From a virus: a stretch of DNA of 54,682 bases. How positions within the stretch are numbered: the stretch's first letter is position 1; each line of letters starts with the position of its first letter. Below the pieces are notes generated by a model that saw only the letters and a list, made by a program, of their open reading frames with translations, did no database searches and was not told the DNA's origin. Positions 1-54,682 of this stretch are shown in pieces. The position numbers and the translations under genes are program-made. The stretch lies in IMG/VR virus record IMGVR_UViG_3300029787_000061, positions 1 through 54,682 of that record, one strand, 5' to 3'.

Positions 1-793
1 GCTCTCTCAACTGAACACAGAAGTCAGTCTGTGATACTAGGTTTGTAATCTGCTTAGTTGACTTAGCACATATCAATACCTTACTCTTCTGTAAGTTATC
101 AATAGACTGAATCATTTGTTCACAATCCTTGTCAGCAACCAACTCATGCTTGTCTAATAAACGTGACTCATATACTTCTACCTTTGGTGGTAAAATGTAA
201 CCTTGCTTGACCAACTGAGGAGCTGGAACCTGACATATAACATTACCGAATATATCACTATCATTCATACCTGCTTTAAATGGTGTGAGACTGTGCTTAG
301 GTGTGGCAGTAAAGAAGTAAGACCTATCAGCATCCCATGAGAAATGCTCAACAGGAACAATGAAGTTTCTTTGTACTGAGTTATGTGCTTCATCAAAGTA
401 GATAGTATCAACATTGATACCTGATTCTTCAACTCTATGTAATGAATGATAAGTTGTAAATATAATCTTACGACCCATTGTTGTCTCATAAAAAGATTGA
501 ATCTCAAATGGGTTTGTGGTATTATACATTCCTTTGACTTTACCACTATGAACGTGCAATACAGACACATCATTGTAATGCTCATCAAGGATTTCCATAA
601 ACTCTTTACATAGTTGCTCTGCAAGTAGTATGCGTGGTGCAACTACAACAATCGTACCATAGTATTCTAACTGTTTAACAGCATCCATAATCATACAGAT
701 GGTCTTACCACCACCAGTAGGAACAATGACCTGTCCTTTGTCATTGTCTAACATTGATTGAATTGCTTGCTCTTGATGGGGTCTTAGTTGCAT
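1..793 (-). CDS. Superfamily 2 DNA/RNA helicase (UvsW / type III restriction-like), C-terminus off the left edge
   Basis: The frame is open from an ATG at 793 to the window edge, giving about 264 residues that begin MQLRPHQEQAIQSMLDN. It shows SF2 helicase motifs in order: a Q-like RPHQ start, Walker A PTGGGKT near residue 26, a DEAH box in YFDEAH near residue 120, and motif III FTATP near residue 147. The second RecA-like domain has just begun (KVLICAKSTKQ) when the window ends. UvsW-like enzymes unwind recombination intermediates or RNA-DNA hybrids; type III restriction R subunits share this fold. The protein starts almost directly at the helicase core, without the extra N-terminal domain of T4 UvsW. 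It lies 22 bp downstream of the restriction-methylation gene and has its own extended -10 promoter overlapping that gene's stop codon. The helicase call is firm; recombination versus restriction role is open. Confidence 0.85.
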   Translation of the reverse strand, partial: MQLRPHQEQAIQSMLDNDKGQVIVPTGGGKTICMIMDAVKQLEYYGTIVVVAPRILLAEQLCKEFMEILDEHYNDVSVLHVHSGKVKGMYNTTNPFEIQSFYETTMGRKIIFTTYHSLHRVEESGINVDTIYFDEAHNSVQRNFIVPVEHFSWDADRSYFFTATPKHSLTPFKAGMNDSDIFGNVICQVPAPQLVKQGYILPPKVEVYESRLLDKHELVADKDCEQMIQSIDNLQKSKVLICAKSTKQITNLVSQTDFCVQLRE

Positions 794-814
794 TAGTGTT
801 CTTTAGATGTCTTT

Positions 815-823
815 ATTATAGCA
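815..823 (-). promoter_or_regulatory. Extended -10 promoter of the helicase gene
   Basis: On the minus strand the sequence reads TGCTATAAT, an exact extended -10 (TGnTATAAT), ending 21 bp before the helicase ATG at 793. It overlaps the stop codon of the upstream restriction-methylation gene (816-818). I see no good -35 hexamer. Confidence 0.6.
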
Positions 824-2123
824 TGAACTTAGTTAATGGTGTTTCTTCGATGACAGTTTGTGTAGTGTCCATATCTTTCTTTGATAATACATCATCATTA
901 TTATCAATCCAAGAAATTGTGGGTTCACCTACATAACCTTTCTCCCATACAAACCAAGCATAAACCATCATACCAGTTGTATATTTTCCATCTTCTCTTA
1001 ATTTATCTCCCAACATAGGGTATCTTGTAAAAACGTAAACTTTCTTCAAAGGATACTTTTTATCAGAATAAATCTCATCAAATCTTTTCTTACCATGAAG
1101 ATATGATAATGGTAACAATAATGCAAACTTATGGTTAGCAACTGTTTTTGCCTTTAATATAAACTCTTGTGCAAGTGAGAAAGGTGGATTAGTAACAATA
1201 TAATCATAATTACCTGTTTCTGATAAGAAATTAGTTTCTTCATCGTATGCACTAACCAAACTATTTTCCCATCTTTCTTTTAAGATATTGCTAATTGCTC
1301 CTGCACCACAAGCTGGTTCACATACTGTAAGTGACTTATCGAATGGTTCTACATCTAAAAACTTTCTAGTCAAACTGTATGGTGTCTCGTAAAAGTCAGA
1401 CTTTCTTCTTTTACCAGTTGCATTATTAGCACTAAAGTTCTTACCTTTCGATTTTTCCATAAAGATATGTTCTATTACTCTTACAGTTGTATCATATATT
1501 ATATCATAAATTTCATTTTGTGTCCACACCTCCTCTCTCATATGAACAGATGTCAAGGAATCGGGATGAAATGTATAATCAACATTTCTTTCGTGGTAGT
1601 TTGTAAGAACATCTAATCTATCAATAATGCTTGATTCTTCCTTAAAGTCACAACCAGATAGAAACATATTATATGGGAAAAAATTAAATGGAGTGCAAAA
1701 TGATTTCAATTCAAGATAATTTTTACAACTTCTCTCTATCGCATTTCCCATAGAGTGTGGTGCTTTTCCCTCTTCTTTTCTCTTATCATTTGTTCCTTGT
1801 TGTTTTGCTTCACATATACAAATTGGATATTTAACACCATCATGTATCATATAAAGAAGACCACCATCAGGTAAAATGTATGGGTCATTTGATTCTGGTT
1901 TCCAATTTAATGCACCAACATTTTTGGCAATATCACTTTTCTTCAACTTTTTTTGTAAAACAAATACACAATTAGGAAAATTCTTCTTCAGTTCTGGTAA
2001 TAATACATTTTTTACTGTATCGTAAAGATTGTTTTCAAGTAATTTTGCCTTTTCATTATTTGTACCCCTACCGCCTCCAAATCCAGTAGCAATTTTTCTT
2101 AGGTGGTCACTTTGAGTTTTCAT
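816..2123 (-). CDS. Single-chain EcoRI-like endonuclease and N6-adenine methyltransferase fusion
   Basis: This 435-residue protein joins two enzymes. Residues about 1-230 align by eye along EcoRI: PDGG with D86, then ICEAK with E105 and K107 match the EcoRI metal site D91/E111/K113. GNAIERS (126-132) matches the EcoRI recognition arm, whose Asn, Glu and Arg contact GAATTC. FPYNMFLSG and RLDVLT also match. Residues about 245-400 are an adenine methyltransferase: SAM-binding motif CEPACGAGA, catalytic NPPF, and an upstream YETP. It should therefore cut and protect the same site, by EcoRI homology GAATTC or an AATT-centred relative. A GTG at 2144 would extend the frame but lies upstream of the predicted transcript start, so the ATG at 2123 is preferred. 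All key residues are present, so it looks active. Specificity is inference. Confidence 0.85.
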   Translation of the reverse strand: MKTQSDHLRKIATGFGGGRGTNNEKAKLLENNLYDTVKNVLLPELKKNFPNCVFVLQKKLKKSDIAKNVGALNWKPESNDPYILPDGGLLYMIHDGVKYPICICEAKQQGTNDKRKEEGKAPHSMGNAIERSCKNYLELKSFCTPFNFFPYNMFLSGCDFKEESSIIDRLDVLTNYHERNVDYTFHPDSLTSVHMREEVWTQNEIYDIIYDTTVRVIEHIFMEKSKGKNFSANNATGKRRKSDFYETPYSLTRKFLDVEPFDKSLTVCEPACGAGAISNILKERWENSLVSAYDEETNFLSETGNYDYIVTNPPFSLAQEFILKAKTVANHKFALLLPLSYLHGKKRFDEIYSDKKYPLKKVYVFTRYPMLGDKLREDGKYTTGMMVYAWFVWEKGYVGEPTISWIDNNDDVLSKKDMDTTQTVIEETPLTKFML

Positions 2124-2146
2124 TATAAAAATTTGTTTATGCACTT

Positions 2147-2155
2147 ATTATAGCA
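2147..2155 (-). promoter_or_regulatory. Extended -10 promoter of the EcoRI-methyltransferase gene
   Basis: The minus strand reads TGCTATAAT. A transcript would start near 2140, leaving a leader of about 17 nt before the ATG at 2123. This decides against the upstream GTG start at 2144. Confidence 0.6.
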
Positions 2156-2198
2156 TTGAAAAACCCCTTGTGCATATATTTGTGCCACTTATACAACT

Positions 2199-2250
2199 GG
2201 TCAAGTGATATTAACATTAAATGATAAAATAATTCTAATATCACTTGACC
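2199..2250. repeat. Perfect 15-bp inverted repeat over the 3' end of an oxygenase gene
   Basis: GGTCAAGTGATATTA at 2199-2213 is the exact reverse complement of 2236-2250, with a 22-nt loop. The left arm contains the TGA stop codon of the oxygenase gene and the right arm lies within its coding sequence. The hairpin would form at the 3' end of the three-gene halogenase transcript. There is no immediate U-tract, so it may protect the RNA end or pause polymerase rather than act as a classical terminator. Confidence 0.7.
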
Positions 2251-2752
2251 TATTAGGTAAAACATAATGAGTTATCATTGAAGGAAAGAAAATAATTTGT
2301 CCTTCATCTACTTTCGGGGCATATTCTATAAGATTACCTGTTGGGTCATTAAAAGGGGAGAGAAAAATAGTCGGTTGATGTTTATTCTTGTCAAATTTAA
2401 TATAAACTACTGAACTATATCCTATCGCACCATGTGAATGTGGAGAATGAAATTGACTTTTATAATATTGTTGAAACCACACGTTTCCGATTCTCATTTT
2501 TGATAATTTAGATTCATTTTTAAATTTTTGCAATTCTTTTTTTAATATAAGAACAACTTGATCTCTGTAAACATTATCATTACCACTATTATAATCTGTA
2601 TAGAGATTATCAGCATTAACACCTACCTTAGTTTTTTCTCCTATATCAAAATTTTTAAAGTCTATTGTTGAGCATATTTCTAACAATTTTTGTTTTTTAT
2701 CTTTCCAATCATCTATCTCATATTTAAAAAAAGGAATATTAAACAAATTCAT
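2201..2752 (-). CDS. 2OG-Fe(II) oxygenase (phage PF13759-like)
   Basis: The 183-residue protein resembles the small phage 2OG-Fe(II) oxygenases that hydroxylate proteins or small molecules using Fe(II), O2 and 2-oxoglutarate. Visible features are the histidine cluster FHSPHSHG (H102, H105, H107) before strand SSVVYIKF, then FFPSMITHYVLP with H162 and R173 in SSDIRIILSF, the usual distal His and the Arg that binds the 2OG carboxylate. It is the last gene of a three-gene minus-strand set; its start overlaps the end of the halogenase gene by 14 bp, so the two are translationally coupled. The substrate is unknown. A perfect inverted repeat covers its 3' end. Confidence 0.75.
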   Translation of the reverse strand: MNLFNIPFFKYEIDDWKDKKQKLLEICSTIDFKNFDIGEKTKVGVNADNLYTDYNSGNDNVYRDQVVLILKKELQKFKNESKLSKMRIGNVWFQQYYKSQFHSPHSHGAIGYSSVVYIKFDKNKHQPTIFLSPFNDPTGNLIEYAPKVDEGQIIFFPSMITHYVLPNRSSDIRIILSFNVNIT

Positions 2753-3839
2753 TATTTAACCTCCAATTATCAAAGTTCCATGTTTTCCATTGACCATACT
2801 CTTCATCCTCATCTAGATTACCTTTAATTATATCATAAAATTTTTGGTCAGGATTGAAGGGGAGTGATTTAGCATACTCCCAAAAAGGACTATCAAACTT
2901 TGATCCATACTGATAATGCCAAAGAATTATATTTTCAAGTTGTTTTACATTTGTTTTTATATTTTTATTACAATTATCAAATGTATCATTGGCGAACATT
3001 CCATCCCAAGCACATTTACACAATTTATGATACATTCCAACAGCTGTTGCTTCCATTGGTTCAATAAACCCATACATATTACCCTGTAGGATTGTCCTCT
3101 CTCCAATTCTGAAATTTTTTGCAACATAATTACTAAACTCAAGTGTATCTGTGACATAATCTAAATCAAATCTAGATGTAAAATCATCAATGGCATCTTG
3201 CTTTTTAGTTATAGTGTTGTTAAACAAATATCCATAGGATACACTATCTTGATTTGGAATAATAAATGTCCATCCATTAGGAGTTGCAACACATTTTGTG
3301 TAGATCAAATCATTATCTCTTTCAAATTTTTTAGATAATAGAACAGAATTTAGAGGATTAATTAATTCCTCATAATTATCTAAATCTCGATTATGTCTTC
3401 CTCTACAATCAAATATAACATTTGCATCTATTTCTTTTTCTGGGTTTTTAATTGTTTGTTCATATACATCAAAAAGACCAGATTGTATTACATTTTCAGA
3501 CAACTTTTTAGGTACGAAATGAATACCCATATCATGCCACAAAAAAGGATGGAAAATTTTATCCTGTTTTCTACCCCAATTTTCATATAAAATACCACTT
3601 TTAAATGTTGCACCAATAGGATTATTATACCAGTTTATATCTAGTGCATCAGCGATTAATTCTGGAACTGTCAAAGTAGTTCCCTGCCCTACTTTTTCAA
3701 TAGGATGATATTCTGGACTGTGGTAAATTTTTATTTCAAAATTTCCTAAGTCCCCACCATCTCTAAGATGTTTATAAAAGTGTAATGCAGTTATGCATCC
3801 CGCATTTCCAGCACCAATAATAGCAATTTTATACTTCAT
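2739..3839 (-). CDS. Flavin-dependent (tryptophan-type) halogenase
   Basis: This 366-residue flavoprotein has the hallmarks of flavin-dependent halogenases, which use FADH2, O2 and halide to make hypohalous acid. It has a FAD Rossmann motif GAGNAG (9-14); ATFKSGILYENW with K80 in the place of PrnA catalytic Lys79; WTFIIP (190-195) as a variant of the family WxWxIP signature; and EPMEATA with E263 in the place of PrnA Glu346. It is shorter than bacterial tryptophan halogenases (about 500-540 residues), so the substrate lid is probably reduced. A cyanophage halogenase (VirX1) has been characterised, so viral enzymes of this type are known. No flavin reductase is seen here; host FADH2 would be needed. 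The start overlaps the upstream oxygenase stop by 4 bp (ATGA). Substrate unknown. Confidence 0.87.
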   Translation of the reverse strand: MKYKIAIIGAGNAGCITALHFYKHLRDGGDLGNFEIKIYHSPEYHPIEKVGQGTTLTVPELIADALDINWYNNPIGATFKSGILYENWGRKQDKIFHPFLWHDMGIHFVPKKLSENVIQSGLFDVYEQTIKNPEKEIDANVIFDCRGRHNRDLDNYEELINPLNSVLLSKKFERDNDLIYTKCVATPNGWTFIIPNQDSVSYGYLFNNTITKKQDAIDDFTSRFDLDYVTDTLEFSNYVAKNFRIGERTILQGNMYGFIEPMEATAVGMYHKLCKCAWDGMFANDTFDNCNKNIKTNVKQLENIILWHYQYGSKFDSPFWEYAKSLPFNPDQKFYDIIKGNLDEDEEYGQWKTWNFDNWRLNNEFV

Positions 3840-4354
3840 ATAAAAAATGAAAGAGTTAACCTACCTGTTTCCATAGTATCACCAAATAAATCTGTTGGAG
3901 CATGGATAAGAGATGATGGGTATGCAACTAATCTATTAAATTTATTATCAACTTCATTGTCAACGTTGTCTATAATTATTGTTGTTCCACTGTTTGATGG
4001 AGGATTTGGACTTAAATAAACAATACCTGCAAAATTTGAGTTGTCCGTATGAAATTTACTATTATCAAAATCTAGTAGTGTATATCTAGTTTTGTCAAGA
4101 GCTATATGAAAATAAAAGTTTCCATCATATTCATTTAAGGTTAAATTAAAAAAACTAGATAGAATTTTTTTAATTTTTTGGCAAAACTGATCCAATGTTT
4201 TGCTATTAAAGGTCTTTAATTCATCTGTTCTATATCCTCTCCACCCTACATCATAGTTCATTTCTTCGGCACTTGAGTATCTAGATGCCAATGCAATATT
4301 TCTAATATTTTCTGCACATGCAAAAAAATTATCTAGTATCAAAATATTTTCCAT
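3836..4354 (-). CDS. 2OG-Fe(II) oxygenase-like protein (DUF6445-like)
   Basis: From the ATG at 4354 this is 172 residues, starting MENILILDNFF. The oxygenase signature is FHTDNSNFAGIVYLSP (H102, D104), a distal histidine in SSLIHAP (H151) and R165 in GRLTLSF, forming the usual HxD...H...R set. The reading frame extends upstream to 4429, but that stretch contains the divergent promoters and overlaps the start of the opposite gene, so 4354 is preferred. It is the first gene of the set with the halogenase and another oxygenase. Its ATG lies only 6 nt below the -10 hexamer, so the message may be leaderless. Confidence 0.72.
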   Translation of the reverse strand: MENILILDNFFACAENIRNIALASRYSSAEEMNYDVGWRGYRTDELKTFNSKTLDQFCQKIKKILSSFFNLTLNEYDGNFYFHIALDKTRYTLLDFDNSKFHTDNSNFAGIVYLSPNPPSNSGTTIIIDNVDNEVDNKFNRLVAYPSSLIHAPTDLFGDTMETGRLTLSFFI

Positions 4355-4360
4355 ATAATT

Positions 4361-4389
4361 ATTATAACAAAAAAATAACTGTTTGACAA
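4361..4389 (-). promoter_or_regulatory. Promoter of the halogenase set, -35 shared with the divergent promoter
   Basis: On the minus strand a -35 TTGTCA (4384-4389), a 17-bp spacer and an extended -10 TGTTATAAT (4361-4369) form a near-consensus sigma-70 promoter. Its -35 overlaps that of the plus-strand promoter by five bases. Confidence 0.7.
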
Positions 4390-4410
4390 GTGAAATATAT
4401 ATGTTATAAT
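4383..4410 (+). promoter_or_regulatory. Divergent promoter of the plus-strand oxygenase
   Basis: TTGACA (4383-4388), a 16-bp spacer and TATAAT (4405-4410) with an upstream TG give a near-perfect sigma-70 promoter. A transcript would start near 4417, about 10 nt before the ATG at 4428. Confidence 0.7.
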
Positions 4411-4427
4411 AGTGAATAAACTTGTGC

Positions 4428-5051
4428 ATGGAAAAAGAAGATATAGAAGCTACATTGAATATAGATCCATTTCCACACGTTATAATTAATAATTTTTATA
4501 ATGAAGAGGAATTGAAATTAATATGGCAAGAATTAGATTTTTATACACATCCTAATAAACTTGTTCCCGCAAAAGATTATGGTGGTATAGTTGGTTCAAC
4601 AAACGCTCTTGCACTACAATTAGATACATTGTACTCTGGTCATAGACAGGTATCAAATATTTTAACTATTAATCGAAAATTGTTTGACAAAGAAATTCTG
4701 AATACTATATCAGATATAGGAGGTAGTTTTACGATATTCAAGTGGGTAAATGATGATATAACCAAAGTAAGGTATTATCACGATGGCGAATACTATGAGT
4801 CACATACTGACTATACCATGCACTTTCTAGCATTTTCTTATTTTTTTAGAGAACCTAAAAAATTTAAAGGTGGAAATCTAGTTTTCCCAAAATATAATTA
4901 TGAATATGAATGTAATAATAACTCTGTAATAATAATGCCTGGTTGGGTTGAACATGGTGTATCAGAGGTTAGCATTGAAGATTCTGATTACTACGATGGT
5001 TTTGGAAGATATGCTATAACTAGTTTTATTAATTGTAAAGATAAAAAATAA
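4428..5051 (+). CDS. 2OG-Fe(II) oxygenase, prolyl 4-hydroxylase-like
   Basis: The 207-residue protein has a classic prolyl 4-hydroxylase-type core: YESHTDYTMH (H126, D128), FKGGNLVFP, a distal histidine in PGWVEHGVSEV (H176) and R194 in GRYAITSF. It begins DPFPHVIINNFYNEEE, the usual N-terminal strand of this family. A TTG at 4422 is in frame but the ATG at 4428 is a better start and sits about 10 nt after the predicted transcript start. It is the only plus-strand gene in the left 50 kb and is transcribed divergently from the halogenase set. Its stop abuts the stop of the convergent adhesin gene with no gap. The substrate may be a protein, possibly a phage fibre, but this is inference. Confidence 0.82.
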   Translation: MEKEDIEATLNIDPFPHVIINNFYNEEELKLIWQELDFYTHPNKLVPAKDYGGIVGSTNALALQLDTLYSGHRQVSNILTINRKLFDKEILNTISDIGGSFTIFKWVNDDITKVRYYHDGEYYESHTDYTMHFLAFSYFFREPKKFKGGNLVFPKYNYEYECNNNSVIIMPGWVEHGVSEVSIEDSDYYDGFGRYAITSFINCKDKK

Positions 5052-6149
5052 TTATGAAATATTTGTTGCAGTAGTGTCCCCACTAATATTTGGAGAACCT
5101 ATCAGTGTGAAAGATATACTACCACTTGCTTTTCTTATTGCTGCACCATTTCCACCACCAATTCCAGGACCTGCTGTATTTGGATCTTCATGTCTCGTTC
5201 CATTTAATGAACCAGCCTCTCCAGCATCAGCAGATGCATCTCCTGTGTGTCCTCCTTCTCCTCCATTACCACCTACTACACCAGATTCCACACTTTCAGC
5301 TTCAGTTTCAGGACCACCCTCCCCTGCCTGTTCATGATCCCCTGCTGTTCCGTTAGCACCTCCACTTCCTCCACTACCACCAGGTGCACCTTGTCCACCG
5401 CCACCACCAGATCCTGCAATGTTTACAGTGGGACCTCTTCCACCTCCCCATGAACTTCCCTCTCTTTTTGTTCTTGCACCACCACCTGCACCACCACCAC
5501 CAAATCCACAAGCAATCAATCCATTCTCTGCTGTTTGAATTTTAGTTCCACTATAATCAATTCCTAAACCACTTGTACCATCTGTGCCTGGTGTTCCAAC
5601 ATTATTACTTTGACCATTACCACCATTACCACCAGCTCCAATGACTGTACCACCATCAACCTCTACTAATAGTTCAGTTCCGCTATCCCAATTTCCAGTT
5701 CTCAAAGCTACATTATTTACATTTCCTTGTGAAGATCCAATAACTTTTGTGACGTGTATAATAACTTTTTTACCATTTGTGCTAGAAGGTTTAGAATTAC
5801 CTGCACTACCAACTACTGTATAATTGCCAGATGGAGATGAAGCATTATACTTATCATTCTTTGCATTGACACGATTTTGATTATTAGAGTGAAAATCTAG
5901 AATAATATTTTGTTTTGCACTAAAAAAATCACTAAATTTTATTTCTTGATCATCTACAGGTATATTACTATTCGCACTTATACCACAACCATCTCTTGAT
6001 AATGATACCTCAGTTAAAGCACCAATATTAAGATTATTCATTCTATAATCGCCAAGCGATCTACTTGCGTTTTGCCCAAACTCATTTTCAATCTCAGTAA
6101 ATGATAATGAATTTGATGGTGGATTACCACCTGACGCTTTAATTGCCAT
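5052..6149 (-). CDS. Glycine-rich tail-fibre adhesin / virion structural protein
   Basis: The 365-residue protein starts MAIKASGGNPPSNSLSFTEIENEFG, an N-terminal block common in T4-like cyanophage virion proteins (a short SFTEIENEFG segment followed by IKFSDFFSAK). Residues about 165-340 are extremely glycine-rich (GAGGNGGNG, GFGGGGAGGGA, GSGGGGGQGAPGGSGG), which recalls the polyglycine-helix tip domains of gp38-type adhesins that recognise receptors. It overlaps the stop of the upstream fibre gene by one base (TAATG), so it is translated with it. A receptor-binding tip or fibre chaperone role is inferred from composition and position. Confidence 0.65.
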   Translation of the reverse strand: MAIKASGGNPPSNSLSFTEIENEFGQNASRSLGDYRMNNLNIGALTEVSLSRDGCGISANSNIPVDDQEIKFSDFFSAKQNIILDFHSNNQNRVNAKNDKYNASSPSGNYTVVGSAGNSKPSSTNGKKVIIHVTKVIGSSQGNVNNVALRTGNWDSGTELLVEVDGGTVIGAGGNGGNGQSNNVGTPGTDGTSGLGIDYSGTKIQTAENGLIACGFGGGGAGGGARTKREGSSWGGGRGPTVNIAGSGGGGGQGAPGGSGGSGGANGTAGDHEQAGEGGPETEAESVESGVVGGNGGEGGHTGDASADAGEAGSLNGTRHEDPNTAGPGIGGGNGAAIRKASGSISFTLIGSPNISGDTTATNIS

Positions 6150-8335
6150 TAACCTGTGACCTCAACACTGGTAACTGTCTCCCAATTTGTTCCATTAAAG
6201 AATTGTAATTTTTTTAAAGTAGTATTATAAATTAATCCTCCTCCCTCTGCACTATTAGATTGAATTACTGATGTGCTTCCAGCAGATACTTTTGGTAATA
6301 AAATAAATTTCTTAGATGCACTTGATAATGGACCAGATACATCTAATATACCATCAGGTTCAGTTGAACCAATACCAACATTTTTAAATAATGCGTCACC
6401 GTTTGTAACATCAAGGTTAGCTGTAAGAATTGGAATAGTTGTATTAATTCCTACTTTAAAAAATGTCGAGACTCCACTGGTTGCATTAACATTTCCTGTT
6501 AAATTACCAGTAACGTTTCCAACAAGATTAGTATTAATACTAGGAATAACTAAATTACCATTAATTGTCAGATTTCCACCTACAGTTGTATTACCAGATA
6601 TACTCAAGTTTCCTCCAACAAAGGAATTACTTGTAATAGTGCAAACACCTGCTACAGTTAAAGTTTCACCAGGATTTGTAACTCCAATTCCAAGACGACC
6701 TGTATTAGTCAAGGTCATTAATCTTGCTGAATTAACACCCTTATGCCATTGGAAATCTCCTGCTGCTGCACCAGGATTATTAGCACTTATGTGATAATTA
6801 AAGTTTCCTGTTCCATAATTTAATATATCTAATGATTGTGCAGAACTATAAGGTGCACCTGCTCCACCACCATATCTAAACTCTGCATTATTTGTATTTG
6901 ATGTTCCTGATTCTCTACCAACTGTAAGACCTGCAATACCTGTGTCACTTGTGACTTGTATTTCTGTATTACCTGTTCCTCTTACTTGAATTGGATTAGC
7001 TGGCACGTCAGTTCCAACACCAATCAAAGGAGAATTAAGTTCTGTTGTTGCTGTAATGACACCTGATGCAACAATATTAGTTGTGTCTATTTGATTATAT
7101 ACAGTGACACCGACTCCAGAAGTCGAAAATTTTTCATTACCATCAAAATATAATTTTGTTCCAGCATTTTTAGTAGCGACCAACATTTTTTCTGATCCTC
7201 CACCAAGTGGAGGATTAAATGTTATCATCTCAATCTCATTGTCAGATTGTAATATTAAATTTCCTGTACCAGAATCTTTAAGATAACTGTGTCCGTTTAT
7301 AGAATCATGATATATTTGTAAATCTTCACTATCACCCAAACGTATTGATGCATCATCTCTAAAATATGCTGTTGAACCAAATCCAACAGTTGCACCAACA
7401 CCGAGAACCACATCTTCACTAAATGTTGAAACACCAGCGATGCTTACATTATCTAAATTTGTATGACCATCTACATCAATACCAGCACCAAAGTTTGTAT
7501 CACCTCCAATAGTTACATCACCATTAGAATTTATTTGTAATCTATCAGCATTATTTGTAGCATCGTAAATTTTAAAAGTTCCATTATTATTGAAAACTAA
7601 ATAATCATCATCATTATTTGTATCAGTTAGGTGTAATTTTGCCTCAACACCTTGAATAATTACATCACCACTTGTGACAGTTAAGTCACCTGACATAGTA
7701 GTAACACCAGCGATGCTTACATTATCTAAATTCGTATGACCATCAACATCTATGTCTGCGTTAAGATCAACATTGCCAGAAATAGTAGTCGCACCTGTAA
7801 TATTACCAGTTAAATTTCCTACAAAAGATGATGCTGTAACGATTCCTGTTGCCTTTATATTACCTACAGAACTTATTCCTACACCATTTTGCGAAGAATC
7901 TACATCACCACCAACTTGGACTGTGAATCTTGGATCAACAGTTGCTACACCAACGTTGCCACCAGTGTTGTATATACTAGTAAATCCTAAACCTACATCA
8001 ACATCTGCCCATTGAGAAGTTGGCATACCCTGTAAAAATCTAGCATCACCATAAAATGTAACTATTCCTGAACCTGTTGCAGTAACAATTCCACTTACAA
8101 CACTGATACCTGCCCCTATTATTTTCGTTGGTTCTAATGTAGTTACTGTTAACACTCCAACATTGACTTGATTTATATCTACAGAACCACTTACACTCAT
8201 ATTACCACGAACATCAAGAGCTTCTGTTGGCACGGTGGTTCCGATACCTACCAGACCAGTAGAAGTTACTAACAGATTGTCATCATCAACCTGAACACCG
8301 TTACGAAAATTAAAATTCTTCTTGATATTTGCCAT
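6149..8335 (-). CDS. Tail-fibre protein with repeated GIGT/D-x-N/VP blocks
   Basis: The 728-residue protein starts MANIKKNFNFRNGVQVDDDNLLVTSTGLVGIGTTVPTEALDVRG in sense and is built from beta-rich repeats: GIGTT, VSGSVDINQVNVG and DVDGHTNLDNVSIAGV (twice). A 41-bp DNA segment at 7431-7471 recurs at 7704-7744 with one difference, a period of 91 codons. The C-terminus ends FFNGTNWETVTSVEV, typical of a small knob domain. I see no S74 chaperone domain. It is preceded by a T4-type late promoter and followed with one-base overlap by the glycine-rich adhesin. It is a fibre or fibre-joint subunit; which fibre cannot be told. Confidence 0.72.
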   Translation of the reverse strand: MANIKKNFNFRNGVQVDDDNLLVTSTGLVGIGTTVPTEALDVRGNMSVSGSVDINQVNVGVLTVTTLEPTKIIGAGISVVSGIVTATGSGIVTFYGDARFLQGMPTSQWADVDVGLGFTSIYNTGGNVGVATVDPRFTVQVGGDVDSSQNGVGISSVGNIKATGIVTASSFVGNLTGNITGATTISGNVDLNADIDVDGHTNLDNVSIAGVTTMSGDLTVTSGDVIIQGVEAKLHLTDTNNDDDYLVFNNNGTFKIYDATNNADRLQINSNGDVTIGGDTNFGAGIDVDGHTNLDNVSIAGVSTFSEDVVLGVGATVGFGSTAYFRDDASIRLGDSEDLQIYHDSINGHSYLKDSGTGNLILQSDNEIEMITFNPPLGGGSEKMLVATKNAGTKLYFDGNEKFSTSGVGVTVYNQIDTTNIVASGVITATTELNSPLIGVGTDVPANPIQVRGTGNTEIQVTSDTGIAGLTVGRESGTSNTNNAEFRYGGGAGAPYSSAQSLDILNYGTGNFNYHISANNPGAAAGDFQWHKGVNSARLMTLTNTGRLGIGVTNPGETLTVAGVCTITSNSFVGGNLSISGNTTVGGNLTINGNLVIPSINTNLVGNVTGNLTGNVNATSGVSTFFKVGINTTIPILTANLDVTNGDALFKNVGIGSTEPDGILDVSGPLSSASKKFILLPKVSAGSTSVIQSNSAEGGGLIYNTTLKKLQFFNGTNWETVTSVEVTG

Positions 8336-8351
8336 CAGTTATCTTTTTAGT

Positions 8352-8359
8352 TATTTATG
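8352..8359 (-). promoter_or_regulatory. T4-type late promoter
   Basis: The minus strand reads CATAAATA followed by ACTAAAAA, 16 bp upstream of the fibre gene start at 8335. The same CATAAATAACTAAAAA string stands before the small gene at 42300, and CTAAATAACTAAAAA stands before gp48. Confidence 0.65.
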
Positions 8360-11300
8360 AGGACTCAAGAGCTTTGACTCTAGCAGTTAATTCTTTGACT
8401 GCTTCAATTAAAATAGGAACTAATCTTTCATAACGAAGTGCCATCACACCATCATCTCTAGTTGTTGTAATACCTGGTAATCCAAGTGCTTCAACATCTT
8501 GTGCTATTACACCAGTATCTGCCTTACCATTTAGATAATCATAATTTGTATCTGATTTCCAATTATAAGTATATCCTGTGATCAATCCAACTTTATCAAC
8601 AGCATTTGGAATCACTACAAGATTCTCTTTTAAGTTAAGGTCAGAACCAGAGAAAGCAACAATATCACTATTACATCTTAATTCTCCATTTTTAATTTCA
8701 GTTCCCCAACTTTGACTTATAATTCTAGTTGAACCATTATATAAAAGTTCAAAACCACCTAATCCAGTTGATGAATGTTTTTCAAATTTTGCAATATGTG
8801 TTGTGCCTGTTTGAATAATAACTCCATTGCCATTACTAGGACCTGCATTGATAATTAAATCTCCTTTTCCACAATTAATACCGCCATTGGTATTATCATG
8901 GAGGATTGTCATGTCACTATCAGTTCCAAACTTAACTGATTTGTTATCGTTAACTTTAATTTCTAAAGCAGTTCCAGTAAGTGTTGTTCCATCAAACGTC
9001 AAGTTTGCAGAAGTTGTAGTATCATCAGTTGCAGAGTTATATAAAACTCTATTCGCAGCACCTACAACATCGGTTGCTTTGTCTGCTGTTCCTGTCAAAT
9101 TACCAGTTACATCACCAGTTAACGCACCAGCGAAGGCAGTTGATGTTAGAGTATTAGTAGCAAAGTTAAATGTAAGTTGTGGATCAGTCTTTGCAGTTGT
9201 CATTGTGCCAGATGTTTTATCTGTTAATACAACTCTTTCACTTCCAGAAGTAGCAGCAGATAATTGAGCACCTGTATTAGTTAAACCAGCACCATCACCA
9301 AAGAATGTTGCTGCTGTAACAGATGTGATACCAGATATGTTACTCTGACCATCATGTGATCCAGTTCCGATTAAATCTCCACCAATGTAAACACTCTTAC
9401 CAATACCAACACCACCTAAAGTAAAGATTGCACCTGTAGCAGTTGTTGAAGAAGTAGCATTATTGTTATTATGAACTCGAATACTACCAGTTGATGCAAC
9501 TTTAATTTCACCTGTAACATTTAAAGTTTTTTGATTTGCTAATCTAACAGTTTCATTAAAGGTAACTGGACCATCAAACTGAGATAATATTTGTTTGGAT
9601 GAACCACCCTCTACAAGTAATCTTTCTTTTATTATAACTTCGTCAGCAACAATACTTAATCTATTTGGATCTTCACCTGTAATTGTTGGAATAGGTATAT
9701 CAAATGTAGTTTGTTGTCCACTGGCAGACGCTATCTTGGTATTTCCAATATAGAAATCACCCTTATCATTCATACCTGTGTAAACAACATTACCACAAGA
9801 TGTTTCTTGTGATTGAGTTAGGAACTCTTCTCTTTCAGAGAGTGATCTATTTTGTAATTGGGGTAATGCTGTTGAGTAGTTACCTGGACCATAACCAACG
9901 TATTCAAATGTATGACCTGATGCTCTTAATATAGAAGGTCTGCGAAGTTCTACTGGTATTGGTTTTATCTTTTTAATTTTTGAGTTTGCAGGATGTGCTG
10001 AACTGATTGTTCCCAATGCACCACGAATCACAGAAATTTCATCACCACTACCACTCAGAGAGTTAGATGAAATTCTCATGATTTCACCCTCTATTTCAAT
10101 ATAAGAACCTAGAGGAAAACGACTAGTAATTGAAGTTGCAGTCGTAGTTCCGTCTGGAAGCGTAACTTTAAAGGCAGGATCAGAAGCAGTAATAGCTTCA
10201 TTTGCCTTTAGTGTTTCATGATCAAATATAGATAATCCTCTTACTCCTAAATTTTCTCCCGCTTTACTTGATAATGCTTCATTATCAGATAAACCATGCT
10301 TAAGAATATATTTTGGACTTGTGAGTGCTGTAGTAGTTGTTGCAGTAAACTGAGTAATAGATGGAACACTTGCAACAATAAAATCACCTAAGTTTACATC
10401 ACTTGCATTTAATACTCTAAATTTATTACCAACCACTAAACCGTGAGCAGCAGTCGTGTTAAATGTAGTGACTGTTGATGAGAATGATGAACTACTTACT
10501 GCTGACCATGGTCCTAAATCAATTATTTGTTGACCATCTAATAATGTATCGGCAGCAGATTTAGCAACAGTTATTTGTTTTGTTGTATTGACAGCAGATA
10601 TACGATGATAAGAATCTGTTCCAGTTGAAATACCAGTGACTTGAATATAATTACCAGTCGCAGTCGATATACCAGCAGCAGGAACAACTATTCTTGCATT
10701 TGGAGTGCCAGCTATTCCTCCTAGTGCTACAGTCGAAGTATCAAAATAATAAGTTCCAGCACTATAATTAGAACCACCCTCTTTAATAGTTGCAGCAGTT
10801 ACAGCACCACCAGAAACAGTGACATCAGCAGTTGCTCCATTCCAAACAGCAGATGAAGGGACAGCATTACTATTAAATATTTTTACATTATAATATGTTC
10901 CATTTGTATGTCCAGCTCCACCAGTTAATGTTGTGTGGTATTTAAGTTGCTGTAATCCATGTTCTTCTTCAAGATTTATTACTGAGTTTGTAGTGTTATT
11001 TGTTACTGATGAGATGCCAATTGTTGCATCAAAAGATTTTAGGAATTTATTAGTTGTTTCTCTGGTAATACTTTTCTTTAAATCATTAGTTACAACGTCA
11101 CCAAGAGGAAATCTCTTTGCAAATGAAGTGGCTTCTTGTGGGTTTGCATCAATATTATCACGATCATATTCAGGATATAAGTTTACTATATTCTGATTAT
11201 ACTTATTATCGGTAAATTGACCAGATGATTCGGTCATTGCATTATCAGCATTTAACACGAACAAGTGGTAGATACCATCTTGAACCCCATCAATATATGG

Positions 11301-14189
11301 AGTAACTACCTCAGTCCTATAAACAAAGAAATTACCTTTAGTATCATTACGACTAAATCTTGGAAGTTGTGCATTACGAATTTGAGTATTGTTTGTAAAT
11401 GTGCCAACAGTATGAGTAATATTCTCAACATCAGTATTTGAATATTTAAATTCTTTATTATTAACAACACTGTCTACAACAAAAGTTCCGTTATATCCCT
11501 TGTCGTTAAGTCCAGTAGAGTTTGTAGAACTTTTAATATTTTTAACTACAATTTGATCTCCAACATTAACATTATGAGGTTTATCTGATCTTATTGTTAC
11601 AAGATTGAGAGTGCTATCAAAACTTGCTTGAGATATGAATCTAGTATTACGATCAAAATCATAATTAGATGCTGTGATGGATGTTTTGGTAAAATCTGCA
11701 TCTGCTAAAACTGATGTGAAGCTAGAGTCTTGCAACACGAATCCATCCACAGGATCTCTTCCATTTGTTAGTTCCTTTGGAACAACGTATCTTAATTTGT
11801 ATATCTTCTCATCTAAACTTCTATCATCATCTTTTCTAATGATATATGAAATATCACTGGTTAAGATAGTGTTATCATTAATTTTTGGATGTAGAGTGTT
11901 ACCACTTGCAAGTGTATGCACAAACCATCTGTTTCTTGACGTATCATATTGAATTGGATGACCAGCATCACCAGGTTTTTTATCTGATACACGACTTATG
12001 ATTGAAAATTTATCGGTGGTGCTGGCAACTGTGTTAATAAAAATTGGGTCTGCTAAATCAGCATTGGTTTTTGATGATGCGATTCTTATTTCTGTCGCAG
12101 ATAAATCTGTGTCACCATCATTTGTGATTGCAAAGTATACTGTATGTGGATCAATATTTTCAGGTAAATCACCATTATCAGCAATTATACGAATTGATTC
12201 ACCATTCTGTAGTGCGTGAGTTCCCACTGTGAATACGTTTTTCTTTGCAGCAGTTGCAGATGAGTGCGTTGCTTCATATGTCTTTTGTGATGTGTCAGTA
12301 GTGCCAGCTGCACCATTTGACATAACTATAGTTGCTTGATAAGTAGTTCCATCAGTTGCATCTACAAAAACTTTTTCATTTACTTTTGCACCAACTCTAA
12401 ATCCTTGAACTATATGAGATGGAGGAACTGTTTGTGACTCTTGACCGAATAGATATAATTTTGTTGAACTTGAACTTGTATCTTTGATTAATTGTAAATA
12501 TTCAATTTCTTGATCTAATGTGACAACTGAACGAGGAGTAATAACAGATGTGATAAATCCCTTGTCATCTTTTGTAAATGCTTCCTTTTTAAATCCCTCT
12601 GCAGCAAGTGAAAATGTTCCAAAGTTAGAGTTAGAGTTTGTAATTGATGCGTCAGCACCATTTATCATATTGAAATGACTATGGAAACCAATCGCAAATA
12701 CAGAAACGATTTGAACAACAGCATCATTTGATACTTTAATGTGACTTGTTCTCCACCCTGAACGATAGTTTGCTTCTTGGTCTAAATGATATACAGTATT
12801 AGGATTTGTTGATGATGATTCAGCTGATAAGAGTGCACCTGTTTGTTTTGAAAATGCAATACCACCATAACTTCTATTTGTGCTATCATACTTAACAAAT
12901 GCTCTATCATCTTTTTGTAGTGAAACAGCAGTAAACTGTGCTACAACCATTGATCTAAAACCAGTTGCTTTTTTACCATCAGCATGCATACCTTGCATAC
13001 CGAATACTGATCTTAATGAGGTATTAAAGATATATGGTGATGCACCTGTAACTGTATCGGTTTCGACTAAAACTTGTCCATTTGAGCTACTTAAACCACC
13101 AGCAGATCCTGCTGGTAAGTTTGGTCTTACAAATGGTAATGAATACTGAAATCTTGTTCCATCTATAACATTTGATACTTTTGTTGAAATATTGTAATCT
13201 TCTACGTTTATACCACGAATCTTGATTGGAGTTCCTCCAGTAAGATTATGATCTATAGAGGTTGTAACTGTAACCACTTGACCAGGTGTTGCACCATCAC
13301 CTGATTCAATATTAGTAATATTAAGTGGGTCTGTGGCAAATGCACCAACGATTTCAAATTCTGGTCTTTGTGGGGAGAATCCCTTTGGAGCAGTTGGATA
13401 TTTTTGTGTTATTGATCTTCTTGCTGCTGCTTCGTTATATGCGTTTGATAACTTACTGTAAAATATATCTAAGTCAGTCAAATCACTAAATTGTGCTAAC
13501 TTTGTAACACCATCAGCGTATTCAAAACAAGTCAGTTTGTGGTGAGAGAATGTTGGTTTAGATTGATTATTACTGGTAAAATCTGTTGGATCGGTATAAA
13601 CAACTCCTGTATCATCACCATCAAAAAAAGTAAACTGCCAAAAGTAACAAGCACCAGTTATACGAAATAAAGCACTTTGTCTTGCATTAATATCAGTAGG
13701 ATTAGGAACATATTTTGGTCTTATTTTTGTTTTTCTTAAATCTAGACCAACAATTGAGGTTCCTCTTGGAACCACAACACCACCATTAACACTATTAAAT
13801 TTGTAAAGTATATTATCTTCTTGTGTTAAATCAAAATTTGAATTAAGAGTGAGTGTAAAAGTATTTAATGCCCCAGTAACAGCACCACCTGGACTAACTG
13901 CCTTTGCTATACCACCCTCATCTTTTATACCAAAACCAGGTCGATTATCTACTATATGATTACCAGGAAATAGTAATATTGTTGTTCTTTCTACTAAATC
14001 ATTATCATCTCCCGCTACATATGAAAATCTAGCAGACTCTATCAGTGCTCTCTGAATAGTTTTGAAGGGTTTTGTTAATGAATTGCCTTGATTATCAATA
14101 GCGTCTGTTGAATCAAGATCATTTGGATTTACATAAAGGATACGACCTTCTGTATTCTTTATAAAATTCTCTAACTTATTAAGAGGCAT
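8355..14189 (-). CDS. Large tail-fibre protein with beta-helix-like N-terminus and C-terminal S74 chaperone
   Basis: The 1944-residue protein starts with GRILYVNPNDLDSTDAIDN and LTKPFKTIQRALIESARFS, the opening of a pectate-lyase-like right-handed beta-helix seen in many cyanophage virion proteins. The middle is long and beta-rich with Ser, Thr and Asn. The last about 110 residues are a Peptidase_S74 intramolecular chaperone: SGSDLNLKENL (autocleavage Ser-Asp with downstream Lys), YTYNWK, GVIAQDVEALGLPG and RLVPILIEAVKELTARVKAL, a terminal coiled coil. Such domains trimerise the fibre and then cut themselves off. It ends next to a late promoter for the following gene. Fibre identity (long, short or side fibre) is not resolvable. 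Confidence 0.78.
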   Translation of the reverse strand: MPLNKLENFIKNTEGRILYVNPNDLDSTDAIDNQGNSLTKPFKTIQRALIESARFSYVAGDDNDLVERTTILLFPGNHIVDNRPGFGIKDEGGIAKAVSPGGAVTGALNTFTLTLNSNFDLTQEDNILYKFNSVNGGVVVPRGTSIVGLDLRKTKIRPKYVPNPTDINARQSALFRITGACYFWQFTFFDGDDTGVVYTDPTDFTSNNQSKPTFSHHKLTCFEYADGVTKLAQFSDLTDLDIFYSKLSNAYNEAAARRSITQKYPTAPKGFSPQRPEFEIVGAFATDPLNITNIESGDGATPGQVVTVTTSIDHNLTGGTPIKIRGINVEDYNISTKVSNVIDGTRFQYSLPFVRPNLPAGSAGGLSSSNGQVLVETDTVTGASPYIFNTSLRSVFGMQGMHADGKKATGFRSMVVAQFTAVSLQKDDRAFVKYDSTNRSYGGIAFSKQTGALLSAESSSTNPNTVYHLDQEANYRSGWRTSHIKVSNDAVVQIVSVFAIGFHSHFNMINGADASITNSNSNFGTFSLAAEGFKKEAFTKDDKGFITSVITPRSVVTLDQEIEYLQLIKDTSSSSTKLYLFGQESQTVPPSHIVQGFRVGAKVNEKVFVDATDGTTYQATIVMSNGAAGTTDTSQKTYEATHSSATAAKKNVFTVGTHALQNGESIRIIADNGDLPENIDPHTVYFAITNDGDTDLSATEIRIASSKTNADLADPIFINTVASTTDKFSIISRVSDKKPGDAGHPIQYDTSRNRWFVHTLASGNTLHPKINDNTILTSDISYIIRKDDDRSLDEKIYKLRYVVPKELTNGRDPVDGFVLQDSSFTSVLADADFTKTSITASNYDFDRNTRFISQASFDSTLNLVTIRSDKPHNVNVGDQIVVKNIKSSTNSTGLNDKGYNGTFVVDSVVNNKEFKYSNTDVENITHTVGTFTNNTQIRNAQLPRFSRNDTKGNFFVYRTEVVTPYIDGVQDGIYHLFVLNADNAMTESSGQFTDNKYNQNIVNLYPEYDRDNIDANPQEATSFAKRFPLGDVVTNDLKKSITRETTNKFLKSFDATIGISSVTNNTTNSVINLEEEHGLQQLKYHTTLTGGAGHTNGTYYNVKIFNSNAVPSSAVWNGATADVTVSGGAVTAATIKEGGSNYSAGTYYFDTSTVALGGIAGTPNARIVVPAAGISTATGNYIQVTGISTGTDSYHRISAVNTTKQITVAKSAADTLLDGQQIIDLGPWSAVSSSSFSSTVTTFNTTAAHGLVVGNKFRVLNASDVNLGDFIVASVPSITQFTATTTTALTSPKYILKHGLSDNEALSSKAGENLGVRGLSIFDHETLKANEAITASDPAFKVTLPDGTTTATSITSRFPLGSYIEIEGEIMRISSNSLSGSGDEISVIRGALGTISSAHPANSKIKKIKPIPVELRRPSILRASGHTFEYVGYGPGNYSTALPQLQNRSLSEREEFLTQSQETSCGNVVYTGMNDKGDFYIGNTKIASASGQQTTFDIPIPTITGEDPNRLSIVADEVIIKERLLVEGGSSKQILSQFDGPVTFNETVRLANQKTLNVTGEIKVASTGSIRVHNNNNATSSTTATGAIFTLGGVGIGKSVYIGGDLIGTGSHDGQSNISGITSVTAATFFGDGAGLTNTGAQLSAATSGSERVVLTDKTSGTMTTAKTDPQLTFNFATNTLTSTAFAGALTGDVTGNLTGTADKATDVVGAANRVLYNSATDDTTTSANLTFDGTTLTGTALEIKVNDNKSVKFGTDSDMTILHDNTNGGINCGKGDLIINAGPSNGNGVIIQTGTTHIAKFEKHSSTGLGGFELLYNGSTRIISQSWGTEIKNGELRCNSDIVAFSGSDLNLKENLVVIPNAVDKVGLITGYTYNWKSDTNYDYLNGKADTGVIAQDVEALGLPGITTTRDDGVMALRYERLVPILIEAVKELTARVKALESS

Positions 14190-14238
14190 CTTTTTATACT
14201 ACAATAAAATGTGATCGATTAGACCATGCATACTAGGT

Positions 14239-14547
14239 CTATTTAGCTTGTTCATCCTCCCAATCTATATGGATATCTATGTCGTCTGGTAATTCTTCTG
14301 GGTTTTCTAAATCAACCCAGAATAAACAAGGATGTAATTCTTCTTCTACAAGATAAGAATAATATTGATACATATCAGCATCATCAAATGTTCTAGACTC
14401 ATCTGCTTCTTTTATCAAATCTTTATCTTCTAGATGTCCGTCTGGTAGTTCATCAAACGTAAAAGGCATACCATTAATGAAATACATCTTAACTATCATG
14501 CTGCCACCACGAAACCAGCAGCATTTTTTAGTTATCTTAAACTTCAT
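14239..14547 (-). CDS. Small acidic hypothetical protein
   Basis: The 102-residue protein is strongly acidic toward its C-terminus (EELPDDIDIHIDWEDEQ), with an aromatic-rich middle (DMYQYYSYLVEEELHPCLFWVDLENP) and a short basic start (MKFKITKKCCWFRGG). I do not recognise a family. A T4-type late motif (GATAAATA, 14566-14573) lies just upstream. A second in-frame ATG (SMIVKMYF) 16 codons in is a possible alternative start. It sits between the S74 fibre gene and an oxygenase pair. Confidence 0.55.
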   Translation of the reverse strand: MKFKITKKCCWFRGGSMIVKMYFINGMPFTFDELPDGHLEDKDLIKEADESRTFDDADMYQYYSYLVEEELHPCLFWVDLENPEELPDDIDIHIDWEDEQAK

Positions 14548-14564
14548 AATATATACCGAATGTT

Positions 14565-14759
14565 TTATTTATCTGAGGTAAGTGCCAATTCTGCATAAAC
14601 AATCATTTCTGGTTCAAGCATTTTGTCACAAACTTCCAAAACTCTCATAAACTCTTCAGTATCTTCACAGGCAATTACCTTATCATCTCCGTTGTCGCTT
14701 TTTAACTTAAAGGTTTTAGCACAAATGTCTACTACAACCTCGAATACAAAATCATCCAT
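14565..14759 (-). CDS. Small hypothetical protein
   Basis: The frame extends upstream to 14852, into the oxygenase gene, but that would place the extended -10 promoter (14782-14790) inside the gene. Starts at 14774 (MYYQG) or 14759 (MDDFVFEVVVDIC) are more sensible; 14759 has AAGG five bases upstream and gives 64 residues. The protein is a small alpha/beta type (FVFEVVVDICAKTF, then a helical TEEFMRVLEVCDKM) with no family I can name. Start choice is uncertain. Confidence 0.5.
   Translation of the reverse strand: MDDFVFEVVVDICAKTFKLKSDNGDDKVIACEDTEEFMRVLEVCDKMLEPEMIVYAELALTSDK
14566..14573 (-). promoter_or_regulatory. T4-type late promoter motif
   Basis: The minus strand reads GATAAATA followed by AAA, 18 bp upstream of the ATG at 14547. 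It overlaps the stop codon of the preceding small gene. Confidence 0.5.
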
Positions 14760-14781
14760 ACCTTGATAATACATTATTCTT

Positions 14782-14790
14782 ATTATAGCA
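14782..14790 (-). promoter_or_regulatory. Extended -10 promoter of the small gene
   Basis: The minus strand reads TGCTATAAT with TTGATA 16 bp upstream as a -35. The promoter lies in the gap left between the two candidate starts of the small gene and within the end of the upstream oxygenase gene (14806) region. Confidence 0.55.
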
Positions 14791-14805
14791 TATGTATAAT
14801 ATTTA

Positions 14806-15429
14806 TCAACTTCTAACAATATTTCCAGATATTGAAATTCTTTGTTCATCACAATTATAAAAAGGATATACCTGATGGCGAAGACGAGAAGGAAATAATA
14901 ATATAACTCCTTCCTTATCAGAATCCATCGGTATTGAATAATCTTGAACGTGACCTATTATATCAGTATATGTAATTTGAAAATCAGACGAAACAGGATG
15001 ATTAGAATTTTTTGCAAATGGTAAATCATGCTGTTCTCTCCAATCAGTAGGTATTTTCATCCATATAACAAATGACATTAATCCAAAGTGATTATGATTT
15101 GGATTAAATTCATATTGTTTTTGATAATTAACCCATAAACTTTCTAATTTCAATTCAGTTGATATCTTATCATAATCACTTATTTTGACTCGAAGTGTAT
15201 TTAAATATCTTTCAATAACAGGAGTGAGGAATAATAAAAGAGTATCATCCTCATCTTCTAATATTAAAGACTCGTCTATATTACCAGCAAGTTTATGATT
15301 TAATCTCTCTGTTGCTTTACCAATATACCCCCAAAGAGCATCCATTATATTTTTTGGTAACTTAGTATCATATATTGGAATATTAGGCAGTTCGTAAGTT
15401 GCCCACTCCACATTATCAATTCCTTCCAT
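14806..15429 (-). CDS. 2OG-Fe(II) oxygenase (PF13759 / TIGR02466-like)
   Basis: The 207-residue protein has the layout of phage TIGR02466-like putative 2OG-Fe(II) oxygenases: LESLWVNYQKQYEFNPNHNHFGLMSFVIWMKIP, with H112 and H114 before the core strand, then VILLFPSRLRHQVYPF (H185) and QRISISGNIV (R197). The C-terminal SISGNIV strand is characteristic of the family. An extended -10 site lies about 18 bp upstream. Its neighbour upstream is the lysine-rich collagen-like tail protein, which makes a fibre lysine or proline a candidate substrate; this is only an inference from position. Confidence 0.78.
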   Translation of the reverse strand: MEGIDNVEWATYELPNIPIYDTKLPKNIMDALWGYIGKATERLNHKLAGNIDESLILEDEDDTLLLFLTPVIERYLNTLRVKISDYDKISTELKLESLWVNYQKQYEFNPNHNHFGLMSFVIWMKIPTDWREQHDLPFAKNSNHPVSSDFQITYTDIIGHVQDYSIPMDSDKEGVILLFPSRLRHQVYPFYNCDEQRISISGNIVRS

Positions 15430-15446
15430 AATTTAATGTTTTTTTT

Positions 15447-15455
15447 ATTATAACA
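15447..15455 (-). promoter_or_regulatory. Extended -10 promoter of the oxygenase gene
   Basis: The minus strand reads TGTTATAAT, with an expected transcript start near 15440, about 11 nt before the ATG at 15429. No strong -35 is seen. Confidence 0.55.
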
Positions 15456-15466
15456 TAAAATTAACT

Positions 15467-16696
15467 TTATGTCTTCATTATATAAGCAAGTGAATAGTAT
15501 GGTGGTAAATTTGCGTTGGTTGAAGATGAACCCTGAGTGTTTGTTGTTGATGTGCTTGCTGCTGATGTGGTTCCACTATAAGTATGATTATGATTTCCAA
15601 GTGCAGAACCTGTAGTTTTACCAACGTTAAAAGTTGTTCTATCTTCAGGACTACCAGTTTGGTTCTGCTCAGGACCTGAACCAGTTGGATGATTTGCACT
15701 ACTATAAGTGTGACTGTGAGATAAATTAGTATTACTGACAGTTCCACTAAACGTATGAGTATGAGATAATGTATGACTATGAGAAACTAATGTTGCATCT
15801 TTACTACCACCACTTCTCTTTGCATATCCACTCACACTACCGAGAGTAATACCAGCAAAAGTTGAACTTGTTACAGTAGTGTCTGCTGAAGCACCGATTA
15901 AAAATCTATTTCTTAAATCTGGAGTATTGTTTGCACCGTTGCACAATACAAAACCAGATGGTATAGCAGAAATCAATCCAGACCAAGCAACAATAACACC
16001 AGTTGGAATAGATGCATCAGTTCCACCAGGACCAACTTCTCCTTTTTGTCCTTTGGTGGAGTTGTCAACACCTGGCTCACCTTTCTGACCTTTTGTAGTA
16101 ACTCCTAACTCACCCTTTTGACCTTTTGTAGAATTATCAGGACCTATTTCACCCTTAACTCCTTTCTGACCCTTCTCTCCTTTCTGACCCTTTGTAGAAT
16201 TATCAGCACCATCTTGTCCCTTTTGACCCTTTTCACCTTTTTCACCTTTTTCTCCTTTCTGACCCTTTTCTCCTTTGTCACCCTTTAGTCCCTTTTCACC
16301 TTTTTCACCTTTTTCACCCTTCTGACCTTTTTCACCTTTTTCACCTTTCTGACCTTTATCTCCCTTTGTAGAATTGTCAGGACCTACTTCACCTTTAATT
16401 CCTTTTTCTCCTTTTTCTCCTTTCTCACCTTTTTGTCCCTTTTGACCTACCTCACCTTTTTGTCCTTTTTCTCCTTTCTCTCCTTTATTACCTTTTTGTT
16501 CAACATCTCCCTTTTGACCTTTATCACCTTTATCTCCTACAAGACCCTGTTCACCCTTCTGTCCTTTTTCTCCTTTTTCTCCCTTTGCACCAGGATCTGG
16601 AATACGATTCCATGCGTATCCATTCCATCTCCAAGTGATATTTCCTACTGAAAAAGTATCACCACTACTCGGACTATTTGGAAAATCTATTGCCAT
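15467..16696 (-). CDS. Collagen-like tail protein with tail-collar and HxH (gp12-like) tip
   Basis: The 409-residue protein starts MAIDFPNSPSSGDTFSVGN and WRWNGYAWNRIPD, a common phage-fibre N-terminus. Residues about 35-225 are Gly-X-Y triplets, mostly GEKGQKG and GEKGEKG, with Lys in the Y position; they should form a collagen triple helix held by Lys-Glu pairs. Four to five DNSTKG interruptions recur. After this comes a Phage Tail Collar domain (GVIVAWSGLISAIPSGFVLCNG, then TPDLRNRFLIGAS). The tip is histidine-rich (SHSHTLSHTHTFSG, SHSHTYSS, NHNHTYSG), resembling the metal-binding HxH motifs of T4 gp12. It ends NLPPYYSLAYIMKT, the usual collar terminus. It is probably a short tail fibre. 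Lys in Y is the site used by lysyl hydroxylases, and a 2OG oxygenase gene follows directly. Confidence 0.85.
   Translation of the reverse strand: MAIDFPNSPSSGDTFSVGNITWRWNGYAWNRIPDPGAKGEKGEKGQKGEQGLVGDKGDKGQKGDVEQKGNKGEKGEKGQKGEVGQKGQKGEKGEKGEKGIKGEVGPDNSTKGDKGQKGEKGEKGQKGEKGEKGEKGLKGDKGEKGQKGEKGEKGEKGQKGQDGADNSTKGQKGEKGQKGVKGEIGPDNSTKGQKGELGVTTKGQKGEPGVDNSTKGQKGEVGPGGTDASIPTGVIVAWSGLISAIPSGFVLCNGANNTPDLRNRFLIGASADTTVTSSTFAGITLGSVSGYAKRSGGSKDATLVSHSHTLSHTHTFSGTVSNTNLSHSHTYSSANHPTGSGPEQNQTGSPEDRTTFNVGKTTGSALGNHNHTYSGTTSAASTSTTNTQGSSSTNANLPPYYSLAYIMKT
16020..16590. repeat. Collagen-encoding triplet repeat tract
   Basis: A 9-nt-type repeat built from TTTTTCACC, TTTCTGACC and TTTGTCCC units (plus-strand view) encodes about 190 residues of Gly-X-Y. 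The unit TCAGGACC(T) with TTTGTAGAATTATC recurs and encodes the DNSTKG interruptions. Such repeats are prone to length change by slippage or recombination. Confidence 0.85.
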
Positions 16697-16712
16697 AATG
16701 ATATTTATATAT

Positions 16713-17102
16713 CTATTTTAATAATAATTTAATCTCACTATAATCAAAAACATAACATAAACTCTCTGTATGACCATTTAGTAATAATTTTTGCATACGA
16801 TGTCTTCCATCTATCATACGGAATTTGTCATTAAATGGATTTGGTGCATTTTCAGCGATTATAAGAGGATACTTTACATCACAACTTCTATATTTTCTAC
16901 CTCCACAACAATAACAATTATCACCACTTTTATCTGGAAAGTGATTTTTTCCTTTCCAAGCAATTTCCTTTAATTTTACCATTTTTAGTTTATCATCTGA
17001 TAAAATTAAATCATGTAATTCAATTACACACTTTTCTTTTCCCTCTATCCTCCAATCTCCATCAATCTCAGTCTTGGAAGCTACATGCCATCTATTCATC
17101 AT
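16713..17102 (-). CDS. ParB-like (DGxHR) protein with a cysteine cluster
   Basis: From the ATG at 17102, which overlaps the upstream TGA as ATGA, the protein is 129 residues beginning MMNRWHVASK. Its C-terminal half has the ParB/Srx-type core: YPLIIAENAPNPFNDKFRMIDGRHRMQKLL, where IDGRHRM is the diagnostic DGxHR motif of ParB-like nucleases and kinases. An insert NCYCCGGRKYRSCD puts four cysteines within about 12 residues, likely a metal-binding knuckle. It is the last gene of a coupled set with two 2OG oxygenases and a JmjC-like protein. Function is not known. Confidence 0.6.
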   Translation of the reverse strand: MMNRWHVASKTEIDGDWRIEGKEKCVIELHDLILSDDKLKMVKLKEIAWKGKNHFPDKSGDNCYCCGGRKYRSCDVKYPLIIAENAPNPFNDKFRMIDGRHRMQKLLLNGHTESLCYVFDYSEIKLLLK

Positions 17103-17647
17103 AATACGTGCGATACCCACCCAGTTAACAAATACTTTCTTTCATAAGGAGCAACAACACCACGATGTAGATGAGTCCACCCAGCTGGCCATATATACAT
17201 ATCCCCTGCCTTTGGACATAAAGTTTCATTTAAATGTAAGAACTCTGTTCCTCCACCATCTTCAATAGTGTTAAGATAAATCATCCAAGCAAAAATTCTA
17301 TATGGATTGTGAGTACCAGTTTCACAATGAATATGACTATAAACATTATTAGGTTCATACCTCATTAATTGTGCAATTTTATCTATTTGCCATCTATCAA
17401 GTTGTGTATCTATTAATGGATATTTTTTTTTATATCTATCAATCGTGTTGTTTAAACCTATAAGTAAATTATCGGAAAATTGATGTACATTAATTGCTAT
17501 TTCAAGATCATTTAACTGTTTACTCCCTGCAATACCTTTTTCAGCAATAGATTCATTTTTATCAAAAAAATTTATCAAATCCTTACAATATTCTTTAGAC
17601 AAGCAACCTGTATTTTTTAATATAAAATTATCATTCATCATCTGCAT
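17099..17647 (-). CDS. 2OG-Fe(II) oxygenase, prolyl-hydroxylase-like
   Basis: The 182-residue protein shows YSHIHCETG with H107 and E109 (HxE variant of the metal site), AWMIYLNTIEDGGGTEFLH, the distal H159 in WPAGWTHLHRG, and R170 in PYERKYLLTGWVSHV. This is the order seen in phage prolyl-4-hydroxylase-like oxygenases. The Glu in place of Asp in the HxD is tolerated in the family. Starts at 17647, 17641 and 17638 are all possible (MQMMND); the gene overlaps the upstream oxygenase by up to 17 bp. It is coupled to the ParB-like gene by ATGA. Confidence 0.8.
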   Translation of the reverse strand: MQMMNDNFILKNTGCLSKEYCKDLINFFDKNESIAEKGIAGSKQLNDLEIAINVHQFSDNLLIGLNNTIDRYKKKYPLIDTQLDRWQIDKIAQLMRYEPNNVYSHIHCETGTHNPYRIFAWMIYLNTIEDGGGTEFLHLNETLCPKAGDMYIWPAGWTHLHRGVVAPYERKYLLTGWVSHVL

Positions 17648-18248
17648 CCCAACCTGAAAGTGTAATGTTATAAGAAACAGCTATCCTATCTTCTTTTGAT
17701 TCATTGTTACCTACTTCATGTATAACATGAGAAGGAAAAGTAATCATTATACCTGCTGTCGGTGTATAAACATATGCCTCATGCACATTTGTATCTGATC
17801 TAAATTTATCTACGTATGACTTAATCTCAACATAAGATGTAAAATTTGACGGATTAATAAATCTTAAATCTCCAGAATTTTTTGGAGATTTAATCCAAAA
17901 CACTCCAGACAAATCTGAGTTCGGATGCGTATGACCAGCGTTATAACAATTTGCACCATTAATCATAATCCAGTATTCGACATTTACTTTTAAATATTTT
18001 TTTAATGTAGTAAATACAGAGTTCGATAAACCTTTTCTTAAATGTATTGACATAGGGTTTTCGTCATTAATGTTAAAAATAGGAGAGTGCCAACCACCTC
18101 TATTTGATCTTTGTAAACTTTTTGGATGTAATTTTTTTTGAGAGTAACAATAATCTATTAATTCATCTTTACTAAAATCACTTTCCTCAAAGGTATATTC
18201 ATGAAAAATAGATGGAAATATCATTCTTCCTTGATAATTTTTGTTCAT
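17631..18248 (-). CDS. 2OG-Fe(II) oxygenase (PF13759-like)
   Basis: The 205-residue protein has the phage PF13759 signature: NCYNAGHTHPNSDLSGVFWIK (H106 and H108 in the iron-binding region), SGDLRFINP, then TPTAGIMITFPSHVIHEVGNN (H174, H177) and DRIAVSYNI (R188). The start overlaps the preceding JmjC-like gene by 4 bp (ATGA) and its end overlaps the next oxygenase, so the three are translated as one set. Substrate unknown. Confidence 0.82.
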   Translation of the reverse strand: MNKNYQGRMIFPSIFHEYTFEESDFSKDELIDYCYSQKKLHPKSLQRSNRGGWHSPIFNINDENPMSIHLRKGLSNSVFTTLKKYLKVNVEYWIMINGANCYNAGHTHPNSDLSGVFWIKSPKNSGDLRFINPSNFTSYVEIKSYVDKFRSDTNVHEAYVYTPTAGIMITFPSHVIHEVGNNESKEDRIAVSYNITLSGWDADDE

Positions 18249-18910
18249 AATTTAATCCAGTTTCGATCCTCAAAACTTTCTTTATGTGCAGAATTTTCAT
18301 TATCTGCAAATGGAAAACTCACAGATAGTCTAGGAGTGAGTGAAATAGCTTCATGCGGATAATACCTTGGTATCCATATTGCATCACCAGGTTCCATAAT
18401 CACATCTAATATTGGTTCTTCTTTCATATCCAATTTTACTTGTTTTTCAACAGTATGATCCTCTACTTCTTTCCAAACTTTAAAATTAGTTTTACCCTCA
18501 CATTGTATTATAATATTATGTGATACATCAAAATGAGCAGCAAATGGATGTTCTATTTCTGGGTTGCGACAGACATAGATATGTGCATCAGTATGTCTTT
18601 GATATTCATCCTCTATACTACTAGCAAAATCATTCAAGTTCTTAGTTGTTCTTGACATATCAGAGAAGTAAATAACAATCTCTTCAAGTAAAAATCTCAT
18701 TAAAGACGGAGGATAAGTATTTTTATCTTTCATCCAACCATGTGTATACCATTGAAAATCTCTTTGTTGAGGATCAAGAAGATGCACTCTTTCTTGAGTC
18801 ATTAAAGGTCTAACATTTATAAGATCAGCAAGTTCTTTCCAAGTAAATAAATTTGGATAATAATTTTTTTTATAATCAACTGGAAATTTACATTCTATAA
18901 AATTACTCAT
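18245..18910 (-). CDS. JmjC/cupin-type 2OG oxygenase
   Basis: The 221-residue protein matches the bacterial JmjC or cupin_8-like hydroxylases (relatives of ribosomal-protein oxygenases). The metal triad is H126-x-D128 in AAHFDVSHNIIIQCEG, with H186 in PGDAIWIPRYYPHEAIS, and the C-terminal RLSVSFPF strand follows. A helical N-terminal part (WKELADLINVRPLMTQER, DPQQRDFQWY) resembles the substrate-facing helices of this family. It is the first of four coupled genes (JmjC, two 2OG oxygenases, ParB-like). JmjC hydroxylases mostly act on protein side chains, which fits a protein substrate, but the target is not shown by the sequence. Confidence 0.78.
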   Translation of the reverse strand: MSNFIECKFPVDYKKNYYPNLFTWKELADLINVRPLMTQERVHLLDPQQRDFQWYTHGWMKDKNTYPPSLMRFLLEEIVIYFSDMSRTTKNLNDFASSIEDEYQRHTDAHIYVCRNPEIEHPFAAHFDVSHNIIIQCEGKTNFKVWKEVEDHTVEKQVKLDMKEEPILDVIMEPGDAIWIPRYYPHEAISLTPRLSVSFPFADNENSAHKESFEDRNWIKL

Positions 18911-19129
18911 TTACTCTATATTTTGATCAAGTATCCACATATTATCGCTTGTAGTGCCGATGCCTACTCCACTACTATTATAAGTCATTCCTATACCCAC
19001 TTCTGAGCTAGTACCGATTGCAACACAAGTAGTGCCAGTTGGAGGTGTCCAAGTTGAATTATTTCCATCCCATATTGATATATTATAAACAATATTAGAT
19101 GTGTCAATCATTGCGTATTTCTGAATCAT
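18911..19129 (-). CDS. Small fibre-associated protein
   Basis: The 72-residue protein starts MIQKYAMIDTSNIVYNISIWDGNNSTWTPPTG, a short motif (Y-A-IDT-N-V-N-WDG then W-PPTG) found in small T4-like fibre-associated proteins. It ends with a VGIGT block like those in the long fibres. An extended -10 site (TGATATAAT, 19144-19152) lies about 15 bp upstream, and the gene directly precedes the JmjC-led set, with which it is probably co-transcribed. Role unknown; a fibre-related structural protein is the best guess. Confidence 0.5.
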   Translation of the reverse strand: MIQKYAMIDTSNIVYNISIWDGNNSTWTPPTGTTCVAIGTSSEVGIGMTYNSSGVGIGTTSDNMWILDQNIE

Positions 19130-19143
19130 AATTGTTTTTTTAT

Positions 19144-19152
19144 ATTATATCA
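19144..19152 (-). promoter_or_regulatory. Extended -10 promoter of the oxygenase set
   Basis: The minus strand reads TGATATAAT with TTGCAT 17 bp upstream. It drives the 72-residue gene at 19129 and probably the JmjC, two oxygenase and ParB-like genes. Confidence 0.55.
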
Positions 19153-19174
19153 TATGTATTATTATCATGCAACA

Positions 19175-20503
19175 TCAAGTTCCAATGTATTCAAATATGT
19201 AAACGAAACCAGCGTTTCCAGACTGACCTGCTTGAGCATTAGGTGTCGTATTACCATTAGCTCCTCTACCATATTGAGCATCACCGTGTCCTCCTGGACC
19301 ACCCCTTCCAGCTTCTCCACTTCCGTGTTGACCGCTAGTACCATGTACTGGTTCTCCTGTATGACCAGGAAAATTAAGACCTCCTAATGCACCTCCACCA
19401 CTACCAGTTCCTGTGCCATTCGCACCACCACCACCGCTACCTAATATTTGACCTTGTCCACTATAACTTCCTGATGGTTGAAAACTCGAATTTCCTCCAG
19501 TGCTTCCTGATCTAGGTTGCTGATTTGATGGGTTTGCACCAGCACCACCACCTCCTACCACAACATTTCCAGTAAAAGATCCTGTTATACTGTAAGAACC
19601 AATACAATATCCTCCTCCTCCACCACCACCAAAAGGTCTATGGTCATTACTTTCTTCTCCACCTAATTCTTCACCACTACCACCACCACCTCCAGCACCG
19701 ATTACATGAACGGTTATATGTTTTGTATTTGATGATGGTGAATATTGTGCATTTGAAGTGTAGGATCTTATATTTTGAGCTAAATTAACTAAACCTGTAG
19801 AACCTGGTGGACCTGGTGGACCTGCAACAGTCGAAGCAGGACCTGGTGGACCTGGAGGACCTGCAACAGTCGAAGCAGGACCTGGTGGACCTGCAACAGT
19901 CGAAGCAGGACCATCAGGACCTGGTGGACCTGGAGTACTATTGATCGCTGTTGCCCTTGTATTAAATACTTTTATGAGGTAGCATAATGCATAATATGGT
20001 GGTAAGTTTGCATTGGTTCCTGTTTGTGAATTATCTGAAGCACCATCTGCATCTATACCAGTAGTGCCAGTATTAATATCTCTTTGAGCACAGTCATTAT
20101 TATTTGCTGGCCATGGTCTATATCCATTATTAATTACAACATACTGGTCAATATAAGTGTGATCATGGGCAACAAGAACAGCATTAGCACTACCACCAGT
20201 AGCAGTAGGAGAAACACCTGGATATGTTGTATCTCCAGTGCTGGCAGAAGCACCAAGAATAAATTTATCTACTAGGTTTGGAACATTAAATGTACTCGAA
20301 CCATCACCAGTTCCATTAATAGTTCCAATTGCAGCAAACAATGCACTATATGTTGTTCTACTTATTGCAGATCCATCACATAAAAGATATCCTGAAGGAA
20401 TAGAAGAACTAGATCCTGCCCACATAGTAATAGTTCCTACTGGTTCTCCACCTCCTCCAGAAACTGGTAACCATTGACCGTTAGTTCTTACTTTAATAGC
20501 CAT
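19175..20503 (-). CDS. Mosaic fibre protein: tail collar, collagen GPPGP repeats, glycine-rich tip
   Basis: The 442-residue protein has three parts. Residues about 20-190 are a Phage Tail Collar domain (PVGTITMWAGSSSSIPSGYLLCDG, FNVPNLVDKFILGAS, an AHDHTY metal-type motif and NLPPYYALCYLIKVF). Residues about 190-245 are collagen-like and proline-rich (PGPPGPDGPASTVAGPPGP and repeats). The rest is glycine-rich (VIGAGGGGGSGEE, GGGGGGGYCIG, GSGGGGANGTG, ending FVYIFEYIGT), like the adhesin at 5052-6149. The GPASTVAGP repeat is encoded by three identical 26-bp copies. Pro in the Y position is where prolyl 4-hydroxylase acts on collagen. Probably a short fibre or fibre tip binding the host surface. 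Confidence 0.8.
   Translation of the reverse strand: MAIKVRTNGQWLPVSGGGGEPVGTITMWAGSSSSIPSGYLLCDGSAISRTTYSALFAAIGTINGTGDGSSTFNVPNLVDKFILGASASTGDTTYPGVSPTATGGSANAVLVAHDHTYIDQYVVINNGYRPWPANNNDCAQRDINTGTTGIDADGASDNSQTGTNANLPPYYALCYLIKVFNTRATAINSTPGPPGPDGPASTVAGPPGPASTVAGPPGPPGPASTVAGPPGPPGSTGLVNLAQNIRSYTSNAQYSPSSNTKHITVHVIGAGGGGGSGEELGGEESNDHRPFGGGGGGGYCIGSYSITGSFTGNVVVGGGGAGANPSNQQPRSGSTGGNSSFQPSGSYSGQGQILGSGGGGANGTGTGSGGGALGGLNFPGHTGEPVHGTSGQHGSGEAGRGGPGGHGDAQYGRGANGNTTPNAQAGQSGNAGFVYIFEYIGT
19818..19912 (-). repeat. Three exact 26-bp repeats encoding GPASTVAGP
   Basis: Identical 26-bp copies at 19818-19843, 19857-19882 and 19887-19912 encode GPASTVAGP(G). Spacing of 39 and 30 bp preserves the Gly-X-Y frame, showing that the collagen stalk length has changed by unit gain or loss. 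Confidence 0.85.
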
Positions 20504-20512
20504 AATTTCTCT

Positions 20513-20773
20513 CTAACTATAAGGTGAAGTTCCAAGAATACTTGTATCCCATTGTGCTTTTAATTCTGTCGTATTTACAGCACTTGTAATTCCAACAGCA
20601 GCAGGTGCATCTCTAAGTGCTTGCTTATTTGCCACAATTGTGGTTATACCTGCACTTGTTTCTAGTGCTTTTTGAAATTCAATATCAAGTTCTACAAGTT
20701 TTGGAGTTCTTGCAGTTCTTATATTATTTTTGTGAATTTCTTTGGCTTTCGCCATATCGATTCCGAATCCCAT
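20513..20773 (-). CDS. Small fibre-associated protein (MAKAKEIHK type)
   Basis: From the ATG at 20773 this is 86 residues (MGFGIDMAKAKEIHKNNIRTAR in part). The longer frame to 20797 would overlap the upstream gene. It has a basic helical N-terminal half (AKEIHKNNIRTARTPKLVELDIEFQKALE) and KQALRDAP followed by ELKAQWDTSILG at the end. This KQ-LRDAP/ELK-W pattern is common in small phage proteins next to tail-fibre genes, suggesting a fibre assembly or tail chaperone role; this is a family-level guess. Confidence 0.55.
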   Translation of the reverse strand: MGFGIDMAKAKEIHKNNIRTARTPKLVELDIEFQKALETSAGITTIVANKQALRDAPAAVGITSAVNTTELKAQWDTSILGTSPYS

Positions 20774-20778
20774 AATTT

Positions 20779-20982
20779 TTAAGGTGTATAAGTCCAAGCG
20801 TTCCTAAAACTTCGATCAGTAGGAACCTCTAATTTATTAACTATATATGATGCTTTTCCTGGTGGAACATCTTTTGCTTGTATTTCTTCAATAGTTAAAC
20901 CACAATTATCTGAAGGAATAATTACAGCAACCACACCATCATCTTGGATGTAAATTATTCTTTTATCAGATAAGTTTGCCAT
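20779..20982 (-). CDS. Small conserved fibre-associated protein
   Basis: The 67-residue protein starts MANLSDKRIIYIQDDGVVAVIIPSDN and contains IEEIQAKDVPPGKASYIV and LEVPTDRSFRNAWTYTP. The V-I-P...I-KDVP-G...P-DR-FR-AW pattern is typical of small proteins paired with the MAKAKEIHK-type protein downstream (5 bp gap here). A late-type motif stands about 12 bp upstream. Probably fibre assembly related. Confidence 0.55.
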   Translation of the reverse strand: MANLSDKRIIYIQDDGVVAVIIPSDNCGLTIEEIQAKDVPPGKASYIVNKLEVPTDRSFRNAWTYTP

Positions 20983-20993
20983 TTTTTTATTTT

Positions 20994-21001
20994 TATTTAG
21001 T
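20994..21001 (-). promoter_or_regulatory. T4-type late promoter motif
   Basis: The minus strand reads ACTAAATA followed by an A/T-rich leader, 11 bp before the ATG at 20982. Confidence 0.45.
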
Positions 21002-21016
21002 AAGTGTTGACATTAG

Positions 21017-21436
21017 TTAATCCCCAAAAACAATAGCATTGAAAATTACAGGATCAAGAGCAGTCTGAGCAGCAACATTACTATTACATATTCTAAATGA
21101 ACTTGTACTATATCCTCCAGATATACTTCTAATCATTGTCCTAACTGCTGTTGAAAGTTGGTCAGATTCTATTGCTTTCATACTTAGTGCAACTGCATAA
21201 TTTGCATTAGACATTGCACTAGAAAAAGTAACTGTATAATCACCTGTTCCGTTATCAGTAACCGATGAAACATTAAATGCACTACGAATACCTCCATTTG
21301 CAGTGGTAAAAGGAGATGTGCCAAATGTACCATCAAAATTTACCCAAGCTTTTGCCCTGCCCTGTCCAATTTGTTCTGCTGTTGATGAATTACCACCACT
21401 TGTATCTTGAATAGTTTGTACTTTAAGTGTTGACAT
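21017..21436 (-). CDS. Fibre-associated structural protein with AKAWVNFDG motif
   Basis: The 139-residue protein starts MSTLKVQTIQDTSGGN, a phage fibre N-terminal theme, then GQGRAKAWVNFDGT, IRSAFNVSSVTDNGTGDYTVTFSSAM and YAVALSMKA. The AKAWVNFDG and IRSxFNVxSVTDxxxGxYxVxF blocks recur in the next gene, so the two are paralogues. Two bases separate it from the paralogue stop-start. It is probably a small fibre-tip or knob protein. Confidence 0.6.
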   Translation of the reverse strand: MSTLKVQTIQDTSGGNSSTAEQIGQGRAKAWVNFDGTFGTSPFTTANGGIRSAFNVSSVTDNGTGDYTVTFSSAMSNANYAVALSMKAIESDQLSTAVRTMIRSISGGYSTSSFRICNSNVAAQTALDPVIFNAIVFGD

Positions 21437-21438
21437 AA

Positions 21439-21870
21439 TTAACTCCCAAACATTGATAAATGTACATTTTTTTTATCCATAAACTCATTGCTACTTGTTC
21501 CTCGATGAACTTCAACTGTAACACTACCTGCAAGTATAAGCTCTTCGGATGCTCCACCCTCATGACCATCCATCAACATGAGTACTCCATGATCACCATT
21601 TGTTCCTTTCTGTCCTATTGTACCACTAACAGAATATGAATCATTAGTTGAAAAAGAGTTTGTAAAATTAACTCTATATCTTCCAACTGCTAAATCTGTT
21701 ACAGAATCAACATTAAAGCTAGATCTTATCGTTTTGGTTGTTCCTGAAGAAGTTCCATCAAAATTTACCCAAGCTTTTGCAAGTTGTCCTTTTTCCGTAC
21801 CAGAACTATTTTTAAATAGTGGTGGTGCAGCAGTATTACTTTGAATTGTGCCTGTAACTAATGTACTCAT
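21439..21870 (-). CDS. Fibre-associated structural protein, paralogue of the next gene
   Basis: The 143-residue protein starts MSTLVTGTIQSNTAAPPLFKNS and shares GQLAKAWVNFDGT, IRSSFNVDSVTDLAVGRYRVNFTNSF with the 139-residue neighbour, then diverges (GTIGQKGTNGDHGVLML). A strong Shine-Dalgarno (GGAGG, 21876-21880) stands five bases before the ATG at 21870. Receptor-binding knob is plausible, not shown. Confidence 0.6.
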   Translation of the reverse strand: MSTLVTGTIQSNTAAPPLFKNSSGTEKGQLAKAWVNFDGTSSGTTKTIRSSFNVDSVTDLAVGRYRVNFTNSFSTNDSYSVSGTIGQKGTNGDHGVLMLMDGHEGGASEELILAGSVTVEVHRGTSSNEFMDKKNVHLSMFGS

Positions 21871-21875
21871 AATAA

Positions 21876-21880
21876 CCTCC
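21876..21880 (-). promoter_or_regulatory. Strong Shine-Dalgarno GGAGG
   Basis: GGAGG on the minus strand, five bases before ATG 21870, fixes that start. Most other starts in this AT-rich window have weak ribosome sites. Confidence 0.7.
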
Positions 21881-21894
21881 GTATATTATATATG

Positions 21895-24800
21895 CTATAA
21901 AATTGTGAATGTAGATCCACTATTGATTGTGAAAGTCACACCATTTGCAATTTCATAAGGACCAAAAGCTCCACCATTCTTTGCACCACTGGCAGGAAAT
22001 GTGGTTGTTACTGTTAGTGATGTCGGGTTTTGGAAGAATTTAGTTGCTTCTATAATATCACCCGTAGCAACTGATGGACTTTCTGTACCTGTTGTATCAT
22101 ACCATATATCTCCATCACAATAATTTCCACCTGTAGGTGTAGACGTGCCGATATATCTATTACCATAAGCATTACTTGTTGATCCAATTCCAATAACATT
22201 ACCAGACGCAACACTTATAGGAGGAGGACAAGTTCTTTCAGTGGTTCCAACTTTAAATTGTTTAATACTAACAGCAACACCACTTGCAGTATCTGCATTT
22301 ATCCAAGTTGGAGGAGCATCTCCATTACTTTTAAGTATCTGTCCCGATGAACCATAATTAGTTGAACCGTTGAATGCAACTGCTCCCGTTGATGTGATGC
22401 GAAGTCTTTCTTCTAATCCACTAGCATCAGATTTTTCATTTGAAATAACTAATGAAGAAGCACCATTATTTGTTGATTCTCTTATTGTATGAATTCGTGT
22501 TCCGTATCTATTATCATTGCCTGTATCAGAACTAGCTTTCAAAAAGATTCCACTTCCACCACCAGTTGTAATTGATTTTCCACCAATTGTTAAAGCAGTT
22601 ACAGGAGTACTAGTTCCAGTATGATGTATTCTAAGAATATCGTTACCAGGATCATTAGTTCCGATACCAACCTTTTCATCTACAAGTACACGACCTTCAA
22701 CTTTAACAACTGTAAGAGTTTCACTTCCTCCGATTATAAACCCATCATTAGTGCCTGGTGAAATTGATCCATCAGAGTGCTTATAAACAATATGACCAAT
22801 TTGAGATACACTAGTCTGATCACTGAAGAGTAATTTTGCTCCTTTCAAACTACCACTCAAACCTGAATCAGCACCAGTATTGGTGTCTGTTCGGATTAAC
22901 ATTCCCTTATCACTTTTAACCTCAAAGTGAACATCTTTTGGATCAGTGTCTCTTACTGAAAGTGTGCCACCAGCACTCACTCGAACTGCTGTATGACTTG
23001 TAGGATGTCCAGTAGCACCACCAACTAAAACTCTAAAATCACCAGCATTACCTGGTCTCATTGATATCTGATCGATTAATGCGGTGCCAGTTTGACCAAT
23101 CTCAATTACTTCACTACCTGTCTTTCCAATTAATTTTCTCTTACTATTTGTACTATCATTAGTGTAAATGTAATCATCCTTCTCAATCATCATCGCAACG
23201 TTAGTTGGATCATTCTCAGTACCAGAATCAACTGTTCCACCTGTGGCTATGAATGCAGATGCGGTTATAATACCAGTTGTGCTTACATTAGTTACATCTT
23301 CATATGTTAATGTTCCATCGACAGTCAGGTTACCTTGAATAGTAGTTGTTTTCTTTAACGTAATATCACTTGCATTAAAATTAGCAATTTCTTGATTATT
23401 TGCCCATATTTCAAACTGTCCATCACCATCTTGTGCAATACCAGTATCATTATCACCAATAACTAAGAAATGATCAACTGTGTTGTATAATGTTCCTGAT
23501 GTTTTTGGAGTAGCATTTACTCCAATATTACCATTAACATCAATCTCAAATCTAGGACTACCATTGGTAAAGACTTTAAATGTAGTGGCCGAACCAACAG
23601 CACTTACTTGAAATTCTTTATCGGCAACACTTATTTGTCCATAATGAGTTCCGTTATATTTTAAGTTTAGATTTGTATTATTCGCACTACCTCTATCAAA
23701 CTCTGCTACTGGATTAGCATCTCCAGTTGCTTTTAATACACCTGTAGTGAATGTTCCTGACCCAAGTGATGTATTACCACTAGAATTAGTAATCATTACT
23801 TTATCGTTACCACCTGAGGCACTTGTATCTCTACCGTCTAATAAATCTGCGCTTAAATTAGTTACTGTTGTTGTAGAAGTAACCGTAAGTGGTGCAGTTC
23901 CTGTTGTTATTGTAGATTTCAATATTGATGCACCCAATTCAGCTGTGCTAGCGTTGAAAGTTAAACTTGTATTGCTATGTGGAGTTAGATTACCTGTGCC
24001 TGATGCTTGAACAAATACAGGGAAGCAAGTAGCATCACTACTCTGATCTGTCATGGCTAATTGACTAGATGCTCCCGTTAATGTTGCAGTTATATTATCA
24101 GCGTTTAACTTTCGAACATATATTTGTCTTAGATAATTACTCGAACCTCCAAGATCTACACCATTTGAATCACTATCGTTTGCAGCAGATCCAGATGGTA
24201 GAAGATGAACTCCTGATCCAATGGTCAAAGTTGATGCTGCATTAGTTGATGATTTACCTTGTAGAAGTGGTGTTTCAAAAGCTCCTGCAGGAGCAACAAG
24301 AGCACTAACTGAGTATGCTCCTGTGATTGAAGCATTCTCACCATCTCCTTTAACTGTTATAAAAGTCGAAATAGTCGCAGTAGGAGCATCTGCATCATCT
24401 GATTGTATTACTTCAATCGCATCATTGACCTCTGCATCTGCGTCATCACTTGTTCCTCTGAATATCGCAGCATATGCATGTCTTGTTGCAGTACCACTAA
24501 ACATCCCTGCCAATTTAAACAGACCAACTTTTTGTACTGCAGTACGAAGGGTATTATCAATATCATCAGTAAATGCATCATAACTACATAGAACTCCAAT
24601 TTTGGTTCTGTCCATATTACCTATGGCAGTTGCTAGGTTAGCAACAACGGTGGCACCACCAGCGTGTGTATCATAGGTTGTTCCAGAGTCCAGTGTTAAA
24701 GAATTATCGGCATCAAAAATTAATAAGTGAAGTCCTCTATTAGTATTATTACCACCAGATATTTGATCTACACCATTTATGGTGCATTGTCTATTTGCAC

Positions 24801-27800
24801 TATTATTGAGTCCAGTTCCACGAACATAGATTTGTGAAGTGAGAAGAGTGCTATCATGAGCTCCATATCGAACATCTGTTTTAAGATTTAATGATGAAGA
24901 TTGAAGTCTGAGTGTTTCTGTTCCACTAACAGTAAATGCAAGAGTATTAACAGCAGGACTGTGTAAGTAAGTAGTATTTTCACCTATGAAGTGCATTCTG
25001 ACATCTCTATCAGTTGCAGTTCGATTAACGTCAAATGTTATTCCTAATCTATTACCATCACTTTCATATAATCTTATGGATGAATCAGCGTATAAGTCTA
25101 AGTGTCCATCTGCTCCTGTAATTTTTTCAACTGAATTTGCAGTCTCATCCAAAAATAATGTAGGAGTGTTTACCTGACCAGCAACAACTAACTTATCCGA
25201 TCCTTTAATATATGTTAACCCTGCATCTGCACCTACATTGGTTCCACCATCATTAAATAAAACTTGAGTATCACTACCTGGTGATCCGAGTGTACCAGTA
25301 ATATTGGTTGCATTAATCGTATTAAAATAACCAACATCCCATCGAGCATCAGAAGCACCAATATCCTGTCCAGTCCCACCTCTTAGTAAGTCACCTGTTG
25401 ATGTGATGCGAAGTTTTTCTGCTGCTGATTGACCACTTGCTTGAGTGAAGAAGGTCATGTATTTGGCGTTAGTACTCCCAACTTTATCTTGTGCTCTTAA
25501 ACTTACTTCACCATCTGTGGCATCTGTATGAACTGCAAATTCAGTACCTGAAACATCAACTATGAAATTATCTTGGTCATCTTGACCTTGTACAGATGTA
25601 ATACCTACTGAATTGATATGAAGTCTCAAATCGTCACTACCAGTAAATAATTTTATACCTTTTCCTGATTCTCTATTGTTAATGAAGAAATCATCATCCC
25701 CATTAAGTCCTGCTATAACACCATCACCAGATGCAGCATTCGTACCATTATCAGTAAATTGAATTCTTGTATTTGTTGAATCATGTAAATGTAGAATTGT
25801 CTGTGGATTAACAGTTCCGATACCAACTTTACCATCTGATGTGATGCGAAGTTTTTCAGACATTGGACTAGCACCGTGCTCCTGTGTCTTAAATATTAAA
25901 CCTCCACCAAAATTACCAGTACCACTTTGCTTATAACCGAGTATTGCACCTGTTCTTACTATAGCAGGATCACCACTAAAATATCTTTGTGCAAAAACAA
26001 TACCATTTCCTTCATCACCTGCATTTTCCCCTCTATTTGCTCGTACTGCTATGGCAAAATCCTGACCATAATATTCAGTGTCACTATTAGTTTCATTCCC
26101 AACTGCAATTTCTAATTTTGCATATGCAGGATTAGTTCCGATACCAACTTTACCTGCTGATGTGATGCGAAGTCTTTCTGATGGTGATGATGAACCATCT
26201 TCACTTGTTTTAAATAGGATGGCAGTTGGCATATCAGTTGATGAATTAACTGAACCATCAACCCTAGCCTCAATTGTGGCACCTTGATTATAAGAATTAC
26301 CATTATTATTATATCCCCTAAAATCAATTCTTCCTAAACTATCATCATCTACTACTATAGTATTGCTTCCAATTGAAGCATTCTTACTTCTATAGAATGT
26401 TAATCTTCCACCATTATCAGCAGTGGATGAATATGCATTGATATCTATCGCATCAGAACCAGATGTAGATACTTGTAAATTTCCAGAATGTAAAGTATTA
26501 GCATGTGCGATGACAGCTTTTCCACCAAGAATTAAATCACCTGTATTTGAGTTAAATTTAAGATTTGTATTTGTATGTGGTAATTGAGCATTGGTAGCAG
26601 CTTGAGCAAAAACAAGAAAACACTCAGTATCAGTAGTATGATCTGTTAATGTTAAATTAGCAGTAGTTACTGCATTTGTAATTGTACCAGTAATTTGTCC
26701 ATCTATTGTAGCCGCCTTTAAAGTTCCAACAGCTAGTGTTGTAGTGTTATTTGTGAGTGCGTTTGCTCCAGTTGGATTATCAGTTCCGATTCCGACATCT
26801 CCATCACCTATAAGATACATTACATCTGTCTGTAATGTATTATTACCACCAACGGATCCTTTATGTACACTAAATTTAAGATAATTAGAACTATCAGTTG
26901 CGTGATGGTAACTATAAATTGAATGATATCTTATATCAGATTGCGGATGATCTAGTCTACCAAATCTTATATCCTCTCCTTCTGTATTATATGCTTCTGT
27001 TCCTAATCTTAAAGTAGGATATTCACTACCATCACCCCAAACATCAAGGGCTCCTTGTGGAATTACAGTTCCGATACCAACTTTACCATCTGATGTGATG
27101 CGAAGTCTTTCATTATCTCCATTGGTGTAGAATCGCATATAATCACCATTATTATGGTATTGAATTCTACCTTGTGTGGAACTAGCACTATCACCAAATA
27201 CTATATTTGTATTACCTGTGGTAGTATTTGATTCAAGTGCTAATGTAGGATTATCTTTTTGAAGATGAAGACTATGACCTGGAGTGTTAGTTCCAAAACC
27301 AACAGCACCAGTATGGTCAATGACCATATGTGCTGTGAAGGTATTTACATCAGAAACGTTTGTGCTTCCAACTCCAACAACAAATCCGTTATTATCATTA
27401 TTATTCGAATCATATATTAAATTTAAACCAGAGATTGATGCAAGAGTTGTAAAATTACCACCACTACCAAAAGGAGGTACATTCTGGTCATTCAAATGTA
27501 AGAACGAACCTGCATATGGGTCATTCGATCTACCAACATATTGAACATTTTGCACCGCCATCGTAGCAGCACCTGATCCTGATATTCTTGATATTCCTGT
27601 AATCGCAGTTGAATTGTCACCAACAATGTTACCATTTGCGTTTATGTTGGTAGTGAATGTTGCTGTTTCTGAAACATTTAAGATATCTAAATCTGTTGTA
27701 CCATCTACATCTAGATTACCACCTATGTCAACGTTTCCATCTGTATTCAGAGAACCAGTAACAGGTCCAAAAATTTGTCTTGCTGTTAGAATACCGACCG

Positions 27801-30504
27801 CCAGTGTTGCGGTATTTGCAGAAGTGACCGCATTTACTCCAGTTGGATTAAAGGTTCCAATACCAACATCACCATCTGATGTGATGCGAAGTCTTTCTGT
27901 TTGTACAGCATCGAACGCAGAAGTGTAGAATGCTAGACCAACTTTTCTACTATACCCAAGATTATCCTCAGAAACTCCATATATTGCTGCAGATTTTTGA
28001 GGATCATCTATGAGTCCAAAGGTTGCGTTATTTGGATCATTTGCACCAGTAAATTGAATACCAAATCTAGCACCAGCATTAGTTGTTGATGCAGCATTTT
28101 CACCAAAAGGCATTCGAACAATAATAGAATTATTGACTGCATTTGCATTTCCAGAAGAATGTTCTCCTGTGTTAGTGACTGGTCGAACTAATATACTATT
28201 ACCAACAACATCTAATTGTCTTTGACCCTCTGCAGCACTACCAATACTAACAGAACCAATGCCAGAAGAAATGCGAAGTTTTTCAGAAAAAGATGATGCA
28301 GAATGAACACTAAAAATAAGTGGTTCATCATCATATGAATATAATATGCTTCCAAAACTATTCGATGCCTGAAGTGCCATCTTTTTCGTTCCAGCATTGT
28401 ACAATGAGATTGTAGATTCATTAGAAGCATCATTGACTTGGAGATTCGTTGTTGGATTATCAGTTCCGATACCGACATTACCACTTGTTCCTTTGATAGT
28501 TATTCTTCTTGTTGCTACAGATGCTCCAGCAGTATAGAAATGAATACCACCATTATCACTTCCTTCATTTGTACCTATTTCAATTCTTGAATGATTATTA
28601 TTACCACTTGTACTTTGAAGATGTAATGAATTCGATGCATTATCTTCTCCATATATTTTTCCACCTGAAAGAATTAAATCTCCTGTTGAGTTGATGCGAA
28701 GTTTTTCTGTACCACCAGGTCTAAATACGAAATCATCACTTATTCCTGATGTAGTGAGCAATACACCAGGATCTGAACCACCAAGTTGCACACTAAGTTC
28801 TCCAGAGTTACCAGAGGTTCTTTTAAGAACAAGTAAATTTGTCTGTGCAGCATCTGCTATTTCTAATTTTCCTGTAGTAGGATTATCAGTTCCGATACCA
28901 ACTTTACCATTAAATGTGGAAGTTGCATTAACGGTCAAAGTATCACCAGAAGCATCACCTAAAGTTGTATTTCCATTTACGGTTAAATTATCTTGTATGG
29001 TTAGACTACCAGTTGGAGTAATTGTTCCTTCTATATTTGCATAAATTGTATTAGCAGTTACAATACCAACGGCTAGTGTTGCAGTGTTATTTGTGAGTGC
29101 GTTTGCTCCAGTTGGATTATTAGTTCCGATACCAACGTCACCACCCGATGTGATGCGAAATCTTTCAGATACTGCACCATCAGTAGTTGAAGAACCATTT
29201 GCTTTAGTTACAAAAACAAGTTCACCACCAGTGACAGTGCTATTATATTGATTATGAACTATTAAAGCAGCAGTACCGAATGAACCATTATAATCTTTTG
29301 TGGCATTGTAAGTTGTTCCATCAACAGTCCAAGTACCACCACAAGATAGTATAGTTGAAATAGTAGCACCGTGAACAGTCTGATTTAAGTAACCATGCCA
29401 GTTTGTATCATCTGATATAAATTTAAAGTTTGGAGTTGCATCAGATGGAGATTTAGAGAATAAAGTTCCTCCTGATTCGATGCGAAGTCTTTCTTGTACT
29501 CCATTTGCATCATCAGGAGTTGTTGAAAATATCAAACGACCAGGCATATCATCATCGCCTGGTACTCCATCAACTTCTGCTCTTATTTCTGCTGCATTGG
29601 TAAATGTATCACCATCCCAAGCACTAAAAGATATTTGTCCTATATCATCATCATCTTGAGCAGCTGCAATGGAAGCAATCGTTCCTCTTGCGTGTTGAAG
29701 ATTCAATCGTGAAGGATGAGCATCTCCAAATCTTGTCATTACAAAAGCAGCTTCAGAATCTGATTCTATTTGAAGAGATCCACTATAACCAGAAGTTCCA
29801 GTTCTTGTTGTTCTGTTAGTTATGTTTCCAATTAAAACTCGACCATCTGCGTCTATGGTAAATCTTTGTTTAGAATTACCGCTAGTATTTTTGGTAAAGA
29901 GTTGCAAAACTCCACCACCAGAAGATTCTGCTGCTTTTATTTGACATATATCTGCAGCATTATTTCCTTTAAAATCAATGTGAGGATTATTATTTGTTCT
30001 ATTAAAAGAGATTCTTGTTGTACCATCCGTAACATCTAATTTTGCTGTTGGTGCAGTGGAATTTATACCAACTTTACCATCCTTATAAACTAAACCTGTG
30101 CTATCAACCTCAACACCATCATAACCATCAGTTGCACTACCAAAATGAATATAATGAGTTCCTGAACCTGATGTATCATCAGTTATGTCAATAGTATCTG
30201 CTTTACTAATTGAAACACCAGTATCAATCGTTCCTTTAAACACACCATGATATTCTTGTGCATCAACTCTTCCCCTATAACTTGCTGAAAAAGCTAATGT
30301 ACTACTATTATTAAAAATTGATATTGCTTTATTTGTATCTGTTTCCTGAGTAGAAGTTGCACTAACTGCGATTCCAGTGGGATCTCCTGTACTAAAAATT
30401 TCAAGATCATACCTTGGGGTGGTTTGACCGATACCTATTTTATCTGCATTTACTATGACTCTACTATCATCTATGATAGTTGAGCCTGATATTTTAATTG
30501 CCAT
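21895..30504 (-). CDS. Giant tail-fibre protein, 2869 residues
   Basis: This is the largest gene in the window. It is made of many copies of a beta-rich unit of the form ERLRITSDGKVGIGT-NPTG-N-TATLAVGI-TA, each followed by a variable stretch. The N-terminus (MAIKISGSTIIDDSRVIVNADKIGIGQT in part) is the typical fibre opening, and the C-terminus ends GVTFTINSGSTFTIL, a strand-rich knob. Unlike the fibres ending at 8355 and 30539 it shows no S74 chaperone. The DNA for the RLRITSDG motif is nearly identical among copies (see repeat entry). It lies directly after the S74-bearing fibre gene and before the two small AKAWVNFDG proteins, so these may assemble together. Likely a long fibre; a tail-length-like estimate is not possible from sequence. 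Confidence 0.75.
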   Translation of the reverse strand: MAIKISGSTIIDDSRVIVNADKIGIGQTTPRYDLEIFSTGDPTGIAVSATSTQETDTNKAISIFNNSSTLAFSASYRGRVDAQEYHGVFKGTIDTGVSISKADTIDITDDTSGSGTHYIHFGSATDGYDGVEVDSTGLVYKDGKVGINSTAPTAKLDVTDGTTRISFNRTNNNPHIDFKGNNAADICQIKAAESSGGGVLQLFTKNTSGNSKQRFTIDADGRVLIGNITNRTTRTGTSGYSGSLQIESDSEAAFVMTRFGDAHPSRLNLQHARGTIASIAAAQDDDDIGQISFSAWDGDTFTNAAEIRAEVDGVPGDDDMPGRLIFSTTPDDANGVQERLRIESGGTLFSKSPSDATPNFKFISDDTNWHGYLNQTVHGATISTILSCGGTWTVDGTTYNATKDYNGSFGTAALIVHNQYNSTVTGGELVFVTKANGSSTTDGAVSERFRITSGGDVGIGTNNPTGANALTNNTATLAVGIVTANTIYANIEGTITPTGSLTIQDNLTVNGNTTLGDASGDTLTVNATSTFNGKVGIGTDNPTTGKLEIADAAQTNLLVLKRTSGNSGELSVQLGGSDPGVLLTTSGISDDFVFRPGGTEKLRINSTGDLILSGGKIYGEDNASNSLHLQSTSGNNNHSRIEIGTNEGSDNGGIHFYTAGASVATRRITIKGTSGNVGIGTDNPTTNLQVNDASNESTISLYNAGTKKMALQASNSFGSILYSYDDEPLIFSVHSASSFSEKLRISSGIGSVSIGSAAEGQRQLDVVGNSILVRPVTNTGEHSSGNANAVNNSIIVRMPFGENAASTTNAGARFGIQFTGANDPNNATFGLIDDPQKSAAIYGVSEDNLGYSRKVGLAFYTSAFDAVQTERLRITSDGDVGIGTFNPTGVNAVTSANTATLAVGILTARQIFGPVTGSLNTDGNVDIGGNLDVDGTTDLDILNVSETATFTTNINANGNIVGDNSTAITGISRISGSGAATMAVQNVQYVGRSNDPYAGSFLHLNDQNVPPFGSGGNFTTLASISGLNLIYDSNNNDNNGFVVGVGSTNVSDVNTFTAHMVIDHTGAVGFGTNTPGHSLHLQKDNPTLALESNTTTGNTNIVFGDSASSTQGRIQYHNNGDYMRFYTNGDNERLRITSDGKVGIGTVIPQGALDVWGDGSEYPTLRLGTEAYNTEGEDIRFGRLDHPQSDIRYHSIYSYHHATDSSNYLKFSVHKGSVGGNNTLQTDVMYLIGDGDVGIGTDNPTGANALTNNTTTLAVGTLKAATIDGQITGTITNAVTTANLTLTDHTTDTECFLVFAQAATNAQLPHTNTNLKFNSNTGDLILGGKAVIAHANTLHSGNLQVSTSGSDAIDINAYSSTADNGGRLTFYRSKNASIGSNTIVVDDDSLGRIDFRGYNNNGNSYNQGATIEARVDGSVNSSTDMPTAILFKTSEDGSSSPSERLRITSAGKVGIGTNPAYAKLEIAVGNETNSDTEYYGQDFAIAVRANRGENAGDEGNGIVFAQRYFSGDPAIVRTGAILGYKQSGTGNFGGGLIFKTQEHGASPMSEKLRITSDGKVGIGTVNPQTILHLHDSTNTRIQFTDNGTNAASGDGVIAGLNGDDDFFINNRESGKGIKLFTGSDDLRLHINSVGITSVQGQDDQDNFIVDVSGTEFAVHTDATDGEVSLRAQDKVGSTNAKYMTFFTQASGQSAAEKLRITSTGDLLRGGTGQDIGASDARWDVGYFNTINATNITGTLGSPGSDTQVLFNDGGTNVGADAGLTYIKGSDKLVVAGQVNTPTLFLDETANSVEKITGADGHLDLYADSSIRLYESDGNRLGITFDVNRTATDRDVRMHFIGENTTYLHSPAVNTLAFTVSGTETLRLQSSSLNLKTDVRYGAHDSTLLTSQIYVRGTGLNNSANRQCTINGVDQISGGNNTNRGLHLLIFDADNSLTLDSGTTYDTHAGGATVVANLATAIGNMDRTKIGVLCSYDAFTDDIDNTLRTAVQKVGLFKLAGMFSGTATRHAYAAIFRGTSDDADAEVNDAIEVIQSDDADAPTATISTFITVKGDGENASITGAYSVSALVAPAGAFETPLLQGKSSTNAASTLTIGSGVHLLPSGSAANDSDSNGVDLGGSSNYLRQIYVRKLNADNITATLTGASSQLAMTDQSSDATCFPVFVQASGTGNLTPHSNTSLTFNASTAELGASILKSTITTGTAPLTVTSTTTVTNLSADLLDGRDTSASGGNDKVMITNSSGNTSLGSGTFTTGVLKATGDANPVAEFDRGSANNTNLNLKYNGTHYGQISVADKEFQVSAVGSATTFKVFTNGSPRFEIDVNGNIGVNATPKTSGTLYNTVDHFLVIGDNDTGIAQDGDGQFEIWANNQEIANFNASDITLKKTTTIQGNLTVDGTLTYEDVTNVSTTGIITASAFIATGGTVDSGTENDPTNVAMMIEKDDYIYTNDSTNSKRKLIGKTGSEVIEIGQTGTALIDQISMRPGNAGDFRVLVGGATGHPTSHTAVRVSAGGTLSVRDTDPKDVHFEVKSDKGMLIRTDTNTGADSGLSGSLKGAKLLFSDQTSVSQIGHIVYKHSDGSISPGTNDGFIIGGSETLTVVKVEGRVLVDEKVGIGTNDPGNDILRIHHTGTSTPVTALTIGGKSITTGGGSGIFLKASSDTGNDNRYGTRIHTIRESTNNGASSLVISNEKSDASGLEERLRITSTGAVAFNGSTNYGSSGQILKSNGDAPPTWINADTASGVAVSIKQFKVGTTERTCPPPISVASGNVIGIGSTSNAYGNRYIGTSTPTGGNYCDGDIWYDTTGTESPSVATGDIIEATKFFQNPTSLTVTTTFPASGAKNGGAFGPYEIANGVTFTINSGSTFTIL
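26731..29130 (-). repeat. Near-identical 60-bp blocks within the giant fibre gene
   Basis: 26731-26790 and 29071-29130 differ at three of 60 positions and encode the ATLAVG/NPTGANALTNN module. They are exactly 2340 bp (780 codons) apart, which points to duplication of a large in-frame segment or to local gene conversion. Confidence 0.75.
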
Positions 30505-30538
30505 CTACCGTCTTCGTGTTTCCACTGGGTAATTTCTT

Positions 30539-33500
30539 TTATTTATCAATGAGACCTCTCAATTCGTCAATTTGTTTCTGTTGGTCTTTTACGACCTCAA
30601 TCAATACTCCAATCAATCCATTATAATTGACTGATTTAGTGTCTTCACCACTCACAATCTCTGGTAGTACTTCCAGAACATTATCTGCAATTACACCAAG
30701 TGATGGTTCATTTGTTTTTTTCCAATCAAATGACACACCATCAATTTTTTTAATCTTTTCAATTGGATTCTCAATGACTTGAATATTTGTTTTATGTCTA
30801 CGATCTGATAATGAATCAAAGTTGGTTGCTGCAACAGTTCCGTTTACCTCTAATTCATATGAAGGTGTTGAATCTTTGATTCCAACTTTTCCATCCTGAA
30901 GAACTGTGATTGCCTCAAACTGAGTTCCCTGTTGATTATCTGCAAAAAGTGAAAAACTATTATCATTTCCACTTCGTGATCCCATATATTTCAATGAGAA
31001 TCCAAATTGAGAATTATTAGATTCCCCATCATGATTATCAGTTTCACCATCAACTCTTAATAAAGTAACATCATTACTACCACCACCAGGACCAATACGT
31101 ATTGCTGTTCCACCATCTTCACTTACAAGTCGAATTGTTGATGATGATTCACCCAAATCTAAATTATATGCTGGTATTGTGGTTCCGATTCCAACTTTTC
31201 CATCATGATGTACCACCATTTTCTCTGTTAATGTAGCACCATCACCAGCACTTGTTATGAAAAATAATGATGTTGGCATGTCATATTCAGCAGAAGCAGT
31301 TACTGTGTCAGTTACTCTAGCATCAATTCTTGCTCCAACGTTTGCCAAATCTGGTGTATTTGTTGAGGAATCAGCTCCCTGAAAATTGATTCGTCCAAGA
31401 GTGTCACCCTTTTTAACTGTAGAATTTGCAGGAATACCACCATTCCCTACAATTGAACCTCTTGACTTACCAAAATTTAATTCAGGTGGTGCATCATCAT
31501 TAGAAAATCTGATAACATCAACTCCTGTAGAATCACCTGCACCAACAACTTGAATTAGTTTAGTAGAATAACCTACGACACCAATCATCTTAACTTCTGT
31601 ATTCACTCCAACAAGAACTCTATCTTGGAAATTAACATTATCATTAAATGTCGAAACCCCTGATACTCTTATACCTGTAGAATTGATTACATCAATACCA
31701 CCACCAGTTACATTGATACCACTTTGAGCTGTGATAACTCCAACCGCATCGATATTTGTTACATCTTCGTATGTTAAAACACCAGTTACTTCAAGGTTAC
31801 CAGTGACTTTTGCACCACCAGAATTGATACGGAATTTTTCAGTTGTATTTCCAAATATTAAATCATCTCCACTAATTGATATATTTGCTTCTTCCGTACC
31901 ATCTTGAAAGAAGTTGATTAGATTTCCATCATTACCAGTTCGATTTATTTCAAGAGGTGTTCCACTTGCTCTTGTTATATTAACAGAATCATCCTTTCTT
32001 GCTGTAAATCCTGCATTTGCTCTATTGAAAGCAGCACCAGTTGTTGTTACATCACCATCTGATGTGATGCGAAGTCTTTCTGCTGTTGCTGTTACATCAT
32101 AAACACGGAAGGCATCTGTTGCTCCATCGACTTGTAAATCATACTCACGAGCATCATTTTTCAATCTTAAGGTTGGGTATGAGTTGGTTGCAGTGGATTC
32201 AATTTTTGCCTTTACAGTTGAAGCGGTACTTTCTAAATGTAATAATTCATCTGGATCATCAGTTCCAATACCAACTTTACCATCTGAATCAATAACTAAT
32301 TTTTCAACTGCATTTACAGAAAATTTTAACTCATTTTCAGAATGATCATAAACTATTCCTCCTCTCTTTCTATTGTCTCCTGAATTTCCATCTGCAAAAT
32401 ATATTTGTCCTAAAGTTCCATCACTATAGATGGTCATTCCACGACTACCACCACCATCACCAACAACAAATTTATTTGTAAGAAAATCGTTAGGAAGTGA
32501 TCCACCTATTCCAACATCACCAAAGGTTGAAACACCAACAAATGTACTAACACCTGTTACCTTTAAATTTTCAAAAGTTAAATCCCCTTGATCATCGTTT
32601 ATATTTCCAAAAATTTGTTTTGCTGTTAAAATACCAACTGCTAATGTTGCACTATTACTCACAACAGCGCTGCTGCCAGTAGGATTATTAGTTCCAATAC
32701 CAACGTCACCAGATGATGTTAATCTAAATCTTTCTGTTGGAACAATATCTTGTGTATTTCCAACAGAAGCTTGTGGATTAGTAAATATTTTATATGTTCC
32801 TCCAGCATATTCATGCATTTGAGATCCACTATACTTACCCTGTGTGTATCCATATGCTGATGCAGAGTATCTGTAAACTTTGAGATTATGAGTAAGTGCA
32901 TGATGCCTAGCTAATGAATTTTCAAATTCAAAAACTTGCAACGCTCTATCGTCTGTAGCATTATTTTGATCTATTCTAATTGCTTCTGATACACCAAAAG
33001 TAGGAAGTGGATTTGGTTTAATTGTTAATTTTCCACCAGTTCCTATCGCAACTGTACCATTAGAGTCGATACGAAATTTTTCTCCACCATCAGCTGTTGC
33101 AGAAAATAAAGTTGAGGTACTGCTTGCAGTTGATACAGTCAAACCATGATGAGTCGAACCCGTTCCTGTATTAGTAAACGATCCCACAAAATTTCCAGTC
33201 GCAATTCCAACACCTGATCCATTACCTTTTACAGTAAAAGTGTTATCTGGATCTTCAGTTCCGATACCTATATTACCAGTTTTTCCCTTGATGACCATAC
33301 GTTTGGCTTTTTCCGTATCGACATTACCATCACCAGTCGTGTAGAAATGAATTCCTCCTCCATCATTACCTGAAATTATACCTATATCAATTTGAGATCT
33401 ATTAGAATTACCATCTGTGCTTTGAATTGCAAAATAATTTACAGAAGTATTATTTCCAGATAATGTACTTCCTCTAAGGTTTACTCCATTTGAGTTAATA

Positions 33501-36500
33501 AGAAGTCTCTCGGTATTATTAGCTTCAAACACAATCTCCTGACCAGATCCACCATTTGAATTGGTGGTAGGAAACTGCATCCGAGTGCCTTCATCACCTA
33601 TGTGAAAAATTGATTTACCAATTCCTATACCCGAATTAAAATCAACATCATTATAAAAAGTTGATATTCCTGTTACAGTTATACCTACACCAAGAACACT
33701 AATTCCATTTTGTGCAGTTATAACACCAACTGCATCAATATTTGTTACATTATCGTATGTTAGATTACCATTAACTGTTAAGTTACCAGTGATAGTTACA
33801 AGTCCATCTGATGCGATGCGAACTTTTTCTGCAGGAGATCCATTTGCTGCAGTTGCAACATTAAATGTTAATGCAGCATCATCTGTTGCTACACTAACAG
33901 GCCACTTATCACTTCCATTACCTCTTGTATGATATAACTCTAGAGTTGCAGGTTGGTTTGCAGCACCTGATTCAACTCTTATATAAGGTGTTGTTGATTT
34001 TACATGTAAATTTCTTTCAGGATTTGTAGTTCCGATACCAACATCACCTGTTGATAAAATCGTAATTTTATCCGTTGCCTTTGTAGTTCCAAATCCACCA
34101 AGTCCAATATGAAAATCTCCTACTCTGTCAAATGTTGTATAACCGTGATGCCAATTAGTTAATCCTATATTACGAGTAATATATTGAACTCCTGATCCTT
34201 GATATGTTCCTGAAGGATTTTCACCCTGCAAACCAATGGTCGCATCATCATAGTTATAATTAACATTATCAACAAAATCTTTTGCACCAAACAGTGCAAC
34301 TATACCCCTACTATTTGCACCTGTGACATGTAAAGGTGCTTCAATATTATTAGTAGTTCCGATACCTACAAAACCATCTGATGTGATGCGAAGTCTTTCT
34401 TCTGCTGCGGTGTGGAACCGCATTGAATCATCATCATGTGCATATTTAATATTTCCTCTATAAGTGGCATCGCCCGTTATCCCATCGGCAAAGAGTATAT
34501 TACTATCACTACTAGTTCCTGCAGCAATAGTTAATCCAGTATTCCCAGTGCTATGCAATGCTAATTTTACTGCACCACCATAATTTGATGGATCATCAGT
34601 TCCGATACCAACTAGTCCTGCTGATGTGATGCGAAGTCTTTCTTTGAATGCTGAACTTGTTGAAGCAGCAAATACTAAATCCTTACTTTCAAAAGATGCT
34701 ATATTTGTTTGTGTTCCTTCTGCATTTATTGATGCAACTTTTGTACCACTATCTCTAAATTGAATTGCTGGATTGGTAGCATGGTCAAGAGTTAAAAGAC
34801 TACCTGGATTAGTGGTTCCAATACCAACTGATTCTAAAAAATTACCACCACCAGAAGACTTTAAAAAACCTATCTGAATTGCAGAGTTTCCTTCTCGTTT
34901 TGCTGTTCCATCAGAAACAAAGTTCCATGTTCCACCCGTTCCATAATTTCCAGCATCACTATGCCAAATATGATCTATGTTACCTGAGTTTCCAACCTCA
35001 GCGTTAGAGATCAACATATTATTATTAAAATTAATATCTCCTTTGACATCTAATTTATGTGTTGGATTAGTGGTTCCAATACCAACACTGCCTCCAGTAA
35101 CATGAATGCCACTTCTTGCAGTTATTAATCCTACAGAATCAATATTAGTTACATCTTCGTATGTTAATGTACCACCAATTGATACATTTTTTTGAAATGA
35201 TACATTTTGTTCAAAAGTGGCTATTCCAGTAACAAGTAAATTTTTTGTTGATGTAATTCCAGAAACATTTAATATATCAAGATCTATTGTCTCCTGAATG
35301 GAAGTGACCTTTCCAAATATTTGATTTGCAGTGAGTATACCAACGGCAAGAACCTTTGTATTGTTTTCAAGAGCAGATTCAATATTCGATGCTGTTGGAT
35401 TTGTAGTTCCGATACCAACATCACCAGATGCAAAAATGTCAGTTGTTTCTAATTGTCCAAAAACTGTAACTCCATAACCAGTGGTTCTTAATTTTTCATT
35501 TCCATCATTAAATAATCTTACTTCAGGAACACCACCTGGAGCATATGCTGTGATTGCTGCTTTACTTGCATCTGCACTTTTGAGATCAAAAGTATTAGTT
35601 AATAAAACATAATTAGCACCACCATTAAATTCATGTCTAAAATCTCTGGTATCTGGTTTATAAAACAAATTGACAGTAGTGTTCCCAATACCGAATGTTA
35701 ATTTTGCATTATCATCAAATATTAAGTCATCAATTGATTTATCAAATTTAATATTATGGTTATTACCAGCAAATATTACATCATCATTGAATGTTGAGAC
35801 ACCAGCAACATTTAAATTATCTAATTCAGTATGTCCGTCTACATCTAGACTATCATCTATCTTAACATCACCAGAGAAAGTTGTAACACCAGTAAATCGT
35901 GAGTCACCAAGAACATCTAATAATCTATCGGGTTGAGTTGAACCTATACCAATTCGACTATTAGTTGAATCAAAAACAAAATTGCTTGCACCACCAACTA
36001 AACCTGTATCATCATGAAACTGAATTTGTGTTATCGTTCCACCTGCACCAGATGTTACAGATCCTGAATCAGTCCACTTAACTCCACCTGTTGCAGTTTT
36101 TACTAAAAGATCACCAGTAGTACCTGGTTGATTATCCTCTCCATATATTGTTTTATCTAATTTTACATTTCCTACGACATGCAAATTCTGTGTAGGTAAT
36201 GAAGTTCCGATACCAACTGAACCTATACCTATTGTATTATCAAATACAAAATTTGGAGAAGCTCCAAATTGATCATCAATATTATTAAATAAAATTTGAA
36301 AATTGTCACCTGGTGGTGCAACTGTAACTGTAACTGCAATACCTGCGCCCCCATCAGGATTTATAGAACCTACAACAGTGACAGCAGTTCCAACAAAATT
36401 TATATCCGTGATACTACTGACACCTAAATTTGGATTTGCATCTGTTCTCGGAACAACTAATCCTCCATCTCTGACAGTTATAGATCCTGGTTGTATTCCT

Positions 36501-36703
36501 CCTCCAATTGGAACCCAAAACCTTTCACCTGGATTACTAATTAATGAAACAATTTGATATTGCTGACCACCAGGAATTGCATCTAGTTCTGGAGGATCAC
36601 CTAAATTAGGTTCTGCCTGATCTAATCCAAGGTATTGATACCTATCAGTTGTTAATGAACCTTGTGGAGTTCTTTTGACCCTTCCACTTAAATACTTTGG
36701 CAT
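30539..36703 (-). CDS. Giant tail-fibre protein with C-terminal S74 chaperone, 2054 residues
   Basis: The N-terminus (MPKYLSGRVKRTPQGSLTTDRYQYLGLDQAEPNLGDPP in part) is a conserved cyanophage structural opening, probably the attachment end. The body is RLRITSDG-VGIGT-NPT repeats and YEDVTNIDAVGVITA modules. The last about 95 residues form an S74 intramolecular chaperone: LSDRRHKTNIQ (autocleavage Ser-Asp and Lys), FDWKKTNEPSLGVIADNV, VLPEIVSG, then a helical VLIEVVKDQQKQIDELRGLI end. It should trimerise and self-cleave to yield a mature fibre. It shares exact repeats with the neighbouring 2869-residue gene. Confidence 0.8.
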   Translation of the reverse strand: MPKYLSGRVKRTPQGSLTTDRYQYLGLDQAEPNLGDPPELDAIPGGQQYQIVSLISNPGERFWVPIGGGIQPGSITVRDGGLVVPRTDANPNLGVSSITDINFVGTAVTVVGSINPDGGAGIAVTVTVAPPGDNFQILFNNIDDQFGASPNFVFDNTIGIGSVGIGTSLPTQNLHVVGNVKLDKTIYGEDNQPGTTGDLLVKTATGGVKWTDSGSVTSGAGGTITQIQFHDDTGLVGGASNFVFDSTNSRIGIGSTQPDRLLDVLGDSRFTGVTTFSGDVKIDDSLDVDGHTELDNLNVAGVSTFNDDVIFAGNNHNIKFDKSIDDLIFDDNAKLTFGIGNTTVNLFYKPDTRDFRHEFNGGANYVLLTNTFDLKSADASKAAITAYAPGGVPEVRLFNDGNEKLRTTGYGVTVFGQLETTDIFASGDVGIGTTNPTASNIESALENNTKVLAVGILTANQIFGKVTSIQETIDLDILNVSGITSTKNLLVTGIATFEQNVSFQKNVSIGGTLTYEDVTNIDSVGLITARSGIHVTGGSVGIGTTNPTHKLDVKGDINFNNNMLISNAEVGNSGNIDHIWHSDAGNYGTGGTWNFVSDGTAKREGNSAIQIGFLKSSGGGNFLESVGIGTTNPGSLLTLDHATNPAIQFRDSGTKVASINAEGTQTNIASFESKDLVFAASTSSAFKERLRITSAGLVGIGTDDPSNYGGAVKLALHSTGNTGLTIAAGTSSDSNILFADGITGDATYRGNIKYAHDDDSMRFHTAAEERLRITSDGFVGIGTTNNIEAPLHVTGANSRGIVALFGAKDFVDNVNYNYDDATIGLQGENPSGTYQGSGVQYITRNIGLTNWHHGYTTFDRVGDFHIGLGGFGTTKATDKITILSTGDVGIGTTNPERNLHVKSTTPYIRVESGAANQPATLELYHTRGNGSDKWPVSVATDDAALTFNVATAANGSPAEKVRIASDGLVTITGNLTVNGNLTYDNVTNIDAVGVITAQNGISVLGVGITVTGISTFYNDVDFNSGIGIGKSIFHIGDEGTRMQFPTTNSNGGSGQEIVFEANNTERLLINSNGVNLRGSTLSGNNTSVNYFAIQSTDGNSNRSQIDIGIISGNDGGGIHFYTTGDGNVDTEKAKRMVIKGKTGNIGIGTEDPDNTFTVKGNGSGVGIATGNFVGSFTNTGTGSTHHGLTVSTASSTSTLFSATADGGEKFRIDSNGTVAIGTGGKLTIKPNPLPTFGVSEAIRIDQNNATDDRALQVFEFENSLARHHALTHNLKVYRYSASAYGYTQGKYSGSQMHEYAGGTYKIFTNPQASVGNTQDIVPTERFRLTSSGDVGIGTNNPTGSSAVVSNSATLAVGILTAKQIFGNINDDQGDLTFENLKVTGVSTFVGVSTFGDVGIGGSLPNDFLTNKFVVGDGGGSRGMTIYSDGTLGQIYFADGNSGDNRKRGGIVYDHSENELKFSVNAVEKLVIDSDGKVGIGTDDPDELLHLESTASTVKAKIESTATNSYPTLRLKNDAREYDLQVDGATDAFRVYDVTATAERLRITSDGDVTTTGAAFNRANAGFTARKDDSVNITRASGTPLEINRTGNDGNLINFFQDGTEEANISISGDDLIFGNTTEKFRINSGGAKVTGNLEVTGVLTYEDVTNIDAVGVITAQSGINVTGGGIDVINSTGIRVSGVSTFNDNVNFQDRVLVGVNTEVKMIGVVGYSTKLIQVVGAGDSTGVDVIRFSNDDAPPELNFGKSRGSIVGNGGIPANSTVKKGDTLGRINFQGADSSTNTPDLANVGARIDARVTDTVTASAEYDMPTSLFFITSAGDGATLTEKMVVHHDGKVGIGTTIPAYNLDLGESSSTIRLVSEDGGTAIRIGPGGGSNDVTLLRVDGETDNHDGESNNSQFGFSLKYMGSRSGNDNSFSLFADNQQGTQFEAITVLQDGKVGIKDSTPSYELEVNGTVAATNFDSLSDRRHKTNIQVIENPIEKIKKIDGVSFDWKKTNEPSLGVIADNVLEVLPEIVSGEDTKSVNYNGLIGVLIEVVKDQQKQIDELRGLIDK
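30540..30547 (-). promoter_or_regulatory. T4-type late promoter
   Basis: The minus strand reads GATAAATA, 35 bp before the start of the giant fibre gene at 30504, and lies at the stop codon of the previous gene. Confidence 0.55.
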
Positions 36704-36704
36704 A

Positions 36705-37700
36705 TTATGATGTACTGTTCTCTAGAATACTGCAGATGAATTCCATCTGAAGTGGTCCGACTAATCCACCTGTTGTCGTGACTCCAACATCAACTGTAAA
36801 GGTATTCGCAATTCCAACAAAAGTTGTTACACCTATATTGTTACCATTTGCTGCTGGATCAGTGCTTCGAGGATATTTTTTTTCTTTAAAATAATTATCT
36901 TGTGAACATTTAAAAACAAGTGACTCATTTGTAAATTGAATTGTATTTCCAGTCACAAGATTGTGTGGTGCAGCTGCAGTTACCGAAAGAATTCCTGTTA
37001 AAGAATCATAAGTTGTTCCCTTTATAACTTGTATTTTATTTCCATTTTGAGCACCAGATGTAACTGTAATTGCATCTTTTTCTGCACGAATAAAATTATG
37101 AAAGGATGCTCTAAAAGTATGAGGTAAAGTTTTTACAATACCTGTATTTGTTTCAAAATTTGTAGATCCAGCACCAACTTTATTAACCACAAATGCAACC
37201 TGCGGTGCAGGAAATATTGAACTTGTTATACCTGCCGTTGATGGGCAAGTAAAAGCAATTCCTGCCATTGTGATTTCATCATTCACACTAAAATTATGTG
37301 GATCTTGAGTCGTTACTGTGGTTAAACCTGTAGTATTATCATACTTAACATCATTAATTGTTGTTATACCTGTTTGTTCACCACTGATAACAATTGAATC
37401 TGATAAAACCGCATTTCTTTGAAGAACAAGTCTACCATCTATTAATATAAGTGAATCATTTGGAGGTATTTCACCATCTTTTATAATTCTATTATTTCTT
37501 ACGTTTCCTACTGTTCTAGTCGCAACACTTGTTCTTCGATGAGTGAAGGTTACAGTTGGAAAAGTATTCACTCCAACGTTTGATACCTGTGCAAACAAAA
37601 CAATCGCAGATGTTCCAACTGGAGCCTTATACAATTCCTGTTGTCCTGGAGCAACTGGAACTGCAATTGTCAAAAATTTATTTAGTGGTGCGATTGCCAT
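36705..37700 (-). CDS. Virion structural protein (cyanophage type)
   Basis: The 331-residue protein starts MAIAPLNKFLTIAVPVAPGQQELYKAPVGTSAIVLFAQVSN in part, a beta-sandwich-like start common in T4-like marine phage structural proteins. It is beta-rich with repeated NGNKIQV / GNTIQFTNESLVFKCSQDN and PRSTDPAANGNNIGVTTF blocks; the latter closely matches QCNYNGVTGSQSYPRSKDPN in the neighbouring 1497-residue protein, so a domain is shared. One base separates it from the fibre gene downstream and from the 1497-residue gene upstream. A baseplate-to-fibre connector is plausible. Confidence 0.55.
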   Translation of the reverse strand: MAIAPLNKFLTIAVPVAPGQQELYKAPVGTSAIVLFAQVSNVGVNTFPTVTFTHRRTSVATRTVGNVRNNRIIKDGEIPPNDSLILIDGRLVLQRNAVLSDSIVISGEQTGITTINDVKYDNTTGLTTVTTQDPHNFSVNDEITMAGIAFTCPSTAGITSSIFPAPQVAFVVNKVGAGSTNFETNTGIVKTLPHTFRASFHNFIRAEKDAITVTSGAQNGNKIQVIKGTTYDSLTGILSVTAAAPHNLVTGNTIQFTNESLVFKCSQDNYFKEKKYPRSTDPAANGNNIGVTTFVGIANTFTVDVGVTTTGGLVGPLQMEFICSILENSTS

Positions 37701-37701
37701 A

Positions 37702-40700
37702 TTATCTTAATGCTAGTATTAATGGTGTAACTTCTGCTTGCAATGATCTACTAAAGTCTCTTCCTGAAATTGTCGAAGTTGTTTGATTTATTTGCAATCC
37801 TGAACCGATATCAAAGTTACCTTTTTGATCGGTTGATGTAAATGGAATTTGTGCTCCATCTTTTGCTACAATTTCATTTTCCTTTATAGGAATTGCACCT
37901 TGTAGAGGTGTCGCTATATTTATATCTGTACCTGTACCGACATATTCAAATGAGTGAGAACTTGTCAATACTCGACTAATTCTTTGAAGTGTAAATGGAT
38001 CATCTGGGAATAATTCATAAGGAATAAATTCATTAAAAGTTAATGTAGATATTCCACTTACATTTTCTGTTTTAGTTGCTGATTCAACTGTATAATATAT
38101 GGGTTCCATGACAGCAGTGGCAATTCCAGTTTCTCCTTCAATATCTACAACTATATTTTGAGTTGGAAGATAATTTCTACCCTGTGCCACCACAGTAATT
38201 GCAGTTATATTTCCAGTTGGACTTACTGTTGCTGTAGCTTCAGCAATAACTCCTTGTGGTCCTTTAGGTTCAACTTCACCATCATTATCTCTTATAAGAA
38301 CACTTGGTGGATCAAAAGCACTATATCCACTTGCATCAGCACCTTCAATTAAACTTATTGATCTAAGCTGTTGAAGTGGAGATGTGATTCTTCCACTTCC
38401 TTGAGTATCAGGATAATTATCTAAATCAATTTTAAAATATAATGCTTGTCCATCAAATGGTCTTCGAACTGCTCCAGTAAAAGGAAGATTATTATTACCA
38501 TCAGAATCATCTCTAACATTTGCACATACAACAGTGTCTTGATTATCAGCTATAGTGCTAGTTATAATTTCATTTGCTGTGTTTGTATTACTTACAATTC
38601 CTGTAAACTGAGTTGATCCTAATCCAACTGCAACTAAACCAAAATTACCAAAAGATGAGTTTGAGTTTGTAAGATCACACTGTGCACCAGATCCTGCGAA
38701 AATACCAATATCACAGTTAATAGTAAATATTGAAACCAATTGTGCATAAGCATCATTTGTTAAAGATACACCAATTCCATTTTCATTATATTGTGTAAAG
38801 GAATCACACACCATAGATTTTAAATCTGCACCTATGGTAGATGCAGTGGCATGATCTCCATTTATTTTCATTCCAATACTACTGGTCATGAAATTTGTAC
38901 AGTTTCTTACATATGGTGATCTCCATCTTCCACTTGGACCTTCGGTTGCAGGACCAGGATCTTTGTAACCACTAACTGCACCATGTCCACCACCTGATGG
39001 TGGAGGAAACGCAACGCATGCTGATCCATCATAACCAACTCCTACATTTGATCCACCAAAGTTTAAATTCTCAACAAGACATCCTCTTCTTACATGAAAA
39101 ACATCTTTGTTTTTATTTTTTGGTTTAATTATAACCAAACGAAGATCCTCTCCTGTAACTGAAACATCTGTTCTTAACCCAATTGGATTATCCTCTTCAT
39201 AAACACCAGGTCTAATCTTGATTGTATCAGTCTCAACTGCTATCGATGCTGCAGCACCAACAGTTGCTTTTGCATCACCTTCAAGTAATCCACTATTATT
39301 ATCAGATCCACTTTTAGAAACCCATATTGTTCTTTTAGTTTGAACTCCAGATGGTCTCCATGAAACACCAGTTCCGACTGATGCTAAACGATAATCATCT
39401 TTGACATATAATCCAGATGAATGAATTACACCACCACCTGATACAAATGTATGTTCAACTCCAGCAGATACACCACCATCTCCTAAATTAACTTGAAATG
39501 TGCTTATTCCAACATTCGATATAACTAACCATTTACCACTATTTGGATCTTTTGATCTTGGATATGATTGACTACCAGTTACACCATTATAATTACACTG
39601 GAAAGTTAATGTTCCATCTGGAATTTTAATCGAATCACCATTTGTAAAACCATGATTAGCAATGGTAATTGTCGTGATACCAGTTGTCGGATTATAAAAA
39701 GCATTAGTTATGTTATTTGAGAGAGCCTCAGCAACTGTAGTACCAACGTCATCATTACGGTCTTTAATCGTGCTATCAAAATCAGCAGTGCCAGTGAATG
39801 TTGAAACACCACTTACTTTTAAGGTATCTGTTTCTGTATGACCAGTTATATCAACACCTCTATCATTTGTCTCTAACTTAAGATTTCCTGAAGAATGTAA
39901 TTTAACATTATATGAACCACCACCTTCAACTATAATACCATCTGTTCCATTTGTACCTTGTATTTTAATACCCTTGTCAGAATTCGTCTGTTGAATGTAT
40001 AAATGACCAGTTTCTGCTCTGATATATGAATCACCATTATGATATATCTCTAGTCCGTCTGTTGTTCCAAATATTAATTGTTTATCATCTATTAATCTAA
40101 CATTATTATTAAATGTTGATAATCCTGTGATATTTAAAGTTTGTGATTCAAGATTTCCAAAAACTGTAATTCCAGATCCAACAGTTCTTAATTTTTCTAT
40201 ATTGGCAGTTATTCCATCTTGAGATACCCCTACCAGACTAACTGCACCACTATATCCGATACTTACAGATCCAAAGTTACCTGGTAATATGTTTATCTCA
40301 GAAATAAGTGCAGTATTTGTCTGACCTATTGATATAACATCAGTATCTTTCTGTATTACTGATCTTAAAAATCTAGCAGTATCACCAGCACCAGTGGCTT
40401 CTAATGAATAAAGACCAAAGTTTTCATTTACAATAATTGCACTATCAGTTTTTGTTTCCCCACTTGGATGTGGAGCAGTAAATGATCCACCTGTGAGGTG
40501 AATCATATTTGAGGTTATTATACCTGAATTTGATATTTTATTTGTAAATATCTGATTGTTAAATGTAGATACACCTACAAACGTTGATATTCCAGTTACA
40601 TTAAGTGTTTCTGAAATGTTAGTGGTATCTAACTCAGTTCTTCCGCTTACATCTAAATCTCCGTTGAAATCAGCGTTACCTCCCAATGTAAGGGTGGTTG

Positions 40701-42195
40701 CCATATCAACAGCACCATCTATATCAACAATATCAAGGTTTGTAGTTCCATCTACGTCTAAATCTCCATTAAAATCAACATTACCTCCCACTGTTAGGGT
40801 GGTTGCCATATCAACAGCACCATCTATATCAACATCATCAAGGTTTGTTACACCGTCAACATCTAAATCTCCATTTGCATCTATATTACCTGTAAATGTT
40901 GCTGTATCAGATACATTAAGAGCATCTAAATCAGTTTGACCATCTACATCTAGATTACCATTGGCATCTATATTACCTGATACACTTAAAGTTCCTTCTA
41001 ACTTTGTATTTCCAATTACATCTAATTTAACACTTGGAGCAGAACTTCCAATACCAACATTAGTCATTCTGTAAATGCCAGTGTCAATTCCAGCATGACC
41101 TTCCTCAACTCCCCAAAAATCAGAAGTAAATACAGTAGCTAAACCAGAACCTGCTGGAGTAGAAGTATCAGCAGCAGTTGCAGTTATATTATCAACTCCA
41201 ATACCGAAACTATTTTCTTGTGCAAAATTAACCGATGTAAAAGTTTGAGCAACTCCAGCAGCAGGAACTGACTGACCCTCATTCTCTAATTCAATTCCAT
41301 CTCCCTGTCCTGGTGCAATTTGTGTCCATCGAATACCAGTTCCAGTCCTCTTTAAAAAGAAGTTAGCTGCTCCAGGTGATCCCTCACTATCATAAATGTT
41401 TCTTGAAATTGAAACACTACCATCAATAACGAGTCTTAGAGCTCCTTGAGTACTGTTACTATACTCTCCTGTTAATGGTATAGGTTTAATAACATCAGTT
41501 CCAAGTCCAACTCCTGATGTCCGAATACCAACATCATTTACAATTAAATCACCTGAAGATATAACACCATCACTACTTGTTTCAAATTTTTTATAATTTG
41601 CATGCAGTAATTCTACACCTGCATTATTTGTAAATACTGCGTAATTTTGGTTATCAGATTGATTTGTTAAAGTAATTACATTTGATCTTATATCAAGAGT
41701 TCCACTGGCATCTTCAATTTCACTACCTCCAGCGGTTTTAACATTTACGGTATTGAAAAAGGTGGAAATTCCAGCAGAACTTAGTTGCTTTGTAAATAAA
41801 GTGCTTTTTTGAGTTGTGATACCAGTTAATGTTGATATACCCGTGACTAAAAGAGTTTCTAACTCTAAATCTTTTATTTTTGCCTTTCCAAATACATCAA
41901 GTAATTCTGTTGGTGTTGTGCTCCCAATACCAACTTTACCAGGATTTAAAAGTGAATCTACACTTAATACTGTTCCACCTATACCTACTTTTAAAAAATC
42001 TCTAACTTCTAAATCAGGAAATGATAAACCTTGATTAAAAGTAACTTGATTTGTAAATGTAGCAATACCAGTGATTGAAAGACTAGATGAATTAATTTCA
42101 GGAACGGTTAAAGATCCCTTAATATCAACATCTTTCAGAAAAGTTACATTTTCATTAAATTGTGCTTCATTACCAGTTACAGATATATTTGACAT
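37702..42195 (-). CDS. Large virion structural protein with beta-helix domain, 1497 residues
   Basis: The N-terminal half has fibre-type repeats (DLDVDG-TNLD-VDIDGAVDMATTLT, period 35 residues). Around residue 960-1250 is a pectate-lyase-like right-handed beta-helix: TIWVSKSGSDNNSGLLEGDAKATV, IKIRPGVYEEDNPIG, then CLVENLNFGG and NCDIGIFAGSGAQCDLTNSNSSFGN. The C-terminus is conserved as a short GNFDIGSGLQINQ / FSRSLQAEVTPLILALR end. The opening in its beta-helix resembles the fibre gene at 8355-14189. A GGGAG Shine-Dalgarno stands eight bases before its ATG inside the preceding small gene. Confidence 0.65.
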   Translation of the reverse strand: MSNISVTGNEAQFNENVTFLKDVDIKGSLTVPEINSSSLSITGIATFTNQVTFNQGLSFPDLEVRDFLKVGIGGTVLSVDSLLNPGKVGIGSTTPTELLDVFGKAKIKDLELETLLVTGISTLTGITTQKSTLFTKQLSSAGISTFFNTVNVKTAGGSEIEDASGTLDIRSNVITLTNQSDNQNYAVFTNNAGVELLHANYKKFETSSDGVISSGDLIVNDVGIRTSGVGLGTDVIKPIPLTGEYSNSTQGALRLVIDGSVSISRNIYDSEGSPGAANFFLKRTGTGIRWTQIAPGQGDGIELENEGQSVPAAGVAQTFTSVNFAQENSFGIGVDNITATAADTSTPAGSGLATVFTSDFWGVEEGHAGIDTGIYRMTNVGIGSSAPSVKLDVIGNTKLEGTLSVSGNIDANGNLDVDGQTDLDALNVSDTATFTGNIDANGDLDVDGVTNLDDVDIDGAVDMATTLTVGGNVDFNGDLDVDGTTNLDIVDIDGAVDMATTLTLGGNADFNGDLDVSGRTELDTTNISETLNVTGISTFVGVSTFNNQIFTNKISNSGIITSNMIHLTGGSFTAPHPSGETKTDSAIIVNENFGLYSLEATGAGDTARFLRSVIQKDTDVISIGQTNTALISEINILPGNFGSVSIGYSGAVSLVGVSQDGITANIEKLRTVGSGITVFGNLESQTLNITGLSTFNNNVRLIDDKQLIFGTTDGLEIYHNGDSYIRAETGHLYIQQTNSDKGIKIQGTNGTDGIIVEGGGSYNVKLHSSGNLKLETNDRGVDITGHTETDTLKVSGVSTFTGTADFDSTIKDRNDDVGTTVAEALSNNITNAFYNPTTGITTITIANHGFTNGDSIKIPDGTLTFQCNYNGVTGSQSYPRSKDPNSGKWLVISNVGISTFQVNLGDGGVSAGVEHTFVSGGGVIHSSGLYVKDDYRLASVGTGVSWRPSGVQTKRTIWVSKSGSDNNSGLLEGDAKATVGAAASIAVETDTIKIRPGVYEEDNPIGLRTDVSVTGEDLRLVIIKPKNKNKDVFHVRRGCLVENLNFGGSNVGVGYDGSACVAFPPPSGGGHGAVSGYKDPGPATEGPSGRWRSPYVRNCTNFMTSSIGMKINGDHATASTIGADLKSMVCDSFTQYNENGIGVSLTNDAYAQLVSIFTINCDIGIFAGSGAQCDLTNSNSSFGNFGLVAVGLGSTQFTGIVSNTNTANEIITSTIADNQDTVVCANVRDDSDGNNNLPFTGAVRRPFDGQALYFKIDLDNYPDTQGSGRITSPLQQLRSISLIEGADASGYSAFDPPSVLIRDNDGEVEPKGPQGVIAEATATVSPTGNITAITVVAQGRNYLPTQNIVVDIEGETGIATAVMEPIYYTVESATKTENVSGISTLTFNEFIPYELFPDDPFTLQRISRVLTSSHSFEYVGTGTDINIATPLQGAIPIKENEIVAKDGAQIPFTSTDQKGNFDIGSGLQINQTTSTISGRDFSRSLQAEVTPLILALR
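40691..40834 (-). repeat. Tandem 105-bp (35-codon) repeat in the 1497-residue gene
   Basis: A 39-bp segment at 40691-40729 recurs exactly at 40796-40834, part of a 105-bp period that encodes VDIDGAVDMATTLT-GGN-DFNGDLDV units. It indicates in-frame duplication. Confidence 0.8.
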
Positions 42196-42198
42196 ATT

Positions 42199-42300
42199 TT
42201 AATCTCCCATACACAAATTATCAATACTTTCTTCAACGTCAGTTAAGTTTGTACTACTAATAATATTCAGTTTATTTACACTAAAACTTTTATCTGCCAT
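42199..42300 (-). CDS. 33-residue conserved-looking small protein
   Basis: A short ORF reads MADKSFSVNKLNIISSTNL... and ends DNLCMGD, from ATG 42300 to TAA 42199. It is preceded by the late motif CATAAATAACTAAAAA (42314-42321 and downstream), and its 3' end holds the GGGAG ribosome site for the 1497-residue gene, whose ATG lies three bases after its stop. The MADKSFSVNKL opening resembles N-termini of phage fibre and structural proteins, so it may be a short split-off N-terminus or a leader peptide coupling translation of the large gene. Confidence 0.6.
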   Translation of the reverse strand: MADKSFSVNKLNIISSTNLTDVEESIDNLCMGD

Positions 42301-42313
42301 TGATATTTTTAGT

Positions 42314-42321
42314 TATTTATG
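42314..42321 (-). promoter_or_regulatory. T4-type late promoter
   Basis: The minus strand reads CATAAATA followed by ACTAAAAA, 13 bp before the small gene start at 42300. Confidence 0.65.
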
Positions 42322-42327
42322 TTGTTA

Positions 42328-44415
42328 TTAAGTAATAACAAGTTGACCACCAAAAGATATTCCATTACCTAAAAATCTCACAGAATATTCTCCGTCAACG
42401 GTAGGAGATTCACCTTCCCCTTCTTCTGCCTCTCCATCTCCTGTGAGAGGATTAAACAGAACACGATTTGATGCCCCTCTCAAATTACCATTGCCACGAA
42501 AATTATAAGATGTATTTGGAATTGATGCTTCATCGGTTGATGCATTGTATCCTAAAGACCAATATCCTGTGTCGTTTATTCCACTGTATGGATCAGACAT
42601 TAAATTATTTTTACATGCTGTGCCTGTCAACCATGTTCTAATTGAACTTTGTGTTGCTGTTCTGTTGTTTTGTAAATAAATCGCAATTACAGAGCAAAGA
42701 TTAGGACTGGCAGAACTTGTACCACCAAAAAACCTGTCGTAAAAATTTGAATTGTCTTGTCTTTGATAATTTTCATTATTAGCATATCCTGCAGTCAATG
42801 ATTGGTCTGCAGGTGCAAATATATCAACCATCGGACCATTTGCAGAATAAGCTGTTTTTCTTATGGAATATTTTGTGGCACCTTGCTTTTCATCTGCTGG
42901 TTCAACAGCACAATCTATTGCACCCACTCGAATTGTCCCCTTACCTATATCATGATCACCTGAAAATCCTTGTTGAACTCCTCCAACACGATTGATAAAA
43001 TCACCAGACGAATATGTGCTATCAGTATCATAATATTTGTTATTAAAATCAACATCATTTTTATCTGATAATTTTTGATTATCATTACCAGCTGAGGCAA
43101 CCATTATACATCCTGCAGTGATCGCATTTTCTGCAGCACTACTAGTAGAAGAATTTCGAGTCGGATACAAACCAGTTCCAGCAAAAGAATAGATACCTGA
43201 TCCATTACCATCGTTTTTATTAGCAGAAAGATATTTGTGATTACGACAAGCACCTGAATTTGATGGTGGATTTATGTCACTACCATTACCCGTATACGTT
43301 GTATTACTTCCCCTAAAAGAATGATAATAAGTTGTACCATTTGTATTTTCAGTTGAAGCAGTTCCACCATAACTATTATTGATTATGGTTGGATCAGGAT
43401 CGTTTGATGCTGCTTTTTTTGCATTGTGAAATATTGCACAAGCATTTAATGCAGTGGCCGAACTTAAGAATGCAGGGTCAGTATTAAATGAAATTCTAAC
43501 ATTCCAGAGATTACATTGAAATGCAAGTCCAAAATTCTTACCACCAATTTGCGCTGCACAAGATGTGCCATGTGAGCCTATCATTGCATTTGATCCATTT
43601 TTACTATGTGCATGTATTCTTGTGTAATTCGAATTAATTGTTACTGTTCCAAGACTTTGAAACGCAGCTGATCTTATAGATGTATTTGACCACCATTCTC
43701 TTGCTCTTGCCTCTTGAGCACGAGTTCCAATATTGACACCATCTATAGTTACTGTTGTTGTATATCCACTAAAAGCTGCTGGATCTGCTTTGTAAGGACC
43801 ATCAAGAATCACATCAAACACTCTATACGTATTACCACTAATAAATTCTGGGTGAAGAACTCCTACACCACTGTCAATTATTACAGCATCTACATTATTT
43901 CCAGTGACAGTGTAATTTATATCACGATCTACGGTATTTGTTGTAGTAATACCAACTCCTTGATATGGTTTACTATCTGGATCACTTACAAATAACATCG
44001 ACCAATTTGAACGAACATTATTTGTATATCCAGGAGTAAAATTTGCTATACCACCTGGTAATAATGGTTTTGGGAAAGCAACAACATTTCCAAATCTTGC
44101 AGTATGTGGAGATTCTGGTTGTGGATACTTATCAGGATTTAATTCTACACTTTCAACTCTATCATGTGTTTTGAGAATTTCTGACTCTGCAACACTCATC
44201 TCATATATGGCAGTTCTTAATGAAAATTCTTGAATGTTTGAACAGTTTACCTTTCGATTGGGTATTCCATCAATTTCATTTTCATTAATAATATAATTAT
44301 GAACTATCTCCCAATCTTCTGGTAAATTTACAACAACCACATACTCATCAATTGTATTTGGAGTGTAATTGATAATTGGTGTATCTGATGAATCTCCAAC
44401 GGTGCTAATACTCAT
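42328..44415 (-). CDS. Subtilisin-like serine protease (S8) in the tail operon
   Basis: The 695-residue protein carries a complete S8 triad: Asp181 in DAVIIDSGVG, His282 in GSHGTSCAAQ and Ser567 in GGTSSASP, with an oxyanion Asn444 in VASAGND. Residues about 22-95 (YVVVVNLPEDWE to DRVESVELNPD) look like an I9-type propeptide inhibitor. There is no signal peptide, so it acts in the cytoplasm or inside the particle. The catalytic domain has a long insert between His and Ser with many Asn and Gly. The C-terminal acidic and glycine stretch (GDGEAEEGEGES) precedes a beta-rich end (YSVRFLGNGISFGG). It lies between the gp5/spike genes and the large fibre-like genes, so it may process virion proteins or cut host surface proteins. 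Which of these is not evident. Confidence 0.83.
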   Translation of the reverse strand: MSISTVGDSSDTPIINYTPNTIDEYVVVVNLPEDWEIVHNYIINENEIDGIPNRKVNCSNIQEFSLRTAIYEMSVAESEILKTHDRVESVELNPDKYPQPESPHTARFGNVVAFPKPLLPGGIANFTPGYTNNVRSNWSMLFVSDPDSKPYQGVGITTTNTVDRDINYTVTGNNVDAVIIDSGVGVLHPEFISGNTYRVFDVILDGPYKADPAAFSGYTTTVTIDGVNIGTRAQEARAREWWSNTSIRSAAFQSLGTVTINSNYTRIHAHSKNGSNAMIGSHGTSCAAQIGGKNFGLAFQCNLWNVRISFNTDPAFLSSATALNACAIFHNAKKAASNDPDPTIINNSYGGTASTENTNGTTYYHSFRGSNTTYTGNGSDINPPSNSGACRNHKYLSANKNDGNGSGIYSFAGTGLYPTRNSSTSSAAENAITAGCIMVASAGNDNQKLSDKNDVDFNNKYYDTDSTYSSGDFINRVGGVQQGFSGDHDIGKGTIRVGAIDCAVEPADEKQGATKYSIRKTAYSANGPMVDIFAPADQSLTAGYANNENYQRQDNSNFYDRFFGGTSSASPNLCSVIAIYLQNNRTATQSSIRTWLTGTACKNNLMSDPYSGINDTGYWSLGYNASTDEASIPNTSYNFRGNGNLRGASNRVLFNPLTGDGEAEEGEGESPTVDGEYSVRFLGNGISFGGQLVIT

Positions 44416-44423
44416 AATTTATG

Positions 44424-45020
44424 TTATCTACCTAAATCTGGTACATCTCCAGTTCCAGAAACAACTGGTTTTGATATAAATTTATCACCTGCAGGAGGAT
44501 TTTTAAGATAATCCTCACCAACATAACTACCTTTAAATACTCTCTGTAAAAAACCACCAGCAGTTTTCTCAATCAAATTGCCAATAAGACCTTTTGCTTG
44601 AACTTTTGTTCCTTTCAAAGTCACTGTTGATGCAGCATTTAAAGTTATATTTCGACCAGCCTTTAAATCAATATCTTCATCCGCCTGAACAATCACACTT
44701 CCTCCAGCAATTTTTACCTGACCATTACCCATTACAGTTATTGTAATATCTCCCTCAACTGAACTAATTTTAACTGATGTATCACTTCCACTATTTTTAG
44801 ATCCTGCGACCACTTCAATTGTTCTTTCATTATGAAGTCGATAAACTCCAGATTCACTTAAAGCAGAAAATTGTTTGTCTTTATTGTCGGTAACTGCATA
44901 CTGCAAATATGTATTTGGACCATCAGCTCCCATCTGTGGATTATTCACATCAATTCGAAACTTAGGACCTTTACTATCAATCGTCCTTGCTTCCCAATTT
45001 TGATTTGGTTTTTCAGCCAT
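44424..45020 (-). CDS. Baseplate spike-type beta-helix protein (gp5 C-terminus-like)
   Basis: The 198-residue protein has a regular pattern of short strands: GDITITVMGNGQVKIAGGSVIVQADEDIDLKAGRNITLNAASTVTLKGTKVQAKG in sense, which is like the triple-stranded beta-helix needle of T4 gp5 and VgrG spikes. N-terminal part FRIDVNNPQMGADGPNTYLQYAVTDNKDK looks like an entry domain. The gene overlaps the gp5 stop by one base (TAATG). In T4 the needle is fused to gp5; here it appears as a separate gene. Confidence 0.6.
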   Translation of the reverse strand: MAEKPNQNWEARTIDSKGPKFRIDVNNPQMGADGPNTYLQYAVTDNKDKQFSALSESGVYRLHNERTIEVVAGSKNSGSDTSVKISSVEGDITITVMGNGQVKIAGGSVIVQADEDIDLKAGRNITLNAASTVTLKGTKVQAKGLIGNLIEKTAGGFLQRVFKGSYVGEDYLKNPPAGDKFISKPVVSGTGDVPDLGR

Positions 45021-47335
45021 TAGTAACCTCCTCCATATCCACCACCACCTGACGGGGGAGAACTTGGTGGTGGACTACTTGGTGGTGGAGTTTGTGTATT
45101 TGTCATGGTTGATGTTGGAGTTATTGTTGGTTGATCTGTGGTATCTACTTGTGTAGTAGTAGATGCAACACCTATTACAGATGGTGTGAAACTTTGTTCA
45201 GGTGTATCATAAATTATTTCATGTGAAGAAGAAGTGTGTGCTATACCTACCATCTTCACACCCTTTGTTGGATGTATGTGATAGGGTCCGTAATATGGTT
45301 TACCATTTACATATCCAACCAAATTATTTGTTTCAGGTCCTACACAATCAATCACCTGTATCACTTCACCTTGTGGGGTGAGTGGTAATCTACCTATAAT
45401 TGGTTTAATAAGTGCTCCGACACCTGTGGATGAAGATACAATAATTTTAGGTATTTCAGTAACCTTAACGTTATTTATTGGACTCGCAGATATGATTACA
45501 CCATTATCAATAGTTAAATTATATCCATCTGCAAACGCATCAACATATCCTTGTCCACCATCTACTACTCTAGTGCCAATAACACCCACAGGAGTTTCAT
45601 CAGAATTTATGACATCATCAGTATTCGCACTCGGATAATTTTCACCGTCAGAAATCACATCAACAGCAATAATTTGTCCATAAGTATTTGAATTTGAATC
45701 GTAATCAATAACAGCTCTACCGACTGCACCATATCCTTGTCCACATGGATCTTCAAAACTTACAACGGGAGGAGTTGAGAAATATGTTGATCCTGGATCT
45801 GTAATCTCTACTCCAATGATACTTGCAGTTCGACTTACATCTGCAGTAACATCAGATAACCCCTCTGTATTATCTACAATACCACCCAATATTACTCGAC
45901 CCAATCCACCGATACCATCTCCACCAAAGAAACTAACAGTTGGAGGACCACAAAAAGTTTTAGAAGCACAATCTGGTTTTGTTAAAGGACCACTATCAGC
46001 ACCAAGTGTATCTGCGATATTCATATTTTTTAAAACATTATCATAAGCATCCTGTAAATCAAATGTTCTAGCAGCACCATATCCAAGAGTAAATTTTTTA
46101 ACTTGACCCACACATTTACCATCACTTTGATTACAATCTAAAACTCCACCAACTGATTTAAACACATCAGAACTACTTCGAAGAAAATCTTGAACTTTAA
46201 AACTTTTTGGAACAATATCACTCAATCCCTCAAGTGGTGCATCAAGAGCCGATGATATATCATTTGTAATTCCATTTAATAGTGAACCAGCTAATTGTTC
46301 AGTAATACATGTTCCAGTATCTACAACTTCAAAAACAGCTGATGTAATCATATCTCGAATTGTTTGCCCTAATCCATTAACAACTTTACCACTTAAACAA
46401 TTAAGATCACTTTGAAGAGATGCTACTTTTGATACTTGTGCTTTTTGTGCTTCAATACCTGCAATTTTTGCAAGACCACTATTTTGGGTGGTTGCAAGTA
46501 CAGTTCCATATACTTTATTATACAATGAATCCAATCCTCCCTGAAGTTCAGGAATCATACCTGAATACAAAGATTCCATCATTGTTGATACTGCACTATT
46601 TGATAAATTTTGTATTTTTTTAGTTACGTTCGCAACATCTGATAAAAAGTCTGTGCTTTCAGTTGCAACTGATAATAAATTATCCAAACTCGCAGACACT
46701 TTTCCTATAAAATTATCAGCACAAGCATCAGCAGGTATTTCTGCTTTTCCAAAAGTGGATGATGCTGCAATCTCTTTAGGATCTCCTTCTTTTTTATTTT
46801 TATTTAATTCATTAATTTGTTTTTGACTAAGTGTTCGTACACTTTTTTGATCATTCACACTAGCACCATTTGCTTCACCTGCATCTAATGTTCCATTTGG
46901 TGGTGGTATTTTATCAGTATATCCTGTGAATGGTATAAATCCAATAGATTCAGAAGGTAAACCTTGTGGAACATCATCTGTTCTTGCAAAAGAACCTAAT
47001 ATAACAGGTTGTTGTGCAGTTTCACCATCAAGAAAAAATCCAATTACGACATCACCTGGTCTTAATACGACAGTTGATGCAAAGTTCGATCCACCTGTGC
47101 CTGACGTAGAAGGAAGCATAACATTTGCCCAAGGTAAATCTTCATCTGCTAAGTCTGATTTCGAAAAAGGATGATACCCCATGATACGGACTTTTAATCT
47201 ATTACCCCATGACTTTACTCCATCTTTTGGTGCAAGTTGTTCACCTTGAACTGTCGATGGTGCAACTTGTCCTACCCACCAACGGAAACCATCTTTTCCT
47301 ACAAAATTACTTTTTAATAGTGCCTCATCTATCAT
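45020..47335 (-). CDS. 5: Baseplate hub gp5-like protein without lysozyme domain
   Basis: The 771-residue protein starts with a gp5-type OB fold: WVGQVAPSTVQ, WGNRLKVRIMGYHPFSKSDLADEDLPWANVMLPST, VVIGFFLDGETAQQPVILGSF. After a helical stretch (about 170-410) with several cysteines (DACADN, LNCLSG, GTCITEQ, LDCNQSDGKCVGQ) it has a beta-rich region (PPTVSFFGGDGIGGLG, VSFEDPCGQGYGAVGRAVIDYDS) and ends YHIHPTKGVKMVGIAH, then a proline-rich PPPSSPPPSSPP and GGGGYGGGY tail. No lysozyme catalytic motif is visible, unlike T4 gp5. It sits between the gp27-like hub and the spike gene, the T4-like order for the puncturing device. Confidence 0.72.
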   Translation of the reverse strand: MIDEALLKSNFVGKDGFRWWVGQVAPSTVQGEQLAPKDGVKSWGNRLKVRIMGYHPFSKSDLADEDLPWANVMLPSTSGTGGSNFASTVVLRPGDVVIGFFLDGETAQQPVILGSFARTDDVPQGLPSESIGFIPFTGYTDKIPPPNGTLDAGEANGASVNDQKSVRTLSQKQINELNKNKKEGDPKEIAASSTFGKAEIPADACADNFIGKVSASLDNLLSVATESTDFLSDVANVTKKIQNLSNSAVSTMMESLYSGMIPELQGGLDSLYNKVYGTVLATTQNSGLAKIAGIEAQKAQVSKVASLQSDLNCLSGKVVNGLGQTIRDMITSAVFEVVDTGTCITEQLAGSLLNGITNDISSALDAPLEGLSDIVPKSFKVQDFLRSSSDVFKSVGGVLDCNQSDGKCVGQVKKFTLGYGAARTFDLQDAYDNVLKNMNIADTLGADSGPLTKPDCASKTFCGPPTVSFFGGDGIGGLGRVILGGIVDNTEGLSDVTADVSRTASIIGVEITDPGSTYFSTPPVVSFEDPCGQGYGAVGRAVIDYDSNSNTYGQIIAVDVISDGENYPSANTDDVINSDETPVGVIGTRVVDGGQGYVDAFADGYNLTIDNGVIISASPINNVKVTEIPKIIVSSSTGVGALIKPIIGRLPLTPQGEVIQVIDCVGPETNNLVGYVNGKPYYGPYHIHPTKGVKMVGIAHTSSSHEIIYDTPEQSFTPSVIGVASTTTQVDTTDQPTITPTSTMTNTQTPPPSSPPPSSPPSGGGGYGGGY

Positions 47336-48667
47336 TTAACTACCTCCACCAAATGTATCTCTTACTAATGTCATAGAAGTAAATGATCTTTTTGCTTCAA
47401 AGTGATGACATAATTCTTTTATTAAATATTTACCACCAGTCTCTTGATCAAATTCTGTAGAATCTTCTCTTGATATTTTAGGAAATCTACAAGTTATAAC
47501 ATCCCCTGCTCTTAAATTGGTATTGCAAGGAACTGTCATACTTAAACTTTGTGTCATTAGTAAATTATATCTAACAATATTTTGTCCTTGATATTCTTCA
47601 GGAGAGTAATTTAGATTGGTAGATACACCAACTGTTGCACCAACATCAATAATTTGGGATACTGTTCTTGTTGGAAGTTGATCTAATGTTTGACTTGCAT
47701 CATCAGATATTTTAGGTAGTTCTAAATCTCTACCAAGATTTTTTATACCTTCCTTTTCCCCATAATTATATTTTGTTTGTGAAAACGTAAATGTTAAAGG
47801 ATTAAATGCCAATCTAACAAATGAATATGTTCCCATTCTTAAATTTTCTACAAGATTTTGATTTTTATCTACACTATATTGTAGAATTTTGTAATCATTA
47901 TTTTTAGTTATTGAACTTTCATTTATATCTGTATATGTGTATGTTGCTTTTGATTTTTTCTTAATGAGAGAATCAATTGATGCAAATTGAAATCCATCTT
48001 GATTTTGAAAAAACACAAATCCAGCTGTCGCATTTTTTGAAACATCAGGAACTGATTTGGATGCTAATGAAACTAACGTTGAGAAAGGTTTTCTTAAATT
48101 ACCAATAAAATCATAAGATCCCCTTGTATTTTCGACAGTATATCTTGATTCATCTACCTTTAAAACATCTTTTAAGATTTTAGTTGCAGAACCACTGATT
48201 GTTCCATTATATCTTTTCATTACTCTGGTAGTCTCATTTGTAATTGCCTCTCTTGACACTAAATTGAGTAAAAAACTTTCTCTTTGCTCCTCTTGAAGAA
48301 CTTGAGTGATACTTGATACAAACAAATATTTTTTAGGATCAGATGAAAAGTCGAGTCCAGTTTTTTCCTCATTGTTAAATGTTTTACCTTGATCTATTAT
48401 TTTCATCACCAATCTCTCACCACCTCTTAAAGGAAGTCCATTATAAATTGATTGTTTAGCACCATCCGTTTTCTTTGGATCAATAGGATCTTTGGGTGAA
48501 ATACTATCACCAGTGTTTATAACTCTTATTTTTGCAGTTACAGTTGGTGAGAGAATATCCTCGTAATAATCAACACTAACAACACCAGACCTTAAATCAG
48601 CGGTTCTCTCCTGATCATTTGACTCAAGTGTAAGTTCTTCAAAACTAGATGCTTCTGATGCTGACAT
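47336..48667 (-). CDS. Baseplate hub protein (gp27-like)
   Basis: The 443-residue protein is beta-rich and starts SASEASSFEELTLESNDQERTADLRSGVVSVDYYEDILSPTVTAKIRVINTGD in part, the type of opening seen in gp27/VgrG-like hub rings. It contains YLFVSSITQVLQEEQRESFLLNLVSREAITNET and ends CRFPKISREDSTEFDQETGGKYLIKELCHHFEAKRSFTSMTLVRD, typical of hub domains with a terminal strand that packs on gp5. It lies directly upstream of gp5. The gp27 role is inferred from fold-like pattern and position. Confidence 0.6.
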   Translation of the reverse strand: MSASEASSFEELTLESNDQERTADLRSGVVSVDYYEDILSPTVTAKIRVINTGDSISPKDPIDPKKTDGAKQSIYNGLPLRGGERLVMKIIDQGKTFNNEEKTGLDFSSDPKKYLFVSSITQVLQEEQRESFLLNLVSREAITNETTRVMKRYNGTISGSATKILKDVLKVDESRYTVENTRGSYDFIGNLRKPFSTLVSLASKSVPDVSKNATAGFVFFQNQDGFQFASIDSLIKKKSKATYTYTDINESSITKNNDYKILQYSVDKNQNLVENLRMGTYSFVRLAFNPLTFTFSQTKYNYGEKEGIKNLGRDLELPKISDDASQTLDQLPTRTVSQIIDVGATVGVSTNLNYSPEEYQGQNIVRYNLLMTQSLSMTVPCNTNLRAGDVITCRFPKISREDSTEFDQETGGKYLIKELCHHFEAKRSFTSMTLVRDTFGGGS

Positions 48668-48670
48668 ATG

Positions 48671-49900
48671 TTAAAATAGAGATAAGGCGAATTGATCTTT
48701 GATGCTGTTATCCTTTTGAACTATAATCCTAGTTCCACCTTTAGATCTCACTCCTCCTTGTGATTGAGACTGACCACCCTTGTTTCCAACAATCATTACA
48801 GTATTTTTAGATTTTCTTTCTGGTGTAATTGTGGTCGTACTCACTGTTTTTTTGGATTTACTAATATTTAACCCATCACCAGTTTTTGCCACTGAACTAT
48901 TTACTGTAGAACCAGATGTTCCACCAGTTTTTGTCGAACTTTGAATTTTTTCAGATCCACCAGAAGTCCCTTCTACCTTTAGATTTGTAGTTTTTACATC
49001 ACCATTATTAGAATCTGCAGATCCTTCTGAACCACCACTAGAGGATCCATCTACTTTTAAAGAAGTTTCTTCTCCATCACTTTCTTTATTTGTGGTTGAT
49101 TGCACCTGTTCGGTTAGATTAGCATTTTCAGGTCCTACAATATCAACACCTGTCCCTGCCTTTTCAATTGTTTTTAATGTATCATTAAATTCTCCAGATT
49201 TTGATGCCATAGTTTTTTGAACATCACTGACACTTGATTTAAGTTCTTTATCCTTTAAATCTTTATCTGTCAATTCTCGATTGATTTCTTTTTTTAATTT
49301 TTTCTTCTTCAATCCAAGAAAACTTTTCACACCATCTAAAAGTTTATCCTTTATACCATTAAATGCATCTTTTAGTTTTCCAAATACTCCCTTAATTTTA
49401 TCTCCAATATCATTAAAATTTAAGTTTGATATCACATCAAAAGCTTTTCCAATTACCTTACCAATAGATTTAAAAAATCCAATCACACCATCAAAGAATG
49501 CTTTAAATTTATCTACAATATCACGAATTACTTTGATTACTTTTTTAATAAAATCAATAATCTGAGGTAATTTATTAAGTACAAATCCAACCAAAAGTAT
49601 TTGAATGAGTGACATTAATCTCTCTAATGGTCCTTTTCCAGAAGTTCCTTTTGTTTTTTGCTCCTCTCCCTTTTTTTGAGATTTTTCTTGTTCTAAAAGA
49701 GATTCCTTTCCCTGTCTTTTTTTCTTCTCTTCTCTATATTTTTGAAATCTTTCAGAGGTTGCTCTCAGTCTTTTCTTAATTTTAATATTTTTCTGTACAG
49801 ACTTTGTTAATCTCTTACTACTTTTAGCGACACCCTTCATTGCACCTGCAGACTTAGATGCTATTTTTGCTCCTATTTTTAAAACTGCTGATGCTGCCAT
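48671..49900 (-). CDS. Hydrophobic tail protein (tape-measure/hub-like)
   Basis: The 409-residue protein has a very basic N-terminus (KSSKRLTKSVQKNIKIKKRLRATSERFQKYREEKKKRQGK), then hydrophobic and amphipathic helices (LMSLIQILLVGFVLNKLPQIIDFIKKVIKVIRDIVDKFKAFFDGVIGFFKSIGKVIGKAF) and a Ser/Thr/Gly-rich C-terminus. This is the profile of tape-measure or central-hub proteins (T4 gp28/gp29 class). It follows the similarly built 452-residue gene by one base. Together they may replace gp29. No exact homologue is claimed. Confidence 0.5.
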   Translation of the reverse strand: MAASAVLKIGAKIASKSAGAMKGVAKSSKRLTKSVQKNIKIKKRLRATSERFQKYREEKKKRQGKESLLEQEKSQKKGEEQKTKGTSGKGPLERLMSLIQILLVGFVLNKLPQIIDFIKKVIKVIRDIVDKFKAFFDGVIGFFKSIGKVIGKAFDVISNLNFNDIGDKIKGVFGKLKDAFNGIKDKLLDGVKSFLGLKKKKLKKEINRELTDKDLKDKELKSSVSDVQKTMASKSGEFNDTLKTIEKAGTGVDIVGPENANLTEQVQSTTNKESDGEETSLKVDGSSSGGSEGSADSNNGDVKTTNLKVEGTSGGSEKIQSSTKTGGTSGSTVNSSVAKTGDGLNISKSKKTVSTTTITPERKSKNTVMIVGNKGGQSQSQGGVRSKGGTRIIVQKDNSIKDQFALSLF

Positions 49901-49901
49901 G

Positions 49902-51260
49902 TTATGCTAAAACGTTATATTGAGTTTTTGAATATAATGTAAAATTATTATCAGAATTTGATGCAGATATGTTTGGAACTGAAGATGCTAGATTTCCACT
50001 ACCAGAAGTTCCGACTGAACCACCACCCATATTTGTAGTTGCATCCACAATATTTGGAGGTGCTTCATTAAGTGTAGAAACACTCACTTTTTTATTAGGA
50101 TTAGAATTTATTTTAGGAGATTTCTTCACACCATCAATTTGTGATTCATACTTCTCTCTGATTTCTGCCTTTGCATCACCAATCACACCTGAATCTTGTA
50201 ATGCTTTAGATCCAGATCTACCACCACCTGACTCATCTCTTAATTTCTTTTCTGCAGATTCCATATCAGCTCTCATATTATCTCTTACACCTATTACTCT
50301 ATCTCTCTCTATAATATAATTTGCAACAATTTCTTTTTGTTCAGGTGTTCCTGCCTGTTCTACAGTCTTTTGTCCTCTTCCTCTCCTATTTGACTTCCCA
50401 ATATAAAACTTTTCATCTTTACCTGTACCTTTTACTGTAATACCAGCTTCTACTAAAGGACCTTTAAGATCATCAAATTTTTGTTTAAAATTTTCCCCAC
50501 CAGCAGCTTTAGTTGATGCAGCATCAACACCCTTTTTCATGGCAAACAGAGTACCAATACCCGCTGCCAGTCCAAGTGCGATCAATCCTGCTGGACTTGC
50601 CAGAAATCCCAGTATCGCACCACCAATGGAAATAACAGCACTTACTACACCAGATATAATGCCAGGTAATGCCAATAAACCACCATTTAAAGCGAGAAAT
50701 ATACCACCAACCACTGCGACTGACTTAATTATCGTATTTCTCATCTTTTTGAAGGTTTCAGTATCACCAGACATTTGTGCCTGAATCATTTTAATTCCCT
50801 TATTTACAATAAATCCACCAAAAAGTGCCATAAAAGCATCAGCTAATCTACCTAATACACCCTTAACAGTTTTACCAACTGCCTCTACAGGTTTAAGCAG
50901 AGTTTTACTTATTGATTTACCAACACCTTCTAAAAGTCCTTCTTTTTTCTTAGATTTATCTTTCTCATCTTTTAATATCTGTTTTCTTTGTGCTTCCCTC
51001 TGTATTGACTTTTCTCTCTCAGCGTCATTTACTAATATCTGAGAAACTCGATTAGTGTTTAATATAACAACATTTTTTAATAATACTATTTCTCTTGAGT
51101 TTTTTTGTATTTGCTTGGCAAGAGGATCTGATCCCTCTCTATTAAAAACTTTATTTGCATTTATTTTTCTTCTCTTTAAAATAGGGCTACCACCAACACC
51201 ACCACCTCGCATTGAAGACATCTTATTATTAAAATTTTCAAATGCTGGAGAATTATCCAT
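49902..51260 (-). CDS. Tape-measure-like tail protein
   Basis: The 452-residue protein begins with a coiled-coil and basic region (LAKQIQKNSREIVLLKNVV, EREKSIQREAQRKQILKDEKDKSKKKEG), has a long hydrophobic core (about 165-245: IIKSVAVVGGIFLALNGGLLALPGIISGVVSAVISIGGAILGFLASPAGLIALGLAAGIG) and ends helical and Ser/Asn-rich. Its start overlaps the 59-residue frameshift-linked ORF by 8 bp. In siphophages and many myophages the G/GT-type tail assembly chaperones stand directly before the tape measure, so position supports that role. Tape-measure function is inferred. Confidence 0.55.
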   Translation of the reverse strand: MDNSPAFENFNNKMSSMRGGGVGGSPILKRRKINANKVFNREGSDPLAKQIQKNSREIVLLKNVVILNTNRVSQILVNDAEREKSIQREAQRKQILKDEKDKSKKKEGLLEGVGKSISKTLLKPVEAVGKTVKGVLGRLADAFMALFGGFIVNKGIKMIQAQMSGDTETFKKMRNTIIKSVAVVGGIFLALNGGLLALPGIISGVVSAVISIGGAILGFLASPAGLIALGLAAGIGTLFAMKKGVDAASTKAAGGENFKQKFDDLKGPLVEAGITVKGTGKDEKFYIGKSNRRGRGQKTVEQAGTPEQKEIVANYIIERDRVIGVRDNMRADMESAEKKLRDESGGGRSGSKALQDSGVIGDAKAEIREKYESQIDGVKKSPKINSNPNKKVSVSTLNEAPPNIVDATTNMGGGSVGTSGSGNLASSVPNISASNSDNNFTLYSKTQYNVLA

Positions 51261-51432
51261 TACTTTGTTGTTTTTGTTTTAAATTTTCCTCTTCAATATA
51301 TTGTTCTAAAAGAGCAATATATACATCCTTTTCCCATGGTATCATGTTTTCAATCTCAGTTAATGAATATTTATGGTGCTGCATCAAGGCAAAGTTGATC
51401 TTATAGTATGACTCTAAACTTGCATGAGCCAT
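51253..51432 (-). CDS. 59-residue tail assembly chaperone-like ORF, reachable by -1 frameshift from gp26
   Basis: This ORF (MAHASLESYYKINFALMQHH... ending NLKQKQQSNG) begins two bases after the gp26 stop. Its frame is the -1 frame of gp26: after the slippery T TTT TTC at 51441-51447, a -1 slip reads CGA GTA GGT ATG straight into it. It could therefore be made alone from ATG 51432 or as the C-terminus of a gp26 fusion of about 300 residues. The sequence (SYYKINFALMQHHKYSLTEIENMIPWEKDVYIALLEQYIEEE) is helical. The lambda GT extension and similar T-domains are the nearest functional analogues; homology is not claimed. Confidence 0.75.
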   Translation of the reverse strand: MAHASLESYYKINFALMQHHKYSLTEIENMIPWEKDVYIALLEQYIEEENLKQKQQSNG

Positions 51433-51434
51433 AC

Positions 51435-52154
51435 CTACTCGAAAAAAGACGATAACCCTTCTAAGACAATATCACTTTTTACCTTTGTTTCTGGATTGGT
51501 CACTTTAACAGTATGAGACAATTTAGGCATGGTATCAAAGAAATTTTCAATTTCTTTAAATTGTTTTGAATTTAATTGATCTAAAAAATCAATCATCTCC
51601 TTTTTTGTACAATCCGCAGATGTCCAAGATTCTTCTTCATTGTATATTTGATCAATACATGAAATAATTAGATCAAATGACTCCTGAACTCCAATACCAC
51701 CAGTCAAATCAAAATTACTTTTTATAAATTCTGATAAAGAGGGATATTTCATTCTCAATATCAAATTATCGTCTAATTTAATATCTTTATTATGATCAGG
51801 ATGTTTTTGAATTTTTATTTCATCAAGTGGAATCATTACAGGAACTTGTGTTTTTTCATCATCAGGACATGTAATAAGAACTTCCACATTTTCACCAACA
51901 GATTTTCCTCTTATATTTAAAAAAAGATATTCAATATCAAAAGTAGATAATTTATCAACTTTGATACCTCTTGTTATTATACAATTATTAATTACAGATT
52001 TGATAGCGTTAGTTATCTGCTTCTGATCTTCAGATTCCATCGCAATAATCAGAATTTTCTCTTCTTTAACTAAAAATGGTCGATATTTTATTTTTCGATC
52101 AGAAGAAGGAAGAACCAACTCATATGTTGGTGTTGCAATTTTTGGTAATGGCAT
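51435..52154 (-). CDS. 26: Baseplate hub assembly protein gp26 (T4_baseplate, PF12322)
   Basis: The 239-residue protein matches the phage gp26 family: MPLPKIATPTYELVLPSSDRKIKYRPFLVKEEKILIIAMESEDQKQI in part, CIITRGIKVDKLSTFDIEYLFLNIRGKSVGE, and the MKYPSLSEFIKSN segment. gp26 takes part in assembling the central hub of the baseplate. The 3' end carries a T TTT TTC slippery heptamer just before the stop codon TAG, with a 59-residue ORF in the -1 frame. Two tandem late-type motifs lie upstream. Confidence 0.8.
   Translation of the reverse strand: MPLPKIATPTYELVLPSSDRKIKYRPFLVKEEKILIIAMESEDQKQITNAIKSVINNCIITRGIKVDKLSTFDIEYLFLNIRGKSVGENVEVLITCPDDEKTQVPVMIPLDEIKIQKHPDHNKDIKLDDNLILRMKYPSLSEFIKSNFDLTGGIGVQESFDLIISCIDQIYNEEESWTSADCTKKEMIDFLDQLNSKQFKEIENFFDTMPKLSHTVKVTNPETKVKSDIVLEGLSSFFE
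51441..51447 (-). other. Candidate programmed -1 frameshift site, T TTT TTC
   Basis: The gp26 reading frame ends TCT TTT TTC GAG TAG. The heptamer T TTT TTC fits X XXY YYZ in the zero frame, and slipping one base back joins the 59-residue ORF without a stop. No downstream pseudoknot was evaluated. Confidence 0.75.
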
Positions 52155-52158
52155 AATG

Positions 52159-52193
52159 TTTATAGCACTTCAGTATCTTTATTTATAGCACTT
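52159..52193 (-). promoter_or_regulatory. Tandem late-type promoter boxes before gp26
   Basis: A 12-bp repeat (TTTATAGCACTT on the plus strand) at 52159-52170 and 52182-52193 gives two TGCTATAAA boxes on the minus strand. The upstream one completes the T4 late consensus TATAAATA (52180-52187); the downstream one is TATAAACA. The 114-bp gap 52155-52268 otherwise holds no ORF. Confidence 0.6.
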
Positions 52194-52268
52194 TTTTGAA
52201 ATCCTGACAGAGCAAAAATTTACGGAGTTTTTTTTGCCCGATTTTTGGAATTAAAAGTTCATTTTTGT

Positions 52269-52940
52269 TTATAAAATAGCTAATCCTGAACGAAGATTCT
52301 CACTTCTTCCTCTATTAAATGATAGACTTGTTTCCTCACCTGCAATATATCTTTCATAACTAAATGTCACACTTGCTCTTAACACATCAGAACTCCCATA
52401 TTGTACTGGTGTAGATGAGAAGTTAATTGGAAATAGTCCAAAGAAAGTGTACTCGATTTCTGAACGATAATCAATATTGAACTTTACAATTTTTGTTTTG
52501 TCACATTTATATCCTGAGTTTCCACGAGGATATCTCATACGATAGAAGTAACCTAGATCTCTTTTATCAATAATAGTATTTTTTTCAGAACCACTTGCAA
52601 TATAATCTATCCAATGCTCAAATAATTTAATCATCTTATAGTCTTTATCGACATAAAATTCTAATGTTAATTCTGTAAATATTCTTGAGTGTGCAAACTT
52701 TTCTTGAACACCAGTGAAGTTACCAAAGACATCAGTTGTACCTAGTGAACTACCAGGTATTGATGCAGAACTACATAAAAGTCCAGCATTTTCTGTAATA
52801 AATCTTTTATTAACTCCTTTATCTCCAAGAAATCTAAAAAGAGATGATGACAACCCATCAAAAAACACCTGATAATGAGATGTTTGTGCTACATTTGTCA
52901 GTATTGGTTTTATATCAGATATTTTCTTAGGACGAACCAT
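52269..52940 (-). CDS. Tail-tube-like / tube initiator protein (gp19/gp54 class)
   Basis: The 223-residue protein has the strand pattern of tail-tube proteins: HYQVFFDGLSSSLFRFLGDKG, LTLEFYVDKDYKMIKLFEHWIDYIASG, GYFYRMRYPRGNSGYKCDKTKIVKFN and VTFSYERYIAGE, with a long loop between. A tube or tube-initiator role (T4 gp19 or gp54 fold class) is inferred; it is longer than gp19 (163) and shorter than gp54 (320). It is transcribed divergently from gp4 across a palindromic promoter region. Confidence 0.5.
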   Translation of the reverse strand: MVRPKKISDIKPILTNVAQTSHYQVFFDGLSSSLFRFLGDKGVNKRFITENAGLLCSSASIPGSSLGTTDVFGNFTGVQEKFAHSRIFTELTLEFYVDKDYKMIKLFEHWIDYIASGSEKNTIIDKRDLGYFYRMRYPRGNSGYKCDKTKIVKFNIDYRSEIEYTFFGLFPINFSSTPVQYGSSDVLRASVTFSYERYIAGEETSLSFNRGRSENLRSGLAIL

Positions 52941-52978
52941 CTAAATACTTTATATTTTATCTTATATCTATTTAGATG
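52938..52978. promoter_or_regulatory. Palindromic bidirectional late promoter
   Basis: CATCTAAATA (52938-52947) and TATTTAGATG (52969-52978) are exact inverted repeats. Each arm contains the start codon of one gene and a TCTAAATA late-type -10 box for the opposite gene: the plus box 52940-52947 serves gp4 at 52976, the minus box 52969-52976 serves the tube-like gene at 52940. Confidence 0.65.
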
Positions 52979-53416
52979 TCATATAAGGGAAGATATAGAC
53001 CATCTAATCCAAAAAAGTATAAGGGTAACCCATCAAATATAATTTATCGGTCACTCTGGGAAAGAAAGTTCATGGTCTATTGTGACAACAATACTAAAAT
53101 ACTTGAATGGGGAAGTGAAGAAATAGTCCTACCTTACCGATCACCTATTGATAATAAAGTACATCGTTATTTTCCAGACTTTTATATTAAAGTTAGAGAA
53201 TTCAATGGTAATATCAAAAGATATATTATTGAAATCAAACCTAAGAAACAGACAGTAGAACCAAAGATGAAGAAGAGAAAAACAAAGGGATATATTTACG
53301 AAGTCTATGAATATGCAAAAAATCAAGCAAAATGGAAAGCAGCAGAAGAATTTTGTAAGGATCGTATGTGGGAGTTTAAAGTATTAACGGAAGACGAATT
53401 AGGTATCAAGAAATGA
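52976..53416 (+). CDS. 4: Head completion protein gp4 (PD-(D/E)xK nuclease fold)
   Basis: The 146-residue protein is T4 gp4-like, with YRSLWERKFMVYCDN and a nuclease-type motif: E29 in LWERKF, PD at 67-68 (RYFPDFYI) and E86-x-K88 (YIIEIKPKKQT). gp4 is a head completion protein whose family shares the PD-(D/E)xK nuclease fold. The length matches T4 gp4 (about 150). It overlaps the next gene by 4 bp (ATGA). The order gp4 then gp53-like is as in T4. Confidence 0.85.
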   Translation: MSYKGRYRPSNPKKYKGNPSNIIYRSLWERKFMVYCDNNTKILEWGSEEIVLPYRSPIDNKVHRYFPDFYIKVREFNGNIKRYIIEIKPKKQTVEPKMKKRKTKGYIYEVYEYAKNQAKWKAAEEFCKDRMWEFKVLTEDELGIKK

Positions 53417-53790
53417 ACAGTTATCCAACTGACGACAATGAAAATCGTGTAAGATCTGTAGTAGATTCACTCATTGGTACAGAAAACCCTGATGATATAA
53501 TGATTGAGTTAATGGATAATTTGGGTACGACAGTCACATCATCTCCAAGTGCTGGAAAATATTATGTATTTGTATACAGTGCTAAAACTCCTAACATACA
53601 ATATGACTCTAATCCATTAGTTGCGGTTACTGATGTATTTGAATGGGGTTTTCGTGGTATCAATCTACACGTCGGTCAATATCGAAATTACACCTACAAT
53701 GAACTAATTGGGCAACTATACGAAGTCAACTCGGATGAGTTGGCAGATGTAAGAGAGTTACCTTTTGTAAATATCATGCTAAATAACTAA
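53413..53790 (+). CDS. 53: Baseplate wedge gp53-like protein
   Basis: The 125-residue protein (YYVFVYSAKTPNIQYDSNPLVAVTDVFEWGFRGINLHVGQYRNYTY in part) is a small conserved T4-like marine phage protein. T4 gene order (4 then 53) supports gp53; T4 gp53 is 196 residues, so this would be shorter. The FEWGFRGINLH and YRNYTYNELIGQLYEV segments look conserved. Assignment rests mainly on synteny. Confidence 0.5.
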   Translation: MNSYPTDDNENRVRSVVDSLIGTENPDDIMIELMDNLGTTVTSSPSAGKYYVFVYSAKTPNIQYDSNPLVAVTDVFEWGFRGINLHVGQYRNYTYNELIGQLYEVNSDELADVRELPFVNIMLNN

Positions 53791-53795
53791 AAAAC
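53778..53795 (+). promoter_or_regulatory. Late promoter of gp48
   Basis: GCTAAATAACTAAAAA stands just before gp48 at 53800 and overlaps the end of the gp53-like gene. It is the same extended motif as before the genes at 8335 and 42300. Confidence 0.55.
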
Positions 53796-53799
53796 AATA

Positions 53800-54682
53800 A
53801 TGGCAAAGGGTAACAAACGAAAATTTGGGAGTTTTAGGTATCCAATGGCAAGATTGGATAATGATAGTGACTATCTTGAAATAAAAATTGTAGAATATAA
53901 GGCACCAGGATTTGATAAAAGTGGCACTGGACAATCTCTTCGATTAAAAACAAGTTCAGAATCACTTCAGAAAAATATTGAGAATCCATTAGGAACTATT
54001 TTTCTTCCTATTCCAGAATCTATTTTGGATTCTAATGGTGTGACATGGGGTGAGGATAGTCTGAATGGACTTGCCGCTAGTGCTCTTGGAATTGGGTTGA
54101 AAACTATTACAGCAGAAAGTAGTAAAGAAGCAGTAAAAGCACTAACTGGTGAAACTAAAGAAGCTGTTGGTGGTTTATTGTCTGATAATATGACAATACA
54201 AGCTATTAATTCAACTTTCGCATCGATGGCAGTCAACGCTTTAGGTGGTAACACTAGTGCTGGAGGTATCCTTGCAAGACAAACTGGATCCGTATTAAAT
54301 CCAAATATGGAATTATTATTTGGTGGTGTTCAGTTAAGAAGTTTTAGTTTTGATTTTGATCTTGTGCCTAGAGATGAACAAGAAAGTAATGTTATCAAAA
54401 AAATTATTCGTGCTTTCAAAAAAAGTTTAAATGCAAAAAATGGTTCAACTGGTGAAAATAAAGGTAGTGGACTCTTTATAAAATCACCAGATGTATTTCA
54501 ACTAACTTACAAAACTGGTGCAAGTAATCATCAGTTTTTACATAAATTTAAACCAATGGCACTCTTAAATATTGGAGTTAATTATACTGGTGCAGGAACA
54601 TATGCCACTTATGATAATACCGCACCCGTTCATACAAAAATTGATCTTACATTCCAAGAGTTGAATCCAATCTACTCTGAGG
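53800..54682 (+). CDS. 48: Baseplate tail-tube cap gp48, partial
   Basis: From ATG 53800 the frame stays open to the window edge (294 codons). MAKGNKRKFGSFRYPMARL, LEIKIVEYKAPGF, then MELLFGGVQLRSFSFDFDLVPRDEQES, IIRAFKKSLN and LLNIGVNYTGAGTYATYDNTAPVHTKIDLTFQEL are the gp48 pattern; gp48 caps the baseplate and begins the tube. The SFDFDLVPRDEQES and IDLTFQEL strands are shared with tube proteins. Confidence 0.8.
   Translation, partial: MAKGNKRKFGSFRYPMARLDNDSDYLEIKIVEYKAPGFDKSGTGQSLRLKTSSESLQKNIENPLGTIFLPIPESILDSNGVTWGEDSLNGLAASALGIGLKTITAESSKEAVKALTGETKEAVGGLLSDNMTIQAINSTFASMAVNALGGNTSAGGILARQTGSVLNPNMELLFGGVQLRSFSFDFDLVPRDEQESNVIKKIIRAFKKSLNAKNGSTGENKGSGLFIKSPDVFQLTYKTGASNHQFLHKFKPMALLNIGVNYTGAGTYATYDNTAPVHTKIDLTFQELNPIYSE

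Follow-up and report, generated by a model that had tools for sequence, protein, structure and literature searches.

The gp26/gp51 junction analysed here is very probably a site of programmed -1 ribosomal frameshifting, which would yield two tail assembly chaperones, a short gp26 and a long gp26-gp51 fusion. The junction lies on the minus strand of IMG/VR virus record IMGVR_UViG_3300029787_000061, and the whole record of 54,682 bases is referred to below as the window. At the level of sequence, the evidence consists of a slippery heptamer, its phase, an open -1 frame, the conservation of these elements, the covariation of a downstream stem-loop, and homology to gp26 and gp51 of T4. We infer the actual shift, its efficiency and the function of the products as chaperones, the last from the protein family, the position of the genes and the parallels with T4 and lambda. 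An earlier note on this DNA had proposed both the frameshift and a chaperone layout resembling lambda G/GT. This proposal is supported by the conserved heptamer, phase and ORF, by junctions in which gp51 has no ATG, by the covarying stem-loop, and by T4 gp51, which is a fused homologue. The features of the junction are as follows.

51435 to 52154, minus strand: gp26 ORF of 239 amino acids (aa), the zero-frame product and putative short tail assembly chaperone TAC-N, recognized by PF12322, phrog_150 and homology to T4 gp26
51435 to 51437, minus strand: gp26 stop codon TAG, read from the sequence, which the proposed -1 shift would bypass
51441 to 51447, minus strand: slippery heptamer T_TTT_TTC in the zero-frame phase, beginning 10 nt ahead of the gp26 stop
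51405 to 51435, minus strand: stem-loop, a probable frameshift stimulator, with a 10-bp stem GGUAUGGCUC / GAGUCAUACU and an 11-nt loop, 5 nt after the heptamer
51253 to 51441, minus strand: extension in the -1 frame (gp51/TAC-C), 62 codons after the slip plus a stop, recognized by its open frame and homology to the C-terminus of T4 gp51
51253 to 51432, minus strand: ATG-initiated ORF of 59 aa as conventionally called, gp51 or "baseplate hub assembly catalyst" (phrog_634)
49902 to 51260, minus strand: next gene, 452 aa, overlapping the end of gp51 by 8 nt, a candidate tape measure protein judging by length variation in relatives and a hydrophobic segment

According to the proposed mechanism, most ribosomes would end at the TAG and release gp26 as the short chaperone TAC-N. 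Some would pause at the stem-loop about 5 nt downstream with tRNA-Phe paired on T_TTT_TTC, and the tRNAs would then re-pair one base back on TTT_TTT and enter the gp51 frame. The predicted product (TAC-NC) would join residues 1-238 of gp26 to 62 residues of the -1 frame, giving a fusion of 300 aa.

The slippery heptamer and its conservation

The zero-frame product is a member of the gp26 family: PF12322 (T4_baseplate) matches it with an E-value of 7e-75 and 251.9 bits, the gathering cut-off being 24.5 bits, and a profile search with phrog_150 gave an E-value of 2e-82. The final codons of the ORF are TCT TTT TTC GAG TAG, in which the heptamer occupies the X_XXY_YYZ phase that -1 slippage requires. 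The window's 32 main ORFs comprise 17,144 codons, among which T_TTT_TTC occurs in frame only twice, and TTC accounts for only 16% of the Phe codons.

Relatives were collected from IMG/VR and from named phages, giving 197 distinct gp26/gp51 junctions. An in-phase T_TTT_TT(C/T) was detected no more than 31 nt from the gp26 stop in 194 of them (TTTTTTC in 177 and TTTTTTT in 17), and the stop itself may be TAG, TAA or TGA. The earlier note had read T TTT TTC as a slippery heptamer in the right phase and had named an alignment of the junction across T4-like phages as a check; in this alignment, the heptamer, its phase and the downstream ORF all proved to be conserved.

The degree of conservation differs sharply between neighboring positions. 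On a tree of 122 closer relatives, parsimony assigned zero changes to the seven columns of the heptamer, versus 26 and 27 changes to the nearby columns 9 and 10. The residue that precedes the two Phe residues varies across junctions (Ser in 112, Asp in 47, Ala in 18 and Asn in 13). Despite this variation its codon always ends in T, and the Phe codons are exactly TTT TTC or TTT TTT. Within the close clade, synonymous constraint is complete at both Phe codons, which are TTT TTC in all 74 distinct sequences, whereas the adjacent Leu and Gly codons vary freely.

The site was found in cyanophages and pelagiphages (S-PM2, P-SSM2, S-SKS1 and HTVC008M among the named phages) and also in KVP40, phiN3, Aeromonas phages PX29 and phiAS5, Stenotrophomonas phage YB07, Rhizobium/Sinorhizobium phages, Caulobacter phage Cr30 and Cronobacter phage S13. 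Considering the invariant phase of the heptamer, seen both in independent contigs and in cultured phages, a chance homopolymer or an assembly artefact was rejected as its origin. The junction pattern is real and far beyond chance.

A homopolymer of this kind might also act at the level of transcription, with the polymerase rather than the ribosome slipping on the run of six T residues and making the fused frame. Runs of polyT or polyA can cause such slippage, and the T run at these junctions is six to eight bases long. However, six bases are short for efficient slippage, and ribosomal frameshifting better accounts for the preserved phase (X_XXY_YYZ), for the C that ends 177 of the 194 heptamers and for the adjacent stem-loop. 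We regard a transcriptional origin as extremely improbable.

The -1 frame and the start of gp51

One base back, the junction reads CGA GTA GGT ATG GCT CAT, encoding R-V-G-M-A-H-A-S-L-E-S..., and remains open until the stop at 51253. In 190 of the 197 distinct junctions, the -1 frame is likewise open into a gp51-like TAC-C of 45 aa or more. The observation in the earlier note that this frame runs without a stop into a 59-residue ORF thus extends to the relatives. The note was also right to treat this ORF as an extension of gp26 but left it unnamed; it is gp51, matching phrog_634 with an E-value of 4e-29. In addition, the ORF matches positions 240-278 of the 282 positions of phrog_150 (E-value = 3e-6), which lie past the end of the window's gp26. 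Because the C-terminal end of this profile matches the ORF, it is suggested that phrog_150 was probably built in part from fused proteins.

Seven junctions fall outside the 190. A contig end truncates four of them (L024, L027, L165 and L218), one (L071) is an in-frame fusion, and the remaining two (L090 and L095) are exceptions, described below. In L071 (contig IMGVR_UViG_3300049043_000112, around position 3213), the heptamer differs from that of the close relative L041 by a 2-nt deletion, TTTTTTC becoming TTTTT, which places gp26 and gp51 in one frame and is the sole gap between the two sequences in that coding region. This deletion is either a real allele or an assembly error. L090 and L095, together with L264, L265 and L266, are Vibrio and Ackermannviridae-type gp26 relatives that lack an X_XXY_YYZ heptamer. 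Their -1 frame still enters a gp51-like peptide of 58-68 aa, and all five loci have in common a T_TTY NNN TAA sequence, which is perhaps the site of a slip by a single tRNA.

In the public records inspected, gp26 and gp51 are annotated as two independent genes. According to such a view, only separate proteins would be made, the gp51 ATG being coupled to the gp26 stop and the polyT being incidental. The window's clade has an ATG a few bases past the stop, a layout which would suit stop-start coupling. However, an incidental polyT would not stay invariant in both phase and codon choice. Moreover, in the 14 codons that follow the slip, 66 of the 190 junctions lack an ATG and 62 lack ATG, GTG and TTG alike, although these counts depend on relatedness and do not represent independent events. 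The peptide after the slip is conserved even in the junctions without an ATG (ALSHDSLEN and similar); in these lineages, a free gp51 that includes this part would lack a plausible start. Where a gp51 ATG exists, no clear Shine-Dalgarno motif precedes it: the Shine-Dalgarno-like run is never longer than 4 nt, compared with often 5-8 nt at gp26 starts. Taken with these observations, production of separate proteins only appears very improbable. The 66 junctions without an ATG led us to reject stop-start coupling as the sole route.

Some pelagiphage annotations of gp51 in public records (L260, 1353-1490; L084, 3262-3396) begin 3' of the junction and miss the conserved N-terminal peptide of the -1 frame.

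A further possibility, which would add to the frameshift and is compatible with it, is that both routes operate: gp26-gp51 would be made by frameshifting, and the ATG of the cyanophage clade would also give some free gp51. Of 74 close relatives, 68 retain this ATG at the same position, and its distance from the stop suits coupling. On the other hand, the column of this ATG is part of the stem described below, and its Met aligns with Leu in the clades without an ATG, so that the codon may persist as a hydrophobic residue and a base-paired codon. We regard the additional route as rather unlikely.

A candidate stimulatory stem-loop

A second peak of synonymous constraint, located 10-13 codons after the slip (CTT GNG TCA TAC), coincides with the 3' arm of the stem. 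In most close relatives the stem is GUAUGGCNCA / UGNGUCAUAC, and its 5' arm begins some 5 nt past the heptamer; it mostly comprises 8-12 bp with a loop of 9-11 nt. Pairing holds in 91.8% of the cells across 70 distinct sequences, a value exceeding all 500 shuffles in a control that ignores kinship among the 70 sequences, whereas slid registers of the stem gave 23-47% pairing in every case. The fold z-score was -2.65 for the window and ranged from -4.1 to -5.2 in three relatives.

Covariation is confined to one pair of the stem, which is UA in 28, GC in 26 and AU in 12 of the 70 sequences. It joins the wobble position of an Ala codon to the middle base of a Glu/Ala/Val codon, and the two bases change together in 38 of the 70 rows. 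When mapped onto the 122-sequence tree, the 21 and 16 changes of the single columns collapse to 24 changes of the pair. Because some rows have other hairpins, the RNAalifold consensus comprised only three pairs for the close clade and zero for the wider set; counts over the named stem were used instead. The hairpin of the window's clade is not universal, being different or weaker in several clades. In the wider set another register, GCCUCU/AGAGGC, is common though far from universal (65% of cells).

Judging by these sequence patterns, the stem-loop probably stimulates the frameshift. A more specific proposal, whose chances we consider evenly balanced, is that it is an undescribed strong stimulator. 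According to this proposal, the stem-loop, up to 12 bp long and starting within gp51 coding sequence roughly 5 nt past the heptamer, has its pairing maintained by substitutions that alter the amino acid (E/A/V) and match the wobble base of the upstream Ala codon, and other T4-like clades have replaced it with different hairpins.

Lambda tail assembly chaperones and their proposed counterparts in T4 and marine phages

Lambda G/GT follows the same scheme, in which a -1 frameshift generates a short and a long chaperone. The lambda slippery sequence is GGGAAAG, which differs from TTTTTTC. The lambda products are also smaller than members of the gp26 family, which have about 240 aa and are annotated as baseplate hub proteins; the comparison between the two systems concerns their layout. 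By analogy with lambda gpG/gpGT, the tape measure protein would be coated by many copies of TAC-N and few of TAC-NC, with tail tube subunits recruited through the C-terminal domain of TAC-NC.

Comparison with T4 points to the same pair of proteins in another arrangement. T4 gp26 is homologous to the TAC-N profile (hhalign E-value = 3e-18) and has the same FF ending. T4 gp51 is homologous to TAC-N (E-value = 2e-6) and, at its C-terminus, to TAC-C (E-value = 1e-4), and is thus a stand-alone protein with both domains. Similarly, the gene 51 product of Aeromonas phage 31 aligns to the gp26-gp51 fusion in one piece; a stand-alone long form that shares its N-terminus with the short form is therefore found in both phages. 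In T4, the heptamer is gone from the end of gene 26 (GAG TTC TTT GAG TTA CTA TAA), and this gene lies apart from gene 51 and in divergent orientation. These features suggest that T4 carries the two chaperone forms as separate genes, 26 and 51. It has been reported that cyanophage and marine vibriophage versions of gp51 lack the first ~200 residues (Sullivan et al. 2010, PMC3037559). The absence of these N-terminal residues of T4 gp51 from the cyanophage protein would be explained by the frameshift, which lets gp26 supply them.

The earlier note described the next gene as tape-measure-like. Its length, the variable length of its counterparts (related downstream ORFs in other loci encode 470-648 aa) and the hydrophobic segment of the 452-aa protein agree with this description, but family matches are weak: Pfam-type and phrog profile searches gave no match above threshold. 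It is plausible, from these sequence features, that this gene encodes the tape measure. In Cr30 and HTVC008M, the annotated tape measure comes after one further small ORF. Within 48671-51260 of the window, the 452-aa gene and a 409-aa gene that follow gp51 resemble tandem relatives; matches of the 409-aa protein include the first downstream ORF of several other loci as well. The tape measure may be either gene or both.

An AlphaFold2 model of the natural fusion in L071, based on an alignment of 28 rows, had a mean pLDDT of 81. It combines alpha and beta elements in its N-terminal part and is helical in its C-terminal part; confidence is low for residues 239-258, just past the junction. Among viral predicted structures, its best matches include many baseplate hub proteins of the gp26/gp51 type. 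In a fold search, no PDB structure matched the model significantly; among the insignificant matches, the HK97 tail chaperone 2ob9 (E-value = 4.3, rmsd 2.6 A over 62 columns) shows a likeness to the model that is suggestive only. Sequence searches of NCBIfam and PDB also gave no matches.

The earlier note had been unaware of any description of a gp26 frameshift. However, tail assembly chaperones of T4-like phages are reportedly already treated by Vladimirov, Gautam and Davidson (Virology 2022;566:9-15), who are said to have described putative TAC genes across these phages, with frameshifting apparently conserved in several T4-like groups and T4 using separate genes 26 and 51. Frameshifting in T4-like tail chaperones is thus already known in kind. 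In passages that cite this study, PMC10274946 refers to T4-like phages in which frameshifting is replaced by a pair of genes, one short and the other long and fused, and PMC12846349 to polyT frameshift signals in "TAC-N genes of T4-like phages". In Vandenendeviridae and Andersonviridae, the TACs likewise shift by -1 near the 3' end of TAC-N, where the polyT motif is GTTTTT (PMC12846349); both the phage families and the motif differ from those of the window, and the likeness lies in the polyT shift site. No description of a covarying gp26/gp51 stem-loop was found in the literature searched, in which the work of Vladimirov et al. was represented by the papers that cite it. Both the stem-loop and the covariation within it may be new.

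Under the frameshift reading, two proteins of marine T4-like phages, gp26 ("baseplate hub subunit") and gp51 ("baseplate hub assembly catalyst"), would become one frameshifted pair of chaperones, and the covarying stem-loop would provide a clean, testable candidate stimulator in phages of cyanobacteria.
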